A DNA stretch of 64,000 bases, from assembly GCF_902150045.1 (NCBI RefSeq), contig NZ_CABFVU010000001.1:2108001-2172000 (forward strand), written 5' to 3'. Source of the stretch: Chitinophaga polysaccharea. GTDB taxonomy: Bacteria > Bacteroidota > Bacteroidia > Chitinophagales > Chitinophagaceae. The notes under the pieces are model-generated. The model worked only from the letters and a program-made list of their open reading frames with translations, was not told where the DNA came from and did not search any database. A program made the position numbers and the translations under genes. Positions 1 to 64,000 of this stretch are shown piece by piece. Position 1 is the first letter of the stretch, and each line of letters starts with the position of its first letter.

Positions 1-2
1 CA

Positions 3-62
3 CTGGAACATCAGTGGTTTCCGGTAATTGTGGAACGATTATTGACCGGTTCTGAAGGCTGA
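3..62 (+). CDS. Possible C-terminal end of an upstream gene (partial)
   Basis: An open frame enters from the left edge and stops at TGA 60-62. The last 19 residues read LEHQWFPVIVERLLTGSEG. The composition looks protein-like, but the stretch is too short to assign to a family. The other two forward frames close at 25-27 and about 52-54. It could be chance. Confidence 0.35.
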   Translation: MEHQWFPVIVERLLTGSEG

Positions 63-110
63 TATAAGCCTGGATGGAGGTTCTTAAGCCAGTCTAACCC
101 TTACAACTGT

Positions 111-779
111 ATGAAAAAGACACTACTGTTAATATGGTTATCCTGTTCGTTTATTTTATCGTCCTTCGCTCAGGACGGTAAGAAACAACTGGGTAAAAAC
201 ACCTTTCTCAAAGTAAATCCCACCACCTTAATCAATGAACTCGATATTTACCTGGAACAGGAAATAACTGACAAATTCAGTCTTGAGTTTGGTATCAGTG
301 GTATTTATACCGATTACCCGGATTATGTGCTGGCAAAAAAAATTGACATCGGTCAAAAGAAACCGGACATCAGTACAGAGCAGTTTGTAGATGGCCGGGG
401 CCTCGGCTTCCGGGTTGGCGCCCGCCTGTACCTTATTTCACAGGAAATGTCGCCCTCCCGTGCGGCCGGTACCTATTTTGAACCTGTAGTATTCGTTAAA
501 AAAGTTTTCTATCCTAACGAAGATAATACTGTCGGGAACGTTACATATACCAACTCCGGAGATAAAACTGTAATAGGTTTACAGCTGCTGGTAGGCCGGC
601 AATTCAAAAAAGACCGCTTCATTCTTGATCCGTTTATCGGTGTAGGCATCCGGAGTAAGATCTATAAATATAATACCTATCATTTTGACGAAGACAAAGT
701 ATCCCTTAACGATGGGAAAATGGTAAGCGTATTGCCCAGTCTCCAGATAGGTATTAAAATGGGGCTCAAACTCTGGTAA
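111..779 (+). CDS. Outer-membrane beta-barrel protein, hypothetical
   Basis: A 222-residue protein with a clear Sec signal peptide (MKKTLLLIWLSCSFILSSFA, then Q). The mature part has alternating polar/aromatic strands and ends in ...GIKMGLKLW. A terminal aromatic residue after an amphipathic strand is typical of outer-membrane barrels. Residues near 95-110 and 150-175 (RVGARLYLI, GLQLLVGRQF) look like barrel strands, as in small DUF3575/OmpW-size porins. No ligand can be inferred. It converges on the TonB receptor, only 7 bp from that gene's stop, so the two probably share termination. The family is an inference from pattern only; an 8-stranded structural barrel is the simplest reading. Confidence 0.7.
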   Translation: MKKTLLLIWLSCSFILSSFAQDGKKQLGKNTFLKVNPTTLINELDIYLEQEITDKFSLEFGISGIYTDYPDYVLAKKIDIGQKKPDISTEQFVDGRGLGFRVGARLYLISQEMSPSRAAGTYFEPVVFVKKVFYPNEDNTVGNVTYTNSGDKTVIGLQLLVGRQFKKDRFILDPFIGVGIRSKIYKYNTYHFDEDKVSLNDGKMVSVLPSLQIGIKMGLKLW

Positions 780-786
780 TCCTGCC

Positions 787-3252
787 CTAAAAAGGAACAA
801 TCACTTTTGCACTGAAATTTCTTCCCATATTATAAATGCCCAGCCGTCCGTTAGGAGAGGAGCTGTAGTATTCAAAATATTTCAACCGGTTCATATTGGC
901 CTGGTAGGCTACATTAGCCACATTGTCGAGTTGCAGGAATATTTCACAAACCGTTCTTCCTTTCTTGTTAAGAATCCCGGTACCGGCGCCAATATTGAAA
1001 AGGGTATAGCCAGGTGTAAATGTTTCAGTATCGTCTACTCCGTAAAAGTGAGGCTGACCGGCAAAAATATCCGCCTCCACGCGGGCATATGCCTTTGTAA
1101 ATATGCCATAATTACGTTGTGTGGCAGCTTTCAGCTCACTGCGTATATGCGTAGGCGGTATAAACGGCAGATAACGCGCCTCGTCCCCATACTTACTGAT
1201 CAGTTCCATATTGCGGTTACGGCCCTGTGTATAGGCCATACTGTTATTCATGGTAAGCCAGGCAATAGCTCTCGGGTGAAGGTTCACACTCACTTCTGCT
1301 CCAAACAGCCTCGCGGCCGATTGCTGGTACTTATAAGTAGCGTTCCCCGGTACTATTACCACCGGGTTGCCGGCATCATCGTATAGTCTTGCCTGGTAGA
1401 TATAATTCTCAATATTATTATTAAACAATTCGAGGCTGATATCTGCATCCGGTAGCCAGGCCTGCAGGCCTATGTCTTCCTGTAAACTGAACTCCGGTTT
1501 AAATCCGCGGTTACCAAGGTATACGATATGCGCTCCCGGATCAAGACCATTGGAGCCGATCTCTGTGATATTCGGCGCACGGTAGCCTCTTGCAATGTTG
1601 GCTTTCACCAACACCCGCTCGCTGATGTTCCAGGTAGCTCCCAGGCTACCGGAAATACCGGTATACCGGTTGCTGAAAGAAGGGAATTGCAGATGTGCTC
1701 CCGCCGTATCCGGTAACTGGACATGCCGCTCAAATCCATTTTCCTTATTGGGTCCTACATAGAAATCGTTCCAGCGAATAGAGCGGTTGTCGTAACGGAT
1801 ACCACCGGATACATCTACCTTACCAAAAGATTTCCTGGCAAAAATAAACCCGCCTATATCAAACAGGTTATAATCCGGGATAGGAAAATCGGTCCCATTC
1901 TTACTCCTGTTCTGCTGGTACATTCCATTTGTCCCAACAGTTGTTTCCAGGCCATTTAAAACAGGCAGGTTATAACGCACATCATAGTTCAGGGTGTTCA
2001 GCACCACGTATAGTCCCGGCTGCGCGGGCATTTCCGGGTGATTATACTCCCGGCGGATGCTTTGTTGCAGGCCTATCATTGTATTAATATCGCCGGCTCC
2101 CAGGTTCCATTTTGAACGGTTATACACCCTGTAATGCTGTATATGCTGATGCAACGGGTTAATGGTATAAGTACGCAGCTCATTGTCCGGCACCAGTGGA
2201 CGATCTTTTATATCATCCTCTTCCTTCACCTGCTTCGTAAATTTCCGGGTCAGGGAATCCCGGCTCCCATCCGGAATTTCCTGGGTATTATCATAGAGTG
2301 TAGCACCAAACTGGGAATATCCCCATGATTTATCCACCCTTGCCAGGGCAGTCAGGTTATACTCCCTGAAAGCAGTGCCATATACAAATCCATCCACGCT
2401 GTTGCGGTAGTTGTGCGCAGCTTTTGCTGTGCCACGAAATACATACTTCCAGTCATTTTGCCTGTAAGCCAGCCCCAGCGAGGAGCCTATCATTCCATTA
2501 TTGCTGTGGTAATCTGTCAGGAAACTACCCTGTAATTTACCTGGTGTTAGATCAGGGATATCGGGGATCATATTAATGACCCCGGCCAGGGCGTCTGAGC
2601 CGTAGGTAAGACTGGCAGGCCCCTTCACCACCTCTGCCCTGGAAATTCCGTATTGGTCTATTTCAATGCCATGCTCATCGCCCCATTGCTGTCCTTCCTG
2701 CCTTACGCCGTCAAACAAGGTAAGCACGCGATTGTAGCCAAGCCCGCGGATAAATGGTTTGGAAATATTGGGACCGGTGGTTACTGCACTCACACCCGGT
2801 ACTCCTTTAATGATAGCGTCGATGATGTTATTGTTTACATTCATATTCATTTCCCGCTTACCGATAACGGCAATGGGTATAGGATTTTTCCGGACGGCGG
2901 TAGCGCGGGAAACACCGGTCACTACCACTTCTTCCAGTTTAGACAGGTCTTCTTCCAGCGTGATATTCAATGCAGTTGTTTGCCCTGCTGTAATTTGTTT
3001 TTTCAGCTTAACCGTTTGGTATCCTACCATTGATATTTTAATATCGTAAGTGCCCGGGGCGATATTTTTAATGCTGAAAAGCCCCTGCTGATCGGCAGCA
3101 GCGCCGGTATGCAGTGCGGGGATGGCAATATTGGCAAACTGTACAGGTTTTCCGTCTTTGTTGACAACAGCACCTTTCACCATGCCTTGCTGGGCATATG
3201 CGTTAGCTACAGATAATAGTAATAAGAATAGTAAAGTAGATAGTTGTTTCAT
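787..3252 (-). CDS. TonB-dependent receptor, probable metal (zinc) uptake
   Basis: An 821-residue outer-membrane receptor. The start was set at the ATG at 3252, which gives the signal peptide MKQLSTLLFLLLLSVANAYA. The longer frame up to 3285 would put 11 charged residues before it. Domain order: carboxypeptidase-regulatory-like beta sandwich (residues about 22-110, GMVKGAVVNKDGKPVQFANI), TonB plug (about 115-230, with GVPGVSAVTTGPNISKPFIRG and the SLTYGSDALAGVINMIP plug strand), then a 22-strand-type barrel ending in VIVPF. It is the last gene of a minus-strand string merC / CobW GTPase / receptor whose shared control region carries a Zur-like palindrome, so zinc uptake is inferred; sequence alone does not give the substrate. 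A -7 type element CAAAACTA (plus strand 3333-3340, read on minus as TAGTTTTG) may also drive it alone. Confidence 0.9.
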   Translation of the reverse strand: MKQLSTLLFLLLLSVANAYAQQGMVKGAVVNKDGKPVQFANIAIPALHTGAAADQQGLFSIKNIAPGTYDIKISMVGYQTVKLKKQITAGQTTALNITLEEDLSKLEEVVVTGVSRATAVRKNPIPIAVIGKREMNMNVNNNIIDAIIKGVPGVSAVTTGPNISKPFIRGLGYNRVLTLFDGVRQEGQQWGDEHGIEIDQYGISRAEVVKGPASLTYGSDALAGVINMIPDIPDLTPGKLQGSFLTDYHSNNGMIGSSLGLAYRQNDWKYVFRGTAKAAHNYRNSVDGFVYGTAFREYNLTALARVDKSWGYSQFGATLYDNTQEIPDGSRDSLTRKFTKQVKEEDDIKDRPLVPDNELRTYTINPLHQHIQHYRVYNRSKWNLGAGDINTMIGLQQSIRREYNHPEMPAQPGLYVVLNTLNYDVRYNLPVLNGLETTVGTNGMYQQNRSKNGTDFPIPDYNLFDIGGFIFARKSFGKVDVSGGIRYDNRSIRWNDFYVGPNKENGFERHVQLPDTAGAHLQFPSFSNRYTGISGSLGATWNISERVLVKANIARGYRAPNITEIGSNGLDPGAHIVYLGNRGFKPEFSLQEDIGLQAWLPDADISLELFNNNIENYIYQARLYDDAGNPVVIVPGNATYKYQQSAARLFGAEVSVNLHPRAIAWLTMNNSMAYTQGRNRNMELISKYGDEARYLPFIPPTHIRSELKAATQRNYGIFTKAYARVEADIFAGQPHFYGVDDTETFTPGYTLFNIGAGTGILNKKGRTVCEIFLQLDNVANVAYQANMNRLKYFEYYSSSPNGRLGIYNMGRNFSAKVIVPF

Positions 3253-3332
3253 GCGTATAAGTAATGTAGGTTTTAATCTTAGCACAGCGTTTTCACGGAT
3301 AGTAACAATGGATTACACTTCCAATTTTTTTA

Positions 3333-3340
3333 CAAAACTA
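3333..3340 (-). promoter_or_regulatory. Possible -7 element of the TonB receptor gene
   Basis: On the minus strand this reads TAGTTTTG, a match to the Bacteroidetes -7 consensus TAnnTTTG, about 80 bp before the receptor start at 3252. No TTG is seen at the usual -33 distance, so strength is uncertain and read-through from the CobW gene is equally likely. Confidence 0.35.
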
Positions 3341-3382
3341 TCTTCTATTTTTATACCCGTCTTAATTATTTTTTAGGTTAAT

Positions 3383-4567
3383 CTAAATTTCAGGAAAAGG
3401 ATCTTTAAAAAGATGACCATTCTGGAAACTTTTGATTTCAGATTCGGTACACAGGCAGCTGTCGAGGTCGATGATGATATCATGAGAATCGAGCTCTTGC
3501 CCGATGATTACCAGCTCATTATACCGGTCGGCAAACCGGGTGTCCCAGCGGCCGATGATAAGCTCATAAGTTTCAGGATCCATCTGCCATTGCTTACGGG
3601 GGATAGCGCACCACCAGTAACCAGCCTTTTCTGCACGCAGCGATCCGCCCGCCTGGCTCCAGTTCACTGCTATATCAGGCCGGGAGGCCAGCCAGAACAG
3701 TCCTTTACTGCGGATTATATTGCCTGGCCAGCGCCCATTGATATATTGCCAGAAGCGCTCGGGGTGAAAAGGTTTACGGCTCCGGTATACAAAGGAGGAC
3801 ATACCATATTCCTCTGTTTCAGGGGTGTGCTCATGCTCCAGTTCGGCCTGCCAGCCGGCGCTTTGCGAGGTAGTGTCAAAATCAAAAAGACCCGTATGCA
3901 ATATTTCTTTCAGTGGCACCCGGCCTTTAATGCTTTCCACGATCCTGGCCGTGGCATTTAATTTACGCAACACTGCTTTCAGGTTACCCAGCTGGTCTTC
4001 CGTTACAAGATCGCATTTATTCAGTACGATTACGTTGGCAAATTCCACCTGGTCTGTCAACAGGTTTACAATAGTGCGCCGGTCGGCTGCGTCGTCAGTT
4101 AAGCCTTTGTCTTGCAGCAGCGACGTACTGTTGAAATCCCGGATAAAATTATAGGCATCCACAACTGTTACCATGGTATCAAGCTGGCTTACCTTAGTGA
4201 GGTCCACATTGTTAATTTCATCCTGGTAGCAGAAGGTTTGGGCTACCGGTATGGGCTCTGAAATGCCGGTGGATTCTATCAACAGGTAATCAAACCTTTT
4301 CTCTGCAGCCAGTGCTGCTACTTCCTTCAGGAGATCTTCCCGCAAGGTGCAGCAAATACAGCCATTGCTCATTTCCACCAGTCGCTCTTCCGTTTTATGT
4401 AAGGTATTTTCATTCTTCACCAGTTGCGCATCGATATTCACCTCACTCATATCGTTAACAATAACGGCTACACGAAGATTTTCGCGGTTATGCAGTACGT
4501 GATTAAGCAAAGTGGTCTTCCCCGCGCCGAGAAATCCACTCAGCACCGTAACAGGTAATTTTTCCAT
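3383..4567 (-). CDS. CobW/COG0523 family GTPase, putative zinc metallochaperone
   Basis: A 394-residue G3E-family GTPase. Walker A is GFLGAGKTT (residues 11-19), the metal-binding GCICC motif is at 69-73, ESTG at 98-101 and the guanine-specificity NKCD at 183-186. The C-terminal COG0523 domain follows a short acidic/His linker ([13 protein letters not shown]). GCICC proteins load metal, most often zinc, onto client enzymes when metal is scarce (known for ZNG1/ZigA/YciC). The gene lies 18 bp downstream of the merC-like gene and 130 bp before the TonB receptor on the same strand, under a promoter with a Zur-like operator, so a zinc-starvation role is well supported by context. Cobalamin-related CobW function is less likely, as no cobalamin genes are present. 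Confidence 0.9.
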
Positions 4568-4585
4568 ATGTGATAAGTTATATTG

Positions 4586-5029
4586 CTATAGGTATGTTTT
4601 GCTGTTTACAAACCTTTGATCAGCGGCTTTATTCTTTTTCCCCACATTACATTGCCGGCAACGCTGCAGGTTTAATATATGCGCTCCCGTTACCCCTGCC
4701 GCACCGGCAAAAATGATAACCGGCTCCCAGAAACCACCGGCAAAACCAAAGTGTCCGCCCAGCAACAGGGCAAACCCCGCAGCAAAGATCAGCAGCGGCG
4801 TTATCCGGCGGTGCTGCCGGAAATATCCCCGGCCCAGCGACCAGCAGCCTATTCCAAAGGAAAACGACAACAGGCCGTACTCCAGTTTTTCATTTTCCAG
4901 TACATGCGATCCCACCAATGGTAATACCGTGAGCATCAGGGGAAGTAAGGCGCAATGCACTGCACATAATAAAGAGGCACCGATTCCAATGGTGTCCAAA
5001 CTCATCTTCTTTAAAATATTCCCTTCCAT
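4586..5029 (-). CDS. MerC-domain membrane protein
   Basis: A 147-residue protein with four predicted membrane segments (about residues 12-32, 36-45/52-65, 78-95, 102-118). The MerC-type paired cysteines are in the first helix (C22 and C26, LLCAVHCALLPL), with a cytosolic CRQC at 124-127. MerC proteins carry thiol-bound metal across the inner membrane; the mercury-resistance link is only one branch. Here there are no mer genes, but a CobW GTPase, a TonB receptor and a Fur-family regulator are adjacent, so a role in import or trafficking of zinc (or another soft metal) is inferred. It is first in the operon; its promoter and operator sit 22-54 bp upstream. The start at 5029 is used; an internal ATG at residue 9 would also keep helix 1. 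Confidence 0.8.
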   Translation of the reverse strand: MEGNILKKMSLDTIGIGASLLCAVHCALLPLMLTVLPLVGSHVLENEKLEYGLLSFSFGIGCWSLGRGYFRQHRRITPLLIFAAGFALLLGGHFGFAGGFWEPVIIFAGAAGVTGAHILNLQRCRQCNVGKKNKAADQRFVNSKTYL

Positions 5030-5050
5030 GTTCCCGTTTTTCTATCCGGA

Positions 5051-5082
5051 CAAAACTACGTAAATTTGCAACAATGTTGCAA
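5051..5082 (-). promoter_or_regulatory. Promoter of the merC-cobW-receptor string
   Basis: Read on the minus strand: TTG (plus 5080-5082), a 21-nt spacer, then TAGTTTTG (plus 5051-5058). This is a full match to the Bacteroidetes promoter pattern TTG-N19-21-TAnnTTTG. Transcription would begin about 20 nt before the merC start codon at 5029. The -33 element lies inside the palindrome 5065-5083. Confidence 0.7.
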
Positions 5083-5083
5083 A
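5065..5083. promoter_or_regulatory. Zur/Fur-type operator palindrome
   Basis: A perfect 9-1-9 palindrome, tttgcaacaatgttgcaaa, overlapping the -33 element and spacer of the merC promoter. The size and symmetry fit a Fur-superfamily dimer site. A Fur-family regulator with two CxxC zinc sites is encoded 0.8 kb away (5871-6305). A further half-site tgttgca occurs at 5131-5137. Repression by metal-loaded regulator is the expected mode; this is inferred, not shown. Confidence 0.7.
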
Positions 5084-5152
5084 ATAAAATAACTGATTTC
5101 TTTAGATAATTTATTTTTTCAACTGTAAAATGTTGCATTCGTGTTAAAAAAG

Positions 5153-5185
5153 TAACAGATGGGTAGCACTGATGGGCATCTGTTA
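5153..5185. repeat. Inverted repeat in the SCO1 upstream region
   Basis: taacagatg (5153-5161) and catctgtta (5177-5185) form a perfect 9-bp inverted repeat with a 15-nt spacer. It lies just upstream of the SCO1 -7 element, in the -33 region, so it may be an operator or a short hairpin. Confidence 0.4.
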
Positions 5186-5194
5186 ACTATGTGC

Positions 5195-5202
5195 TACCTT
5201 TG
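5195..5202 (+). promoter_or_regulatory. -7 element of the SCO1-fur transcript
   Basis: tacctttg matches TAnnTTTG and lies 30 bp before the SCO1 ATG at 5232. No TTG is found at the usual -33 distance; the inverted repeat 5153-5185 occupies that place, which may mean activator dependence. Confidence 0.5.
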
Positions 5203-5231
5203 TGTATTGAATAAAACAGGGGATTATACCT

Positions 5232-5858
5232 ATGTCGAAGAAAGCAATTATACTGATTTCGTTTTTTGTGGTGCTGAGCGCGGGTTTTCTGGGCTATGCC
5301 GGTTATGTTATTAAAGGTGAAACGGGCACCTTCTTTGGAAAAGATAAACTGCCTGTTCTTGGGGCGCCGGGACACACTGTTCCAGGATTTTCCTTTACTG
5401 ACCAGGACGGCCACACCAAAGCGAAAGCGGATGTTGATGGCAAAATTTATGTAGCGGAGTTCTTTTTTACCACCTGCACCGGTATTTGTCCGAAGATGAA
5501 TGCCAATATGGACAAAGTATATGCGAAGTATAAAAACAATCCCAACTTCCTGATCCTTTCCCATACGGTAGACCCGGACCACGACAGCGTACCCGTATTA
5601 AAAGCATATGCCGCCAAACATGAAGCCGATTCAAAAAACTGGTGGTTCCTTACCGGCGATAAAAAACAACTTTACCGCATGGCCAGGCAGGCTTACCTGG
5701 TAGATGACGGCGTATATACCGGGGAAGAAGATTTTGTACATACACAATGGTTTGCCCTGGTAGATAAAACAGGACAGATCCGCGGTTTGTATGAAGGCAC
5801 CAAAAACCAGGATGTTAATAAATTGATTGAAGACATAGACCGTTTAATGGAAGAATAA
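5232..5858 (+). CDS. SCO1/SenC family thioredoxin-fold copper protein
   Basis: A 208-residue protein with an N-terminal membrane anchor (residues 5-24, no cleavage site evident) and a periplasmic thioredoxin fold. The CxxxC copper/redox motif is C82-C86 (TTCTGICPKMN), followed by the family's SHTVDPDHDSV loop and a His in FVHTQWFALVD near 167. SCO proteins deliver copper to the CuA site of cytochrome oxidase or act as thiol reductases. The gene is 12 bp upstream of the fur-family gene and probably cotranscribed. No oxidase genes are nearby, so a general copper or redox chaperone role in a metal-responsive locus is an inference. Confidence 0.88.
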   Translation: MSKKAIILISFFVVLSAGFLGYAGYVIKGETGTFFGKDKLPVLGAPGHTVPGFSFTDQDGHTKAKADVDGKIYVAEFFFTTCTGICPKMNANMDKVYAKYKNNPNFLILSHTVDPDHDSVPVLKAYAAKHEADSKNWWFLTGDKKQLYRMARQAYLVDDGVYTGEEDFVHTQWFALVDKTGQIRGLYEGTKNQDVNKLIEDIDRLMEE

Positions 5859-5870
5859 AGTTTTTTCATC

Positions 5871-6305
5871 ATGGGCACCAAACAACAAATAACAGAACGA
5901 ATAGCCGGCATACTGCGTGAAAGCAAGCTGAGTGTAACAGAAACCCGGACGAAGATCCTGGAACTGTTTATGAAAAGCAACGGTGCGCTGGAACACAGCG
6001 ATTTTGAGAAACTGGCTGGCCAGTCGTTCGACCGTGTAACCGTATACCGCACGTTACAAACGTTCCTTGATAAAGGGATCATTCATAAAATACCAACTAC
6101 AGATACATCCGTACGTTATGCTTTATGTAAATCAGAATGTTCGGAGCATCATCACCACGATCATCATATTCATTTCAAGTGTGAGGAATGTGGCAATACC
6201 ATTTGTTTAGATGAAACAGATGTGCCGCAGATACAGCTTCCCAAAGGTTATGCTGCCCATAATGTGGAAGTGGTGGTAAGTGGGGTATGTAAATCCTGCA
6301 AATAA
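5871..6305 (+). CDS. Fur-family metalloregulator, probable Zur
   Basis: A 144-residue Fur-superfamily repressor. A winged-helix N-domain (residues about 20-80, SVTETRTKILELF and FDRVTVYRTLQTF recognition helix) is followed by a dimerisation/metal domain with a His cluster (SEHHHHDHHIH, 91-101) and two structural zinc CxxC pairs (C104-C107, C140-C143). The H-rich segment in place of the Fur HHH-DH layout, plus the CobW/MerC neighbours, favours zinc sensing; Fur or PerR activity cannot be excluded. It is the second gene of the SCO1 transcript and divergent from the operon that carries the palindromic operator, so it probably represses that operon. Confidence 0.88.
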   Translation: MGTKQQITERIAGILRESKLSVTETRTKILELFMKSNGALEHSDFEKLAGQSFDRVTVYRTLQTFLDKGIIHKIPTTDTSVRYALCKSECSEHHHHDHHIHFKCEECGNTICLDETDVPQIQLPKGYAAHNVEVVVSGVCKSCK

Positions 6306-6307
6306 AA

Positions 6308-6353
6308 AAATGCCTTTGTTAATGCTGCCGGAGCGTAGCATCAACAAAGGCAT
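6308..6353 (-). terminator. Rho-independent terminator of the M3 peptidase gene
   Basis: atgcctttgttaatgct (6310-6326) pairs with agcatcaacaaaggcat (6337-6353), 16 of 17 pairs with a 10-nt loop. On the minus strand the stem is followed by a run of seven T. It begins right after the fur stop, so the hairpin also closes the converging transcript. Confidence 0.75.
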
Positions 6354-6358
6354 CCTTA

Positions 6359-8080
6359 CTATAACTTCTCTATTTCCGCTTTCACGAAATCGGCCAGTTC
6401 CTTTACATAGGCCGGAGAAAAATCAAATTTTATTCCTGCAGCTTTATATAACTCGGGCAATGTTTTAGTGTTACCTAAACTTAATGCCTGTACGTAGTTA
6501 TTGAGCGCCTGTGTTTTGTTTTCCTTAAACTGCTTCCACATGGCAATAGCGCCCAGTTGCGCGATTCCATACTCTATATAATAGAAAGGAACTTCAAACA
6601 GGTGCAGCTGTTTCTGCCAGGTGATGGCGCGGTACTCTTCATGACCGCTCCAGTTTACCACAGCAGGGGAGAACTCTCCCAGTATTTCCAGCCATTTGGC
6701 GGTACGCTCTTCTGTGCTGTGTTGCGGGTGCTCATAAATCCAGTGCTGGAATTTATCGATAGTGGCAATCCAGGGGAATATAGTGATGGCTCTTTCCAGC
6801 TGTTGCAAACGTGCACGGCGCAGCTGCGTTTCGTCGTCAAAGAAAATGTTCCAGGAGTCCATCGTAAACAATTCCATGCTCATGCTGGCCACCTCGGCTA
6901 TCTCCATAGGATATTCCTTGAAGGCGCTGAGCGCCAGGTGGTGACTGAGGAATGAGTGTACAGCATGACCGCCTTCATGTACCATAGTGGTAAGGTCTTT
7001 CATTTGTCCGGCTGCATTCATAAAAATGAAAGGCACGCCCGTTTCCGCCAGCGGGCAGTTGTAACCGCCCGGTGCTTTACCGTTACGGCTTTCCAGATCA
7101 AAGCGGCCCATTTTCTTCATCACCCGCAGGCAATCTCCGAAGAAGGGGCCTAGTTCATCAAAAGTAGCGATGGCTTTATTTACCAGCTCTTCTCCTGTGT
7201 GGAATGGCTCCAGTGGCTTTACACCAACCGGTTCTGCTTCCGTATCCCATGGGCGCAATGTATCCAGCTGCAGTTTGGCTTTTTGTTTTTCCAGGATCTG
7301 TTGTACCAGTGGAACAATATGTGCTTTGATAGCTTCATGAAACTGGAAGGCATCTTCCTTCGTGTAATCGAAGCGGCCCAGTTCTTCAAACTTATAATCG
7401 CGGTAATTGGCGAAGCCGGCATTCTTTGCTACCTGGTCGCGCTTCAAGATCAGCCCGGTATACAGGTCGTCCAGTGCTTTCCGGTCTTCCAGACGGCGGG
7501 CTGCGGTTTTGGTAAACACTTCTTCCCGCAGGGAACGGTCGCTGTTCTCCAGGAATTTGGCAGCCTGTTGCAGGGTATATTCCTGGTCATTTACCCTGAT
7601 GGTCATTTTACCTGCAATAACGCCGTACTGCTGCGCCATCACGCTCAGCTCCGCCTGGATTGGGATGTTTTCCTCCCGGAACAGTTTCACTTGTTTCTGA
7701 ACATTGCGGAGATAGGTTTTATACAGATCCTGATCCAGTTCTTTTACAAACGGGCTATCCAGCAGCTTTTTGTTGAGCGCATCTGCATAGGGTTGCAGTT
7801 TGGGCTGAATTTCCATACAGAAGTAAGCGAAGGCTTCTTCAAGTGATTTATCGGTAATATCACAGGTCATACGGATCTGCCGCCAGCAGGCATCTTCGCT
7901 GATAACTGCTTCCAGTTCGCTCATATCTTTGAGCCATTTTTCCAGCTCCTGTACGTTATTGATCTTTCTTTCCTTCAGGGCTTCAAAGTAGGGCTGCAGG
8001 GTATCCCAGGTAGTTACTTTAAAATCTTCCGGGAGAAATGTACGCGGTAGTTTCTTTATATCTGCACTTAATTTATCCAT
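6359..8080 (-). CDS. M3 family oligoendopeptidase (PepF-like)
   Basis: A 573-residue cytosolic zinc peptidase of the thimet/PepF type. The zinc-binding HEGGH motif with following His (VHEGGHAVHSF) is near residues 366-375. A second-shell Glu sits in MEIAEVASMSMELF, and the long all-helical N-terminal half is typical of M3. Length agrees with M3B oligoendopeptidases. No signal peptide is present. It cleaves short peptides during intracellular protein turnover. The gene is single and convergent with the fur gene; the ATG at 8080 is the only good start. The 277-bp gap upstream holds a strong hairpin but no obvious promoter consensus. Confidence 0.92.
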   Translation of the reverse strand: MDKLSADIKKLPRTFLPEDFKVTTWDTLQPYFEALKERKINNVQELEKWLKDMSELEAVISEDACWRQIRMTCDITDKSLEEAFAYFCMEIQPKLQPYADALNKKLLDSPFVKELDQDLYKTYLRNVQKQVKLFREENIPIQAELSVMAQQYGVIAGKMTIRVNDQEYTLQQAAKFLENSDRSLREEVFTKTAARRLEDRKALDDLYTGLILKRDQVAKNAGFANYRDYKFEELGRFDYTKEDAFQFHEAIKAHIVPLVQQILEKQKAKLQLDTLRPWDTEAEPVGVKPLEPFHTGEELVNKAIATFDELGPFFGDCLRVMKKMGRFDLESRNGKAPGGYNCPLAETGVPFIFMNAAGQMKDLTTMVHEGGHAVHSFLSHHLALSAFKEYPMEIAEVASMSMELFTMDSWNIFFDDETQLRRARLQQLERAITIFPWIATIDKFQHWIYEHPQHSTEERTAKWLEILGEFSPAVVNWSGHEEYRAITWQKQLHLFEVPFYYIEYGIAQLGAIAMWKQFKENKTQALNNYVQALSLGNTKTLPELYKAAGIKFDFSPAYVKELADFVKAEIEKL

Positions 8081-8255
8081 GCTATCTGTTATTTTTTAAA
8101 TTTTCGGATGTAGAAATTTAGGCATTTTTGAGGGAATGCCCGGTGTTTCCGGCTAAAAGAATCGTTAAATATAGGGAATATCAAGTTTCGGCCGGCTCTT
8201 TTCCCTTAACCGGTTTACGCCCTGTGGGCATAGCGTTTGTCTTGTTAGTAAACGA

Positions 8256-8303
8256 TTCAGGCTTCTATTTACAGGCAATGTGCGCTGTAAATAGAAGCCT
8301 GAA
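8256..8303. repeat. Perfect 19-bp inverted repeat (hairpin)
   Basis: ttcaggcttctatttacag (8256-8274) pairs perfectly with 8285-8303 around a 10-nt loop. It lies 55 bp beyond the stop of the DUF5606 gene and upstream of the M3 gene. There is no T tract on either side, so it is not a standard terminator. It may be an RNA-stability stem or a short interspersed palindrome. The rest of the 8081-8357 gap shows no gene. Confidence 0.7.
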
Positions 8304-8357
8304 ATATCTTGCCGGCTGGTGGTGATTGCTTTCATCACCAGGCACTCCTGGTCCTTA

Positions 8358-9038
8358 CTATTCTTCTGTTTTCTTCTTGCGTGGCTTGGCAGCTTTTTTA
8401 GGTTCTTCACCTTCTGCGGCCGGTGCGTCATCTTTCTTTGCTTTGGCTTTTTTGGGTGCTTTTTCTTCAGCGCCTGTTTCGCCTTCTTCTTTTTCAGCAG
8501 CCTTTTTAGCGCGGGGCTTCTTAGGCTTTTCTTCTGTAGCTGCTTCTTCAGTAGCTGCAGGCGCTGCTTTCTTCTTTTTCTCCGGAGCAGCGGTTTCTTC
8601 TACTGCCACTTCTTCCACTTCACCTTCACCTTCGGCGAGGATCTCGTCAAATTTCAACAGATCGTTTGCTTTGAGGATACCAAACCATTTTACCATCTTC
8701 TTCATATCACTCACATACACTCTGTCTTCATCAAATTCAGGGAATACGCTTTTGAAATAAGCTTTGATAGCATTGTTGTCTGCTTTACCTGCTACAGGCG
8801 GGTGTGCCGCTGCTTTTTCGTCCATGGCCTTAAATACTTCAGCCAGGTTTACGTTTTCGCCGGTAGTGAATACTTCAATACTTTCCAGTGGAGTAAAATT
8901 ATGCACGCGGGAAGATACAAACCTTGTACTTTTATCTTCCAGTGACCTTACGATGGCGCCATCTTGTTTACTGGCTACTAACTGAAACAAACCGCCCAAT
9001 CCGGTTACTGCAACAATTTCTCTGTACTGCATGTTCAA
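8358..9038 (-). CDS. DUF5606-domain protein with Lys/Ala/Glu-rich tail
   Basis: A 226-residue protein. Residues about 1-135 match the Bacteroidetes DUF5606 family (start MNMQYREIVAVTGLGGLFQL; GAIVRSLEDKSTRFV; KMVKWFGILKAN). The function is unknown. Residues 150-226 form a low-complexity tail of alternating acidic/Ala and Lys/Pro blocks (EKKKKAAPAA, KKPRAKKAAEKEE, KPRKKKTEE), like histone H1-type or ribosome-associated tails. It is probably disordered and able to bind nucleic acid. No signal peptide or membrane segment. The N-terminal core is conserved and the tail is expected to vary in length between strains. The gene stands alone between two convergently spaced minus-strand genes. Confidence 0.8.
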   Translation of the reverse strand: MNMQYREIVAVTGLGGLFQLVASKQDGAIVRSLEDKSTRFVSSRVHNFTPLESIEVFTTGENVNLAEVFKAMDEKAAAHPPVAGKADNNAIKAYFKSVFPEFDEDRVYVSDMKKMVKWFGILKANDLLKFDEILAEGEGEVEEVAVEETAAPEKKKKAAPAATEEAATEEKPKKPRAKKAAEKEEGETGAEEKAPKKAKAKKDDAPAAEGEEPKKAAKPRKKKTEE

Positions 9039-9126
9039 ATTTTTAGGAAGCGCAAATATAAAGTAATTATAATAGATTGCCCACGGCTATTTTTAGCTTG
9101 TAAAAAGCCGGCAACGGGGGCATGCG

Positions 9127-10836
9127 TCAGTTCAACTTTCGTGCCATGACCACCGTGCGTTTCAGGCGTTTCACGAATCCCTGAAGATTAAATATCTCTA
9201 TAAAAAATATATAAATCCCTGGCGGTAAAACTACTGCATTTTCTCCAATTCCGTCCCAGGACAAAGATCCGGTATTTCCCATCAACATATTACGCGCAAG
9301 GTACTTCACCTGTTTCCCCTGCAGGTCGTATACAGTGACGTTCCCAATGAAACCCGGGCCGGGCAGGCGCCAGGAGAGTTTCGTTATATCGTCTGTTCCA
9401 TCATGATCAGGGGAGAAGACCTCTGGTAATACTGCAATATTCAGCGAATCGCCGGCATCCTCCCCGCGCTGTGAGTTCAGCGATCCGGGAGTGGCATATC
9501 CGGCAGTAGCGGCAGCGGAGTGCCAGTTGGCGCCATCAGATGCGGGCAGCCCGTACTGCAACCGCTCCAGCGAAATACCCTGCAGTTCACTGGCCAGTGG
9601 GAAATGTTGACCGCTGCTATATGGCAGTTCATCAATCACCATGCTATCTGCACGTAGCAGCACCACGTCTCCTCCTCCCAGCGACATAGAAGGCAGACTG
9701 CTTATTTCCTGGATATTTTCCGGTGACCGGCAATTGTAGTATCCGCAAAGCAGTTCCTTATCTGTGGTAAGTGCCAGCAGCTGTCCTGGCATCAGCAGAC
9801 GGCCACCGGTGCCCATCTTTTTAAAAACACCCAATCTGCCAACAGCATTACGGGCGCAAAGCCGCAGCTCATCCAGGTTCACCGCTTTGTGGCTGGCATT
9901 GTACAGTTCAATAAATTCAGGAATGCCTGTTGGTGGGTAAAACAGTACCTCATTAATCAACACATCGTTTACCACAGGGAGTTGAGGTACGCCAAGCGTA
10001 ACGCTGTTATACATATTACTGATGGCGCCATTACAGTCTGGCAACCCCGTGGCACTGACAGTATATATTTCCTGCGGCTGTATAGCGGCTCCCAGCTTTA
10101 GTTCCACGCTGTTAAACAGCGGAGGCAGCACCCGGCATGTAATAACCTGTATGCCGCCATTCAGCTGGTAATGCGCAGGATCTGCCGCAGCTATGCTATC
10201 CAGCGTACGGCTGAATTGCAGCAATATATGTATACTGTCTGCCAGCGCGGCAAACAGGAGATCTGGCTTACCGGGATCAATGGTATTGGCCGCAGCGGCG
10301 TTGGCAATACCAGGCGTACCGCCTGCAGGGGCTGTGCTGGCCATCCAGTTCGCCTTACCGCTGCATGGGAAAGCCGTGTTGATCATTTCCAGGCTGGTTC
10401 CGCCTTTGCCGGCCTTTCCACCTGCATACCATCCCTGGTGATAATCTACGGTATGTATAACTCTCCGGGAGGCATCATATAAAACAATCAGCGCGCTGTC
10501 GTCTGCCACTGCGGGGAAACGGTCTATTCCCATGATATTGGAAATGTTATAGCTGTTCACTGCTGCAGTGGCGCAGAGCAGCAGCAAACTGTCCGGCTGC
10601 AGCAAAACTGCGGGCAGCAATACTTCCCTCTTATTCACGGCAAGCCGCCAGCTGCTCAACTGTACCGGCTCACTGCTGATATTCCGCAGCTCTATGTATT
10701 CATATGGCGGCAATCCCAGTACGGGAGAAGGTTTGGGCATTATTTCGTGAATCACTACATCATAAATAGCCGGTTTTTGTGCAAAACCGGCGGTAAACAG
10801 CAGCAACAGGAAGGAACAAACAAGGGTTAACCGCAT
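9127..10836 (-). CDS. Secreted lamin-tail-domain protein with gliding-type C-terminal domain
   Basis: A 569-residue protein from the ATG at 10836, which opens a Sec signal peptide (MRLTLVCSFLLLLFTAGFAQ); the frame extends 20 codons further upstream without a signal-like sequence. It has two lamin-tail domains (IHEIMPKPSPVLG...PYEYIELRN near residue 25 and LINEVLFYPPTGIPEFIELYN near 310), linked by an Ig-like segment, then a C-terminal domain (about 475-569, VLPEVFSPDHDGTDDITKLSW...GIYIFFIEIFN) like gliding-motility/CHU_C domains that act as T9SS sorting signals. It is probably exported by T9SS to the surface or medium. Lamin-tail domains often accompany secreted nucleases or adhesins; no catalytic motif is visible here. 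It ends 90 bp after the DUF5606 start. Confidence 0.85.
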   Translation of the reverse strand: MRLTLVCSFLLLLFTAGFAQKPAIYDVVIHEIMPKPSPVLGLPPYEYIELRNISSEPVQLSSWRLAVNKREVLLPAVLLQPDSLLLLCATAAVNSYNISNIMGIDRFPAVADDSALIVLYDASRRVIHTVDYHQGWYAGGKAGKGGTSLEMINTAFPCSGKANWMASTAPAGGTPGIANAAAANTIDPGKPDLLFAALADSIHILLQFSRTLDSIAAADPAHYQLNGGIQVITCRVLPPLFNSVELKLGAAIQPQEIYTVSATGLPDCNGAISNMYNSVTLGVPQLPVVNDVLINEVLFYPPTGIPEFIELYNASHKAVNLDELRLCARNAVGRLGVFKKMGTGGRLLMPGQLLALTTDKELLCGYYNCRSPENIQEISSLPSMSLGGGDVVLLRADSMVIDELPYSSGQHFPLASELQGISLERLQYGLPASDGANWHSAAATAGYATPGSLNSQRGEDAGDSLNIAVLPEVFSPDHDGTDDITKLSWRLPGPGFIGNVTVYDLQGKQVKYLARNMLMGNTGSLSWDGIGENAVVLPPGIYIFFIEIFNLQGFVKRLKRTVVMARKLN

Positions 10837-10946
10837 AAACAATAATTTATCGTTTTCAAACTTAACGCCCAACCGGTTACCGGATGTTAATGCCATGTAA
10901 ACGGCAAAAAAAATTCTTAATGTTATGAAAAGCGGGGGCTATATGT

Positions 10947-10954
10947 TAATTTTG
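10947..10954 (+). promoter_or_regulatory. -7 element of asd
   Basis: taattttg matches TAnnTTTG, 30 bp before the asd ATG. The triplet at the -33 position is TTA rather than TTG. Confidence 0.5.
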
Positions 10955-10983
10955 GGCTTCCAAAATTAAAAATGTAAAACAAA

Positions 10984-11973
10984 ATGAAAGTTGCCGTAGT
11001 TGGAGCGACCGGACTGGTAGGCTCAAAAATGTTACAGGTGTTAACGGAAAGAAACTTTCCCGTTACAGAATTGATTCCCGTGGCTTCTGAGAAGTCTGTT
11101 GGTAAGGAAGTAACATTTAAGGGTAAGACCTGGAAGGTGGTGAGTGCCGATACAGCAATTTCCATGCAACCAAATGTAGCTATCTTTTCTGCCGGCGGCG
11201 GCACTTCCCTGGAGTGGGCCCCCAAGTTTGCAGCAGCGGGTATTACAGTTATTGATAACTCCAGTGCATGGAGAATGGATCCTACCAAGAAACTGGTAGT
11301 TCCTGAAGTAAATGGCGATGCTATTACACAGGAAGATAAAATTATTGCCAATCCTAACTGTTCTACCATCCAGATGGTACTGGTCCTGAAGCCTCTGCAT
11401 GAAAAATATAAAATCAAAAGGGTAGTGGTGTCTACCTATCAATCGGTAACCGGTACCGGTGTAAAGGCGGTAACTCAACTGATGAATGAAAGAAAGGGAG
11501 TAACCGGCGAAATGGCATATGCTTATCCGATAGATCTGAATGTTATTCCGCAGATAGACGTGTTTCTCGATAACGGCTATACGAAAGAAGAAATGAAGAT
11601 GGTGAATGAAACAAAAAAGATCATGAGAGACGACAGCATCCTGGTAACGGCTACGACTGTACGTATTCCGGTAATGGGAGGGCATAGTGAATCGGTGAAT
11701 ATAGAGTTTGAAAATGAATACGATGTGGCGGAACTGAGGGCTTTACTTGAAAGAACGCCGGGGGTAATAGTTGTAGACGACCCATCGAAAGCTTTATACC
11801 CTATGCCGAAGGATGCGCATGATAAAGACGAAGTGTTTGTAGGCCGTATCCGCAGGGATGAAACACAGCCTAAAACAGTGAATATGTGGATAGTGGCAGA
11901 TAATCTTCGCAAAGGAGCAGCTACTAATGCAGTACAGATAGCAGAATACCTCAGCGGCAAAAACTGGCTGTAA
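10984..11973 (+). CDS. asd: Aspartate-semialdehyde dehydrogenase
   Basis: A 329-residue cytosolic enzyme that reduces aspartyl phosphate to aspartate semialdehyde with NADPH, the branch step to lysine/diaminopimelate, threonine and methionine. The dinucleotide-binding GATGLVG is at residues 7-13, the catalytic Cys is C126 in NPNCSTIQ, the active-site His lies in GGHSESVN near 233, and SSAWRMDP at 93-100 is the phosphate/substrate loop. Length and motif order match the short Gram-positive/Bacteroidetes-type Asd. It is monocistronic: a -7 element lies upstream and a strong terminator follows at 12065. No other lysine or threonine pathway gene is in the window. Confidence 0.96.
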   Translation: MKVAVVGATGLVGSKMLQVLTERNFPVTELIPVASEKSVGKEVTFKGKTWKVVSADTAISMQPNVAIFSAGGGTSLEWAPKFAAAGITVIDNSSAWRMDPTKKLVVPEVNGDAITQEDKIIANPNCSTIQMVLVLKPLHEKYKIKRVVVSTYQSVTGTGVKAVTQLMNERKGVTGEMAYAYPIDLNVIPQIDVFLDNGYTKEEMKMVNETKKIMRDDSILVTATTVRIPVMGGHSESVNIEFENEYDVAELRALLERTPGVIVVDDPSKALYPMPKDAHDKDEVFVGRIRRDETQPKTVNMWIVADNLRKGAATNAVQIAEYLSGKNWL

Positions 11974-12064
11974 TCATACTGTTGTGCTATGTAATTAAGG
12001 TGCTATATCACATTTAATGGCGCCTCCCGTATATGACTATACGAAGACATATCTATAACTCGTT

Positions 12065-12096
12065 AAGAGCAAGCAATTTACCGCTTGCTCTTTTTT
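12065..12096 (+). terminator. Rho-independent terminator of asd
   Basis: aagagcaagc (12065-12074) pairs with gcttgctctt (12083-12092) around an 8-nt loop, followed by further T residues (12091-12096). It lies 92 bp after the asd stop. Confidence 0.85.
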
Positions 12097-12194
12097 ACGT
12101 GTTTTACAAAATCATAACACGCAAAGCCTAAAAATTACACGGAAGTAGTATTGATTTGTGCGGGATAAAATTCAATTTTGGTAATAATAATCCT

Positions 12195-12284
12195 ATGCCA
12201 ACTAATCTCTTTGAAAGAGAAGAGGAGTCCAATTTTAGAGATGCCGGTATTTTTCGTTATTTTCTAATCAGAAAACACCCTTAA
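12195..12284 (+). CDS. Very short ORF (29 aa), possible leader peptide
   Basis: ATG 12195 to TAA 12284 encodes 29 residues starting MPTNLFEREEESNF and ending FRYFLIRKHP. It ends 5 bp before the next ORF (12290), so the two could be translationally coupled. The family is not recognised. It is reported because the spacing is tight and the region is otherwise empty, but it may be chance. Confidence 0.25.
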   Translation: MPTNLFEREEESNFRDAGIFRYFLIRKHP

Positions 12285-12289
12285 GTCCT

Positions 12290-12541
12290 ATGAAAACCAA
12301 CACCAATCGAGAGCTTTTGTTAATGCACAAGTTCACCGAAGAGTGGAGCACTAATTTCTCTTCACAGGTATCCAGGATCATGAACATCGTTGATCAGCAG
12401 GATACGCTTGACGGAATTATACCTATTATTGAGGTGGCCAATGTTTACAATCAACGTTTTGCTCAGGCGCGCACTGACAAGGAAAATCTATTAAAGAACC
12501 GCAAAGCACGGCCGTTTGAATTCCTGATTCACAAGAATTGA
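12290..12541 (+). CDS. Small hypothetical cytosolic protein (83 aa)
   Basis: An 83-residue protein without signal peptide or membrane segment, mostly helical (KFTEEWSTNFSSQVSRIM, DGIIPIIEVANVYNQRFAQA), with a basic segment NLLKNRKARPFEF near the end. The family is not recognised. Codon use looks normal for the neighbourhood. It follows the asd terminator and a 29-codon ORF, and precedes a 43-codon membrane ORF on the same strand, so these small ORFs may form one transcript. No clear Shine-Dalgarno or -7 element was seen. Confidence 0.5.
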   Translation: MKTNTNRELLLMHKFTEEWSTNFSSQVSRIMNIVDQQDTLDGIIPIIEVANVYNQRFAQARTDKENLLKNRKARPFEFLIHKN

Positions 12542-12562
12542 CCCGGGTAAACCGGATAAGTA

Positions 12563-12753
12563 TTTATTAGTTTATCAGATAGTTAAGCGAAATGAAGTTC
12601 CCGGGAGAAAATAAAGAACCATTTGCCTATATATTGGTTTGGATACTGGGTATTATCTGCGGTATCTTTTTCTTACTATTGTTTGCAAGCGCTATCTATA
12701 TGTTAGTAACAGGCGACTATTAAAGCAGGTTAATTATCTGATAAACTAATAAA
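12563..12753. repeat. 24-bp inverted repeats flanking a 43-codon ORF
   Basis: The segment 12563-12586 and the reverse complement of 12730-12753 agree at 23 of 24 positions (core agtttatcagat / atctgataaact). The 191-bp unit contains one complete small ORF (12592-12723). It could be a MITE-like element or paired stems at both ends of a small transcript. No target-site duplication is evident. Confidence 0.6.
12592..12723 (+). CDS. Small single-pass membrane protein (43 aa)
   Basis: ATG 12592 to TAA 12723 encodes 43 residues: a short hydrophilic start (MKFPGENKEPF), then one long hydrophobic helix (about residues 12-37, with LVWILGIICGIFFLLLF) and the tail MLVTGDY. It is a convincing single-span membrane protein by composition. 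The family is not recognised. It is enclosed by a 24-bp inverted repeat, and its stop lies just 6 bp before the right arm. The function is unknown; small spans of this kind often modulate larger membrane complexes or act as type I toxins, but nothing here decides between these. Confidence 0.5.
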   Translation: MKFPGENKEPFAYILVWILGIICGIFFLLLFASAIYMLVTGDY

Positions 12754-12765
12754 CTACCGGTGGTA

Positions 12766-13425
12766 TCAATCCATGGCGCGGTTAATGAATTGCAACAGTG
12801 GTTGCATCAGCGCAAATGTTTTCAGTATTTCCTTTACCATGGCAGGCTGTGTACATGCTTCATCCGTTAGGGGATGCGACACGATCACGCTTTTCAGCTT
12901 CAGATACGCAATAGCCGGGTTATCTGGCAAATATCCCTGTGGCGCTGTTTTCAATGCATCGCCCTCTACCTTCCCGAAATGTTTAATAAATTCTTTATTG
13001 GAAATAATTTGTTCAAATTCACGGAAATTATAGTCGATTTCCTGGCGGAGTTTTTTCAGTTCGGGCGCTGCCGGCATCCAGATGCCGCCGCCCGCAAAAC
13101 TGTTACCTCCGGGTTCCAGGTGAAAATAATACCCTGCGAGTGTGGATTTCTTGCCACCTGCCTGAAAGGAAGCGCCGAGATTGGTTTTATAAGGCGTTTT
13201 ATCTTTTGAGAATCTGATATCCTTATAAATGCGAAAAACGCAGTCTTTTACCTGTAGCCCCTGCATGGTGGCATCCTGTCTTGCCAACCCATCTATAAGC
13301 TGTTGTACTATGCTTTCAAAATCGGCCTTGGCGGACAGGTATTCGGTTTTGTGTTCGTCGAACCAGACTTTGTCATTATTCAGCCTGAGCGACTTTAGGA
13401 ATTTTAACGTGGACGGCTGCAGCAT
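12766..13425 (-). CDS. DUF2461 family protein
   Basis: A 219-residue cytosolic protein of the DUF2461/TIGR02453 family. Family landmarks are an N-terminal FLKSLRLNNDKVWFDEHK, the segment FRIYKDIRFSKDKTPYKTNLGASF (about residues 65-88) and GYYFHLEPGGNSFAGGGIWMP (about 98-118). The biochemical role is unknown. It is complete for the family (about 220 residues). The gene stands alone; the ATG at 13425 is followed by the expected conserved start. It converges with the small-ORF group and its stop is 13 bp from the inverted-repeat unit at 12563-12753. Confidence 0.88.
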   Translation of the reverse strand: MLQPSTLKFLKSLRLNNDKVWFDEHKTEYLSAKADFESIVQQLIDGLARQDATMQGLQVKDCVFRIYKDIRFSKDKTPYKTNLGASFQAGGKKSTLAGYYFHLEPGGNSFAGGGIWMPAAPELKKLRQEIDYNFREFEQIISNKEFIKHFGKVEGDALKTAPQGYLPDNPAIAYLKLKSVIVSHPLTDEACTQPAMVKEILKTFALMQPLLQFINRAMD

Positions 13426-13501
13426 TACTTCTTTTTGCCAGCAAGATAATACAAATCATTTATGGTTTGGGGAATTTTGAAGGGTCATTTTCCCTGGTCA
13501 T

Positions 13502-13564
13502 AAAAAACAGGTGCAGGATACTTGCCGGAAGAGGGTTTCTTTCCATAGCAAATTCCTGCACCTG
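13502..13564 (-). terminator. Terminator of the porin gene
   Basis: caggtgcagga (13508-13518) pairs perfectly with tcctgcacctg (13554-13564). On the minus strand the stem is followed by TTTTTTA. The large loop (35 nt) holds a weaker inner stem. It lies 15 bp after the porin stop. Confidence 0.75.
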
Positions 13565-13578
13565 AGTGAATGCAACTT

Positions 13579-14664
13579 TTAGAAGTGGTAGGTGGCGGCT
13601 AATAAAACATTGGATGTTATATCAGCAGGTTTTCCATCCGACTTGCTGAAAATATCTGCAGAAGCCTTATCTACCCTGAACTCCGGCATTATAGTTAGGT
13701 TTCCTACCTTATAATTAAAGGTAAGTGTACCAGCTACTACATTACCGCCATCGGGAACGGCTCCAAAAACTTTAAGTCCGTCTTTATCACTGAAATATTC
13801 ACCACGAAGGGTTAAGCCCAGCTTCTCTGTGAAATCAAGGTTCACATACAGGGCATTACCCCACCATTTCATATTTTCGCGGGTACTTTTGGGAGCACGC
13901 GTATCAGAATAGGTGCTGTAGGTAGCATTATAGCCCAGGCCGAATACAGTATTGAACTGGTAAGTAGCTACCAGGTCTACCTGGTGGTTCTGGATGCCGA
14001 ATGTATCTTTTCCCTCGAGATAGTTCAGGTATAATTTAATGGGCGTTTCTGCCGGTGCGAAACCCAGCTGAGCGCCAATATATTTGTGGCTGTTAAGGGT
14101 TACTGACTTCAGATCAGTTGGGTTAAAAACGCCTACCATAGCGCTTAAAGAGGAAGTGAGCGCAATATCTGCCTTTACACCGGTATTGAAGAAAGGACCA
14201 TAACTAAACATATAGCTCATGCTATAGTTTTTATTGGCATAAGCGTCTACCAGTTCATAGCCCACATGTGTGGCAAAGCTACCAAGACTCACCTTTACTT
14301 TTTCAACTACCTGGTAAGAAACATACAATTGTTTGATCGCCATAGAAAGGCCGTTGGCGGAACCGGGTACATCGTTGTAGGAAAATTCACCGGCCCTCTT
14401 TCCAAAACCCAGGTCGGCTACGATGCTACCATTCTTAAATCCGTGTTCTACTTTCAGTGATACCATTCCCAGTTCAAATGAATTATGAGAATTGGTAAAG
14501 CTGGTTTTATTATCAGTATAATTTCCGTTGAGATTGTATTTATAATACACATCTGCAGATCCTGATAATTTAAAAGCGGGTGCAGATGTACTATCTGTCG
14601 TGGTTTGTGACATGGCAACCAGAGTGCTGCCCATGGCAAGCAAGGTCGTTAACATTCTTTTCAT
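13579..14664 (-). CDS. OmpL-like beta-barrel porin (BBP2 type)
   Basis: A 361-residue protein with a Sec signal peptide (MKRMLTTLLAMGSTLVAMSQ). The body is made of amphipathic strands, with the opening KLSGSADVYYKYNLN and final strand SNVLLAATYHF, a terminal aromatic typical of BamA-inserted barrels. It resembles the putative beta-barrel porin-2 family. It lies directly downstream (282 bp) of the ammonium transporter on the same strand; such porin/Amt pairs are recurrent in Bacteroidetes, and the porin may let ammonium or small nitrogen compounds through the outer membrane, an inference from context. It has its own terminator at 13508-13564. Confidence 0.82.
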   Translation of the reverse strand: MKRMLTTLLAMGSTLVAMSQTTTDSTSAPAFKLSGSADVYYKYNLNGNYTDNKTSFTNSHNSFELGMVSLKVEHGFKNGSIVADLGFGKRAGEFSYNDVPGSANGLSMAIKQLYVSYQVVEKVKVSLGSFATHVGYELVDAYANKNYSMSYMFSYGPFFNTGVKADIALTSSLSAMVGVFNPTDLKSVTLNSHKYIGAQLGFAPAETPIKLYLNYLEGKDTFGIQNHQVDLVATYQFNTVFGLGYNATYSTYSDTRAPKSTRENMKWWGNALYVNLDFTEKLGLTLRGEYFSDKDGLKVFGAVPDGGNVVAGTLTFNYKVGNLTIMPEFRVDKASADIFSKSDGKPADITSNVLLAATYHF

Positions 14665-14767
14665 ACTTATAAATTTGGTTGATAAAATGGTAAGTAATGC
14701 GGCCTTTTCTCACGGATTCTTTCGGGGGGTGCGTGCTACTGTTTCTGATGCTACTACAGAAATAGAA

Positions 14768-14846
14768 GGAATGGATAATCAGTAATTAATGATTGGTGCG
14801 AGTTTCACTTATTTACAGCAAGTTCTAACTACCAATTATCCATTCC
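14768..14846. repeat. Inverted repeat between porin and amt
   Basis: ggaatggataat (14768-14779) and attatccattcc (14835-14846) are perfect 12-bp inverted repeats with a 55-nt spacer. They sit in the 282-bp gap between the amt stop and the porin start, so they could end the amt transcript or bind a regulator of the porin. Confidence 0.45.
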
Positions 14847-14946
14847 AGGTTCTTACAACGTAAAGTATATGCGTTTAATAAAGTTGATAAATATCGTACT
14901 CAAAGAACTGTAACTCTTGTTCTACACCAGCAAAGGGTGTAATGTT

Positions 14947-16338
14947 TCAGGAGTGAACCAGTTCGTCTTCTTCTTTCAGTGAACCGTTATCGGATATGCT
15001 GATCATAGAAGGATGATAGTTTTCGTTGTGTTGTGTAACATCCAGACCCAGCTCTTCTTCTTCTTCAGATACACGCAGCGGGTGGATCAGGTTGATGAGC
15101 TTGAAGATGCCAAAAGATACGATGAAGCTGTAACCTACTACCAGTAACAGGCCCAGTACCTGGTTCTTGAACAGGTCGAAGTTGCCATAGAACCAACCAT
15201 CTGTACCTGCTGAATTTACTGCTTTGGTAGCAAAGATACCTGTGAGCAGCATACCTACCATACCACCTAAACCGTGGCAAGGGAATACATCGAGTGTATC
15301 ATCAATGCTGGTTTTGGATTTCCAGTGTACAGCGATATTGGAAATGATAGCGGCAATGAAACCAATGAATATACTTTGTGGGATAGCAACAAAACCAGCT
15401 GCAGGTGTAATGGCTACCAGGCCAACTACCGCACCGATGCAGAAACCGAGTGCAGATGGTTTCCTTCCGCGGATCACATCAAAAAACACCCATGATAAAC
15501 CGGCAGCAGCAGTAGCTGTGTTAGTAGTAGCAAAGGCTGAAGCAGCAAGAGCGTTGGCGCTCAAAGCAGAACCTGCGTTGAAACCGAACCAGCCAAACCA
15601 CAGTAAACCGGTGCCCAGTAATACAAATGGAATGTTTGCAGGCTGTAATTCTTTCTTCTCGATATGATCTTTTCTTCTTTTCAGTACCAGGGCTCCGGCC
15701 AGTGCAGCGCAACCCGCAGAAATATGTACCACAGTACCACCGGCAAAATCAAGTACGCCTAATTTAAACAGGATGCCATCGGGATGCCAGGTCCAGTGTG
15801 CAATAGGTGCATACACCAGTATGCTGAACAACACCATGAACAATACATATGAAGTGAAACGGATCCTTCCGGCCACTGCTCCTACCACCAGTGCAGGGGT
15901 AATGATCGCAAACTTCATCTGGAAGAGTGCAAACAGTAACAGCGGAATAGTGGGGGCCAGGCTCCAGGGGGCTCCTGACCCTACATTTTGAAACATAAAA
16001 AATGTACCGGGATCTCCAATAAGACCATTATGAGATTTACCAAACGCCAGGCTGAACCCAACTACCAACCAAACAATGCTGATTAAACCCGTAGCAATAA
16101 AACTTTGCATCATGGTAGAAATAACATTCTTCTTATTTACCATGCCTCCGTAAAAGAAGGATAAACCGGGAGTCATCAAAAATACCAGGGATGATGCTAC
16201 AAGAATCCAGGCGATATCAGCGGAATTATATTTGCTGGCGTCAGCAAAACTTGGGAGGGAGGGCATAAAAATCCCAACTATTGCGATAAGCGCAAGGAAA
16301 ATGAAGGGGAGATAGTCCTGAAAAGATACTTTCTTCAT
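14947..16338 (-). CDS. amt: Ammonium transporter (Amt/MEP/Rh)
   Basis: A 463-residue inner-membrane channel with about 11 helices that conducts ammonium/ammonia. Amt landmarks include the start of the core NSADIAWILVASSLVFLMTPGLSFFYGG (about residues 38-66), GFSLAFG, APIAHWTWHPDG with the conserved pore region, DFAGGTVVHISAGCAALAGA (about 197-216, first pore His), and FPCHGLGGMVGMLLTG (about 345-360, second His). An extended C-terminal tail (EEEEELGLDVTQHN...) carries the usual regulatory region. No glnK/glnB gene is adjacent, which is unusual for amt. An AT-rich 409-bp region lies upstream; the porin follows downstream. Confidence 0.95.
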   Translation of the reverse strand: MKKVSFQDYLPFIFLALIAIVGIFMPSLPSFADASKYNSADIAWILVASSLVFLMTPGLSFFYGGMVNKKNVISTMMQSFIATGLISIVWLVVGFSLAFGKSHNGLIGDPGTFFMFQNVGSGAPWSLAPTIPLLLFALFQMKFAIITPALVVGAVAGRIRFTSYVLFMVLFSILVYAPIAHWTWHPDGILFKLGVLDFAGGTVVHISAGCAALAGALVLKRRKDHIEKKELQPANIPFVLLGTGLLWFGWFGFNAGSALSANALAASAFATTNTATAAAGLSWVFFDVIRGRKPSALGFCIGAVVGLVAITPAAGFVAIPQSIFIGFIAAIISNIAVHWKSKTSIDDTLDVFPCHGLGGMVGMLLTGIFATKAVNSAGTDGWFYGNFDLFKNQVLGLLLVVGYSFIVSFGIFKLINLIHPLRVSEEEEELGLDVTQHNENYHPSMISISDNGSLKEEDELVHS

Positions 16339-16747
16339 AGCGTTTGATTTTTAAATTTCTTAAATAAAAGTAGATCTGAAATTTAAAACATCAAATAGAA
16401 GGGACTAAAAATAGAAATATTTGAATAAGGGATACGATAATTAGGATTAAATCAATGATATTACAATTAATAATAATATTAATTATATTTTTTTAAGATA
16501 TAAGGGCTATTAACGGGTCAATTTTATGCTTTAAAATGCTGGTTATCAATGCAGTTAGAAGAATATTAAGGAAAGGTTAACATTTTTCAAATTTACCAGG
16601 TGCACTTGCTACTGTAACAAGGAAGATAAGCTCATAAGCACCTGGTAAATAATAGTATATAAATTATATTTTTACTACTTTAATTGCTGGAACAACTAAT
16701 TTATATTATAAATAATTACATATAATGTTCTGAAATTACGAAGTCAA
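16339..16747. other. AT-rich intergenic region upstream of amt
   Basis: A 409-bp gap without a convincing ORF. Next to amt it is strongly AT-rich (16430-16500), as expected for a controlled promoter. An inverted repeat atttaccaggtgc (16591-16603) / gcacctggtaaat (16638-16650), 13 perfect pairs with a 34-nt spacer, lies about 100 bp beyond the uvrB stop. It may close the uvrB transcript, although it has no T tract. Confidence 0.5.
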
Positions 16748-18802
16748 TTATTGCTTCATTTCAAGTAATTCACGCTCCATGGCAAACATCTGATCCCTCA
16801 AACGGGCCGCTTCCATGAAATCAAGATCGCGGGCTGCCTTTTCCATATCCTTCTTTACTTTAGCGATCGATTTCTCCATCTGCGGGATAGTTTTCACACC
16901 GGCCGCGGATGATTTTGCATATGCCATTGCGTCTTCCGCCACCAGCTGTACTTCATCGTGAATAGCCATTGGTGAATTTTCATCAAAGTGCTTGATCTCT
17001 AATACAGAAGTTTGCCCAAGGATCTGCTCCTTACTTTTACGGACAGTACGCGGTGTAATATTATGCTCAAGGTTAAATGCGATCTGTTTTTCCCGGCGGC
17101 GGTCTGTTTCATCAATAGTACGCTGCATACTTTCCGTGATCTTGTCTGCATAAAAGATCACCAACCCATCCACATTACGAGCCGCACGCCCGGCGGTTTG
17201 CGTCAGCGAGCGCTCATCTCTCAAAAATCCTTCCTTATCAGCGTCCAGGATGGCCACCAGCGATACCTCCGGCAAATCCAGCCCCTCCCTCAGCAGGTTT
17301 ACCCCTACCAATACATCTATATTACCTAACCGCAGATCACGCAAAATCTCAATACGTTCCAGGGTATCCACTTCGGAGTGGATGTAGCGCGACTTAATAT
17401 TAATACGTCCCAGATATTTGTCCATTTCTTCGGCCATGCGCTTTGTAAGCGTGGTCACCAGCACACGGTCCCCCTTCTGCACGCGCTTGTCTATTTCATC
17501 CAGCAGGTCGTCTACCTGGTTCACGCTGGGCCTTACTTCTATAGGTGGCTCCAGCAAGCCTGTAGGCCGAACTACCTGCTCCACTACCACACCTTCTGTT
17601 TTCTTCAGCTCATAGTCGCCCGGAGTGGCGCTTACAAATATGACCTGGTTCAACATATTCTCAAATTCATAAAAGTTCAGCGGCCGGTTGTCCAGTGCAG
17701 AAGGCAGTCGGAATCCAAATTCCACCAGGTTCAGTTTGCGGGACCTGTCGCCTCCGTACATGGCGCCAATCTGCGGAATGGTTACGTGGCTTTCATCTAC
17801 CACCAGCAGGAAATCTTTCGGGAAATAATCCAGCAGGCAGAATGGCCGCGCGCCCGGCTTACGACGGTCCAGGAACCTGGAGTAGTTTTCAATACCACTG
17901 CAATATCCCAGCTCACGGATCATTTCCACATCATAGTTCACCCTGTCGGATAAACGCTGTGCTTCTATCAGCTTACCGTTGGCTTTAAAATATTCTACCT
18001 GTGCCTTCAGCTCATCCTGTATTTCATATATGATCTGCTGCATCATATCTTTAGGCGCCAGGTACATGTTTGCAGGAAAGATAGCAGCGTTATCCACTAC
18101 TGTGATCCGCTTACTGTTCTGCACATCAATGGTTTCTATCTCTTCTATCTCATCTCCAAAAAAAGTAATCCGGTAACCATAATCCACATAAGGCAGGTTA
18201 ATATCAAGGGTATCTCCCTTTACCCGGAAGTTTCCCCGGTTAAAATCGCCGGTAGTGCGGCTGTACAGGGAATTTACCAGGCTGTGGAGCAACGTGTTGC
18301 GACTCACCGTTTGTCCTTTCTGTATGCGGATGATACCGTTTTCATAGTCGGTAGGGTTACCAATACCATAAATGCAGGATACACTGGCCACCACTATAAT
18401 GTCCCTTCTACCGGAAAGCAGGTTGGAGGTAGCTTTTAGCCGGAGTTTATCCAGTTCTTCATTAATGGCCAAATCTTTTTCTATATAGGTATCACTTACC
18501 GGCATATAAGCTTCCGGCTGGTAATAATCATAATAGGAAACATAATATTCCACCGCATTATCCGGGAAAAACTGTCTCAGTTCGCCATAAAGCTGGGCTA
18601 CCAGCGTTTTGTTATGGGTAAGCACCAGGGTGGGGCGCTGTACCTGCTGGATAACATTGGCAACTGTAAATGTTTTACCTGAACCGGTTACTCCCAGCAA
18701 TGTCTGGAAGGGTTCTCCTTCATTTATTCCTTTCGTTAATTGTTTGATCGCTTCCGGCTGGTCACCAGCGGGAGCGTATGGCGCATGTATATTAAAAGAC
18801 AT
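16748..18802 (-). CDS. uvrB: UvrABC excinuclease subunit B
   Basis: A 684-residue DNA-repair helicase-like protein that verifies damage loaded by UvrA and recruits UvrC. Walker A is GVTGSGKT (about residues 38-45), the damage-probing hairpin region is EYYVSYYDYYQPEAYMP (about 85-101), helicase motifs include LLVVDESHVTIPQ and VSATPGDYEL, motif VI is QTAGRAARN, and the C-terminal UVR coiled-coil (AARDLDFMEAARLRDQM) ends the protein. Length and motif order are complete. It is a single gene on the minus strand; the start at 18802 gives the standard MSFNIHAPYAPAGDQPEAI. Confidence 0.97.
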   Translation of the reverse strand: MSFNIHAPYAPAGDQPEAIKQLTKGINEGEPFQTLLGVTGSGKTFTVANVIQQVQRPTLVLTHNKTLVAQLYGELRQFFPDNAVEYYVSYYDYYQPEAYMPVSDTYIEKDLAINEELDKLRLKATSNLLSGRRDIIVVASVSCIYGIGNPTDYENGIIRIQKGQTVSRNTLLHSLVNSLYSRTTGDFNRGNFRVKGDTLDINLPYVDYGYRITFFGDEIEEIETIDVQNSKRITVVDNAAIFPANMYLAPKDMMQQIIYEIQDELKAQVEYFKANGKLIEAQRLSDRVNYDVEMIRELGYCSGIENYSRFLDRRKPGARPFCLLDYFPKDFLLVVDESHVTIPQIGAMYGGDRSRKLNLVEFGFRLPSALDNRPLNFYEFENMLNQVIFVSATPGDYELKKTEGVVVEQVVRPTGLLEPPIEVRPSVNQVDDLLDEIDKRVQKGDRVLVTTLTKRMAEEMDKYLGRINIKSRYIHSEVDTLERIEILRDLRLGNIDVLVGVNLLREGLDLPEVSLVAILDADKEGFLRDERSLTQTAGRAARNVDGLVIFYADKITESMQRTIDETDRRREKQIAFNLEHNITPRTVRKSKEQILGQTSVLEIKHFDENSPMAIHDEVQLVAEDAMAYAKSSAAGVKTIPQMEKSIAKVKKDMEKAARDLDFMEAARLRDQMFAMERELLEMKQ

Positions 18803-18876
18803 ATTGAAATTGTATTTGAGCAGTATCTGTAAAAATACTAAAGAATATGGAAGTGAAAGTGTTAAAAAAGATGCTT

Positions 18877-18884
18877 TAATTTTG
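18877..18884 (+). promoter_or_regulatory. -7 element of the S1/P1 nuclease gene
   Basis: taattttg matches TAnnTTTG, 23 bp before the ATG at 18908. No TTG at the -33 distance. Confidence 0.45.
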
Positions 18885-18907
18885 CTGCCACAATCAAGAA
18901 CGGACTT

Positions 18908-19699
18908 ATGAGAAAAAAAATTTTAACGGGGCTGATACTGGCCTTCCTGTTACCCCTTGCCTCTTTTGCCTGGGGCCCGAACGGCCACCGTATTACCGCC
19001 GAAATAGCCTGGCTTCACCTCACCCCGCAGGCGCGTAAAGCTATTACCAACATTCTGGGTAAACAAAGCCTGGCAATGATCGCCAACTGGCCTGATTTTA
19101 TCAAATCAGACACCACACATCAATATGATCATACAAGTAAGTGGCATTACCTCGATTTCCCCGGCCATATCGACCGTGCGCAATTTGACCAGCTGCTGAA
19201 GGCTGCTACCGGCGAAAACCTGTATACCCAAACGCAGGCCATGATAAAAGAGCTGAAAAACCGTAAACTTCCAAAAGATAAACAACGGTTCGCCCTCACT
19301 TTCCTGGTTCACATGATAGGCGACATGCATCAGCCACTGCATGTAGGGCGCGATGAAGATATGGGTGGCAATAAAATTGCCGTGACCTGGTTTGATAAAC
19401 CTTCCAACCTGCATAAAGTATGGGATGAGCAACTGATCGATTTCCAGCAGCTGAGCTATACCGAATACACCAAGGCGCTGGATATCGCCTCTGCGGCGGA
19501 AGTTAAAGCCATACAACAGGGCTCTATCGCCGACTGGATGTTTGATTCCCACCAGCTTTCCGATCAGATCTATGCCTATACCCAGCCTGATTCCAAGCTC
19601 AGTTACCGTTATAATTATGTTTTTGTGGATAACCTGAATCAACAGCTGTTGAGGGGTGGGTTGAGGCTGGCAGCCATCCTTAATGCGATATATAAATAA
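18908..19699 (+). CDS. S1/P1 family nuclease
   Basis: A 263-residue exported zinc nuclease. A Sec signal peptide (MRKKILTGLILAFLLPLASFA) leaves a mature N-terminus WGPNGHRITAEIA; in this family the N-terminal Trp amine and side His bind the trinuclear zinc cluster. Other ligands are visible in HTSKWHYLDFP, HMIGDMHQPLHVG (about residues 134-146) and NLHKVWDEQLID (about 160-171). It degrades single-stranded DNA/RNA with 3'-phosphatase activity, probably in the periplasm for phosphate and nucleoside salvage. It is shorter than fungal S1 but typical of bacterial members. The stop is followed within 20 bp by the repeat element 19704-19918. Confidence 0.93.
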   Translation: MRKKILTGLILAFLLPLASFAWGPNGHRITAEIAWLHLTPQARKAITNILGKQSLAMIANWPDFIKSDTTHQYDHTSKWHYLDFPGHIDRAQFDQLLKAATGENLYTQTQAMIKELKNRKLPKDKQRFALTFLVHMIGDMHQPLHVGRDEDMGGNKIAVTWFDKPSNLHKVWDEQLIDFQQLSYTEYTKALDIASAAEVKAIQQGSIADWMFDSHQLSDQIYAYTQPDSKLSYRYNYVFVDNLNQQLLRGGLRLAAILNAIYK

Positions 19700-19703
19700 T
19701 GGG

Positions 19704-19918
19704 GTCGCCTCCGGCGACTGCAGCGGATTTTGTCTGACTCAGGATTAAACTGATTAGGCTGATTGGATTACTTTGGATTTAAAATGATTAGGGGAGATTT
19801 AAGCGCATACTTTCGCTTATTTCTCCCCTAGCCTTTTATAAAATCATTACAAAATCAAATCAGCATAATCAGCCTAATCAGTTTAATCAGTTTAATCCTG
19901 AGTCAGACAAAATCTGCT
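19704..19918. repeat. Paired dispersed-repeat arms without a gene (empty element)
   Basis: Left arm 19720-19765: gcagcgg, then the core TTGTCTGACTCAGGATTA (19730-19747), then 9-nt units of CTGATTAnn type. The right arm (about 19855-19918) is the same sequence on the minus strand with one extra 9-nt unit; the first 31 nt of both arms are identical. A 6-bp hairpin with 3-nt loop (19704-19718) precedes the left arm. The 90-bp centre holds an imperfect 17-bp hairpin (19789-19805/19814-19830, taggggaga ... tctccccta). The arms touch the ends of two converging genes, S1/P1 nuclease and PfkB kinase. Confidence 0.8.
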
Positions 19919-20842
19919 CTACACCAGGTCGATATCAAAATTTACCAGCTGAACAAATTGTTCCAGGCGGGCGGCAATATCTTCGTGAGTAATTTCGCGG
20001 ATACGTTCTGTTCCGAATTTCTCCACACAGAAAGAGGCCATAGCAGAGCCTACAATGATGGCGGTTTTCATATTCTCGAAAGAAATATCCTTTGTTTTAG
20101 CCAGGTGACCAATGAAGCCTCCAGCGAAGGTATCGCCTGCGCCGGTTGGGTCATATACATCATCCAGCGGCATAGCAGGAGCGAAGAACACATGATTTTC
20201 AAAGAACAGCAATGCACCATGCTCTCCTTTCTTGATGATCAGGTAACGGGGGCCCATCGACATAATTTTACGGGCTGCCTTCACCAGGGAGTATTCACCG
20301 CTTAACTGGCGGGCTTCCCCATCATTCACCATCAATACGTCTACTTTTTTCAACACTTTCAGCAGATCATCCAGTGCTACTTCCATCCAGAAGTTCATGG
20401 TATCCATCACGATCAGTTTGGGACGCACTTTCATCTGGTCTATCACACTCATCTGAACCTGTGGAGTGAGGTTACCCAGGATGAGGAACTCACTTCCCTG
20501 GTAACTTTCCGGGATAACCGGCTGGAAATCGGCCAGCACATTCAGTTCTGTTGCCAGTGAATCGCGGGTATTCATATCCATATGGTATCTGCCGGACCAG
20601 TAGAAAGATTTTTCTCCTTTCTTCATCTGCACGCCATCCAGCGCCACTCCTTTAGCAGTCAGGGCTTTCAGTTCTGAATCAGGGAAGTCCTCACCAATTA
20701 CAGATACCTGGTTAATAGGCTTAACAAAGTTAGACGCTGCCCATGCGATGTAGGTGGCGGAACCACCAATGATTTTGCCTGACTTTCCAAAGGGGGTTTC
20801 GATTTCATCGAACGCCATAGTACCTACGACAGTGAGTGACAT
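19919..20842 (-). CDS. PfkB-family sugar/nucleoside kinase
   Basis: A 307-residue ribokinase-fold enzyme. The N-terminal pair motif is GGSATYIAWAASNF (about residues 26-39) and the C-terminal anion-hole signature is DPTGAGDTFAGGFIGHL (about 229-245), with the catalytic Asp of GAGD. It transfers phosphate from ATP to a sugar, nucleoside or similar alcohol; the substrate cannot be named from sequence. The opening MSLTVVGTMAFDEIETPFGK is common to a conserved Bacteroidetes PfkB group. It stands alone; its stop directly abuts the right arm of the repeat element 19704-19918. Confidence 0.9.
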   Translation of the reverse strand: MSLTVVGTMAFDEIETPFGKSGKIIGGSATYIAWAASNFVKPINQVSVIGEDFPDSELKALTAKGVALDGVQMKKGEKSFYWSGRYHMDMNTRDSLATELNVLADFQPVIPESYQGSEFLILGNLTPQVQMSVIDQMKVRPKLIVMDTMNFWMEVALDDLLKVLKKVDVLMVNDGEARQLSGEYSLVKAARKIMSMGPRYLIIKKGEHGALLFFENHVFFAPAMPLDDVYDPTGAGDTFAGGFIGHLAKTKDISFENMKTAIIVGSAMASFCVEKFGTERIREITHEDIAARLEQFVQLVNFDIDLV

Positions 20843-20919
20843 GCTTATTAAGTTATTTTATTATGTAAAAATTTAATGCAAACCTCGCAAAGGTAATTAC
20901 TTAAACAGAAAGCAGAAAG

Positions 20920-22335
20920 CTAAATCTTTACCTGCTTCCAGGTACCCCTCCGGAACAGCCATATAGCCACCAGGGCCGAAGTAGATTCAGATATAGCCAT
21001 TGCCCAGAAAACCCCTACCGGCCCCATTTTGAATGTAATAGCCAATACATAGGCCAGGGGCATCTGGAACAGCCACATAATAAACATGTTGATCAGCATA
21101 GGTGTCCGCGTATCGCCGGCACCATTGAAAGACTGGGTAAGCACCATACCATAGGCAAAAAAGACATACCCGGCGCTCATTAACCGTATACACTGCACAC
21201 CATAATTGATCACCACCGTATCTTCTGTAAAGAAACCAATGATGGCCGGCGCCCATATCATAAATATCACCGCTACAATGGCCAGGAAGATCATATTAAA
21301 GAAAGCCGCCCTCCAGGCCGATTGCTCGGCACGTTCTGGTTGTTGAGCACCCAGATTTTGTCCGACCAGTGCAGCAGCGGCATTCGCCATTCCCCAGGCA
21401 GGCAATATAGTAAAGATCACCACCCTGATGGCAACCGTATACCCCGCCACTGCATCTTTCCCAAAATGAGAAATGATACGTACCAGGAAGATCCAGCTGG
21501 CAGAAGCTATCAGCATTTGCGCTGTAGCGCCCGCCGCAATTTTAAGAATGGCCCCGATCAGCGAAAATACCGGCGCCAGGTGCTTCTTCGTAATGCGGAT
21601 CAGGTCCTTTCCTTTTGCCAGGTGATATAACTGGTATACAACCCCGGTGCCCCTTCCTATAAAAGTGGCAATGGCAGCGCCTTTCAACCCCAATGCCGGA
21701 ATTGGCCCCCAGCCCGAAATCAACAGCGGGCATAGTACAATGTTAAGCCCATTGGCAATCCATAATGAACGCATCGCAAGTGCGGCATCGCCGGCACCCC
21801 GGAAAATACCGTTGATCAGGAATAATAAAACGATCACTATATTTCCGCCGAGTAGTATCTGTGTATATACATAACCGTAATTTGCCACTTCACTGGCCGC
21901 TCCCATCAGTAGTAATATATCTTTCGCAAAAAATATTCCTGCTACACTTATCAGCACGGAAATAAACAAACCGGGGTAGATAGACTGCATTGCAGCATGG
22001 GCGGCAGCATCCGGATCTTTTTCTCCCGTTCTGCGGGCAATCATGGCTGTTGCAGCCATACTCAATCCCATAGCCCCGGTATACACCAGGGTAAGTACTG
22101 ATTCTGTAAGCCCTACCGTGGTAATAGCATTAACACCTAAGTGACTTACAAAATAAATATCAACTACCGCAAACAGGGATTCCATCGCCATTTCAAGAAT
22201 CATAGGGATAGAGAGCAGGAATATAGCCCGGTTGATGCTCCCTTTGGTAAACTCTTTTTCACTACCGGTAACGGCTATCTTAAATAATTGCAAAAAACGA
22301 CTTACACGTCTGGACGTTTTCGTTAAAACAGGCAT
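20920..22335 (-). CDS. MATE family efflux transporter
   Basis: A 471-residue inner-membrane multidrug/toxin extrusion antiporter with 12 predicted helices arranged as two homologous bundles. MATE landmarks are IFLLSIPMILEMAMESLFAVVDIYFVSHLG (about residues 37-66) and, in the second half, AAALVGQNLGAQQPERAEQ (about 322-340). Use of a Na+ or H+ gradient cannot be told from sequence. An N-terminal cytosolic extension of about 35 residues (TSRRVSRFLQLFK) precedes helix 1. It is a single gene; the start at 22335 is the first ATG of the frame. Confidence 0.92.
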   Translation of the reverse strand: MPVLTKTSRRVSRFLQLFKIAVTGSEKEFTKGSINRAIFLLSIPMILEMAMESLFAVVDIYFVSHLGVNAITTVGLTESVLTLVYTGAMGLSMAATAMIARRTGEKDPDAAAHAAMQSIYPGLFISVLISVAGIFFAKDILLLMGAASEVANYGYVYTQILLGGNIVIVLLFLINGIFRGAGDAALAMRSLWIANGLNIVLCPLLISGWGPIPALGLKGAAIATFIGRGTGVVYQLYHLAKGKDLIRITKKHLAPVFSLIGAILKIAAGATAQMLIASASWIFLVRIISHFGKDAVAGYTVAIRVVIFTILPAWGMANAAAALVGQNLGAQQPERAEQSAWRAAFFNMIFLAIVAVIFMIWAPAIIGFFTEDTVVINYGVQCIRLMSAGYVFFAYGMVLTQSFNGAGDTRTPMLINMFIMWLFQMPLAYVLAITFKMGPVGVFWAMAISESTSALVAIWLFRRGTWKQVKI

Positions 22336-22787
22336 AAACTTATTTTGAAAACAATAAACGAGGAACAGTACATTATATGTACCGCAAACTAAAACAGGAG
22401 AAGTGGGAGAGCGACAAGCGGAAGTACCGTGGTCTTAAAAAATTTTCATATGCTATCAGTTCATGCATCAAATGATGCTGAACAAATTTAATTTATTTTT
22501 TCAATCAACAAAAAATCATCTTTTCGAAGATGTGCGTTAATGTTAGTTACAATAGGTATTTCTGCATGACAAGAAAACAAGCCTGCTACGATTCAATATA
22601 GGTAAAGGTTACAGGCAATGGAAAAAAATATTTAAAAAAAACTTTACCTGTATCTGTAACTTTTTATTTCCACTGTCGTTTAACATCTCTAGTAAGCGCT
22701 GAAAAACCTATATTAAAACAAAGATCATAATCACAAAAATTTACAATCAAAAAACCACAATCGTAAAACCTTTATAAAACTGAAATC
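22336..22787. other. Intergenic region upstream of MATE and lipoprotein genes
   Basis: A 452-bp divergent gap. It holds a short possible ORF (22377-22475, 32 codons, see separate entry) and a TTCG-loop hairpin catctt-ttcg-aagatg (22517-22532). The rest is AT-rich and probably contains the two promoters. A TAACTTTTT stretch near 22658 is a near match to the -7 element for the lipoprotein. Confidence 0.5.
22377..22475 (+). CDS. Very short basic ORF (32 aa), doubtful
   Basis: ATG 22377 to TGA 22475 encodes 32 residues beginning MYRKLKQEKWESDKRKYRG, strongly basic and helical. An AGGAAC lies 14 bp before the ATG. The family is not recognised and it may be chance; it is reported because of its biased composition in an otherwise empty gap. 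Confidence 0.22.
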   Translation: MYRKLKQEKWESDKRKYRGLKKFSYAISSCIK

Positions 22788-23297
22788 ATGCTTATGTTCA
22801 ACAAAAACACACTCCTGAGCGGAGTAGTGATCGCTACTGTATTGGGTATTACTGTAAGCTCCTGTAAAGATGACGACAATCCAACACCACCTCCTTCAAC
22901 ACCACGTTCCAAGTCGTTTGAACTGAAGGGAACCGGCGCTGATAAAGATAAAAAAGTAGGTGACATTACTATTTCTGAGAATACAGACAGCAGCGTAAAC
23001 GTTGTACTGAATCTCACCAAAAACATTAAGGATGCGGATCATGGCGTTTACCTGATCGCTGGTACTGCTGCAGCTCCCAAAACAGACACATTGATCAAGG
23101 GAACATTTAAAGGCACTGGCGCTGCATTGAAAATAGATCTTTTGACTAAAGTAAAAACCATTAAGGTTTCCAAGCCAGGTGGCGTTCAGAGAGACACTGC
23201 CTTCAAGTATAACAATGCCTTGGAACTGAGTTCTTACCTGAAAGTAATGAAAGCAGCCGACACTATTGCTATAGGCAGCTTTGGCAAAAGCAACTAA
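22788..23297 (+). CDS. Hypothetical lipoprotein
   Basis: A 169-residue protein with a type II signal peptide: MLMFNKNTLLSGVVIATVLGI then the lipobox TVSSC (Cys about residue 25), followed by CKDDDNPTPPPSTP. An acidic linker after the Cys resembles the export signal that sends Bacteroidetes lipoproteins to the outer surface. The rest is one beta-rich domain (VGDITISENTDSSVNVVLNL, HGVYLIAGT, ALELSSYLKV) reminiscent of CHRD-like or Ig-like folds. No family was recognised with certainty. The gene is single, with a strong stem (23332-23441) downstream. Confidence 0.72.
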   Translation: MLMFNKNTLLSGVVIATVLGITVSSCKDDDNPTPPPSTPRSKSFELKGTGADKDKKVGDITISENTDSSVNVVLNLTKNIKDADHGVYLIAGTAAAPKTDTLIKGTFKGTGAALKIDLLTKVKTIKVSKPGGVQRDTAFKYNNALELSSYLKVMKAADTIAIGSFGKSN

Positions 23298-23331
23298 TCA
23301 ACAACCGGAAATTTACATTAGAACTAACAGG

Positions 23332-23441
23332 AGAGGCTGTATCATAAATAACTTTTACCCGATTTTACTCGGGTACCGGGTGGAGAAAATTTTCGTATTT
23401 GCGATTCTCACACCCATTAAGTTAGTTATGATACAGCCTCT
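23332..23441. repeat. 16-bp terminal inverted repeats: MITE-like unit or long terminator
   Basis: agaggctgtatcataa (23332-23347) pairs perfectly with ttatgatacagcctct (23426-23441). Inside is a second stem tacccga/tcgggta. The right end is followed by TTTTTC, so on the plus strand it could end the lipoprotein transcript. The ends GAGGCTGT...ACAGCCTC resemble insertion-sequence termini common in Bacteroidetes, and the unit is only 110 bp with no ORF, so a MITE is equally possible. Confidence 0.6.
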
Positions 23442-23498
23442 TTTTCGTGTTCTTTATTTAGATAGGACTACTAATTATATATCTGCCCGGACATTCAA

Positions 23499-23524
23499 TA
23501 AAAAAGCCGGCCAAACGGCCGGCT
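23499..23524 (-). terminator. Terminator of the T9SS helper gene pair
   Basis: agccggcc-aaac-ggccggct (23505-23524) is a perfect 8-bp stem with a 4-nt loop. On the minus strand it is followed by six T. It lies 60 bp after the stop of the OmpA/PD40 gene, so it ends the giant-adhesin operon. Confidence 0.9.
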
Positions 23525-23584
23525 CTAAATGGTTATTACAGGATATGGAAGTATTCCGGCTGATAAGCCGGTTAAGGGAAAAAC

Positions 23585-25642
23585 TTACTGACTACTATTG
23601 CTGTCATCTTCCGCTTTCACCTGAACCTGTCTTTTCAATACTTTGAATTCAGTCCTTCTGTTAAGCTGACGTCCTTCAGGATTGTCTTTATGATTAGGCA
23701 ATGAGTTCGGTGCAATTGGTCTTGATTTACCATATCCTTTAGCAATCAGCCTTTCCGGAGAAATGCCTTTGCTGATCAGGTAATCGACGCAGGATTGTGC
23801 ACGTGCTTGCGACAACTTATCATTGAACTTGACAGAGCCCACGCTATCTGTGTGCGCACTCATTTCAATGGTTAATTTAGGATTGTCATTCAGCATTTCC
23901 ACCACTGTATCCAATACAATTTTAGATTCTTCACGCAAGGTGGCTTTACCAAAATCGTAGTAGATATTATTGAGTACAATTGGTTTTTCTATTTCGTAGT
24001 GCTTGAGACAAAGGGTAGGATTATCCATAGAATCGATCCTTACCAGTGAATCAGTATTAAAATAGAGTGCTTTGGTGAAGTAGTTCTCTTTTTCAGCGAT
24101 TATCTTATAGTAGCGCTGTGGATCCACTTCGAAGGTATATCTTCCGGTGGCATCCAGTGTAACTTTACGAATGGTTTTTCTCCTCACAGTATCCAACAGG
24201 CTAACAGTGGCGCCTTGCAGCGGAAGGTGTGTATCACAGTCGATGATAAGACCGCTTGCTAACTTGCGGATACGTTGAACGCTGAATACCTCCAGGCAGC
24301 AGATGGATTCCCTGTCGGAGCTAATGAATCCTGCTGCAAAGGGATGTGTATTATCCAAAGCAGTGTAATAGATATCATCCTTTGGTGAATTCAATGGTTT
24401 GCCCATGTTAACAGGGGCAGACCACGTACCGAAATCGCCTTCACTCTGGAAAAAATCAAGACCACCCAGACCTACCCGGCCATCAGTGCTGAACACGAGC
24501 AGGTTTTTCTCCGCATCATAAAACGGCGCCTGTTCTTCATCTTTTGTATTAATGGTTGTACCCATGTTACGAGCGCCACCGGGAGTTCCATTGGTCATAA
24601 TGCAGTACCAAAGATCATTTTTACCCATACCCCCTGGTCTGTTGGAGGCAAACAGCAGATATTTCCCGTCGGCGGTAATATAAGGCTGCATAGAATTGTA
24701 CCCGGACACGTTCACATTTTCACCGAGTATTTTGGGCTCGGACCAGGCTCCGTTCTGGCGGCTACTGAAATAGATAGCAGATTGTTTCACCCCGTCTTTC
24801 ATAGACCAGCGGGTGATATAAAGTGAGTTACCATCCGGGGTAATTGCAGATACCCCCTGGTCATATCCTTTAGCGGCAGGGATCTTTAGTTTCTGGCTGT
24901 TATCGAAGGTATTACCACTTCCGGTAGCAGTGTAGAGGTCATTTACATAGGGGGTTCCTTTTTTTGTTTGTTTTTTGGTAGTGGGCTGCTTAGTGGTAGT
25001 AGGCAACGGTGGATTTTCGGCACGGGAAGAAGTAAACAATAGGGTACCTTGATCCAGGATCACAGGTGCATAATTTGCTCCGCCCTCATTTACATTGCCG
25101 GCAGTTTTTTCTATTGTAAATCTCGGTTCTTTATTGGCTTCGGAGAGAGCAAATTCACAACAGGCGATTTCAAGCGGGGTTCTTACAGACAGTTCATCGG
25201 CGACAGTATAGCTTTGTTTAAATTTTTTAAACTCCTCCAGCGCCTGTTGGTATTTTCCATTGTACCGAAGGCAGACAGCGTACCAATAACGTGCCTGGGG
25301 AAAGGCGGGGTTATTAAAGCCGACCAGTTGTGCATACCATGTTTCCGCATTTCCATAATCATAAAAGAGCCTGTAAGACTCGGCCAACCGGGCTACCACC
25401 TGCTGATAATCTTTCAATTTACCAGTTGGGGCGGCAGCGCCTGAAGCAGTATACGGCAATACCTGTTCCGGCTTGATCTTAAAAGTTCCCAGTGCTTTAT
25501 TATAGTACTGTGCTGCAGAATAATAATCCCTTGAATTATAAAAAACGTCTGCAGTATGTTTAAAATCGTAAACATACTGCGCTTGAAGGGTGCTCATTAT
25601 TCCTGTAAAAACCACCAGCCAACAGAGTGTAATTTTTTTCAT
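23585..25642 (-). CDS. OmpA-family protein with TPR and PD40 repeats (SprE/PorE-like)
   Basis: A 685-residue cell-envelope protein. The start at ATG 25642 gives the signal peptide MKKITLCWLVVFTGIMSTLQAQ; a 14-codon upstream extension has none. Domains: N-terminal TPR-like repeats (residues about 25-150, YSAAQYYNKAL, QALEEFKKF), a PD40 beta-propeller (about 190-440, LLFTSSRAE, YLLFASNRPGGMGKNDLWY, LLVFSTDGRVGLGG), a carboxypeptidase-regulatory-like domain (about 455-530), and an OmpA peptidoglycan-binding domain (about 570-672, MSAHTDSVGSVKFNDKLSQAR). It links the T9SS machinery or its cargo to peptidoglycan. Last gene of the operon with the giant adhesin and PorP/SprF. Confidence 0.9.
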   Translation of the reverse strand: MKKITLCWLVVFTGIMSTLQAQYVYDFKHTADVFYNSRDYYSAAQYYNKALGTFKIKPEQVLPYTASGAAAPTGKLKDYQQVVARLAESYRLFYDYGNAETWYAQLVGFNNPAFPQARYWYAVCLRYNGKYQQALEEFKKFKQSYTVADELSVRTPLEIACCEFALSEANKEPRFTIEKTAGNVNEGGANYAPVILDQGTLLFTSSRAENPPLPTTTKQPTTKKQTKKGTPYVNDLYTATGSGNTFDNSQKLKIPAAKGYDQGVSAITPDGNSLYITRWSMKDGVKQSAIYFSSRQNGAWSEPKILGENVNVSGYNSMQPYITADGKYLLFASNRPGGMGKNDLWYCIMTNGTPGGARNMGTTINTKDEEQAPFYDAEKNLLVFSTDGRVGLGGLDFFQSEGDFGTWSAPVNMGKPLNSPKDDIYYTALDNTHPFAAGFISSDRESICCLEVFSVQRIRKLASGLIIDCDTHLPLQGATVSLLDTVRRKTIRKVTLDATGRYTFEVDPQRYYKIIAEKENYFTKALYFNTDSLVRIDSMDNPTLCLKHYEIEKPIVLNNIYYDFGKATLREESKIVLDTVVEMLNDNPKLTIEMSAHTDSVGSVKFNDKLSQARAQSCVDYLISKGISPERLIAKGYGKSRPIAPNSLPNHKDNPEGRQLNRRTEFKVLKRQVQVKAEDDSNSSQ

Positions 25643-25705
25643 GAGGGTTTCATTTCTTTTTTCTGTATAAATTTTTGCCTCCATTCTGATTTGGTTTTTG
25701 ATAAA

Positions 25706-26713
25706 TTATAACCTGGGACAAATAAAGTATTCTTCATTAAGCACCCTTCTTTTCCGGCTTATAAAAGAAAGTGATATTTCAAAGCTCTGGCTGCCGTTCA
25801 CCAGTCTGCGCATATTGGAGGTATTGGCATCATAGCTCAACCCCAGCGTAAAGCTCTTGAAATGGAATCCTGCAAAAGGTATTACCGCATCGTTAAAGCG
25901 ATAATTGCCTCCCACCAGGAAGTCGAATTCGGGGTTTACCATTAGTTGCGCATACATACCGGCAACTATCTCTTCCGCATTCCCTTGTCTCATATAAAGA
26001 CCGGTAGGCGTAAGGCTCAGTGCTTCGTTTAATTTGATCTTTGTTCCTCCATGCACCAGGTAGCGTACTGGTAATTTTCTTTCGGTTCCATCAGAGGAGA
26101 AAGGATCTTTTGGTTGAGTAAGGTGAGCTGCAGCAAATCCGGCAAACGGATTGAACATATGATTGGGATTACCATCAAAATATACTACGCCCGCACCGGC
26201 ATCAAATTGTGTGGAAGTTGTGTTGTTTACATTTTCGCCATTGAAAATACTAGGGTCAAAACCTGTAACCGGCTGATATTGGCTACCTGTCTGAAACTTG
26301 GCAGGATCCAGTCGCCTGTTAATTAAACCCGCATTGATACCAAATACCAGGCGGCTGGTTTTGGTAGGTCCAAATTTCACGCCGCTATAGGATACGCTGG
26401 CCATCGCGTTGAAGTGATTGTAGCCGGCATCTCCTGCAGACATATTTATCACGTTCAGGCCTACGCCAACATTCTTATCGGTGGCAGCATCAATAGAAAT
26501 TCCTGCCGTTGAGAACGGCTTGCCATAATTGGCCCACTGATTACGGTAGTCGCCACTGATCCGGTAATCACCGTCTATTACACCCGTTAGCGCTGGGTTC
26601 AGCCATAGCGGATAAGCATAGTACTGTGAGAAGTGAGGATCGACCTGGGCTACAGACGTCCGGGGCAATAAACTGCTCCATAAAATTATTGTGACTATAA
26701 AAATCCTTTTCAT
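25706..26713 (-). CDS. PorP/SprF family type IX secretion membrane protein
   Basis: A 335-residue outer-membrane beta-barrel. The start at ATG 26713 gives the signal peptide MKRIFIVTIILWSSLLPRTSVAQ; the longer frame begins 30 codons earlier in hydrophilic sequence. The family signature VDPHFSQYYAYPLWLNPALTG opens the mature protein, followed by GDYRISGDYRNQWA and barrel strands to ...SFEISLSFI. PorP/SprF proteins are each needed for secretion or surface anchoring of partner adhesins with type B C-terminal domains. The gene lies 93 bp after the stop of the giant type B adhesin, so they are a probable dedicated pair. The terminal IC PRL extension after the barrel is slightly unusual. Confidence 0.93.
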   Translation of the reverse strand: MKRIFIVTIILWSSLLPRTSVAQVDPHFSQYYAYPLWLNPALTGVIDGDYRISGDYRNQWANYGKPFSTAGISIDAATDKNVGVGLNVINMSAGDAGYNHFNAMASVSYSGVKFGPTKTSRLVFGINAGLINRRLDPAKFQTGSQYQPVTGFDPSIFNGENVNNTTSTQFDAGAGVVYFDGNPNHMFNPFAGFAAAHLTQPKDPFSSDGTERKLPVRYLVHGGTKIKLNEALSLTPTGLYMRQGNAEEIVAGMYAQLMVNPEFDFLVGGNYRFNDAVIPFAGFHFKSFTLGLSYDANTSNMRRLVNGSQSFEISLSFISRKRRVLNEEYFICPRL

Positions 26714-26805
26714 AGGAACATTTTTTAGTATTTTCTGGATAAACCGGGATGCAGTGGCGCATCCCGGTTTTATGATTAATGTGATCTTGACCTGATGAAT
26801 CATTT

Positions 26806-29800
26806 CTATCGCATGAGGGTTATGTTACCTTTCTTGGTGATCACCGTTCCATCTTGCATAGTAGCCCTCAGGATATATACATAAACACCAACCGGTTGTT
26901 TCTGACCACTCATAGTACCATCCCATCCCTGGCGCTGATCTTTGGAGGTGAACACCAACTGACCCCACTGGTTGTAAACCCTGAATTCGAGTTGTGCGAT
27001 GGAAGTTGAGTATACATACTCGATATCATTTATACCATCACCATTCGGACTGAAGAGATTTGGAACAAAGATGTTGTTGCCCTGCGGATTACTTGTTTTA
27101 CCAGTTATTGCTGTGGACAATGCACTTGTTTCACATTCAGATGCTCCGATGGCCCTTACCTGTATTGTAGCGCTCTGGTTAGGCTGGAGGCCTGTTACCG
27201 TATGCGTTGTTCCGTTCGCACCTGAGCTTGGCGGTATGAAGGTTATACCGTTGTCGAGTGTTACTTCATAGCGTTGCGCTCCTGTTACTGAAGACCAGCG
27301 GAAGGTAATGGTGGTAGCTGTTGTGTTATCCACTACTACTACCGGTGCCGGCAGCGGTTGTGCAATACTTACCTGTACACTTGTTCTTTGTCCTGCACTG
27401 ATACAACCACCGGTTGTAAATGCTTCCACATAGTAAGTAGTATTTGCATTCAATGCTGGTGTTACAAATGTTACACCGGTGTAGATTGGTGTGCCACCCG
27501 TAGCAACTGTGTACCAGCGGAAGTTGACGCCTGCTGTTGTTGATGCCGCAGCGAGTGTGGCCGTTTTACCAGGACATACCCCGTTATCGTTACCGGTAAC
27601 TGTTGGTTTACCCGGAGCCGGTGTTGCTACTACGCTAACAGCTGTACGTGTTGGGCTTGAACAGCCATTGCTGTTGGTTGCTTCCAGGTAGTACATCTGG
27701 TTGGCATTTACAGGAGATGTTGTATAAGAAGCTCCTGTAGCCACTGCTGTTCCACCAGTTGGAGTTGTGTACCATTTATAAGTAAGTGCCGGATCCGGAT
27801 TCAGTGCATTCAGTGTAACTGTCTGACCAGGACAAGCCTGCAGCGTTGCATTTGCAACAGCCGGAGCAGCCGGAGAAGGATTCACTGATACATTTACCGG
27901 AGTTCTGCTGGCGCTTACACAACCACCACTGGTAGATGCTTCGAGATAGTATACTGTATTTGCAGTTGGTGTGATGGTAAAGTCTGCACCAGTGAATACA
28001 GCTGTACCACCACGTGCTACTGTGAACCATTTATAGATCACACCTGTCTGCCTGTTCTTCACCATCAATACACCAGTCTGGCCACTGCATACAGTGATCG
28101 GATCAGAGAGCGGTGCATCTATTGTGCTTACTACAGTTGCGGTTAATCCTTTACGTGCGCTGCTGCATCCTGCACTGTTCAATGCTTCCAGGTAGAAGAC
28201 AGTAGTTTGTGCAAGCGGTGCGGTAGTATAAGCATTACCGGTAGCCAGGAGGAGTCCGTTAGATGGAGCATCATACCAGCGATACGTCATTGCCGGATCA
28301 GGATTCTTAACGGCGAACGTTGCTGTACCGCCTATGCATGTTACCACATTATCCAGGTCTGCTGTTGGAATTGGCGGAGCCGGATCAACGGATACGTTCA
28401 CAGCCGTTCTGGTAGAGCTGGAGCAGCCACTGCCCAGGTTAGCCTGTACGTAGTATGTGGTATTTGTTGTCACCACCGGCACACTGTAAACAGGTCCTGT
28501 GAAGAGTAATGAGCCATTGGTCGCGGCATCATACCATTGATAAGTAATGCCTGGCTGTATTGTTTTCACAGCTACAGTAACACCTGTGCCCGCACATGTT
28601 TTCAGAGAAGACGTTACTACATCCGGTGCATTTGGAGCTACTACTACTGTTACAGTAGCTTTTACTCTCGCAGATGCGTTACCACACTGACCCGTAGTAC
28701 CGGTTGCTTCCACCCAGAAGTCCATGCTGGTATTAAGCGGAGCTGTGGTGAATACAGGTCCTGTGAATACAGCTGTTCCGCCGGTTGCCTGTGTATACCA
28801 TTTATAGGTAATACCGTTGGTTGCTGAAGTTACGCGGAGCGTAGCCGGAGTACCCTGACAGGTAGTTACCGCGTTGGATTCCAGTATTGGAGTCGGCGCC
28901 TGTCCTACACCTATGGATACCTTAGTACGCTGAGTACTACTGCAATTACCGTTGCTGGCTTCAGCATAGAAATCAGTATTGGCGTTTAATGCACCTGTTG
29001 TAAAGCTGCTGCCTGTGAAGAGCAGGTTGCCTCCGGTAGCTGCATCGAACCAGCGGTAGGTAGTACCTGTAACCGGATCTTTAATAGAAAGTGTTACGCT
29101 TCCACCCTGACAAACGAACAGGGAAGTTGCTGTTATTACCGGCGTTGCTGGAACCGCATTTACCTTAATGGTAGCGCTGGTCCTGGTGGCGCTTGGGCAG
29201 CCTCCATTTACCAATGCCTGTACATAATAGGTAACGGTGCTATCCAGGGCAGTAATGTTAAATACCGGTCCTTCGAATATCAGCGTACCACCTGTAGCTT
29301 CGTCAAACCATTGATAAGTAGTACCTGCTGCCGGGCTCTGAATTGCCAGTGAAGCAGACTGTCCTTTACAGCCCTGTACGTTGGTGCTTACCAGGATTGG
29401 AGCTGCTGGTACCGGTACCGCTGTTACTGTTACCATTGCACGGGCAGATGGTTTACCACATTTTGAAGTATCACCGGTAGCTTCTACAAAGTAGGAAGTG
29501 TTCGTATTGATTGCACCGGTGGTAAATATCGGACCAGTGAATATTGCGGTACCGCCTGTTGCAGTTGTGTACCATTTGTAAGTAATGTTATTGACAGAAG
29601 AAGTCACCTTCAGTACTGCTGTACCACCCTGACAAACTGTTACATTGTTAGATTCCAGTATCGGGGTTGGTGCCACACCTACGCCTATGGATACCTTCGT
29701 TCTTGTAGCGCTGCTACATCCACCGGCAGATGCTTCTGCATAGAAATCTGCTGAAGTGGTAAGACCAGTTACTTTGTAAACCGGACCGGTGAACAGTAAG

Positions 29801-32800
29801 GTACCTCCGGTGGCAGCATTGTACCAGCGATAGGTGAGCGTATTATCAGCGTTCTGTACAGTTAATGTTGTTGTATCGCCTACACAGATGCTGATAGCAG
29901 ATGCTGTGATGATCGGTACCGGTACATCACGTACAGTTACTGTTACCGCTTTCGCGTTGGCAGCATCATTAGCGCACTTGTTAGCTCCTTCTACTGTTAC
30001 ATAGTAGGTGGTATTGGTAGCTATAACACCAGTGGTATATGTTGCACCGGTGAACAACAGTGTTGTCAGGCTGGCTTCCTTATACCATTTGAACACAGGG
30101 TTGGTAACGGTGGTGCTGGTAGCGGTCAGTTTCACAGTATTACTTGCGCAGATAGTAGTGTCGGCCAGTGTGATATCGGCCGCAGTAGCACCTGTATTTA
30201 CTGTTACCTTAACTGCTTTAAGATCACCGGCAGCGTTTTCACACTTGCCGCCGTTGCTTACGCTTACGTAGTAGGTATATGTTCCGGCAGTTAATCCGCG
30301 GATGGTTAATACACCTGTTGCGCTTACGCCTTGTGTGATCGGTGTTACCTTGTTAGCATCTGCATACCATTTGAATACAGGGTTGCTAACCGTGGTGCTG
30401 GTTGGTTTCAGTACAGCGCTATCGCTTGCACAGATGGATACATCGGAGATGTTGATATCTACAGCGGTAGATGCACTTGTTACGTTAAGTGAAATCTTCG
30501 TACGGCCGCTATCATTAGCGCAACCATTGCTGTTGGAAGCCACTACGAAGAAGTTATAGGTACCTGCTGCAAGGTTAGCAGCTGTTTGATAACTATTAGT
30601 ATTGGTAGCGATCTGCTGACCGTTTGCATCGAACCAGTTGAAGGTAACGCCGGTTACAGGTTTCACTTTGAGTGTTACCGGCAACTTATCAATACAAGCC
30701 GTTGCAGGGTTGCTGGTGTCGGCTACCGGTGGTGCCGGCAGTGTTTGTACAGTAACCACTACCGGTGCAGATGCAGCGGTGTTACAGCTATTCCTGGATG
30801 CTTTCACTACGTAGCTGTAGCTACCAGCGGCCAGGTTGGCCGGAGTAATAAAGGCTACACTGTCTTTCAGGTGAGTGCCCTTACTATCGTACCAGCTGTA
30901 GGTTACACCTGGTTGAGGGTTCACTACTGACAGGGTAGCGGATTTACCGGTACAAATTGCAGAGTCGCCGGATGCTTTCGCTTTTGGCGCAGCAATAGCA
31001 CGCTGTGCATAATTGAAGTCTACTGCGGTCAATGCGGCTGCTATTCCGGATCTCAGTTTCACTTCGATCGCATCGAATGTCTTCGTCGGAACGTAAGACA
31101 ACAGTACGCCTCTTGTACCAGACAACACTTTCAGGCTTACCAGCGGGTTGCTTACCAGAACTGAATCACCAGGTGTGCTGCCGTTATAGGTGGTCAGCTG
31201 AACGCTGGCCAGCAGAGCGGCTGAGAGAACCTGGTTTGGACTGGAGAGCATCACCTTCACGGTATCACCGATGGCAGATACACCATTGAAGCGGGCGCGT
31301 TCCCACACATTGGCGTTAAGCGCTCCGAGGTTAATGACGAGCGATGATGCGGTATTAATATTATTATCTACTGCCAAAGCAGGGTTGTACACGTTGCCCA
31401 GGATAAGCAGGCCGCTACCGCCGATGGTCTGGCTGATCGCTGCCTCACAAGGAACAGTGTCGAGTACTACAGGCTGTGTAATCACCAGTACGGAGGTACG
31501 TGGAGACTTACAGGTTATGCCACCTGGCAGGAATGCTTCTACCCAGAAGGTATCTACTGTGGCAGCATTCCTGGCGGCCGGCGAGAATATCGCACCTTTA
31601 GCCAGTGTATCTGTAGCTGTTTGTGTACGGAACCATGCCAGTGTTGCATTGGCAGTGCCTGCAGTTGCAGTCAATACTGCCTGTTGTCCAATGCCTACCC
31701 TCGCAGGTGACGGTGTTACAGTTGGCGCGGTGAGCCCGTTGGAAGTTTGCACCACTACAGCAGTTCTGGTGGCAGATACGCTATTGCAGCTGTCATTCTT
31801 CGCTTCCACATAGTAGATGGTTTTGGCGGTTACATTCACCACTTTATAAGTAAAGCCACTGTCGGTATTCAGTTTAGTACCGCCGGTTGGTACATTGTAC
31901 CAGCCATAAGTGTAGCCTTTAACCGGGTTGGACACTGCCAGTACTGCATCAGCGCCTGCGCAAACAGAAGCGGTATCCGCCACTACAGCAGGAGCAACCG
32001 GTGCAGCGGTTACGCTTACATTCACAGCGGTCCTGTCGGTGCTTGCGCAACCTGTTGCCGCCCTGAATGCTTCTACATAAAATACAGAGTCTTTTGTGAG
32101 CGCTCCGGTAGTGAAGCTGCTGCCATCTTTACCGCTCAGGTAAGTACCGTTAGCGGTATACCAGCGATAAGTGATGCCTGTTGCAGGGTTGGCTACATTG
32201 AGAGTAGCGGTGTTGCCAGCGCATACTTTCACGGATGATGCCTGTACCTGTGGCTTAGTAATAATACGGCGTGCATAGTTAAAGCCTATATCGGTGAGCG
32301 CACCTACGATACCTGATTTCAGTTTCACTTCCACTGCATCGAACGGATGTGCAGGCAGGAAGGTCAGCTCAGCCTGGCGTTGACCATTCAGCAGGTTCAG
32401 ATGTACTATCGGATTGCTAACCAGTATAGAATCACCAGGAGTTGAGCCGTTGTAAGTGGTCAGCTGAACGCTGGCCAGCAGGGCGGCTGAGAGAACCTGG
32501 CTTGGGCTTGACAACAGTACACGTACACTGTCGCCCGGCGCAGACACGCCATTGAAGCGAGCGCGCTGCCATACGGTAGCATTTAATGCTCCAAGATTTA
32601 TTACAAGAGATGAAGCTGTAGTTTGATCGTTATCTACCGCGAACGCAGGGTTGTAAACATTACCCAGTATGAGCAATCCGCTGCCGCCAATAGTTTGGGT
32701 GGTAGCGCCTTCACAAGGTACTGCGAGCGGGCCGGAGCCGCTGATGGTTACAACGTTCACCGGAACACGTACAGACTGACAGGTAGCGCCACCTTGCAGC

Positions 32801-35800
32801 ACCGCTTGTGCCCAATAGGTAGTAGTGCCTGGTGTGGCTTTACCGGCAGGAGAATAAATATTACCGGTAAATGCTATCTGCGTAGCAGTATCTGATGTAT
32901 ACCAGTTAATCACTGCATTGGCTACAGGCGGTGTAGCTTTGAGCACAGGAGATTCGTTAATCCGTACTGTATCAGGTGATGGTGTGATCACTGGCGCCTG
33001 CAGAGCAGAACCCAATGTGATCCTTACCGCCTGTCTTGCGGAAACAGTACCGCAGCTATTCATCGCCTCAACATAATAAGTGGTATCAGCACTTACATGC
33101 AGTACTTTATATGTAAAGCCACTGTCGGTGTTCAACTTGGTTCCACCGGTAGCAACATTGTACCAGTTGTAACGCAGTTTGGTATCCGGGTTTGGTACGG
33201 CAAGTACAGCATCTGCACCGGCGCAAACTGTTACGGTGGATGGCTGACCAGGAACAGCAGGTGCTGTTGCGATGTTAACCCTTACAGGTGTACGAACCGG
33301 GTTGATACAACCATTGCTTGTTTTGCCTGCTTCTACATAGAAGATAGCAGCTGAGTTAACAGGGTTACTGGTGAAGCTGGTTCCTGTGAACAGCACACTG
33401 CCACCACTAGCCTGGTTGTACCATCTATAGGTAACACCGGTTACCGGATTCTTCACAGCCAATTTGGCGGAGTCACCGGCACAGATGATCACCGAATCAG
33501 CAACCACCTGCGGAGCTGCCACCAGGCGGCTGGCGTAGTTCACACCAACTGCGTTGAGCAGTGTGGCCGCGCCTGAATTAAGGCGTATTTCCACACGGTC
33601 AAAAGTAGCAGTAGGCTTGAAGCTGAGGATGGCCTGCTGATTGCCACTGAGTAATTTCAGCGACAGCAATGCGTTTCCTATAGCTACTCTGTCGTTATTA
33701 TAGGTAGTACCGTTGTAAGTTGCTACCTGTATAGATGATAACAATCCAATATCTGCGATACCAACAGGGAAGTTCAGTTGGATATTTACACTGTCACCCG
33801 CATTGCTGGCAGACGGATAGATCAGCGTCTGTTGTACATAACCACCCAACAATCCTGCGATCACATGCAGGGTAGAAGAAGAGGAAACAGCGCTATCTAC
33901 TGCCAGGGCGGGATTCTCCACGTAGCAACCTATACAAATGCCATTGGCATTGTTGGTCTGGCTATTAGCGGCATCGCATGGTACATCATTGCCTCCACCA
34001 CCGAGTACTGTTACTGTAACAGTTTTACGGGCAGTAGCGCAACCATTTGGTCCAACCGCTTCTACCAGGTAAGTAGAGGTGGCTTGTAATGGCCCGGTAT
34101 TAAAGCTGGTTCCAGCAAACAGGCTATCGCCGGTAGCGCTGTACCATTTGAAGATGATGCCGGTGCCTGTAGCTGCAGCATTAATGATGGCACCCTGACC
34201 TCTGCTCACCGTTGTATTTTCCGGTGTAACAGTGAAGTTCGCCGGTACCGCACCTATGGTTACAGGTACTCTTGTACGGGTACTGATACAGCCATTGTTA
34301 TCGGATGCTACATAATAAGCGGTATCTGCAGTGAGCACCGGTGTTACAAAGGAAGTTCCGGTGGCCAGTATAGTGGTGTCGGTTGCACTCTTATACCAAT
34401 GGAATAATACACCCGCCGGCGCCGAAGCTACCAGCGTTGCCTTACCACCTGCGCAAAGCGTTACCGCTGCTGCTGTTGGAGCAGCAGGACCCGCACCTAC
34501 ATTTACAATAGCAGGTACACGCACAGGGTTGGCACAACCAAATTTGCCGGATTCAGCATAGTAAGTGGTGGTAGTGGTAAGAGCAGGTGTGATGAAGGTA
34601 TTACCTGAACCTACCAGGGTACCGCCTGTCGCAGCGTCATACCACCTGATGTCTGCTCCGGCAGGACCGGTAACAGTTAAGGTATCTTTCTTACCTGCGC
34701 AAGTGCTGTAGCTGGTTTGTGACAGTACCGGCCGTGGCGGGAATGCCGCTGCAAAGTAAACTTTAAGATTTGTAAGCACGGAGATGGTGCCGTTGATACT
34801 GATCAATACACCATTGAATGCTTTCGTTGCTGGTATCGTTACCCTGAAACGATTGCTGCCATTCAGCAGGTCGAGCCTGATCAGGGCATTGTTCAGTGTA
34901 ACCTCATCATTATTAGCAGTAGTACCATTGTATGTTTCTGCTTTGATACCGCCCAGCAAGGCTGCTGAAGCCAGTTGTCCTGGTATCTCCATATCAATGG
35001 TGATGCTGTCGCCAGCTGCATATGTATTCTGGAAGCGCAACAGCTGACCTACATATCCCAATGCACCCAGCGCAGCACTGATGGTGGACGCTGAATTGGC
35101 GTTGGTATCCACTGCAAACGCAGGATTGTTCACACCGCACAGCAGGCAAACACCGGTAATGATCGGACTTTGCTGCTGGTTGGCATAGCTACATGGAGTT
35201 GGTTCCGGCGACATATTAATATCTACAGACACCCTGGTGCGCTGAGAGCTTGCGCAACTGGTGGCCGGGTCAAAGGCTTCTACATAATAGATCCTTGCAC
35301 CGGTTAACGGTGGTGTAGTGAAAGTAATTTTATTAGCTGCTACCAATGTACCACCTGACGGCGCATCATACCAATTGTATTGATAGGCCGGATTCGGGTT
35401 GGTAACAGTGATGGTTGCCGTGCTACCGCTATTTACGCTCGTTGTTTGCGGCGCAACAGTTACAATCGGTAATCCCACCATTACATACACTGGCTTGCGG
35501 GCGGTGCTGGTACAACCTGCACCGGATACAGATTCTACATAGTATACTGCATTAGCAGTCACATTATTAACTGTGTAAGTAGCAGTGGTAGCCAACGGAG
35601 CACCGCCGGTAATCTGGTTATACCAACGGAAGCTGGTGCCAGGGCCGGTAGCTTTCAGTGTAGCTGCCTGGCCGGTACATACGTAAACAGTGTCTTTTTC
35701 AACTGTTGGTGCACCGGTAAAGATCTGTGCGTAGTAAACGTTAAGAGATGAAAGCGCAGTAGCTAAACCAGAGTTAAGCCTGATAAATACCCTATCGAAA

Positions 35801-38800
35801 CCAGCTCCTGGCTTGAAAGTAATATCAGCGCGCTGATTACCGCTAAGCAGTTTTACTTTAATTGCTGCGTTATCCAGTGTAACATTGTCGCCATTGGCGG
35901 TAGTTCCATTATAGGAACCAACCATAATGCTGTTGAGCACACCAGCGTCAAGTAAACCGGTATTTGCGGATATACCGATCCTTACACTATCTCCCAGGTT
36001 ACCATGGGTCGGGAAGACCAACATTTGCTGTGTATAGGCACCTGCCAGTCCGAGGATGGTATGTAATACAGAAGAAGTAGCTGTACTATTATCTACAGAA
36101 GAATCTTGTTTTTCTATATAGCAACCCACACACAAACCATTGGCACTACTTAACTGGCTGGTAGCACCACCACAGTCGATGTCACCTGGCAAGGAAGGTC
36201 CGCCGCCACCGGTTAATGTGATCGGCACCGGAGTTCTCAGGCTCTTACAGGTACCTGCTGCATCTGTTGATTCTACATAGTAAGTAATGTTCGCTGTTAC
36301 TGCAGGTACACTGAAGGTAGGTCCTACGAAAACAGGCGTACCGCCGGTAGGCGTAGTATACCAGTTGTATTTATTGGCAGGAACAGGGCTCACTACATTG
36401 AAGGTAGGAGTAGCGCCTTGTGCCACTTGTGCAGAGGCCGGCGTTACTGTTACACTTGGTTGTCCTATTCTGACAGAAACGAGCGTACGAACACTGCTGG
36501 CACAGCTATCTGCATCCAGGGTGATCGCTTCCACATAATAGTTTGCATCTGCAGTTAATGAAGGTGTGGTATAATTAGGACCGAAACCAACCGGTGTGCC
36601 GCCAACCGCCTGTGTATACCAGCGGTAAGCATAACCAGCAGGACCGGTGGCCGTTAATGTGGCAGCAGTGCCGCTACATACATTTACATTGTTACTGGCC
36701 ACAGTGGCAACCGGTGTGATCACTTCAGCATAGTAAATCTTCACTGAAGATGCAGCCGTAGCCAAACCGGTCACACTTAATTGCACTGCATCAAAGGCTT
36801 TACCTGCAGGTACTGTAAGGGTACCCACCTGTTCTGATCCAAGCAGGCTAAGCGTCAGCAAGCCGCCGCTCAATGGCCTGGAGTCGCCATTGGATACATT
36901 ATTATTGTAGGTAGTAAGTGTAAGATTGCTCAGCAGGCCCAGGTCCACCAACGACGCAGGGATGCCTATCCTTATCCTGATGCTATCTGTAGGCTTTCCT
37001 ACTTTTCCAAAGTTCAGGCGCTGCGCCATTCCTCCGCCCACACCAACTACAGTGTGCAGGTTAGAGGCAGTGTAGATGGAGTTATCTACTGCATTAGCTG
37101 CCGAATCCACAGAACATAACAAACAGATACCCACCGAGCCAAACGTTTGCGTTTTGGCGCTACCGCATGCAAGATCTGCATTACTTGGGGCATTGTTCAC
37201 GCGAACAGTAACGGCTGTACGTTCAAAGCTCACCAGCCCGTCAGACGGAGAAGTAGCTTCAACGTAGTATGTTTTACCTTGTGTCAGCGGTGGAGTTGTA
37301 AAGCTGCTGGTAGTGGCTACCGGTGTGCCACCGGTTTTGGTTTCGTACCAGTTAAAGGTAGCATCAGGTATTCTTGGTATGCTGGCATTGAATGTGGCAG
37401 TTTGTCCAACATTTACAGTGGTATCTGTTGGTGTTACTGCAACCGTAACAGGGATGCTCGCCGCTACTTCATAAATGCGCAGGGAATTACTTACGGTGAG
37501 CAGTCCGCCGAGGTCTACCTGCGCTGCATCAAACGGATTCTTCGCCGGAATAGCCACCCTGTACTTGCGTTCGCCATCAGTACCTAAACCCAGCAGGTTG
37601 ATGCCAATGACATTTGCATCCAGTGCAGTCGGATCGTTATTCTCAACGCCGCCATTGGATGTTTTTACAGAGATGCTCTTCAATACAGCTGCCTGTGCCA
37701 GGAGATCAACAGGAGAACTCAGGAAAACAATAATACTATCTCCTTTCTGGTATGATCCGGGGAAGATGATTTTCTGTCCTACTGATCCTGCTAAACCGAT
37801 CGGGGCGATCAGTTTGGAAGAAGTAGTAGTATCTCCGTCGATAGCCTTCAGTGAATCCTGTATGGTACAAAGTGCACAGGCGATACCGCCGGTGATCGGG
37901 CTTTGCTGATCGGTTCCATATGACCACAGCGGTCCGTTACCACCTTTTATCTTCACCGTAACAGCCGTACGGGTAAAACTCTTCGTTCCCGATGGATCGG
38001 TTGCTTCTACATAATAAGTAGTGTTCCTTGTTAAATTAGGCGTAGTGAAAGTAGCGCCTGCATTAGGGATCGGAGCACCGCCGGTAGGTGTATTAAACCA
38101 CTGGAAGGTAGCGTTAGGAACACGGATAGTGGCATTAAGCGTAGCAGGTTTATTATAATTTACAGTAGCAGGAGATGGAGTAACCTTCACCGGGATGGCA
38201 GCTACTACTTCGTACAAATGCATGGAGGAAGACAATGCCGCCAATGAAGCCTGACCTACCTGCACTGCATCAAACTGCTTGGTAGCAGGAATGGTTACAC
38301 GGAACTTATTGGTGCCGTTCAAACCTGCTCCCAGTAACTGTAACCTCACCAGGCCTGTATTATTCAGTAATACCTGGTCGTTGTTAGGTACGGCCGGACC
38401 AGCGATTGCATTATTGAATGTTTGAACAGTAATATTAGGTAATAACTGGGCATTGGCGATAGGATCAGTAGGCAGGTCAAGGAAAAGCACGATGCTGTCG
38501 CCCGCTTCATATACACCAGGCAGGATCACCTGCTGGCTCAGTGTAGTACCTATTCCTATACCTGTTGTAAATCTGGAAGCTGTTGTGGTATCGCCATCAG
38601 ATGCACTGTCTGCATTGTCAATAACACAGGCTGCACAAGCAATACCGGAAGTGATCGGGCTCACCTGGTCCTGGCCAAAGCTCCAGATGATGCCTGGCCC
38701 GCCACCCACCTTGATGGACACCGGTGTGCGTACATAGCTGTTTAATCCATCAACCGGTGAATTGGCTTCCACGTAATAGGTTTTATTACGTGCCAACGGC

Positions 38801-41800
38801 GGTGTGGTAAAGGTGGTACCACTAAACACAGGTGCTCCGCCGGTGGGAGAAGTAAACCAGTTAAAGGTAGGATTGGTTATCCTGGTTTGATCAATGCCGG
38901 CTGTTAATGCCACAGTACCTCCTGCAGTTGTAGCAGGCGCCGGTGGTGTAACGGTAACAGGGATAAACGCGGTAGCTTCATATATACGCAGGGAACCAAA
39001 TTCTGCAAAGAGTGCAGAGAGGTCAATCTGTACCGCATCAAAATCTTTCTGCACAGGGATGATCACCCGGAACTTGGGTGTACCGCCAATACCGATACCC
39101 AGGGCCTGTAAACGGATCAGCGCATTGTTCAACGTAATAGGATCAGCATTGTCCACACCACCTTTAAGCGTGTGTACTTTTACTGCTGATAATAATTGTT
39201 TGGTATAAATGGCGCCTGGTATCTGGAGATCCAGTGCAATATTATCACCGGCTTTATAGCCACCGGGGAATTTCAGCAGTTGTCCTACAGAAGTAAGTGC
39301 ACCTACAGGCAATACTAATTTAGAAGCTGTGGTGGTATCGCCATCAATAGCCAGGTTGGCGCTATCTACAAAGCAAAGCACACAGGCTACACCACCCGTG
39401 ATCGGGCTCTGTTCCTGGTCTGCAAAGCTCCATAATGGTCCCACGCCTCCGGTTACTGTTACCGGAACTGCCGTACGCACAAAACTCTTTTTACCATCTG
39501 TGCCGGTAGCCTCTGCATAGTAAGTGGTGGTTCGGTTCAGTGGTGGTGTCGTGAAGCTGTTACCGGTTGCCAGCGGCGTTCCTCCGGTAGGAGTACTGAA
39601 CCACCGGATGGATGCTCCCGGCACGCGATCGATGCTGGCAGCGAAAGTTACGCTGCTACCACGCACCACATTGGCTGAATCAGGAGCAACAGCTACCGGT
39701 ATAAATGCGGTAGCTTCGTATACCCGCAGTGAACCAAATTCTGCAAAGAGCGCAGAAAGATCCACCTGCACAGCATCAAAATCTTTTTGTACAGGGATGA
39801 TCACCCGGAATTTGGGTGTACCGCCAATACCTATGCCCAGTGCCTGTAAACGGATCAGGGCACTGTTCAGTGTAATAGGATCAGCATTATCAACCCCACC
39901 GTTAAAGGTATGCACCTTTACAGCAGAGAGCAGTTGTTTAGTGTAGATGGTACCGGGTATCTGAAGATCCAGTGCAATGTTATCGCCGGCTTTATAACTG
40001 CCGGGGAACTTCAGCAACTGTCCTACAGAAGTAAGCGCACCTACCGGCAATACTATCTTAGAAGCAGTGGTAGTATCACCGTCTATAGCCAGGTTTGCGC
40101 TATCTACAAAGCAGAGCGCACAGGCAACGCCTCCGGTAATAGGGCTTGTCTGGTTATCTGCGTAACTCCACAAAGCGCCGGCGCCCCCTGTTACTTTAAC
40201 ATATACAGGTGTGCGTACAAAACTGTGAAGGCCATCCGGCGTGGTGGCTTCAATATAATAGTTAGTAGTAGCGGAAAGTGCTGGAGTGGTAAAGTTTGCA
40301 CCTGTAGCCAGTGCGGTTCCTCCTATGGAATCAGCATACCATTTAAAGGTGGCTCCGGCCATGCGCGGATCAATAGAAGCAGTAAGACTGGCTGTTTGGC
40401 CGGCCGTAATACTAACCGTATCAGGTGTTGCTTTTACGGGTACAAAAGCTGCTGCTTCGTATATTTTCAGTGCGCCAAATTCGGCGAAGAGGGCCGACAG
40501 GCTTACCTGTACTGCATTGAAATCTTTTGTTACCGGCAACACCACCCTGAATTTGCTGATGCCTCCCGGGCCTACGCCCAGGGCCTGTAAACGGATCAGG
40601 GCAGCACCAATATTGGTAACGTCACCATTAGACACACCATTATTAAAGCTTTCAATCTGGATACCAGACAGCGCCTGTTTAGTATATAATTTTCCCGGAA
40701 TTTCAAGATCAAGAGAGATATTATCACCGGCTTTATAACTGCCGGAGAAAATAAGGCGTTGTCCTGCTGAGGTAGCGATACCAACGGGTAATACAATCTT
40801 TGATGCAGTGCTGGTATCGGCATCGATGGCCAGCTCCGGATAATCCACAAAGCACAATGCACAGGCAATTCCACCTGTAACAGGGCTTTGCTCATCAGAG
40901 GCAAAGCTCCATAGCGCCCCGTTTCCGCCACTCACTTTTACATGTACCGGTGTGCGCACATAGCTTATCAAACCAGGTACACCGGCGGATGCTTCCACAT
41001 AATAAGTAGTGCTTCTGCTCAGTGCCGGAGTAGTAAAAGAATTGCCGGTAGCCAGTGCTGTGCCGCCGGATGGAGCGCTGAACCATTTGAAGGTAGCACC
41101 TGAAACACGGGGCATGGAAGCATTTAATGTTACCATACTGCCTACAGGCGTTACCGGTGGTGCAGGTATTCTTACCGGGATAATAGCAGCAGCCTCATAG
41201 ATTTTCAGTGAGCCCAGTTCAGCGAACAAGGCAGAAAGACTTACCTGTACAGCATCAAAGTTTTTTGTAATTGGCACTACTACCCTGAACTTGTTGGTAG
41301 TGCCAAGTCCAATGCCCAATACCTGTACTCTTACTAATGCATTGTCTAATGTTACAGGATCATTATTGGAGATACCGGCGTTGGATGTCTGTATTTTTAT
41401 TGCCGATAAAAATTGTTTTGTATAGATCTGGTTGGGAATTTCCAGGTCGATGGCCACCTGGTCTCCTGCCAGATAAGAGCCGGAGAACTGCAAATTCTGT
41501 CCGATGCTACCCACTAAGCCTGCAGCCAATACCAGCGTGGAAGCGGTGGAAGTGTCTCCATCGATCGCGAGCTGCGGATTATTAACGGTACAAAGCAAAC
41601 AGCCACCAGCGGTGGTTTGACTTTGACCAGAGGCATAGCTCCAGAGCGGGCCCGCAGCGCGGCGATTGCCCATAACTCTATCAGGATTCAGTGGTGCATA
41701 GGGATGCAGCCTTAAATAATTTACCAGGAAGTTGAGGTCCCCCTTATTCAAATTGCCATGTGCAACAGGAATGGGTTTGGTTCCCAGGGCATTGATAGAT

Positions 41801-41886
41801 CCACCCGCTGTGATGATCAGCAATAGTAGAAGAATTAATGAAGTGACAGCCCTTAACGACCCCTTAGGAGTAAAGATAGGATGCAT
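26806..41886 (-). CDS. Giant T9SS type B surface adhesin with repeated modules and Ig-like domains
   Basis: About 5,026 residues from the ATG at 41886, which opens a Sec signal (MHPIFTPKGSLRAVTSLILL...ITAGGSINA); a TTG 16 codons upstream is the alternative. I count 12 copies of a module of about 140 residues (W/C..., CxLC, AxDxDTxTAS, GxxxxQ, GDxIxxxL, LxxLG, FDAVQV, LKIYEA) and about 33 Ig_7-like domains (FKWY...GG..L..G..FTTP.L...TTYYVEA). Order: six module-Ig pairs, two module-Ig2, three module-Ig3, then a last module with 14 Ig domains. An Fn3 domain (APVVVVDNTTATTITFRW) and a CHU_C type B sorting domain (VPNLFSPNGDGINDIEYVY...NITLMR) end it. The CxxC is lost in modules 11 and 12. It probably forms a long surface fibre for adhesion or gliding. 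Downstream PorP/SprF and OmpA genes support T9SS export. Confidence 0.95.
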   Translation of the reverse strand: MHPIFTPKGSLRAVTSLILLLLLIITAGGSINALGTKPIPVAHGNLNKGDLNFLVNYLRLHPYAPLNPDRVMGNRRAAGPLWSYASGQSQTTAGGCLLCTVNNPQLAIDGDTSTASTLVLAAGLVGSIGQNLQFSGSYLAGDQVAIDLEIPNQIYTKQFLSAIKIQTSNAGISNNDPVTLDNALVRVQVLGIGLGTTNKFRVVVPITKNFDAVQVSLSALFAELGSLKIYEAAAIIPVRIPAPPVTPVGSMVTLNASMPRVSGATFKWFSAPSGGTALATGNSFTTPALSRSTTYYVEASAGVPGLISYVRTPVHVKVSGGNGALWSFASDEQSPVTGGIACALCFVDYPELAIDADTSTASKIVLPVGIATSAGQRLIFSGSYKAGDNISLDLEIPGKLYTKQALSGIQIESFNNGVSNGDVTNIGAALIRLQALGVGPGGISKFRVVLPVTKDFNAVQVSLSALFAEFGALKIYEAAAFVPVKATPDTVSITAGQTASLTASIDPRMAGATFKWYADSIGGTALATGANFTTPALSATTNYYIEATTPDGLHSFVRTPVYVKVTGGAGALWSYADNQTSPITGGVACALCFVDSANLAIDGDTTTASKIVLPVGALTSVGQLLKFPGSYKAGDNIALDLQIPGTIYTKQLLSAVKVHTFNGGVDNADPITLNSALIRLQALGIGIGGTPKFRVIIPVQKDFDAVQVDLSALFAEFGSLRVYEATAFIPVAVAPDSANVVRGSSVTFAASIDRVPGASIRWFSTPTGGTPLATGNSFTTPPLNRTTTYYAEATGTDGKKSFVRTAVPVTVTGGVGPLWSFADQEQSPITGGVACVLCFVDSANLAIDGDTTTASKLVLPVGALTSVGQLLKFPGGYKAGDNIALDLQIPGAIYTKQLLSAVKVHTLKGGVDNADPITLNNALIRLQALGIGIGGTPKFRVIIPVQKDFDAVQIDLSALFAEFGSLRIYEATAFIPVTVTPPAPATTAGGTVALTAGIDQTRITNPTFNWFTSPTGGAPVFSGTTFTTPPLARNKTYYVEANSPVDGLNSYVRTPVSIKVGGGPGIIWSFGQDQVSPITSGIACAACVIDNADSASDGDTTTASRFTTGIGIGTTLSQQVILPGVYEAGDSIVLFLDLPTDPIANAQLLPNITVQTFNNAIAGPAVPNNDQVLLNNTGLVRLQLLGAGLNGTNKFRVTIPATKQFDAVQVGQASLAALSSSMHLYEVVAAIPVKVTPSPATVNYNKPATLNATIRVPNATFQWFNTPTGGAPIPNAGATFTTPNLTRNTTYYVEATDPSGTKSFTRTAVTVKIKGGNGPLWSYGTDQQSPITGGIACALCTIQDSLKAIDGDTTTSSKLIAPIGLAGSVGQKIIFPGSYQKGDSIIVFLSSPVDLLAQAAVLKSISVKTSNGGVENNDPTALDANVIGINLLGLGTDGERKYRVAIPAKNPFDAAQVDLGGLLTVSNSLRIYEVAASIPVTVAVTPTDTTVNVGQTATFNASIPRIPDATFNWYETKTGGTPVATTSSFTTPPLTQGKTYYVEATSPSDGLVSFERTAVTVRVNNAPSNADLACGSAKTQTFGSVGICLLCSVDSAANAVDNSIYTASNLHTVVGVGGGMAQRLNFGKVGKPTDSIRIRIGIPASLVDLGLLSNLTLTTYNNNVSNGDSRPLSGGLLTLSLLGSEQVGTLTVPAGKAFDAVQLSVTGLATAASSVKIYYAEVITPVATVASNNVNVCSGTAATLTATGPAGYAYRWYTQAVGGTPVGFGPNYTTPSLTADANYYVEAITLDADSCASSVRTLVSVRIGQPSVTVTPASAQVAQGATPTFNVVSPVPANKYNWYTTPTGGTPVFVGPTFSVPAVTANITYYVESTDAAGTCKSLRTPVPITLTGGGGPSLPGDIDCGGATSQLSSANGLCVGCYIEKQDSSVDNSTATSSVLHTILGLAGAYTQQMLVFPTHGNLGDSVRIGISANTGLLDAGVLNSIMVGSYNGTTANGDNVTLDNAAIKVKLLSGNQRADITFKPGAGFDRVFIRLNSGLATALSSLNVYYAQIFTGAPTVEKDTVYVCTGQAATLKATGPGTSFRWYNQITGGAPLATTATYTVNNVTANAVYYVESVSGAGCTSTARKPVYVMVGLPIVTVAPQTTSVNSGSTATITVTNPNPAYQYNWYDAPSGGTLVAANKITFTTPPLTGARIYYVEAFDPATSCASSQRTRVSVDINMSPEPTPCSYANQQQSPIITGVCLLCGVNNPAFAVDTNANSASTISAALGALGYVGQLLRFQNTYAAGDSITIDMEIPGQLASAALLGGIKAETYNGTTANNDEVTLNNALIRLDLLNGSNRFRVTIPATKAFNGVLISINGTISVLTNLKVYFAAAFPPRPVLSQTSYSTCAGKKDTLTVTGPAGADIRWYDAATGGTLVGSGNTFITPALTTTTTYYAESGKFGCANPVRVPAIVNVGAGPAAPTAAAVTLCAGGKATLVASAPAGVLFHWYKSATDTTILATGTSFVTPVLTADTAYYVASDNNGCISTRTRVPVTIGAVPANFTVTPENTTVSRGQGAIINAAATGTGIIFKWYSATGDSLFAGTSFNTGPLQATSTYLVEAVGPNGCATARKTVTVTVLGGGGNDVPCDAANSQTNNANGICIGCYVENPALAVDSAVSSSSTLHVIAGLLGGYVQQTLIYPSASNAGDSVNIQLNFPVGIADIGLLSSIQVATYNGTTYNNDRVAIGNALLSLKLLSGNQQAILSFKPTATFDRVEIRLNSGAATLLNAVGVNYASRLVAAPQVVADSVIICAGDSAKLAVKNPVTGVTYRWYNQASGGSVLFTGTSFTSNPVNSAAIFYVEAGKTSNGCINPVRTPVRVNIATAPAVPGQPSTVTVCAGADAVLAVPNPDTKLRYNWYNVATGGTKLNTDSGFTYKVLHVSADTTYYVEAMNSCGTVSARQAVRITLGSALQAPVITPSPDTVRINESPVLKATPPVANAVINWYTSDTATQIAFTGNIYSPAGKATPGTTTYWAQAVLQGGATCQSVRVPVNVVTISGSGPLAVPCEGATTQTIGGSGLLILGNVYNPAFAVDNDQTTASSLVINLGALNATVWQRARFNGVSAPGDSVRVLLSSPSQVLSAALLASVQLTTYNGSTPGDSILVSNPIVHLNLLNGQRQAELTFLPAHPFDAVEVKLKSGIVGALTDIGFNYARRIITKPQVQASSVKVCAGNTATLNVANPATGITYRWYTANGTYLSGKDGSSFTTGALTKDSVFYVEAFRAATGCASTDRTAVNVSVTAAPVAPAVVADTASVCAGADAVLAVSNPVKGYTYGWYNVPTGGTKLNTDSGFTYKVVNVTAKTIYYVEAKNDSCNSVSATRTAVVVQTSNGLTAPTVTPSPARVGIGQQAVLTATAGTANATLAWFRTQTATDTLAKGAIFSPAARNAATVDTFWVEAFLPGGITCKSPRTSVLVITQPVVLDTVPCEAAISQTIGGSGLLILGNVYNPALAVDNNINTASSLVINLGALNANVWERARFNGVSAIGDTVKVMLSSPNQVLSAALLASVQLTTYNGSTPGDSVLVSNPLVSLKVLSGTRGVLLSYVPTKTFDAIEVKLRSGIAAALTAVDFNYAQRAIAAPKAKASGDSAICTGKSATLSVVNPQPGVTYSWYDSKGTHLKDSVAFITPANLAAGSYSYVVKASRNSCNTAASAPVVVTVQTLPAPPVADTSNPATACIDKLPVTLKVKPVTGVTFNWFDANGQQIATNTNSYQTAANLAAGTYNFFVVASNSNGCANDSGRTKISLNVTSASTAVDINISDVSICASDSAVLKPTSTTVSNPVFKWYADANKVTPITQGVSATGVLTIRGLTAGTYTYYVSVSNGGKCENAAGDLKAVKVTVNTGATAADITLADTTICASNTVKLTATSTTVTNPVFKWYKEASLTTLLFTGATYTTGVIATNTTYYVTVEGANKCANDAANAKAVTVTVRDVPVPIITASAISICVGDTTTLTVQNADNTLTYRWYNAATGGTLLFTGPVYKVTGLTTSADFYAEASAGGCSSATRTKVSIGVGVAPTPILESNNVTVCQGGTAVLKVTSSVNNITYKWYTTATGGTAIFTGPIFTTGAINTNTSYFVEATGDTSKCGKPSARAMVTVTAVPVPAAPILVSTNVQGCKGQSASLAIQSPAAGTTYQWFDEATGGTLIFEGPVFNITALDSTVTYYVQALVNGGCPSATRTSATIKVNAVPATPVITATSLFVCQGGSVTLSIKDPVTGTTYRWFDAATGGNLLFTGSSFTTGALNANTDFYAEASNGNCSSTQRTKVSIGVGQAPTPILESNAVTTCQGTPATLRVTSATNGITYKWYTQATGGTAVFTGPVFTTAPLNTSMDFWVEATGTTGQCGNASARVKATVTVVVAPNAPDVVTSSLKTCAGTGVTVAVKTIQPGITYQWYDAATNGSLLFTGPVYSVPVVTTNTTYYVQANLGSGCSSSTRTAVNVSVDPAPPIPTADLDNVVTCIGGTATFAVKNPDPAMTYRWYDAPSNGLLLATGNAYTTAPLAQTTVFYLEALNSAGCSSARKGLTATVVSTIDAPLSDPITVCSGQTGVLMVKNRQTGVIYKWFTVARGGTAVFTGADFTITPTANTVYYLEASTSGGCVSASRTPVNVSVNPSPAAPAVANATLQACPGQTVTLNALNPDPALTYKWYTTPTGGTAVATGASYTTSPVNANQMYYLEATNSNGCSSPTRTAVSVVATPAPGKPTVTGNDNGVCPGKTATLAAASTTAGVNFRWYTVATGGTPIYTGVTFVTPALNANTTYYVEAFTTGGCISAGQRTSVQVSIAQPLPAPVVVVDNTTATTITFRWSSVTGAQRYEVTLDNGITFIPPSSGANGTTHTVTGLQPNQSATIQVRAIGASECETSALSTAITGKTSNPQGNNIFVPNLFSPNGDGINDIEYVYSTSIAQLEFRVYNQWGQLVFTSKDQRQGWDGTMSGQKQPVGVYVYILRATMQDGTVITKKGNITLMR

Positions 41887-42529
41887 AGCAATAGTGGGTT
41901 TTATAAATGCATTTTTTAATGTTCTTGTTTTCAAGAACTCTAGGCAGGCAGGCGGTTATGAGGAGTAACAAAAGAAGCAATCTTAACAGTATATCAGTTT
42001 GTTTACGTATATGACTGGTTGATATCTTCCCCTTTTCAAAAAGTTAAAGTATTGTTACAATTGTGGTACGAAAGTAAATGGATGTAAGCGTTATACGAAA
42101 GCCCTTTTTGTTCATTTAATTTGAAATGTTCAGTTTGTTCAGTTTGAAAAAATGATATTCATTTTGTCCATTTGCGCATTTAATACACATACATTTTTGG
42201 GGCAAAAAAGGAAAACGCTGACGTATCGTAAAAAAAAATAAAGCAATCTCAACAATTCACTTATGGATAATTATTTCTTTATTCAAAAGCCAATAAATAA
42301 AATATTAATATATTTTATATAATAATACTATATGGTAATGGTCATATTTATATATGATATTCATCTGATAATTAATAAAGAGGTTTATTCTATTATCAAT
42401 TTCTATATATATAATTCAGTTTAATACCTTCTGTTCATTTTGTTCATTCGGTCTTTCGAAAATCTAAACGCAAATACGATACGTAATTAAACAGGTACCG
42501 AAAATTCGAAAATCCATTTACTGTCCCCT
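41887..42529. promoter_or_regulatory. Divergent control region of the adhesin and STAND NTPase, with TGTTCA repeats
   Basis: About 640 bp, very AT-rich, without an ORF. It holds 9-bp direct repeats: tgttcattt 42109, tgttcagtt 42127 and 42136, tgtccattt 42165, tgttcattt 42432, tgttcattc 42441. The first three are in 9-bp phase (18 and 9 bp apart) and the last two are adjacent. The 10-mer tacgatacgt (42475-42484) and its inverse acgtatcgta (42221-42230) are separated by about 245 bp, which would allow looping. ttcgaaaatc occurs twice (near 42456 and 42506). No full TAnnTTTG was found for either gene. Confidence 0.55.
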
Positions 42530-45127
42530 ATGATTGATCTATCCTATGACTTTATCATTACCCTGCAGAATGAAGTACTCCGCAGGTTTGGTGTTGAAGT
42601 CATGTTGCCAGGAGATTGCAAACATCTCTCTCAGTCCATATTGGATAACACCACAAAACTGGTAAGCGAAACTACGCTGAAAAGGGTGTTCGGATTTGCT
42701 GTTGCTCAACACAGCTTCTCCAGATATACCCTGAACACTCTTTCGCAATATTGCCAGTACAAAGACTGGGAGGATTTTCAGCAACATCACTACCGGAAGC
42801 TAAACACCGCTTCGAAAACAACCAGTGCGTCTACTTCAGCCGCAGCATTGGATAATAGTAAATGGTCTGACTTGAAAAACAAGGCAGATGCAGTTTCACA
42901 TTATACCATGCTCACTCTCAAAAACCGCTCTGGTATTGCCTTCCCGTATACTGTTCACAGGCCTTTCTGTAACGCCCACATCGAAAAATTCCTGGAAAGC
43001 GACTACGCAGCCACCGCTTTAATAGCGCCTTCAGGATGGGGTAAGTCGCTGGCACTGGTTCACCTTGCAGAACATTGCTGGTTTGGCAAAGAAGCCCGGT
43101 ATAAACAGGATGTATGCTGGTTTATACACGCACACGCTGCAGGAAGCCTTTTGCTGAAAGGATTCTCACTCTCTTCGTGGCTGGATAACCAGATGAACCT
43201 CGGCAACGGCGAAAACTTCCGGGAATATTTCGCCAGCCATTTCGATAAAAAAGGCGGACGCCTTATATTAATAATAGACGGGTTTGATGAAATTGCAGTA
43301 GCAGGTGAAAAGCTACGGTTGCTATATTCCAAACTGGAAGATTTTGTGTACTCCAACGACCTGTATCCCTGGGTGAAAGTGATCCTTTCCATCAGAAGCA
43401 GTACCTGGGCCGAAATATTCCAGCACTCCCAGCAATACCCGGCCTTCCGCCGCTATTGGTACCTGGGCGCTGAAATGGATGAAGAAACCAATATCAACAT
43501 GCCCCGGCTTACGGAACAGGAAGTAAAGTCTATTCTCTATAATCACCAGTTCGATCCTGCCACCGTGCGCCTGTTTTCTGAAAATTTCCTGCAAAAACTG
43601 CGTTATCCATATTACCTGCAGTTATTTTGCCAGCTCAACAGTGGTCCGGATCAAACCTTTGTAGACGAGCATCTCAGCTTATTTGAAATTGTCTCGCGCT
43701 TTATCCAGAACCGCGTATTCAATTCGCAAAGCAATGCATTCAAAATAAAAATCATTGAAAAATTACTAACCCTGCTCGATCTCGGCAGAACAGGGATCTA
43801 TGTAGATAAAAACCTGCTGCTCACCCAGAATGCAGAACTCTTCCCAGCCTATAAAGAACTGCTGGCAGATAATATATTGGTGGAGGAAAACCTGAGCCAG
43901 GAAATCATGTTCAACGTGAAGGTGCGCTTTGCCCATACCATGCTGCTCGAATATTTTGTGGCCATGCATTACCTGAAAGAAAACGGCCAGGAAATAAATG
44001 AGCCCATGCTGATGGCTATACTTGAGCATCTGCCACAGTCGCCCTACCGGATAGGCGTGTTCAGATGGCTGCTCCGCTACGCCATTAACCATGCACAGAT
44101 CGATGGCATCATCAAAATGTTGCACTTACCATTATCCAACATAGAAAAATCACATCTGCTGGAGTACCTGGTATTACATTACCAGCACGATGGCAACAAC
44201 CAGGGTGAACTCAAATCCATCTTCCCGGCGGGCTTCTTCAAGAAAAATCCTATTGGTCCCTTTATCAGTGACGAATTTATTCATTTCAGGAAACGCAAAG
44301 TACTTACCGCTTTGCTGGGACTTGCTGAGGCCCGGGAAGATAAACTGAAAATCAGGAGCAAGTTATTCACCATGGCATTATTGCAGCTGGATGCAGAACA
44401 ATGTGAGATAGAGCTCAATAATATCAAGAAGATTTACGCACCGGATGAATTTGAAGATGAGCTTTGGGTAACACCTTATGAAATCCAGCTCTTTATTTAT
44501 GAATTTCTCAAGTTTGGTATCATCAATGAAGATATCAGGGAGAAGATCTACAATTATTTCCGCTTTTGGACAGGCGGTGGCAAGAAACCCATCACTGAAC
44601 CACAGGAAATTGTATTCCGTAATATGGGCATCGTTTTCACCTTACTGGGTGACAATGAGCACCTGCTGAGCTTTACCACACGGATCTTTGAAACATATCC
44701 TTCTCTACAACACCGTAAAACAGACTCACTGCGCCTCACCCTGCTCTGCTGGCAGGCGCAGGCCTACCTTGGCTTAGGGCAAACGGCATCTGCTGCACGC
44801 ATCTGCCGGCACACCGACCAGGTAATCAAAAAATATTCTGTCGATTATTTTGGCGGAAAATACCTGGAGTCTGTTCAGAAACTGCTTTACGCCGGCGTCT
44901 ATTTTAATGAACACGAATTCAATAAGGCCATCCGTACGGCAGAAACTGCCGTGGAAAACGCACAGAAGCTTGATTTCAAAGTACTGGCACTGATGAATTT
45001 CGGTCTGCTGAACAAGATCTACCAGCAACTACAGATGGATAAACAAAAAAATGATACCGTTCAGCAAATAGAGCTCATCAGGAAAAGTACCTCTTTTAAA
45101 CAGGCCGTTTCAAATTTTGCGAGGTGA
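42530..45127 (+). CDS. STAND/NACHT-like P-loop NTPase with TPR-like C-terminus
   Basis: An 865-residue soluble protein. N-terminal domain (1-85): LSQSILDNTTKLVSETTLKRVFGF...RYTLNTLSQY..YKDWEDF, a motif shared by many Bacteroidetes regulators and resembling a helix-turn-helix-like unit. A Ser/Thr/Ala linker (93-107) follows. The NTPase domain (about 140-420) has Walker A APSGWGKS (166-173) and Walker B LILIIDGFDEI (245-255), with the D-G-F-D-E pattern of NACHT/STAND proteins. The C-terminal half is all-helical with TPR/HEAT-like pairs (about 440-865), a probable sensor. STAND proteins act as ligand-triggered switches in transcription control or phage defence. No effector nuclease, protease or TIR domain is seen, so a regulator of the divergent adhesin is the simpler idea; defence cannot be excluded. 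Confidence 0.72.
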   Translation: MIDLSYDFIITLQNEVLRRFGVEVMLPGDCKHLSQSILDNTTKLVSETTLKRVFGFAVAQHSFSRYTLNTLSQYCQYKDWEDFQQHHYRKLNTASKTTSASTSAAALDNSKWSDLKNKADAVSHYTMLTLKNRSGIAFPYTVHRPFCNAHIEKFLESDYAATALIAPSGWGKSLALVHLAEHCWFGKEARYKQDVCWFIHAHAAGSLLLKGFSLSSWLDNQMNLGNGENFREYFASHFDKKGGRLILIIDGFDEIAVAGEKLRLLYSKLEDFVYSNDLYPWVKVILSIRSSTWAEIFQHSQQYPAFRRYWYLGAEMDEETNINMPRLTEQEVKSILYNHQFDPATVRLFSENFLQKLRYPYYLQLFCQLNSGPDQTFVDEHLSLFEIVSRFIQNRVFNSQSNAFKIKIIEKLLTLLDLGRTGIYVDKNLLLTQNAELFPAYKELLADNILVEENLSQEIMFNVKVRFAHTMLLEYFVAMHYLKENGQEINEPMLMAILEHLPQSPYRIGVFRWLLRYAINHAQIDGIIKMLHLPLSNIEKSHLLEYLVLHYQHDGNNQGELKSIFPAGFFKKNPIGPFISDEFIHFRKRKVLTALLGLAEAREDKLKIRSKLFTMALLQLDAEQCEIELNNIKKIYAPDEFEDELWVTPYEIQLFIYEFLKFGIINEDIREKIYNYFRFWTGGGKKPITEPQEIVFRNMGIVFTLLGDNEHLLSFTTRIFETYPSLQHRKTDSLRLTLLCWQAQAYLGLGQTASAARICRHTDQVIKKYSVDYFGGKYLESVQKLLYAGVYFNEHEFNKAIRTAETAVENAQKLDFKVLALMNFGLLNKIYQQLQMDKQKNDTVQQIELIRKSTSFKQAVSNFAR

Positions 45128-45135
45128 TTATGGCA

Positions 45136-45143
45136 TAATTTTG
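45136..45143 (+). promoter_or_regulatory. -7 element before the transglutaminase-like gene
   Basis: taattttg matches TAnnTTTG, 18 bp before the ATG at 45161 and 9 bp after the STAND NTPase stop. It may give the two downstream genes their own transcript. Confidence 0.4.
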
Positions 45144-45160
45144 CTTTATTGCGTAGCATA

Positions 45161-46069
45161 ATGGCCATAGACGAAAGCAAATATACCGTAGCACAGAAAA
45201 TATTGTTCAACACACTGAGCCTGTTGACCTTATTATTGCTCGCACCCTATATCAACCGCTTTACGCCGCCTCTCATGCTGAATGGCTGGCATATTGATCT
45301 GCTATTGGCCGTAGCAGGAAGTTTCATCCTTGTTTACCTCCTCCGCTGGATTTTCAGACCACTCATCATCCCGGTGTTTTTAACAATGTGCAGCGTGCTG
45401 GTAGTAAATAAACTCACCGACCGCTATACCTTTTATAATGTGCTCAACGATTATAAAGGAATGGTGCAGGGCAATCTTAACACCAAAGGCAGCAAACAAC
45501 TGGATATCCTTAGTTTATACCCGAGAAGGGTGGAAAGCTACCGCGATAAAACCGTGCGTGGCATAAAGGAAAAGATCAATTACCAGGATTCTGTGGTTCG
45601 CAATTTTTCTGTAAAGCACTCCCTCGACTATTACGACGAATACTTTTACAAGTATGGAAAAATAACCCGGTTCCTTTCCCTGTTCCGCTTTATCAACAGC
45701 CAGTTTAAATACGTGCTCGATTCAAGGCGTGATGAGTACTTCGCTACTGCACAGGAAACCATCCAGAATGGGCTTGGCGGCGACTGTGATGATCATTCCA
45801 TCCTGATGACCTCCTGCCTGCAATCCATCGGGGCCCGCTGCCGTATTGTACTGGTAAAAGGTCATGCCTACCCTGAGCTTTATTGTGGTGATAAAGAAGA
45901 ATTCGAAATCATGAAGCAGGCCATCATCACGCTTTTTCCCAAACCGGCCGTAAAGGAAATATATTATCACGAACTGAAAGGGGAGTACTGGATTAACCTG
46001 GACTACACTGCCCGCCGCCCTGGCGGTCCTTATATGAATGATAAAGTTTATGCGCTGATTGAACTTTGA
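45161..46069 (+). CDS. Transglutaminase-like membrane protein
   Basis: A 302-residue protein from the ATG at 45161 (MAIDESKYTVAQKIL); a TTG four codons upstream is the alternative. Three hydrophobic segments are near the N-terminus (about residues 12-31, 41-58, 66-85). The following domain has the transglutaminase-like triad context: Cys in GLGGDCDDHSILMTSCLQSIGARCR (about 207-231), His in VKGHAYPELY (about 236-245) and Asp in YWINLDYTARRPGG. Such domains are usually peptidases or amidases acting on envelope proteins or peptidoglycan. It lies 33 bp after the STAND NTPase and 16 bp before the ClC gene. The substrate is unknown. Confidence 0.78.
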   Translation: MAIDESKYTVAQKILFNTLSLLTLLLLAPYINRFTPPLMLNGWHIDLLLAVAGSFILVYLLRWIFRPLIIPVFLTMCSVLVVNKLTDRYTFYNVLNDYKGMVQGNLNTKGSKQLDILSLYPRRVESYRDKTVRGIKEKINYQDSVVRNFSVKHSLDYYDEYFYKYGKITRFLSLFRFINSQFKYVLDSRRDEYFATAQETIQNGLGGDCDDHSILMTSCLQSIGARCRIVLVKGHAYPELYCGDKEEFEIMKQAIITLFPKPAVKEIYYHELKGEYWINLDYTARRPGGPYMNDKVYALIEL

Positions 46070-46085
46070 TCCTTAAATTTGCCGC

Positions 46086-47936
46086 ATGAGTCAATTTAAC
46101 CGACTGCGGAAATATCATAGTTTTTTTCGATTCAGGAGAGATTTTGAGCAATACAGTTTAAAGAGCGCAAAAAGCTATGAACTCATTCTACACTGGTTAC
46201 ACAGCAAAATGAACCGCAACCAGTTCCTCCTGCTTTCGGGTATACTGGTAGGGTGCTCAGCAGGGCTGGCCGGCGTAATACTGAAAAGTCTCGTCCATTA
46301 TATTCATTATGTGATCACCTATAAGGTGCATTTCAGTACCCAGGTGATTTTTTATATAGTATTCCCGTTTCTCGGAATTGTACTGACCACCCTCGTGGTG
46401 ATCTGGTTTTTTAAAGGCCAATCCAGGAAAGGAATACCTGCTATCTTGCATGAAATAGCCAGGAACTCCAGCCTGATCCCACCTGTAAAAATGTATTCCC
46501 AGATATTGCAAAGTGCCATTACTGTCGGGCTTGGCGGCTCTGCCGGACTGGAAAGCCCCATCGCTGTTACCGGGGCGGCACTGGGCTCCAATTATGCACG
46601 TACCTATAAACTTGGATATAAAGAACGCACACTGTTGCTGGCAGCCGGCGCTACTGCCGGGATAGCAGCAGCATTCAATGCACCTATTGCGGGGATGATG
46701 TTTGCCTTCGAGATTTTACTTACCGGCGTGGTATTTTCTGATTTTATGCCATTGATCGTGGCGGCTGTTTGCGGAAGTTTGCTCTCCAAAATTATTTTAC
46801 AGGAAGAAGCGTTGTTTCATTTTGAATCGAGGGTTGCTTTTAATTATCACAATGTACCCTATTATATAGCCCTGGGAATACTTTCGGGGTTTTATGCAAG
46901 ATATTATGTAGTCATCTCCCAGAAAATGGAACATTTTTTTCACACCCTTAACTGGACGGCCCTGCAGCGGGCTATACTGGGCGGCATACTCGTATCTGCA
47001 CTCTGCGTGGCCATGCCTCCTTTATTCGGGGAAGGCTATACCAGTGTGAAATCGCTGGCTGCGGGCAATGGCGAGGCTATCCTGCAAAACAGTTTCTTCC
47101 GGTATCTGCCTTTGCAAAGCTGGATGATACTGGTATTTACCGGCTGCGTATGCCTGCTGAAAGCATTGGCGGCTTCAGTTACCATACAAAGCGGCGGCAA
47201 TGGCGGTAATTTTGCGCCATCGCTGTTTGCCGGCGGATTCCTCGGATTCTTTTATGCGATGGCCTGCCAGCAAATGGGGTTTGCTGATACCCCCGTAACC
47301 AACCTGGTAATTGTAGGCATGGCCGGCGTAATGGCCGGGGTGATGTATGCCCCGCTTACTGCCATCTTTCTGATAGCTGAATCCAGCTCTGGATACGACC
47401 TCTTCATCCCGCTGATGATCGTTTCCACGATCTCCTTCCTGATGGCAAAATGGTTTTCTCCCATCTCCCCGGAAATTAAAGAACTGGCAAAAGACGGTAA
47501 AGTATTTACACATGCGCATGATAAAAACATCCTGCTGCTCCTGAAAATGGACGACCTCATAGAAAAAGATGTGCAAACCGTTTCCATTGACGCCACTTTA
47601 CGGGAAATTATAGAACTGGTAAAAACAGGCGGCCGGAATATTATTGCCGTGGTAAACCAGGATCAGCTATTTGAAGGGATTATTACACTGGACGATATCC
47701 GGCCTGTTATGTTCAATCCGGAAATGTATGATAAGATTACTGTAAAGAAACTGATGCAGGCGCCGCCGGCAGTGGTTAATCTGAAAGACAATATCAACGT
47801 GGTGATCAAGAAATTTGATACCGCCCAGGCATGGAACCTGCCGGTAATACAGGATAAACAGCTGGTGGGCTTTATCTCCAAATCCAGCATTCTCAACAAA
47901 TACCGTTCATTATTACAGGAATATTCAGAGGGCTGA
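46086..47936 (+). CDS. ClC-type chloride channel/antiporter with CBS domains
   Basis: A 616-residue inner-membrane protein. The ClC core has helices from about residue 48 on, with the anion-filter signatures SRKGIP (113-118), GSAGLESP (151-158; Glu156 is the gating glutamate position) and GGNGGNFAPSLFAGG (about 368-382). A tandem CBS pair (about 490-610, with LREIIELVKTGGRNIIAVV and VIKKFDTAQAWNLPVI) probably senses nucleotides. The family moves Cl- in exchange for H+, or passively. The ATG at 46086 gives a 45-residue cytosolic N-terminus. A TAAATTTG at 46074-46081 is too near the ATG for a normal leader. The gene follows the transglutaminase-like gene by 16 bp. Confidence 0.93.
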   Translation: MSQFNRLRKYHSFFRFRRDFEQYSLKSAKSYELILHWLHSKMNRNQFLLLSGILVGCSAGLAGVILKSLVHYIHYVITYKVHFSTQVIFYIVFPFLGIVLTTLVVIWFFKGQSRKGIPAILHEIARNSSLIPPVKMYSQILQSAITVGLGGSAGLESPIAVTGAALGSNYARTYKLGYKERTLLLAAGATAGIAAAFNAPIAGMMFAFEILLTGVVFSDFMPLIVAAVCGSLLSKIILQEEALFHFESRVAFNYHNVPYYIALGILSGFYARYYVVISQKMEHFFHTLNWTALQRAILGGILVSALCVAMPPLFGEGYTSVKSLAAGNGEAILQNSFFRYLPLQSWMILVFTGCVCLLKALAASVTIQSGGNGGNFAPSLFAGGFLGFFYAMACQQMGFADTPVTNLVIVGMAGVMAGVMYAPLTAIFLIAESSSGYDLFIPLMIVSTISFLMAKWFSPISPEIKELAKDGKVFTHAHDKNILLLLKMDDLIEKDVQTVSIDATLREIIELVKTGGRNIIAVVNQDQLFEGIITLDDIRPVMFNPEMYDKITVKKLMQAPPAVVNLKDNINVVIKKFDTAQAWNLPVIQDKQLVGFISKSSILNKYRSLLQEYSEG

Positions 47937-47959
47937 CAGATTTAATAGCACAGTGCCAA

Positions 47960-47967
47960 TATTTTTG
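47960..47967 (+). promoter_or_regulatory. -7 element of the kefF-kefC pair
   Basis: tatttttg matches TAnnTTTG, 39 bp before the KefF-like ATG at 48007. No TTG at the expected -33 position. Confidence 0.45.
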
Positions 47968-48006
47968 AAACAAAATGCCTAAATTTCTTTACACGAAAAT
48001 CCGATA

Positions 48007-48612
48007 ATGGCCAGAGTTCTGATAAATTTTGCACATCCCGCCCTGGAAAAATCCAGGGTACATGCCCACTTGTTGCGGGTGATCAGGAACATGCCGGGCA
48101 TTACTTTCAATGACTTATATGAGCAATATCCCGACCTGGATGTGAATGTAGCCCGTGAACAAAAACTGCTGGAACAGCACGATATTATTTTTATGCAGCA
48201 TCCCTTTTATTGGTACAGCGCACCTGCTATCGTAAAGCAATGGATGGACCTGGTGCTGGAACATGGATGGGCATACGGCCATACCGGCAAAGCCTTGCAG
48301 GGGAAGTACTTCAGTAATATCATCACCGCAGGTGGCTCCGAACATTCGTATCAGCGGGATGGGCATCATGGTCATACCGTGCAGGACTTCCTGCTGCCTT
48401 TTATACAAACAGCCAAATTGTGCAATATGCATTACGCCGCTCCCTATGTTATATATGGAGTGCACCGGCAGGATATTTCCGACATCCAGGAAGATGCCGT
48501 TAGGCTGAAACAGGTACTGGAGCGCCTCCGCGATGATAAGTTTGATCTTACTCCTTTGCCCGGCCTGGAAAACCTGACTCAAATACTTCAACTACCCGCT
48601 CAAACCAGATAA
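48007..48612 (+). CDS. KefF-like NAD(P)H:quinone oxidoreductase / K+-efflux ancillary protein
   Basis: A 201-residue flavodoxin-fold FMN enzyme. It opens with ARVLINFAHPALEKSRVHAHLL (FMN phosphate loop). HDIIFMQHPFYWYSAPAIVKQWMDLVLEHGWAYG (about residues 58-91) and GKYFSNIITAGG (about 98-109) are family hallmarks of the KefF/NQO1-like group. In Escherichia coli KefF binds and activates KefC and has quinone reductase activity. Here its stop lies 1 bp before the kefC-like start (48614), so the two are translationally coupled. The pair protects against electrophiles by cytoplasmic acidification in model organisms; that role is inferred here. Confidence 0.9.
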   Translation: MARVLINFAHPALEKSRVHAHLLRVIRNMPGITFNDLYEQYPDLDVNVAREQKLLEQHDIIFMQHPFYWYSAPAIVKQWMDLVLEHGWAYGHTGKALQGKYFSNIITAGGSEHSYQRDGHHGHTVQDFLLPFIQTAKLCNMHYAAPYVIYGVHRQDISDIQEDAVRLKQVLERLRDDKFDLTPLPGLENLTQILQLPAQTR

Positions 48613-48613
48613 T

Positions 48614-50506
48614 ATGGATCAACATTCTTTGCTATTTCAGTCGATGGTATACCTGGCTGCAGCCATTGTATTTGTGCCACTGGCCAAAAAGATGGGACTG
48701 GGCGCTGTTTTGGGCTACCTGATAGCGGGCATTATCATCGGACCTTCCTTGCTGGGTTTTATAGGAAGAGAAGGAGAAGATATTATGCACTTTGCAGAAT
48801 TCGGCGTGGTAATGATGCTGTTCCTGATTGGTATAGAGCTGGAACCCGCACTGCTATGGCGGCTGCGTTCTTCCATACTCGGGCTGGGAGGGCTGCAGGT
48901 AACATTAAGTGCAGCAGCTATTGCGGGTATTGCTTACCTGCTCGGACAACCGGTGAACACTTCACTGGCGCTGGGCATGATCCTGTCGCTTTCCTCCACC
49001 GCCATTGTGTTACAAACACTGAATGAAAAAGGATGGATGGGCACCTCTGCGGGGCAGAGCGCCTTTTCCGTATTGCTGTTCCAGGACATTGCGGTGATCC
49101 CTATGCTGGCCATATTTCCTTTACTGGCGGGCAATGCGGCCGGCGATGTTGCTTCACACACGCCTTCCCTTAGAGATAATTTACCCGGCTGGGCCCAAAC
49201 GCTGGTAGTACTTGGAGCTGTAGCCATTATCATTATTGCCGGCAGGTACCTGGTACGACCGCTCATGCGTATCATAGCCCGCACCCGGGTACGCGAATTA
49301 TTTACCGCCACCGCATTACTGATGGTGGTTGGTATTGCAGTGCTGATGAACCTGGTAGGCCTTAGCTCCGCACTGGGCGCATTTCTCGGCGGAGTGGTAC
49401 TGGCCAACAGCGAATACCGCCACGAACTGGAAAGTGATATTGAACCTTTCAAGGGATTGCTGCTTGGTTTATTTTTTATTGCCGTCGGCGCATCTATCGA
49501 TTTTAAATTAATACTGGAGCAGCCCTGGCTGATCATAGGACTGGTGGCGGCTATCATGGCATTGAAAGCCATTGTGTTACTTGTGCTCGGAAAAATATTC
49601 AGGCTCAGCACAGATCAGAACCTGCTGTTCGCGTTTGCCCTTGCTGATATCGGGGAGTTTGCGTTTGTACTGTTGTCGTTTACCAGTCAAACGCGGCTTA
49701 TGAGTGAAGAAATGACTGCCATGATCACGGCAGTAGTAGCCATCAGTATGGCGCTCACGCCGTTGATCATGCTGCTGTATGAAAAAGTGATACAGCCACA
49801 TTATACCCGGTCTGAAGTGAAAGCAGAAAGGGAAGCGGATGAGATCAAAGAAAAAAATCCTGTGATTATCGCGGGTTTTGGCCGCTTTGGCAGCATGACA
49901 GGCCGCTTCCTCCGGGCAAACGGGATTAACACTACTATCCTGGATCTCGATTCCGACCGGGTAGACGCACTTCATAACCTGGGTATTAAAGTATATTATG
50001 GAGATGCATCCCGTTATGACCTGTTGGCGGCCGCAGGCGCCGCAGATGCTAAAATGCTGATCATCGCCACCGATCATCCGGAACAAACACTGGAAATAGT
50101 GAAAATGGCACAACGGTATTTTCCCCACCTGCAGCTATTGGTAAGGGCTGAAAATAATGAAGATACTTTTGAGTTGATGGACCTGGGCGTATTGCATATT
50201 TATCGTGAAACAGTAGATACTTCCCTGCGTGTTGGGGTGGATGCCCTGCGCATGCTGGGAGAAAGAGCCTATCATAGCGAGCGTGCCGCCCGGACTTTCT
50301 TCCGCCAGGATGAGCGGACCCTGAAAGGCTTATCAGCCCTGCGCGACGATAAAAAGCAATACATCAGCTCTATGAAGGAACGGATTGAAGAAATGGAAAA
50401 ACTTATCTCTTCCGACCGGGTAAAAACCTGGCTGGATGAAGGACAGGGCTGGGATCCTGAATCATTGCGTGACGAGATCCGGGGGGAAAAGCCGGACGAA
50501 GCCTGA
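48614..50506 (+). CDS. KefB/KefC-type monovalent cation:proton antiporter (CPA2)
   Basis: A 630-residue protein. The membrane part (about residues 5-390, 12-13 helices) has GYLIAGIIIGPSLLGF and the CPA2 ion-site region GMILSLSSTAIVLQTLNEKG. A RCK_N/TrkA-N Rossmann domain follows (about 412-530, NPVIIAGFGRFGSMTGRFLRANG with the GxGxxG dinucleotide loop, and VYYGDASRYDLL). A helical C-terminal tail contains a short coiled coil (KKQYISSMKERIEEMEKLISS). It exchanges K+ (or Na+) for H+, gated by nucleotide or glutathione adducts in Kef systems. The upstream KefF-like gene, coupled by a 1-bp gap, supports kef rather than generic Na+/H+ assignment. Confidence 0.93.
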   Translation: MDQHSLLFQSMVYLAAAIVFVPLAKKMGLGAVLGYLIAGIIIGPSLLGFIGREGEDIMHFAEFGVVMMLFLIGIELEPALLWRLRSSILGLGGLQVTLSAAAIAGIAYLLGQPVNTSLALGMILSLSSTAIVLQTLNEKGWMGTSAGQSAFSVLLFQDIAVIPMLAIFPLLAGNAAGDVASHTPSLRDNLPGWAQTLVVLGAVAIIIIAGRYLVRPLMRIIARTRVRELFTATALLMVVGIAVLMNLVGLSSALGAFLGGVVLANSEYRHELESDIEPFKGLLLGLFFIAVGASIDFKLILEQPWLIIGLVAAIMALKAIVLLVLGKIFRLSTDQNLLFAFALADIGEFAFVLLSFTSQTRLMSEEMTAMITAVVAISMALTPLIMLLYEKVIQPHYTRSEVKAEREADEIKEKNPVIIAGFGRFGSMTGRFLRANGINTTILDLDSDRVDALHNLGIKVYYGDASRYDLLAAAGAADAKMLIIATDHPEQTLEIVKMAQRYFPHLQLLVRAENNEDTFELMDLGVLHIYRETVDTSLRVGVDALRMLGERAYHSERAARTFFRQDERTLKGLSALRDDKKQYISSMKERIEEMEKLISSDRVKTWLDEGQGWDPESLRDEIRGEKPDEA

Positions 50507-50509
50507 TTG

Positions 50510-50758
50510 TTACTGGATATGCTGGATAATAAGTTCTGCCACATGATGTAACAGGCCTATATCTACCGGCGGCAGATGATCGTGCATAGGCTTACTGGAA
50601 ACAGCGCGTACATAGCCTTCTTCATCAGGCTCAAAAGTAATTTCGTGCTCTTCAATGGCCACTTTGTAAACCGTTTTGAATTGCTGATGAACAGTTTGCA
50701 CATCCAGGATATGTGGATGCCCTTTATATTCAAATTTAAGTGTGAAGAAGTCTGACAT
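50510..50758 (-). CDS. Small conserved-looking hypothetical protein (82 aa)
   Basis: An 82-residue cytosolic protein: a beta-rich first half (MSDFFTLKFEYKGHPHILDVQ, EHEITFEPDEEGYVRAV) and a His-rich helix at the end (HDHLPPVDIGLLHHVAELIIQHIQ). The family is not recognised; short proteins of this shape occur next to varied genes in Chitinophagaceae. It ends 3 bp from the converging kefC stop and starts 6 bp from the stop of the next minus-strand gene, with which it may be cotranscribed. Confidence 0.65.
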   Translation of the reverse strand: MSDFFTLKFEYKGHPHILDVQTVHQQFKTVYKVAIEEHEITFEPDEEGYVRAVSSKPMHDHLPPVDIGLLHHVAELIIQHIQ

Positions 50759-50764
50759 AGATCA

Positions 50765-51022
50765 TTACTGTTGCGCAGTATTTACTCCCCTTTCATCGTG
50801 CCGGCGATGATAGTAACGCTTTATCCTGTTCTTCTCATCGCGGGAAAACTGATGAATCAGCCACAGGCAAAAGCAAGCAAGACCGCTGATAATTAATATA
50901 TAGCCAACAAAACCCATGGTATGGAACACTTTGAACCACATCCAGTCGTTTGTTAAGGCATACTGCGCTAAGATAGCTAAAATCAACCCTGCTGCCGCTA
51001 ATACAATTGCAATTTTTTTCAT
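50765..51022 (-). CDS. Small two-helix membrane protein (85 aa)
   Basis: An 85-residue protein from ATG 51022 (MKKIAIVLAAAGLILAILAQ); the frame can be read 17 codons further from a TTG, but that adds a charged, non-conserved-looking start. There are two membrane helices (about residues 3-22 and 33-55) and a strongly basic tail (RDEKNRIKRYYHRRHDERG), so the tail is cytosolic. The family is not recognised and the function is unknown. It lies 6 bp upstream of the 82-residue gene, a probable two-gene unit. Confidence 0.6.
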   Translation of the reverse strand: MKKIAIVLAAAGLILAILAQYALTNDWMWFKVFHTMGFVGYILIISGLACFCLWLIHQFSRDEKNRIKRYYHRRHDERGVNTAQQ

Positions 51023-51174
51023 GGGGGAACTTTTGGGATAAAAAATATGTTTCCGCAAAAAGGGACAAACCAAATGCCATTACCTATTTACGTGTTATAC
51101 ACCTGTTACGAATGTATTTCACGTAGATATTTCTCTACATTGCGAGTGTTATAACGAACCGGCGTGTAAGATTG

Positions 51175-52362
51175 TTACAGTTGTAAACGGATTCCCAGCT
51201 TGTTTAATCCTTTTACAAGGAAAAGCATGATCACTGCAAAAAAAGCGCACCAGGCAATGCCCGGCAGTCCTTCACCCAACACAGCCGGCAGCCCGATCCC
51301 CGCCAGCAGCATACCATAGAAAACGATATCCGGCAATATGTAGGTGAGCAAAGGATTGGATCCCGCCGGACGGAAGAAAGCCGTCCACTTACTGATGTGT
51401 TTTACATCTATCAGGAAATATAATAAAGAAAAGATAGCCACACATATACCGCTGCAATACAAACACCAGCTAGGTGTAGCCTGGATCTTTGATAGTTTGT
51501 AAGTGGGCCTTAACACAACACCGGCAATCAGTAATAAGGAAAAATATCCCATTACCCTTGCCACCAGCTTACTTCCTTTCAATCCCAGGTCATCATCAAA
51601 ATAAAATAATGTTAACAGCATTCCCGACAAAACAATAGCAGTATGGGCAGCATTACGCGATTGCAAAGTAAGCCAGCTCCATTCTCCCTGCTGCATAAAG
51701 GGCTGTTTGCATAAAATATAATACCCGATGCATACGGCTATCATCAGCATAATACCTCCTGCAACACCTTTAAACACCTGGTAAATAATACATGCATACA
51801 GGTAAGCCCAGCCTATCAGGCCCAGGATTCCCCACCATTGCGGGCTTAAACGTTCAGTTCCGTCCTCACCACCACGAAAAATAACGGCAAGTATTATTAA
51901 TCCGATTGCACCTACAGCTTTGAAGCACCAGGAGATCCAGCTTGTTTTGAACTTATAAACATTCCATACCAGTATGGCGCATATATAAAAAAGAAGCGAC
52001 CAGGCAGCGCCGCTTATCCCGGTAGCAGCAGCGTTCACCAGTTCCGCATTTACCATGAAAATACCAAGTACCCATAAGCCCAGCGTACGCCATATAATAT
52101 GCCGCTGCAGCTGCCAGAAAGTATCTCCTTTCTCCAACCTGCTATTGATAGCAAAAGGTATTGACATGCCCACGATAAAAAGAAAAGCAGGGAAAACAAC
52201 ATCCACAAAAGTCATCCTGTCTTCATTACCATGCGCATGCTGCATCCACAACGGGATACTGCTCACCCCCGCAACACTGTTAACGAAAATCATGACAAGA
52301 ATAGTAATTCCGCGGAAGGCATCGATAGATAAAATGCGGCCAGTCTTTAAATTGTTAATCAT
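51175..52362 (-). CDS. Heparan-glucosaminide N-acetyltransferase-like membrane protein (DUF5009 type)
   Basis: A 395-residue protein with about 10-11 helices. The start at ATG 52362 (MINNLKTGRILSIDAFRGI) is preferred over a TTG 9 codons upstream. RILSIDAFRGITILVMIFVN (about residues 8-27) is the signature of the YeiB/HGSNAT-like acyltransferase clan; MTFVDVVFPAFLFIVGMSIPFAI (about 50-72) is its second conserved helix. Members move acetyl from cytosolic acetyl-CoA to a sugar amine outside the membrane, which suits glucosamine-containing envelope or peptidoglycan recycling products. The exact substrate is unknown. Divergent from the M13 peptidase gene, 130 bp away. Confidence 0.85.
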   Translation of the reverse strand: MINNLKTGRILSIDAFRGITILVMIFVNSVAGVSSIPLWMQHAHGNEDRMTFVDVVFPAFLFIVGMSIPFAINSRLEKGDTFWQLQRHIIWRTLGLWVLGIFMVNAELVNAAATGISGAAWSLLFYICAILVWNVYKFKTSWISWCFKAVGAIGLIILAVIFRGGEDGTERLSPQWWGILGLIGWAYLYACIIYQVFKGVAGGIMLMIAVCIGYYILCKQPFMQQGEWSWLTLQSRNAAHTAIVLSGMLLTLFYFDDDLGLKGSKLVARVMGYFSLLLIAGVVLRPTYKLSKIQATPSWCLYCSGICVAIFSLLYFLIDVKHISKWTAFFRPAGSNPLLTYILPDIVFYGMLLAGIGLPAVLGEGLPGIAWCAFFAVIMLFLVKGLNKLGIRLQL

Positions 52363-52495
52363 AAGTGGTAAGGAAATGACTTTATACAAAGTACAATATT
52401 TACTTTATATTCTCCTGCTGCCGTTAAGCCCATTTTAATAACCGGGGTCCCAAAAAATAATTACCTTTCTGCCGATAACAAAATCTGAAAAGCTT

Positions 52496-54547
52496 ATGAT
52501 AAAATCCATCCTTACCGTAACCGGCCTGGCTGCCGTTACCTGCTTTGCAGCATGTAACCAGGGACAGAAACAGCCCAGCGATGCCAACTCCCACACACCC
52601 GATGCAGTAGCCGCTAATGTAGACAGTACCGTGAGCCCCACACAGGATTTTTTTGATTATGCCAACGGCGGCTGGATAAAACGCAATCCCATACCCGCAG
52701 AATATAGTTCATGGGGTATTGGTAATCTTGTACAGGAAGAATTGTACAAACGCCTGCGCATCATCAACGAAAAGGCAGTGGAAAATCCTGCCGATCCAAT
52801 CTCTAAAAAAATTGCCGCTTTCTGGACAAGCGGTATGGATTCCGTTCGCATCAACCAGGAAGGCATAAAGCCTATTGAAGCTGAACTGAAAGCCATTGAT
52901 GCAGTTACTACTATTCCACAACTGGTACAAATAGCCTCTAAACTGAACATGAACACAGGCGCTTTCTGCAGCCTGTACATAGGCCAGGACGCCAAAAACA
53001 GCGAGGTGATTGCCGTTCAGCTGGGCCAGGGCGGATTAGGCTTACCTAACCGCGACTACTACTTTAACACCGATGCACGTACCACCAACATAAGAAATGC
53101 TTATCCCGCACACATTGCCAAAATGCTTCAATTTGTTGGTTACGACAGCACCTCCGCTAAAAAGGCCGCTGCCGGCATTGTGCAGCTGGAAACCAGCCTG
53201 GCTAAAAACAGCCGTAAACTGGAAGCACTCCGCGACCCGGAAGCCAACTACCACAAAATGGCAGTGACTCAGCTCAATAAAATTGCCGGGAATATTGATT
53301 GGAATGATTTCATTAAACAACAAGGCATCAACAAATTTGCCGATACTGTGATTGTGGGTCAGCCGGAATTTTACACCAATCTGAGCAACGTGGTTAAGTC
53401 GCAACCACTTCAAACCTGGAAAGACTACCTCAAATGGAACCTGATCAACGCTGCGGCCTCACATCTCAGCGATACCATTGCCAACACCGACTTCGCCTTT
53501 TATGGAACTCTTCTAAAAGGACAAGACAAACAGAAACCCCGCTGGAAACGAGTGCTGGATGCTGAAGAAGGCGCTATGGGCGAGGCATTGGGACAATTGT
53601 TCGTAAAAGAATTCTTTAACACCACCGCCAAAAAAAGATATGAAAACCTGGTAGAAGAAATACGTGCCGAACTGAAAACACGCATCGAGCACCTCGACTG
53701 GATGAGCGACAGCACCAAGCAGAAAGCATTGTATAAACTGTCGAAGATCACGAAGAAAGTTGGTTATCCCGATAAGTGGAAGGATTTTTCCGCAATGGAT
53801 ATCAAGGAGCAATCCTATCACCAGAACATAGAGGCAGCACAACAATGGTGGCAGAACTACCAGATCAGCAAACTGGGTAAACCGGTAGACCGCACCGAAT
53901 GGGATATGACCCCACAAACATACAACGCCTACTATAACCCCAGCAACAATGAAATAGTGTTACCCGCAGGTATCTTCACCGTTCCCGGTAAACGCGATGA
54001 AGAACTGGATGACGCCATCGTTTATGGCTACGCCGGTGCCTCCACCATTGGCCACGAAATCACACACGGCTTCGACGATGAAGGTCGCCAGTTTGATGCT
54101 GCCGGAAACCTCAAAAGCTGGTGGACAAAGGATGATGAGAAAAAATTCAATGAGCGCGCAGCTGTAATGGTGAATCAGTTTAACAACTACGTAGTGGTAG
54201 ATACCTTACGCATCAACGGTAAAGCCACACTCGGTGAAAACATCGCCGACCTTGGCGGTATCCTGCTGGGTTGGGAAGCGTTCAAAAAAACGGAGCAGTT
54301 CAAAAAGAATGAGAAAATTGCCGGCTACACTCCATCACAACGTTATTTCATGGGTTACGCACTGGGCTGGCTGGGACATTCCAAAAAGGAATCCCTCGCC
54401 AGGCAGGTGCTTACAGATGTGCATTCTCCTGCCAAGTTCAGGGTGAATGGACCGTTTGCGGATGTAGATGCCTTCTACGAAGTATACGGCGTAAAACCCG
54501 GGGATGCTATGTATAGGCCGGATAGCGCAAGGGTACGCATTTGGTAA
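52496..54547 (+). CDS. M13 (neprilysin-like) metallopeptidase, lipoprotein
   Basis: A 683-residue zinc endopeptidase. Lipoprotein signal: MIKSILTVTGLAAVTCFAAC with the Cys in FAAC (about residue 20). The PDFFDYANGGW-type start of M13_N is at about 51 (TQDFFDYANGGWIKRNPIP). The catalytic HExxH is in IGHEITHGFDDEG (about 519-531), the third ligand in ENIADLGGILLGW (about 580-592), and NAYYNPSNNEIVLPAGI precedes them. It cleaves oligopeptides in the periplasm. It is 10-20 residues longer than mean bacterial members, with a Gln/Ser/Pro-rich linker after the lipid anchor. The dispersed-repeat arm starts 2 bp after the stop and the terminator is beyond it. Confidence 0.94.
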   Translation: MIKSILTVTGLAAVTCFAACNQGQKQPSDANSHTPDAVAANVDSTVSPTQDFFDYANGGWIKRNPIPAEYSSWGIGNLVQEELYKRLRIINEKAVENPADPISKKIAAFWTSGMDSVRINQEGIKPIEAELKAIDAVTTIPQLVQIASKLNMNTGAFCSLYIGQDAKNSEVIAVQLGQGGLGLPNRDYYFNTDARTTNIRNAYPAHIAKMLQFVGYDSTSAKKAAAGIVQLETSLAKNSRKLEALRDPEANYHKMAVTQLNKIAGNIDWNDFIKQQGINKFADTVIVGQPEFYTNLSNVVKSQPLQTWKDYLKWNLINAAASHLSDTIANTDFAFYGTLLKGQDKQKPRWKRVLDAEEGAMGEALGQLFVKEFFNTTAKKRYENLVEEIRAELKTRIEHLDWMSDSTKQKALYKLSKITKKVGYPDKWKDFSAMDIKEQSYHQNIEAAQQWWQNYQISKLGKPVDRTEWDMTPQTYNAYYNPSNNEIVLPAGIFTVPGKRDEELDDAIVYGYAGASTIGHEITHGFDDEGRQFDAAGNLKSWWTKDDEKKFNERAAVMVNQFNNYVVVDTLRINGKATLGENIADLGGILLGWEAFKKTEQFKKNEKIAGYTPSQRYFMGYALGWLGHSKKESLARQVLTDVHSPAKFRVNGPFADVDAFYEVYGVKPGDAMYRPDSARVRIW

Positions 54548-54548
54548 T

Positions 54549-54602
54549 GCAGCGGATTTTGTCTGACTCAGGATTAAACTGATTACGCTGATTACGCTGA
54601 TT
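54549..54602 (+). repeat. Left arm of the dispersed repeat (GxxExxY unit)
   Basis: gcagcgg followed by gatt, the core TTGTCTGACTCAGGATTA (54559-54576), then AACTGATTA and two CTGATTACG-type 9-nt units, ending in ctgatttta. From TTG onward 46 nt match the reverse complement of the right arm (55154-55206) with one mismatch. It begins 2 bp after the M13 stop codon. Confidence 0.85.
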
Positions 54603-54648
54603 TTATTTTTTTGATTTTTGATTTTTGATTTTCATTGGGTATTATTTT

Positions 54649-54677
54649 AAGAGCCGGATTTTATCCGGCTCTTTGTT
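54649..54677 (+). terminator. Terminator between M13 gene and GxxExxY gene
   Basis: aagagccgga (54649-54658) pairs perfectly with tccggctctt (54664-54673), with a 5-nt loop and a T-rich tail (tgttttg). It lies 102 bp after the M13 stop, beyond the repeat arm, inside the candidate element. Confidence 0.85.
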
Positions 54678-54735
54678 TTGATTATTAGAATGAGCTAAAT
54701 TAGAGCCATTGTTTGTTTAACCTAATATATAATGT

Positions 54736-55125
54736 ATGATTAATCCAGATTATAAGCATTCCGAGCTTACCGGAAAGATTATTGGTTGTGCGATGCAAGT
54801 ACATCGCATACTTGGATCAGGATTCCAGGAAGTAATTTACCAACGGGCATTAGCCATTGAAATGAGTGAAAATCAAATTCATTTTGTGAGAGAAAAAGAG
54901 ATTCCTTTATATTATAAAGGACAACATGTAGAAGGCAGAAGGGCCGATTTCATTGTAGAAGACGTTGTGGCTGTAGAGCTAAAGGCCTTAACAGTAACAG
55001 AACAAGTCCATTTATCCCAGATTAAAAGCTATCTCGAAGCATATAATGTAGAAACCGGATTACTTATTAACTTTGGCCGGCCAAGCCTCGACTTTAGAAG
55101 ATTAATCAACGGAAACTATAAATGA
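54736..55125 (+). CDS. GxxExxY family protein (PD-(D/E)XK-like)
   Basis: A 129-residue cytosolic protein. The family motif is G29-F-Q-E32-V-I-Y35. A PD-(D/E)XK nuclease pattern is visible: Asp71 in GRRADFIVED, and E81-L-K83 in VVAVELKAL, then a helix (EQVHLSQIKSYLEAY). Family length is about 125, so it is complete. The biochemical activity is not established, but the intact acidic/Lys triad suggests nuclease activity. It is enclosed by inverted arms of the dispersed repeat, and its codon use is AT-richer than the neighbours, which suggests independent origin. Its last codon overlaps the start of the CBM9 gene (ATGA, 55122-55125), so the two are translationally coupled. Confidence 0.92.
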   Translation: MINPDYKHSELTGKIIGCAMQVHRILGSGFQEVIYQRALAIEMSENQIHFVREKEIPLYYKGQHVEGRRADFIVEDVVAVELKALTVTEQVHLSQIKSYLEAYNVETGLLINFGRPSLDFRRLINGNYK

Positions 55126-56210
55126 AAAATTTTTCTTTCAATACACAAAAAAAAATCAGTGTAATCAGCGTAATCAGTTTAATCCTGAGTCAGACAATTT
55201 CCGCGCAAAGCGCGAAGCCGTTCAAAGGAACACCCCGGCATTACGTATGCCAGGAAACGAAAGATAAGGTGGTAATCGATGGCAAATTGGAAGAAGCCGC
55301 CTGGCAGCAAGCCTCATGGACCAACGATTTCCAGGATATTGAAGGCGATGCCAAACCAGCGCCCGCACTGCGTACCAGGGTGAAAATGATGTGGGATCAA
55401 CAGTATCTTTATATTGCAGCCACACTTCAGGAACCTCATATCTGGGGAACGCTGACAGATCATGATGCCATCATTTTCCGGGATAATGATTTTGAGGTGT
55501 TTATAGATCCCGAGGGAGATACCCACCAATATTACGAAATAGAGATCAACGCTTTAAATACCGTAATGGACCTTTTCATGGGAAAGCCGTACCGCAATAT
55601 GGGAGAGGCGCTGATAAACTGGGACACTAAAGGAATTATCACCGCCGTGCATATAAACGGTACCATTAATAACCCATTGGATACGGATAAAGAGTGGACA
55701 GTGGAAATGGCCATCCCTTTCAGTGCGCTTAGCTTTTTTAACAGAGAGCAGCGGCCACAGGAAAACACCCTTTGGCGGATCAATTTTTCCCGGGTGGAGT
55801 GGGATACCGATATTAAGAACGGAAAGTATGTAAAACTGAAGCGGCCAGAACACAACTGGGTATGGTCGCCACAGGGTATTGTGAATATGCATGCACCGGA
55901 ACGGTGGGGGTACCTGCTGTTTACCAGCAAGGCTAATACTGCTTTTCAATTACCCCCAACGGAGGAAGCCCGTCAATACCTCTGGCAGATATACAGCGCA
56001 CAACTGGAGTACAGGCAAGCCAACGGGCGGTATGCCAGCAATTTAAAAGCGCTGAAGATCCCTGAAAAACAAACAGGTCCTAACGGCCAGATATATACGC
56101 TGTCGATGGAAGGTATTTCGTTGCAATATAATGCCAGCGTTACCGGAAGCAATTTTAGCGGTTCTGTAAATATCAACCAGGAAGGTAAAGTATATAACAA
56201 TAGAAAATAA
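55122..56210 (+). CDS. Exported CBM9-like carbohydrate-binding protein
   Basis: A 362-residue protein. The signal peptide (about residues 1-29, KKISVISVISLILSQTISA) is encoded by the right arm of the repeat element: each 9-nt unit gives ISV/ISV/ISL and the core gives ILSQT. The mature part is a CBM9-type beta sandwich (about 45-275: VVIDGKLEEAAWQQASWT, RVKMMWDQQYLYIAATLQEP, FRDNDFEVFIDPEGDTHQYYEIEINALN, EWTVEMAIPFSALSF), followed by a short helical/beta tail (280-362). It binds glycans, possibly with enzymatic function in related proteins. It starts inside the GxxExxY gene (ATGA overlap) and lies 5 bp before the GHL10-like gene, so it is part of a glycan operon with the next gene. Confidence 0.85.
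   Translation: MKNFSFNTQKKISVISVISLILSQTISAQSAKPFKGTPRHYVCQETKDKVVIDGKLEEAAWQQASWTNDFQDIEGDAKPAPALRTRVKMMWDQQYLYIAATLQEPHIWGTLTDHDAIIFRDNDFEVFIDPEGDTHQYYEIEINALNTVMDLFMGKPYRNMGEALINWDTKGIITAVHINGTINNPLDTDKEWTVEMAIPFSALSFFNREQRPQENTLWRINFSRVEWDTDIKNGKYVKLKRPEHNWVWSPQGIVNMHAPERWGYLLFTSKANTAFQLPPTEEARQYLWQIYSAQLEYRQANGRYASNLKALKIPEKQTGPNGQIYTLSMEGISLQYNASVTGSNFSGSVNINQEGKVYNNRK
55154..55206 (-). repeat. Right arm of the dispersed repeat, inside the CBM9 gene
   Basis: On the minus strand: core TTGTCTGACTCAGGATTA (ending at plus 55197), then 9-nt units, then a T/A-rich tail toward GxxExxY. On the plus strand the units run in frame with the CBM9 gene and encode its signal peptide. The outer hairpin cgcgc-aaa-gcgcg (55202-55214) starts 4 nt past the core. 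Confidence 0.85.
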
Positions 56211-56215
56211 CGGCT

Positions 56216-57307
56216 ATGGATAAACGTCTTTTTATAAAATCATTGGGTATAGGTGGATTGGCATTGGTAAAACCACCATTGCCGGCCAGTGCCGCTGCAG
56301 TTGCTGAAAAAGCAGCACCCACACTGGAAAAAAATGCCGTGCAGCACCGGGTGTGGATTAACCCTAATCATAAAGATTCTGCGACCGTGTTGCAGGCAAG
56401 GTATGCCGCTTATAGTAAAGCAGGCATCACTGATATTATGTTTGAGGAAGACAGTCCCCTACATTTTAAAATGGCCAAAGCCAATGGCATCAAGGCTCAC
56501 CGCTGGATGTGGACCATGAACAGGGGAGAGAAAGATCTGCTGGCCAGTCACCCGGAATGGTATGCACAAAACCGCAAAGGTGAATCCTGTGCCAATCATC
56601 CCCCTTATGTAGATTACTACCGCTGGTTATGCCCCAGCAAACCGGAAGTGGTGAACTATTTGAAAAACCAGGTGGAGAAAATCCTTTCGCTGGATTATGT
56701 AGATGGCATTCACCTCGACTATGTACGTTTCTGTGATGTGATATTACCGGTTAATCTTTGGAGTAACTATGGCATTGACCAGTCGAAAGAATTACCGGAA
56801 TATGATTTCTGTTATTGCGGGCAATGCCGTAATGCGTATAAAGAAAAAAGCGGCGTAGATCCGCTGCAGATGGAGCATCCGGACCAAAGCCCTTCCTGGC
56901 GGAAGTTCCGATACGACCGGATCACCAACGTAGTAAGTAATCTTGCAGCGGTGGCCAGGCAACATAAAAAGCCTATTTCAGCAGCGGTGTTCCCCACACC
57001 CGAAATTGCTAAACGTATTGTTCGCCAGGACTGGACCAACTGGCCGCTGAACGCTGTTTGCCCGATGATCTATCACGGTTTTTATAAGGAAAATGTAAGC
57101 TGGATCGGAGACGCCGTAGCAGAAGGCGTGAAGGAATTACATGGGGCATTCCCGTTGTATGCCGGCTTGTATCTTCCCGACTTCCACGGCAATTATACTG
57201 ATCTCGGCGAAGCCGTGAAACTGGCCATAGAAAATGGAGCAGCAGGTGTTTCTATTTTTGGTGAAGTAACACCGGAAGTGTTGCGGGTGCTGGGTGAAAA
57301 TGCTTAG
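56216..57307 (+). CDS. Putative glycosidase (GHL10/DUF187-like TIM barrel)
   Basis: A 363-residue protein. The N-terminus (MDKRLFIKSLGIGGLALVKPPLPASA) looks like a short export signal, Tat-like without the full twin Arg. The body is a TIM-barrel with WINPNHKDSATVLQARYAAYSKAGITDI (about residues 43-70), HRWMWTMNRGEKDLLASHPEWYAQNRKG (about 95-122), the putative catalytic-strand region YVDGIHLDYVRFCD (about 161-174), and the final barrel segments GAAGVSIFGEVTPEVLRVLGE. It is similar to glycosyl-hydrolase-like family 10, which cleaves or binds glycans; the acids E/D in HLDYVRFCD are candidate catalytic residues. It is cotranscribed with the CBM9 gene (5-bp gap). Confidence 0.78.
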   Translation: MDKRLFIKSLGIGGLALVKPPLPASAAAVAEKAAPTLEKNAVQHRVWINPNHKDSATVLQARYAAYSKAGITDIMFEEDSPLHFKMAKANGIKAHRWMWTMNRGEKDLLASHPEWYAQNRKGESCANHPPYVDYYRWLCPSKPEVVNYLKNQVEKILSLDYVDGIHLDYVRFCDVILPVNLWSNYGIDQSKELPEYDFCYCGQCRNAYKEKSGVDPLQMEHPDQSPSWRKFRYDRITNVVSNLAAVARQHKKPISAAVFPTPEIAKRIVRQDWTNWPLNAVCPMIYHGFYKENVSWIGDAVAEGVKELHGAFPLYAGLYLPDFHGNYTDLGEAVKLAIENGAAGVSIFGEVTPEVLRVLGENA

Positions 57308-57316
57308 CATATTTGG

Positions 57317-57370
57317 AAAATATTTGGGGAGATAAAAGCAATTACCTGCTTATATCTCCCCAAATATTTT
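57317..57370. terminator. Strong hairpin between two converging glycan genes
   Basis: The 18-nt arms 57317-57334 and 57353-57370 (core atttggggagata / tatctccccaaat) pair perfectly; five more pairs (aagca/tgctt) follow inside. The plus-strand tail is TTTT AACC. It lies 10 bp after the GHL10-like stop and serves both converging genes. The centre ggggagat...tctcccc resembles the hairpin in the 19.7-kb element. Confidence 0.75.
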
Positions 57371-57430
57371 TAACCCACAGGAAGAAAAATTATTCGATTA
57401 TATCCCACTAATCTTTCAGATCCAAAGTGA

Positions 57431-57478
57431 TCAAACAAATCAGCATAATCCTGAGTCAGACAACATCCGCTTAAAGCG
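57431..57478 (-). repeat. Solo arm of the dispersed repeat at the GH92 stop
   Basis: On the minus strand: a 4-nt spacer, the core TTGTCTGACTCAGGATTA (ending at plus 57446-57463), then one CTGATT unit and tttgtttga. A small hairpin cgct-taa-agcg (57468-57478), whose loop is the GH92 stop codon, lies 4 nt outside the core. There is no facing arm nearby. 21 nt (atcaaacaaatcagcataatc) are shared with the 61.5-kb copy. Confidence 0.8.
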
Positions 57479-59759
57479 CATTCGACGGCCTGTCAGCAAC
57501 CGCTTTACCAAAATTGAGATTGGGTTTGCTACCCATTTTCACTACCAGCGTTCCACCCTTCACCACGTCCTGATGGGTAATGAAACTTTTCGTATATGGC
57601 TTACCGTTGAGCGTAGCGCTTTGGATGTAGATATTTTCTGCGCTGTTATCAATAGCCTGAACAGTGAAGGTTTTACCTGTACCGAGTTTAATCGATGCCT
57701 TGTCGAACAGCGGGCTGCCTAATACATATATGCCGCTGGCGGAGTTTTCGGGATAGAAGCCAAGCGAGGAGAATACGTACCAGGAAGACATAGCCCCGCA
57801 ATCTTCATTACCAGCAAGACCTTCCGGCTGATCAAAGTAGAACTCTTTCATTACCTGTCTTACTTTCTCTGCGGTTTTCCATTGATAGCCGGAGAAAGCG
57901 TACATATAGGTAACGTGATGACTCGGTTCATTACCATGCGCATACATACCAATAAGACCGGAGATATCGCTGGAGGCTTCGGCTCCCATATCGCCTTTTG
58001 CAGTAAAGAGGCTATCGAGCTTACGGGTAAATGCATCGTCGCCGCCCATTAGCTGGATCAGGCCTTCCACATCCTGTGGCACCAGCCAGGTGTATTGCCA
58101 ACCGTTACCTTCCGTGAAATCACCTTTTTCATGGATGGAGTTAAACGGATCGTAAGGTGTTTTGAAGCTGCCATCGCTCATGCGCGGACGCACAAAGCGG
58201 ATAGTGCTGTCGAAATAGTTACGGTAATAAGCCGCGCGTTTTTTATAGTATTCGAAATCGGCTGTTTTGCCCAGTTTCTTTGCCATGGCTGCAATACACC
58301 AGTCGTCGATAGCATATTCCATTGCTTTGGAAACGGATTCATATTCCTTATCTGCGGGAATATAACCCAGTTCCTTTACGTATTTCAGCCCGAGGTCGTC
58401 GCGGTTGGCAGTTACTTTCATGGCTTCGAATGCTTCTTCTGCGTTGAATCCTTTAAATCCTTTCAGGTATGCATCCACAATAGGAGGCACTGCATGGTAG
58501 CCCACCATACAGTTGGTTTCGTTACCCATAAGCGGCCATACCGGTAATTTTCCCTGTTGTTTATGAATGGCCAGCATTGAGTTCACAAAGCTGTTCACCT
58601 TTTCAGGATGCAGGATAGTAGCGAGAGGTGCGCAGGAGCGATAGATATCCCAGAGAGAAAATACGGAGTAGTTATCGAATCCGGGATTGGAATATCCTTT
58701 TTTATCAGTGCCGCGGTAGCTGCCGTCATGGTCGTTAAACAGGGCAGGATCGATCATGGTATGATACATGGCCGTATAAAATACGCGGCGGGCGGCTTCA
58801 TCTTTTGTTTCAATACTTACCTTAGACAATTCCTTGTCCCATTTGGCATTGGCGCTGTTGATGGTTTTGATAAAATCCCAGCCTGGAATTTCAGCTTTGA
58901 TATTAGCCAGGGCATTTTCGCTGCTCACCGGGGAGATGCCTACTTTCAGCATCACCTGTCCGGGCGATTTATCGAATACGATCACGCCCTTTGCTTCTTT
59001 CGATTTTACTTCTTTCCCGTTTTGTTTATTATCTCCGTCAAATACCTGGAATTGCTTTACCGGTACATTGGATTTAATGGCAAACCAAAGACGCTGGTCT
59101 ACCGCCCAGCCTTTGGAGTAGCGGTAGCCTTCAAGAGTATATTCATCTACCTGGCGGATAAATGTTTCTACCGGCGCATCCCATCCTATACCTTCTTTGA
59201 GGTCGATGATGATGTTAGCCTGTTGATCTTTTGGAAAGGTGTATTTATGAAAAGCCACTCTTTCTGAAGCGGTTAGTTCAGCTTTGATGTTGTAATCATC
59301 CAGCTGAACTGCATAGTAGCCGGGGCGTGCGGTTTCCCGGTCGTGTGAATAGTGGGAGCCGTATCCTGAAGTTGGATTCTCCTGTGTGCCGCGGTTGGTT
59401 CTAACGTTGCCGGTGTAGGGCATAATTAGCACATCGCCCAGGTCGCCGATACCGGTTCCGCTGAGGTGCATCTGGGAGAAGCCTATTAAAACGCTGTCTG
59501 AATAGTGATATCCTGAGCACCAATCCCAACCTTTTACAATATTAGTAGGGCCGGTTTGTACTGCGCCGTAAGGAACGCTGGCGCCAACAAATACGTGCCC
59601 GTGCCCCCCGGAGCCGATATAAGGATCTACCGAAGCAACTGATTTACTTTCAACAAAGCCTGGCAATGGTGCTGATTTTCTCTGTGCATTTGCCTGAATG
59701 CCGTGAAACAGCATCGCAGATAACGCAAATGCGCTACCTATCTTGAATCCCGTGTTCAT
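57471..59759 (-). CDS. GH92 family alpha-1,2-mannosidase-type glycosidase
   Basis: A 762-residue exported enzyme from ATG 59759 (MNTGFKIGSAFALSAMLFHGIQANAQ signal). GH92 landmarks: VDPYIGSGGHGHVFVGASVPYGAVQTGP (about residues 43-70), GWDWCSGYHYSDSVLIGFSQMHLSGTG (about 76-102), the Ca2+-site and catalytic region EGNGWQYTWLVPQDVEGLI (about 538-556), and GNEPSHHVTYMYAF with LAGNEDCGAMSSWYVFSSLGFYP (about 605-665). The family removes terminal mannose from N-glycans or mannans with inversion. It is convergent with the CBM9/GHL10 genes and a repeat arm abuts its stop codon. Whether it acts in the periplasm or on the surface is not shown by the sequence. Confidence 0.95.
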   Translation of the reverse strand: MNTGFKIGSAFALSAMLFHGIQANAQRKSAPLPGFVESKSVASVDPYIGSGGHGHVFVGASVPYGAVQTGPTNIVKGWDWCSGYHYSDSVLIGFSQMHLSGTGIGDLGDVLIMPYTGNVRTNRGTQENPTSGYGSHYSHDRETARPGYYAVQLDDYNIKAELTASERVAFHKYTFPKDQQANIIIDLKEGIGWDAPVETFIRQVDEYTLEGYRYSKGWAVDQRLWFAIKSNVPVKQFQVFDGDNKQNGKEVKSKEAKGVIVFDKSPGQVMLKVGISPVSSENALANIKAEIPGWDFIKTINSANAKWDKELSKVSIETKDEAARRVFYTAMYHTMIDPALFNDHDGSYRGTDKKGYSNPGFDNYSVFSLWDIYRSCAPLATILHPEKVNSFVNSMLAIHKQQGKLPVWPLMGNETNCMVGYHAVPPIVDAYLKGFKGFNAEEAFEAMKVTANRDDLGLKYVKELGYIPADKEYESVSKAMEYAIDDWCIAAMAKKLGKTADFEYYKKRAAYYRNYFDSTIRFVRPRMSDGSFKTPYDPFNSIHEKGDFTEGNGWQYTWLVPQDVEGLIQLMGGDDAFTRKLDSLFTAKGDMGAEASSDISGLIGMYAHGNEPSHHVTYMYAFSGYQWKTAEKVRQVMKEFYFDQPEGLAGNEDCGAMSSWYVFSSLGFYPENSASGIYVLGSPLFDKASIKLGTGKTFTVQAIDNSAENIYIQSATLNGKPYTKSFITHQDVVKGGTLVVKMGSKPNLNFGKAVADRPSNAL

Positions 59760-59822
59760 AATCAAAAACCTTTAATAATCCGGCAATTTACGCCCGGATT
59801 ATTACTTTTTCAGTTAATTTTT

Positions 59823-61034
59823 TCACAATACGGCGGCGGGCTCCAGCTCCCTGACTGGCGCGGGAGAAGCATCATTTTTCAGCAAATATTTCCGGGTGTA
59901 GATATTGTAAGCGATCATGAGCCATAAAACCAGGCAGGGAAAGGCTTTCACGGCATATGGCATCGCTATGTTCCTCCTTACCCACGGCGTTACTACATCT
60001 GAATGGGAAAAGCTGATCAGGACAATGGCGAAAAACATAAATATGTTGTTCCACCTGGTATATGGCTGCATTACATACCAGATACATACTGCAGGTATGG
60101 CAATGATGTAGGTAGGCGATTCCGAGCTGGTGCTGAACAACACAGGGAACATCAGCGTAGAACAGAGTATGTACAGGCGGTAGCGGGAGTTATAACGGTC
60201 GCTCAGCCGGGTATATTGTAACAGGAAAAGCACTATTGCGGGAATGAGTACCACGTTATTACTCAGTCCCGGCAGATGAAATACCCTTTTAATAAAGCCT
60301 CCGGCAGATATATCCTGGAACAGGATATTGGCTCCTTCATTCAGTTCATTTTTGTGTACCAGTGCGGCATACCAATCAAAATAACATTGAATGATATATT
60401 GGGGAGAAGAGATGATCATGGGCAGTGCAAACATTACTGCGCCCCATAAAAACAGGCTGCCGATAAAGCGTTTGGGATTGGGACTGAAAAAGAAAAAGGC
60501 CAGTCCTACGATGCCGTAAAATTTTGTAAGGGTTCCCAAAACAATAAAGAAGGCCGCCCAAAGCTCTTTTCCTTTGATGATATGAGTAAAAGTGAGGATA
60601 ATAAAAGCGCCGATGAACTGGTTCATCTGGAACCAGCTGGCGGCTCCCATCAGTTCCATAGAACACAGCAACAGGATGATATTCTGCTGCATACGTGTGA
60701 GCGGCAATTGCCGGATGGCATAAAATAAAATAGCTGAGCCGGAGAGTGACCAGAGTACTGCACCCAGGTTGGTATTCAGCCCTGCAAACGGGGCAATGAC
60801 AATGCTGAATACCGGGCCATAAAGATTCACATCATAATAATCGGCCGGGTAGGGGATGTATAGCGGCTGCTGGTGTATGACGTGAAAAAATACGTCTTTA
60901 AATATGAGATAATTATTGATGTTATGCCGGGAGATCTCCAGGATGGCGCCAATAAAGGATAATCCAAACCATAAGCTCATGATCAGCCATTCCTTTTCTG
61001 CCAGGTAATTCAGCACTGTTCTTTTTTCACGCAT
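59823..61034 (-). CDS. GT87-like (DUF2029) membrane glycosyltransferase
   Basis: A 403-residue protein with about 9-10 membrane helices. The first periplasmic loop has the GT-C acidic/aromatic pattern DVFFHVIHQQPLYIPYPADYYDVNLYGPVFSIVIAPF (about residues 47-83), as in PIM mannosyltransferase-like GT87 proteins that use polyprenyl-phosphate sugars. Other landmarks are LWSLSGSAILFYAIRQLPLTRMQQNIILL and GALTKFYGIVGLAFFFFSPNPKRF. It adds a sugar to an envelope glycolipid or glycan; the sugar is unknown. It is divergent from nothing close: its stop is 60 bp downstream of the GH92 start, and both run on the minus strand, possibly one transcript. Confidence 0.82.
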   Translation of the reverse strand: MREKRTVLNYLAEKEWLIMSLWFGLSFIGAILEISRHNINNYLIFKDVFFHVIHQQPLYIPYPADYYDVNLYGPVFSIVIAPFAGLNTNLGAVLWSLSGSAILFYAIRQLPLTRMQQNIILLLCSMELMGAASWFQMNQFIGAFIILTFTHIIKGKELWAAFFIVLGTLTKFYGIVGLAFFFFSPNPKRFIGSLFLWGAVMFALPMIISSPQYIIQCYFDWYAALVHKNELNEGANILFQDISAGGFIKRVFHLPGLSNNVVLIPAIVLFLLQYTRLSDRYNSRYRLYILCSTLMFPVLFSTSSESPTYIIAIPAVCIWYVMQPYTRWNNIFMFFAIVLISFSHSDVVTPWVRRNIAMPYAVKAFPCLVLWLMIAYNIYTRKYLLKNDASPAPVRELEPAAVL

Positions 61035-61147
61035 ATCGATAAATGCTAATTAAATAAAGCCCCAATACGCTGGTATAACGCGGCTGTGTAGCGTATCCCT
61101 CTATTAATCAGGGAAGATTCAGGTGCTTTTATCCGTGAATCTATGGC

Positions 61148-61440
61148 AGGGGATTTTTCTACCGGAGATCAGAGATCCAGGTTATTTCTATGTGTATTGC
61201 GCACCAAAGGGGTAGTGGCTAAGATAATTGTAAGGGATTCTTCTACCTGAAGGATTATTTCTCTTTATTCTGTTTTTGTGCTTCAAAGGGGCAGCGACCC
61301 GAATAATTGCAAGGGACTCTTCTGTCTGAAGTAAAGCTCCAGGTTATTTCTATCTATCCCGTTTTCTGCTCCAAAAGGTCGGCGGGAAAAATAATTACAG
61401 GGGTTTCTTCCGGCTGAAATCAGAGTTCTAGCTGGTTTAG
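61148..61440. repeat. Degenerate tandem repeat, about 80-90 bp unit, 3.5 copies
   Basis: Units start at 61148, 61231, 61310 and 61399 (spacings 83, 79, 89 bp). Each opens with aggg(g/a)nttcttc.(a/g)cctga-like sequence, continues with ccaggttatttctat and ends with gctccaaaggggnagnggc..aaataattnca. Copies differ at many positions and have no common reading frame. Confidence 0.65.
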
Positions 61441-61471
61441 ACATCAACAGATAAACCACCTGCTATAATAA

Positions 61472-61535
61472 AATCAAACAAATCAGCATAATCATCATAA
61501 TCCTGCTCCAGGACAATTTACCCGCCGAAGGCGGG
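61472..61535 (-). repeat. Diverged arm of the dispersed repeat
   Basis: On the minus strand: TTGTCCTGGAGCAGGATTA (a changed core) followed by TGATGATTATGCTGATTTGTTTGATT. It shares 21 nt with the 57.4-kb arm. An outer hairpin cccgcc-gaa-ggcggg (61521-61535) lies 4 nt outside the core. Confidence 0.7.
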
Positions 61536-61565
61536 CCAGGACACTGCTGCAATATAGGCGCAGTA

Positions 61566-61673
61566 TTAACTCTCCGATGCCGCCCATTCTCTGGATTGTT
61601 CATTCACCGCGTACACAACGCCGGCAACGATCACACAACAAGCTACCAGTAAGGAAACGATCAGTAATAACAT
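61566..61673 (-). CDS. Possible 35-residue membrane peptide
   Basis: ATG 61673 to TAA 61566 encodes 35 residues: MLLLIVSLLVACCVIVAGVVYA, then VNEQSREWAASES. A single membrane span with an acidic C-tail. Unrecognised; no Shine-Dalgarno. The frame is short, so chance cannot be excluded, but the composition is plausible for a small subunit. Confidence 0.35.
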   Translation of the reverse strand: MLLLIVSLLVACCVIVAGVVYAVNEQSREWAASES

Positions 61674-61738
61674 AGCATTCCGGTTTATTCACATGAAAAT
61701 CAAAAATAACAAAATCCTTTTACACAATACACCTATGT

Positions 61739-61776
61739 GCTCATGAAGGCAATTTTCGTAAATTACCTTCATGAGC
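61739..61776 (+). promoter_or_regulatory. Stem covering the start codon of the ABC transporter
   Basis: 61739-61755 pairs with 61760-61776 at 16 of 17 positions, around a 4-nt loop (tcgt). Arm cores are gctcatgaagg and ccttcatgagc. The initiating ATG is 61771-61773, so the stem would hide it in mRNA; as DNA it could be an operator palindrome. Confidence 0.6.
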
Positions 61777-63618
61777 GCAATGGCAAATCCCCGGAAAAAA
61801 CGTTCGGGCAAAGATGAAAAATTAACCTTCAAAGAGCGGCTGGCCGCTCTTCGTAATTTACCGGCATTTTTCCGGATGGTATGGCAAACCAGCCCGGGGC
61901 TGGCCATAGCCAATACAGTGCTGAGAGTAGCCCAGGCTACCATGCCGTTATCATTATTGTATGTGGGCAAGCTGATCATTGACCAGGTAGTACATCTCGC
62001 CAAAGATCCGGGGCACTCTACTACGTGGTTGTGGCAACTGGTAGCGATGGAATTGGGCCTGGCAATAATATCTGATGCACTGAGTCGCGCTATTTCACTG
62101 TTGGATGGACTTTTGGGCGATCTGTTTGCCAACCACACCTCCGTAAAAATTATGGAACATGCTGCCCAACTAGACCTCGACCAGTTTGAAGATGCAGAAT
62201 TCTATGATAAACTGGAACGCGCCCGGCAGCAAACCAGTGGCAGAACGGTGTTGCTGGCACAGGTGCTGAGCCAGGTGCAGGATATTATTACGATTGTTTT
62301 TCTTGCAGCAGGGCTAGTGTTATTCAACCCATGGCTTATATTATTACTGCTGCTGGCAGTGATCCCGGCCTTCCTGAATGAGTCGCACTTCAACGACCTG
62401 TATTACAAACTGGCCTGGGGCCAAACATCCGACAGGCGTGAACTGGATTATATCCGCTATCTCGGCGCCAGTGATGAAACCGCAAAAGAAGTGAAAGTGT
62501 TTGATCTTTCCAATTTCCTGGTAGACCGTTTTAAGTTCATCTCCAATAAATTTTATACTGATAAAAAAGCGCTGCAGATCCGGGACTCCATCTGGGGTAC
62601 CGTTTTCGCTATAGTAGGTGCAGCCGGATATTATGCCGCTTATGTGATCATTATCCTGCAAACGATCCACGGGCATCTAAGTATCGGCGACCTGGCTTTT
62701 CTTGCGGGATCTTTCCGGCAGTTACGCACTACCTTCCAGGGCATCCTTATCCGGTTTTCCAGCGTTACACAGGGCGCTCTTTACCTGCGCGATTTGTTTG
62801 AGTTTTTTGAGATACAGCCTAAAATGGTTCCCGTACCTCATCCGCGGGCATTTCCACGACCTATTCAACAGGGATTTACTTTCGAGGATGTGGGTTTTAA
62901 ATATCTTAATTCCGATAAATGGGCCATCAGGCATCTTAGCTTCACGCTTCATCCCGGTGAAAAATTAGCGCTGGTAGGGGAGAATGGCGCTGGTAAAACC
63001 ACGCTTGTGAAACTATTGTCACGCCTCTACGATCCGGTAGAAGGCCATATTCTGCTCGATGGCATTGATCTCCGGGAATACGATCTGAAGGAATTGCGTA
63101 CGCAGGTAGGCGTTATATTCCAGGACTACCAGCGTTACCAGATGACGGTTTCGCAAAACATTGCCGTAGGCAACATTACCCAAAGCAATAACCTCCCGAT
63201 GATTGAAGATGCCGCCAGGCAAAGTCTTGCCTCCCCGCTTATAGAGAAAATGCCGCTCGGCTACGACCAGATGCTGGGCCGGCGCTTTAACCAGGGCATA
63301 GAGCTTTCCGGTGGCGAGTGGCAGAAGATAGCCCTGGCAAGGGCCTACATGAAAGATGCCCAATTGCTGATACTGGACGAGCCCACTTCTGCCCTGGATG
63401 CGCGGGCAGAATACAATGTATTTCTCCGTTTCGCGGATCTTACCCGCGATAAGACCGCAGTATTGATATCGCACCGGTTTTCTACAGTACGCATGGCTAA
63501 CCGTATCCTGGTACTGGAACGTGGTGCCCTTATTGAAATAGGGAGCCACGAAGAACTGCTTGCCCGCAAAGGGCGGTATGCCGAATTATTTGAGCTGCAG
63601 GCGGCCGGATATAAATAA
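61771..63618 (+). CDS. ABC exporter, fused permease-ATPase
   Basis: A 615-residue half-transporter. The membrane domain has six helices (about residues 35-345, with PGLAIANTVLRVAQATMPLSLLYVGKLIID and the coupling-helix region ELDYIRYLGASDETAKEVKVF). The nucleotide-binding domain starts near 365: Walker A GENGAGKTT (about 403-411), signature LSGGEWQKIALARAY (about 510-524), Walker B LLILDEPTSALD (about 530-541), H-loop LISHRF. It works as a homodimer or with a partner not in the window; the substrate cannot be named. The start at 61771 is used; ATG 61780 is an alternative. A stem covers the start codon. A terminator-type hairpin follows the downstream gap. Confidence 0.93.
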   Translation: MSAMANPRKKRSGKDEKLTFKERLAALRNLPAFFRMVWQTSPGLAIANTVLRVAQATMPLSLLYVGKLIIDQVVHLAKDPGHSTTWLWQLVAMELGLAIISDALSRAISLLDGLLGDLFANHTSVKIMEHAAQLDLDQFEDAEFYDKLERARQQTSGRTVLLAQVLSQVQDIITIVFLAAGLVLFNPWLILLLLLAVIPAFLNESHFNDLYYKLAWGQTSDRRELDYIRYLGASDETAKEVKVFDLSNFLVDRFKFISNKFYTDKKALQIRDSIWGTVFAIVGAAGYYAAYVIIILQTIHGHLSIGDLAFLAGSFRQLRTTFQGILIRFSSVTQGALYLRDLFEFFEIQPKMVPVPHPRAFPRPIQQGFTFEDVGFKYLNSDKWAIRHLSFTLHPGEKLALVGENGAGKTTLVKLLSRLYDPVEGHILLDGIDLREYDLKELRTQVGVIFQDYQRYQMTVSQNIAVGNITQSNNLPMIEDAARQSLASPLIEKMPLGYDQMLGRRFNQGIELSGGEWQKIALARAYMKDAQLLILDEPTSALDARAEYNVFLRFADLTRDKTAVLISHRFSTVRMANRILVLERGALIEIGSHEELLARKGRYAELFELQAAGYK

Positions 63619-63680
63619 GTAAATATGGGGCGCGGAGCTTCGCTTAAACGATCTCCGGCCTTCATCAGGTAACCAAATAA

Positions 63681-63711
63681 AAAAGGGTGTATCTAATTTT
63701 GATACACCCTT
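63681..63711 (-). terminator. Hairpin terminator, chiefly for the minus-strand gene
   Basis: aagggtgtatc (63683-63693) pairs perfectly with gatacaccctt (63701-63711) with a 7-nt loop. On the minus strand it is followed by TTTTTTA; on the plus strand only by tctataaaa. It lies between the ABC exporter and the minus-strand partial gene, so it may serve both. Confidence 0.75.
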
Positions 63712-63767
63712 CTATAAAACCTATGGCGGAAAGAAGAGGTAATCCCTCTTTCCTTATCTGACGCGGC

Positions 63768-64000
63768 TCAGCGGCTGATACCCCTATTATCTGTTTTTTT
63801 ATCTGCCGGCGGTGCCTCGCGGAGATAGCACCATTTTAAGGTAATGGCCAGCAGTAACATGATCAACGTAGCAACAACACCCACCCAGGGAACCTGTTTC
63901 TTTTCCTTACGTGCAGCTTCAATCTTTTTCCAGGCCCGCTGCGGATGGAACCTGCTTATCTGTCGCAATTCTTCTTTTAAGGTAGCTTCCTTTGTCAGCT
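63768..64000 (-). CDS. Hypothetical protein with a C-terminal membrane helix (5' partial)
   Basis: The frame is open to the right edge, so the gene starts outside the window. The visible end (about 77 residues) reads basic and helical (LRQISRFHPQRAWKKIEAARKEKKQ), then one membrane helix (VPWVGVVATLIMLLLAITLKW) and a short tail (CYLREAPPADKKTDNRGISR). The family is not recognised. The placement of a basic segment before the helix is compatible with a single-span protein with its N-terminus in the cytosol. A terminator hairpin lies 57 bp after its stop. Confidence 0.55.
   Translation of the reverse strand, partial: LTKEATLKEELRQISRFHPQRAWKKIEAARKEKKQVPWVGVVATLIMLLLAITLKWCYLREAPPADKKTDNRGISR

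Follow-up and report, generated by a model that had tools for sequence, protein, structure and literature searches.

RAYTs are single-copy, vertically inherited genes flanked by the repeats that they spread (PMC3116915, PMC8049555). A second system to be considered is the 23S rRNA intervening sequence (IVS), in which an S23p open reading frame (ORF) occupies the loop of a stem and, in Coxiella, tandem 7-nt units adjoin the ORF; a role of the IVS ORF in mobility has been proposed but not shown (PMC4990558). The locus described here carries a gene for a GxxExxY protein, a common bacterial family with no role assigned, between two inverted repeat arms. We propose, with a probability of roughly 0.6, that it belongs to a REPIN-like system in which the PD-(D/E)XK nuclease GxxExxY drives the spread of gene-less palindromes and these replace terminators. 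The idea that GxxExxY drives the copying derives from the analogy with RAYTs, as the gene is likewise single-copy, vertically inherited and repeat-flanked. The locus lies in a 64,000-nucleotide stretch of Chitinophaga polysaccharea DNA, the whole of which is referred to as the window. Its features are the following.

52496–54547, + strand: gene for an M13 peptidase, which borders a conserved insertion site (site A) on its upstream side
54552–54616, + strand: left arm of the element that holds the gene; the core TTGTCTGACTCAGGATTA is at 54559–54576 and is followed by TGATTACGC units
54649–54679, + strand: intrinsic-terminator-like hairpin AAGAGCCGGAT-TTT-ATCCGGCTCTTTGTTTT, read from the sequence and paired in the predicted fold
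54736–55125, + strand: GxxExxY gene, 129 aa, PD-(D/E)XK nuclease fold (TIGR04256, PF13366, structure model)
55140–55204, − strand: right arm, inverted, with the core at 55180–55197
55122–56210, + strand: gene for a CBM9-domain protein whose predicted signal peptide has a hydrophobic part, MKNFSFNTQKKISVISVISLILSQTISAQS, that the right arm encodes

Both arms (54552–54616 and 55140–55204) are 65 nt long; they are 89% complementary and 523 nt apart, and the 9-nt unit TGATTACGC is repeated within them. The left arm starts about 5 bp past the M13 peptidase stop codon, and the hairpin at 54649–54679 is placed between this arm and the GxxExxY ORF. The right arm overlaps the downstream gene. In the CBM9 protein, the predicted signal peptide (ISVISVISLILSQTISAQ, window positions 55122–55214) takes its hydrophobic core from the arm, and the same arm-encoded core is seen in the relatives G059, G053 and G094 as well as in the relic of G003. 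Judged from these sequences, the use of the right arm as a CBM9 signal peptide is likely an exaptation, and this role may aid the retention of the arm.

The 129-aa ORF was identified as GxxExxY by TIGR04256 (E = 2.9e-38) and as PDDEXK_3 by PF13366 (E = 9e-37). Its AlphaFold2 model (pLDDT 91.4) has PD-(D/E)XK topology. No solved relatives were found by sequence. By structure, the best solved match is 4ic1 (SSO0001; Foldseek E = 1.6e-4, Z = 10.0, rmsd 3.2 over 99 residues), a Cas4-type nuclease, and restriction enzymes, Holliday-junction resolvases and lambda exonuclease come next, with tRNA-splicing endonucleases low in the list. His, GxG, Glu, Asp, ExK and Gln are invariant over alignments of 46 and 26 sequences, and Tyr is invariant or nearly so; both the fold of the PD-(D/E)XK superfamily and its D..ExK motif are present. 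The model predicts a Cas4-like nuclease, although one without a four-cysteine iron–sulphur site, as the protein has a single cysteine. Membership in a defence system was dismissed after a PADLOC search without a match, and so was a phage origin, for which there was just one weak PHROG match of unknown function.

Elements with the same ends and no gene are found elsewhere in the window.

19722–19918, no strand assigned: gene-less element, 43-nt inverted arms around a central hairpin GGGGAGATTTAAGCG..CGCTTATTTCTCCCC
57317–57463, no strand assigned: one-sided copy, consisting of a hairpin (57317–57370) and a single inverted core (57446–57463)

The core TTGTCTGACTCAGGATTA occurs five times in the window, against an expectation of 0.05, and about 182 times in the genome (about 91 per strand; 7.62 Mb, up to two mismatches), with no match to a reversed-pattern control. 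A sequence-only reading of this DNA had reported 46 nt shared by the arms of the gene-bearing element with one mismatch, which holds when counted from TTGTCTGACTCAGGATTA, and a hairpin-only copy with the same arms at 19.7–19.9 kb, which is the element at 19722–19918; the genome-wide core search that it had proposed returned the copies just given, in most cases as inverted pairs. Inspection of 60 genome loci and the window showed that the cores of a pair lie 34–352 bp apart around a central hairpin of the type GGGGAGAT..ATCTCCCC. A single one of the 32 pairs analysed encloses an ORF of at least 60 aa, and this ORF is the GxxExxY gene, of which the genome has one. Outside the core, an arm resembles its partner in the same copy more than the arms of other copies (0.81 vs 0.66; best of 10,000 permutations 0.73). 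Two arm subfamilies, with AAC or TGA after the core, were distinguished, and at two of the three positions no pair has differing left and right arms. The elements end in GCGGA..TCCGC, and a GTAG/CGTC tag at the foot of the palindrome was not seen. Core variants (TTGTCTTGGAACACTGATTA, TTGTCTTTTCCAGGATTA and TTGTCCTGGAACA) are present beside or within elements at L064, L074, L078 and L101, and are probably older layers or a second family.

Two other candidate drivers were considered and set aside. A Y1/REP transposase is missing from this genome, in which PF01797 gave no match (5 of 14 control genomes were positive). The genome does contain one TIGR02436 four-helix-bundle gene of the S23p family, but the core loci fetched have no such gene in their vicinity. 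Another gene that went unnoticed could still drive the spread of the elements.

The relation between gene and repeats was followed through the relatives by running a query of ten arms against twelve genomes. In all nine relatives with GxxExxY that were searched, the arms of their own gene are multi-copy, with 29–94 matches, the best being on the own arm piece; the gene-less G002 and G006 gave none with this query. Among the 79 genomes of the genus, the site-A core was counted 330, 178, 156 and 132 times in G053, G000, G059 and G094, all of which have an intact gene, and 95, 11 and 9 times in G003, G041 and G079, where the gene is decayed. The other 72 genomes have counts of 0–1. These include some with a decayed site-A gene and a count of zero, and also the intact-gene genomes G049, G050 and G089, whose cores are different and, by the ten-arm query, each multi-copy. 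Core counts and gene status are associated with a Fisher p of 4e-6, which is overstated and only indicative because the genomes are related and not independent. At the level of the order, in other families, copies of the own arms were found in nine of nine gene-bearing genomes (4–63 copies) and in none of four gene-less ones. G003 has no intact gene yet 95 core matches (65 with the ten-arm query), which counts against a nuclease-driven spread; these copies are explained as putative relics. In G059 (L153, L163, L173) two high-copy families coexist, GTCTGAACTGTGATTA, which is like the gene arms, and TTGTCTTTCCCAGGATTA, which is unlike them, a further point against a nuclease-driven spread. At the level of sequence, the gene–repeat association is well supported.

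The gene itself is present in 21 of the 79 genus genomes and, where the flanks can be placed, at two syntenic sites only, with one exception (L118). Site A, between the M13 peptidase and the CBM9 protein, is occupied in this genome and six others examined, G089 being without the CBM9 gene, and decayed remnants were identified there in at least nine further genomes (G003, G041, G079, G010, G092, G061, G045, G080 and G093). Site B is between nuoF and nuoG, judged from the encoded protein ends of the neighbours. The site-B loci (L105–L108, L110, L113–L117, L119 and L120) have arms of the type CGCAAAG/CAGCAAAG, and here GxxExxY is situated inside a respiratory operon. Comparison of the G000 and G053 genes gave dN 0.124 and dS 3.2, synonymous sites being saturated in many pairs, and the sequences indicate that the gene is under purifying selection. 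Conversely, the arms vary by species, with both arms of a locus changing in concert. A left arm scores 33.7 on average against its own right arm vs 15.3 against the right arms of other species. The comparison argues for a static gene, vertically inherited at a fixed site and often decayed there, with the hairpins as the mobile part.

These data bear on the view, taken in the sequence-only reading, that the locus is a classical mobile element whose gene-bearing copy transposes and whose gene-less copies are MITE-like derivatives. The proposed pairing of autonomous and non-autonomous forms stands in so far as a gene form and gene-less forms with shared ends exist; the gene-bearing copy as the mover does not, since none was seen moving in the genus, where the site is fixed and the arms change. 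That some genomes elsewhere in the order have as many as eight GxxExxY genes would suit transposition of the gene. Still, the single gene copy, the two syntenic sites in the genus, the decay in place and the lack of target-site duplications (see below) leave this explanation improbable. The same reading had named as adverse to itself the finding, in all relatives, of one gene with the same arms at the same site and no empty sites. Gene and site are indeed shared, but the arms differ, many relatives are without the gene or hold a relic, and the dispersed copies have clear empty sites. It had likewise named GxxExxY genes entirely without arms elsewhere, and arms are often present at other GxxExxY genes.

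The empty sites were analysed by comparing 12 elements with the two closest relatives, G003 and G041, and clear cases, which the sequence-only reading had suggested looking for, were found in both. The element is absent from seven G003 sites and from all eight G041 sites compared. What stands there is a short hairpin after the stop codon, with a perfect stem of at least 11 bp in 11 of 13 intervals and often a T-rich stretch after it. In this genome, the element occupies the place of the terminator hairpin of the sister genomes with little or no leftover sequence, its outer end mostly a few bases from the stop codon, and no target-site duplication was detected at the 12 sites compared. At five sites G003 also has an element, albeit with its own core. 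For four comparable shared sites, the element of this genome or of G003 is not the closest copy to its counterpart in the other (ranks 20, 10, 10 and 19 of 27), and overwriting or reinsertion has therefore occurred. The sequences thus compared suggest that gene-less hairpins, which have reached about a hundred places in the genome, replace ordinary intrinsic terminators at gene ends. At the tandem gene pair of L058 (1004–1140), the element also replaces the stretch before the start codon of the downstream gene; in the sister genome this stretch resembles a promoter.

Position at gene ends, mostly a few bases from the stop codon and in the place of terminators, is also what would be expected if the elements were ordinary hairpins that terminate transcription strongly or stabilise mRNA, and if selection and recombination had multiplied them without involvement of the nuclease. 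We regard this as very unlikely. Many copies within one species share their arms, core and central hairpin, all of which differ in its sister, the occurrence of the elements tracks GxxExxY, and the presence of the same arms at this gene in many species would be left unexplained.

Arms were then sought across phyla at 109 GxxExxY loci from the genus, the order and named genomes of Bacteroidota, Ignavibacteria, Gammaproteobacteria and Desulfobacteraceae, a set that also takes in records labelled as Planctomycetes and Verrucomicrobia members. Inverted flanking arms with a score of at least 17 were found at 44 of the 109 loci, while 327 distal controls taken at these loci yielded none; the remaining 65 have no clear arms with the threshold used. 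The period of the arm units peaks at 9 nt, and many arms share one type, ACC-RCRRAG-nn-RCRRAG. S23p-family (TIGR02436) genes of the order were surveyed in the same manner, and 10 of 25 loci have inverted short-unit arms vs 0 of 75 distal controls. In the S23p-family loci L243–L272 the arm units measure 7–9 nt, e.g. GTATTTAGTAGTTAGTATTTAGTATT. Similar arms at S23p-family genes imply that arms may capture or tolerate different proteins. The architecture had earlier been likened to that of the rRNA IVS, with the remark that no rRNA is present; the window is indeed rRNA-free, and the likeness is more than superficial because S23p-family genes, too, often have inverted short-unit arms.

This likeness raises the question of an RNA-level element akin to the 23S rRNA IVS, in which RNase III would cut a stem formed by the arms in the transcript, and the protein, too, would act on RNA. 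The predicted RNA folds are very stable, with z = −15.6 for the gene-less copy at 19722–19918 and z = −14.1 for the gene-bearing copy, where the ORF is in the loop of a long stem; covariation of the arms and the S23p genes with similar arms point the same way. However, the element is located outside rRNA (no Rfam family, rRNA included, was above threshold in the 64-kb window), and the protein has the fold of DNA nucleases, though tRNA-splicing endonucleases do figure low in the structural list. A comparison of G-U with A-C mismatches in the arms, which bears on RNA versus DNA selection, comprised few cases only. Altogether, we consider action on RNA the least probable of the alternatives, slightly behind the ordinary terminator.

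The main rival assigns the spread to the host. Replication or repair, by template switching at hairpins, would multiply the palindromes, and GxxExxY, like S23p, would be a passenger or selfish rider profiting from the arms. The S23p-family genes with similar arms (10/25 vs 0/75 controls) agree with such a scheme, and the replacement of hairpins without target duplication is as expected of template switching. Conversely, copy number follows the gene, with no matches in the two and four gene-less genomes mentioned above, the catalytic residues are conserved, and a passenger offers no reason why gene arms and dispersed copies should change together from species to species. A host-driven spread is therefore viewed as unlikely, albeit the strongest of the competing explanations.

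Returning to the nuclease-driven system, we infer that the nuclease copies the hairpins, the protein cutting the arms and driving the copying at the DNA and not the RNA level. The Cas4-like nuclease would recognise the species-specific arm folded as a hairpin or cruciform and would cut hairpin DNA, that is its own elements and terminator hairpins; repair or template switching would then copy the element over the cut hairpin. From hairpin cutting combined with copy-over repair, the replacement of terminators without target duplication would follow, as would the matched arms of each copy and a genome-wide, lineage-wise change of arms. A broader generalisation can be put forward only tentatively and is rather doubtful: small proteins other than HUH enzymes, namely the PD-(D/E)XK nucleases of the GxxExxY family and alongside them the four-helix S23p proteins, might copy a widespread class of hairpin elements, which would spread by taking the place of terminators and other hairpin DNA; the 23S rRNA IVS would then be a special case.

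Through its link to dispersed, species-specific palindromes, the GxxExxY family gains a role that can be tested, and a second enzymatic way to REPIN-like populations, one without HUH transposases, is suggested. By overwriting terminators, selfish DNA would rewire gene ends at almost no cost. The parallel with S23p also opens to direct test whether 23S rRNA intervening sequences were mobile, a question of long standing. In the open-access papers searched, no description of the GxxExxY–palindrome association and no mention of the repeat sequence CTCTGTGTCTCTGTG was found; those that mention GxxExxY do so only as an item in a list, and a search for the Pfam name found none. The combined data point to a system of mobile hairpins that is driven by an enzyme and has not been described before.

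Among known systems, RAYT–REPIN pairs or REPtrons (PMC3116915, PMC8049555, PMC8266576) share with the present one a single-copy, inherited and repeat-flanked enzyme gene that is itself immobile, hundreds of dispersed extragenic inverted hairpin doublets, and compensatory changes between arms. They differ in the enzyme, as the linked gene here is no Y1/HUH enzyme (PF01797) but a PF13366 protein of PD-(D/E)XK fold, and in the elements, which here have long arms of about 9-nt units, show no GTAG/CGTC tag and replace terminators. MITEs, too, are short and non-autonomous, have inverted ends and are related to an element with a gene, whereas here replacement is observed and not insertion, target-site duplications are missing at the 12 sites and no DDE transposase is found inside. 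With Cas4/RecB-type PD-(D/E)XK nucleases (SSO0001, 4ic1) the GxxExxY protein shares the best structural match and a QxxxY motif after ExK; unlike Cas4, it is a protein of 129 aa with one cysteine, and no CRISPR genes were seen around its gene. Finally, the 23S rRNA IVS resembles the gene-bearing element in that a long stem carries the ORF in its loop and, in Coxiella, short tandem units adjoin the ORF. The present element, in contrast, is found outside rRNA, encodes a GxxExxY nuclease fold (TIGR04256/PF13366) in place of the S23p four-helix bundle (TIGR02436), and is accompanied by a large dispersed population of gene-less copies.
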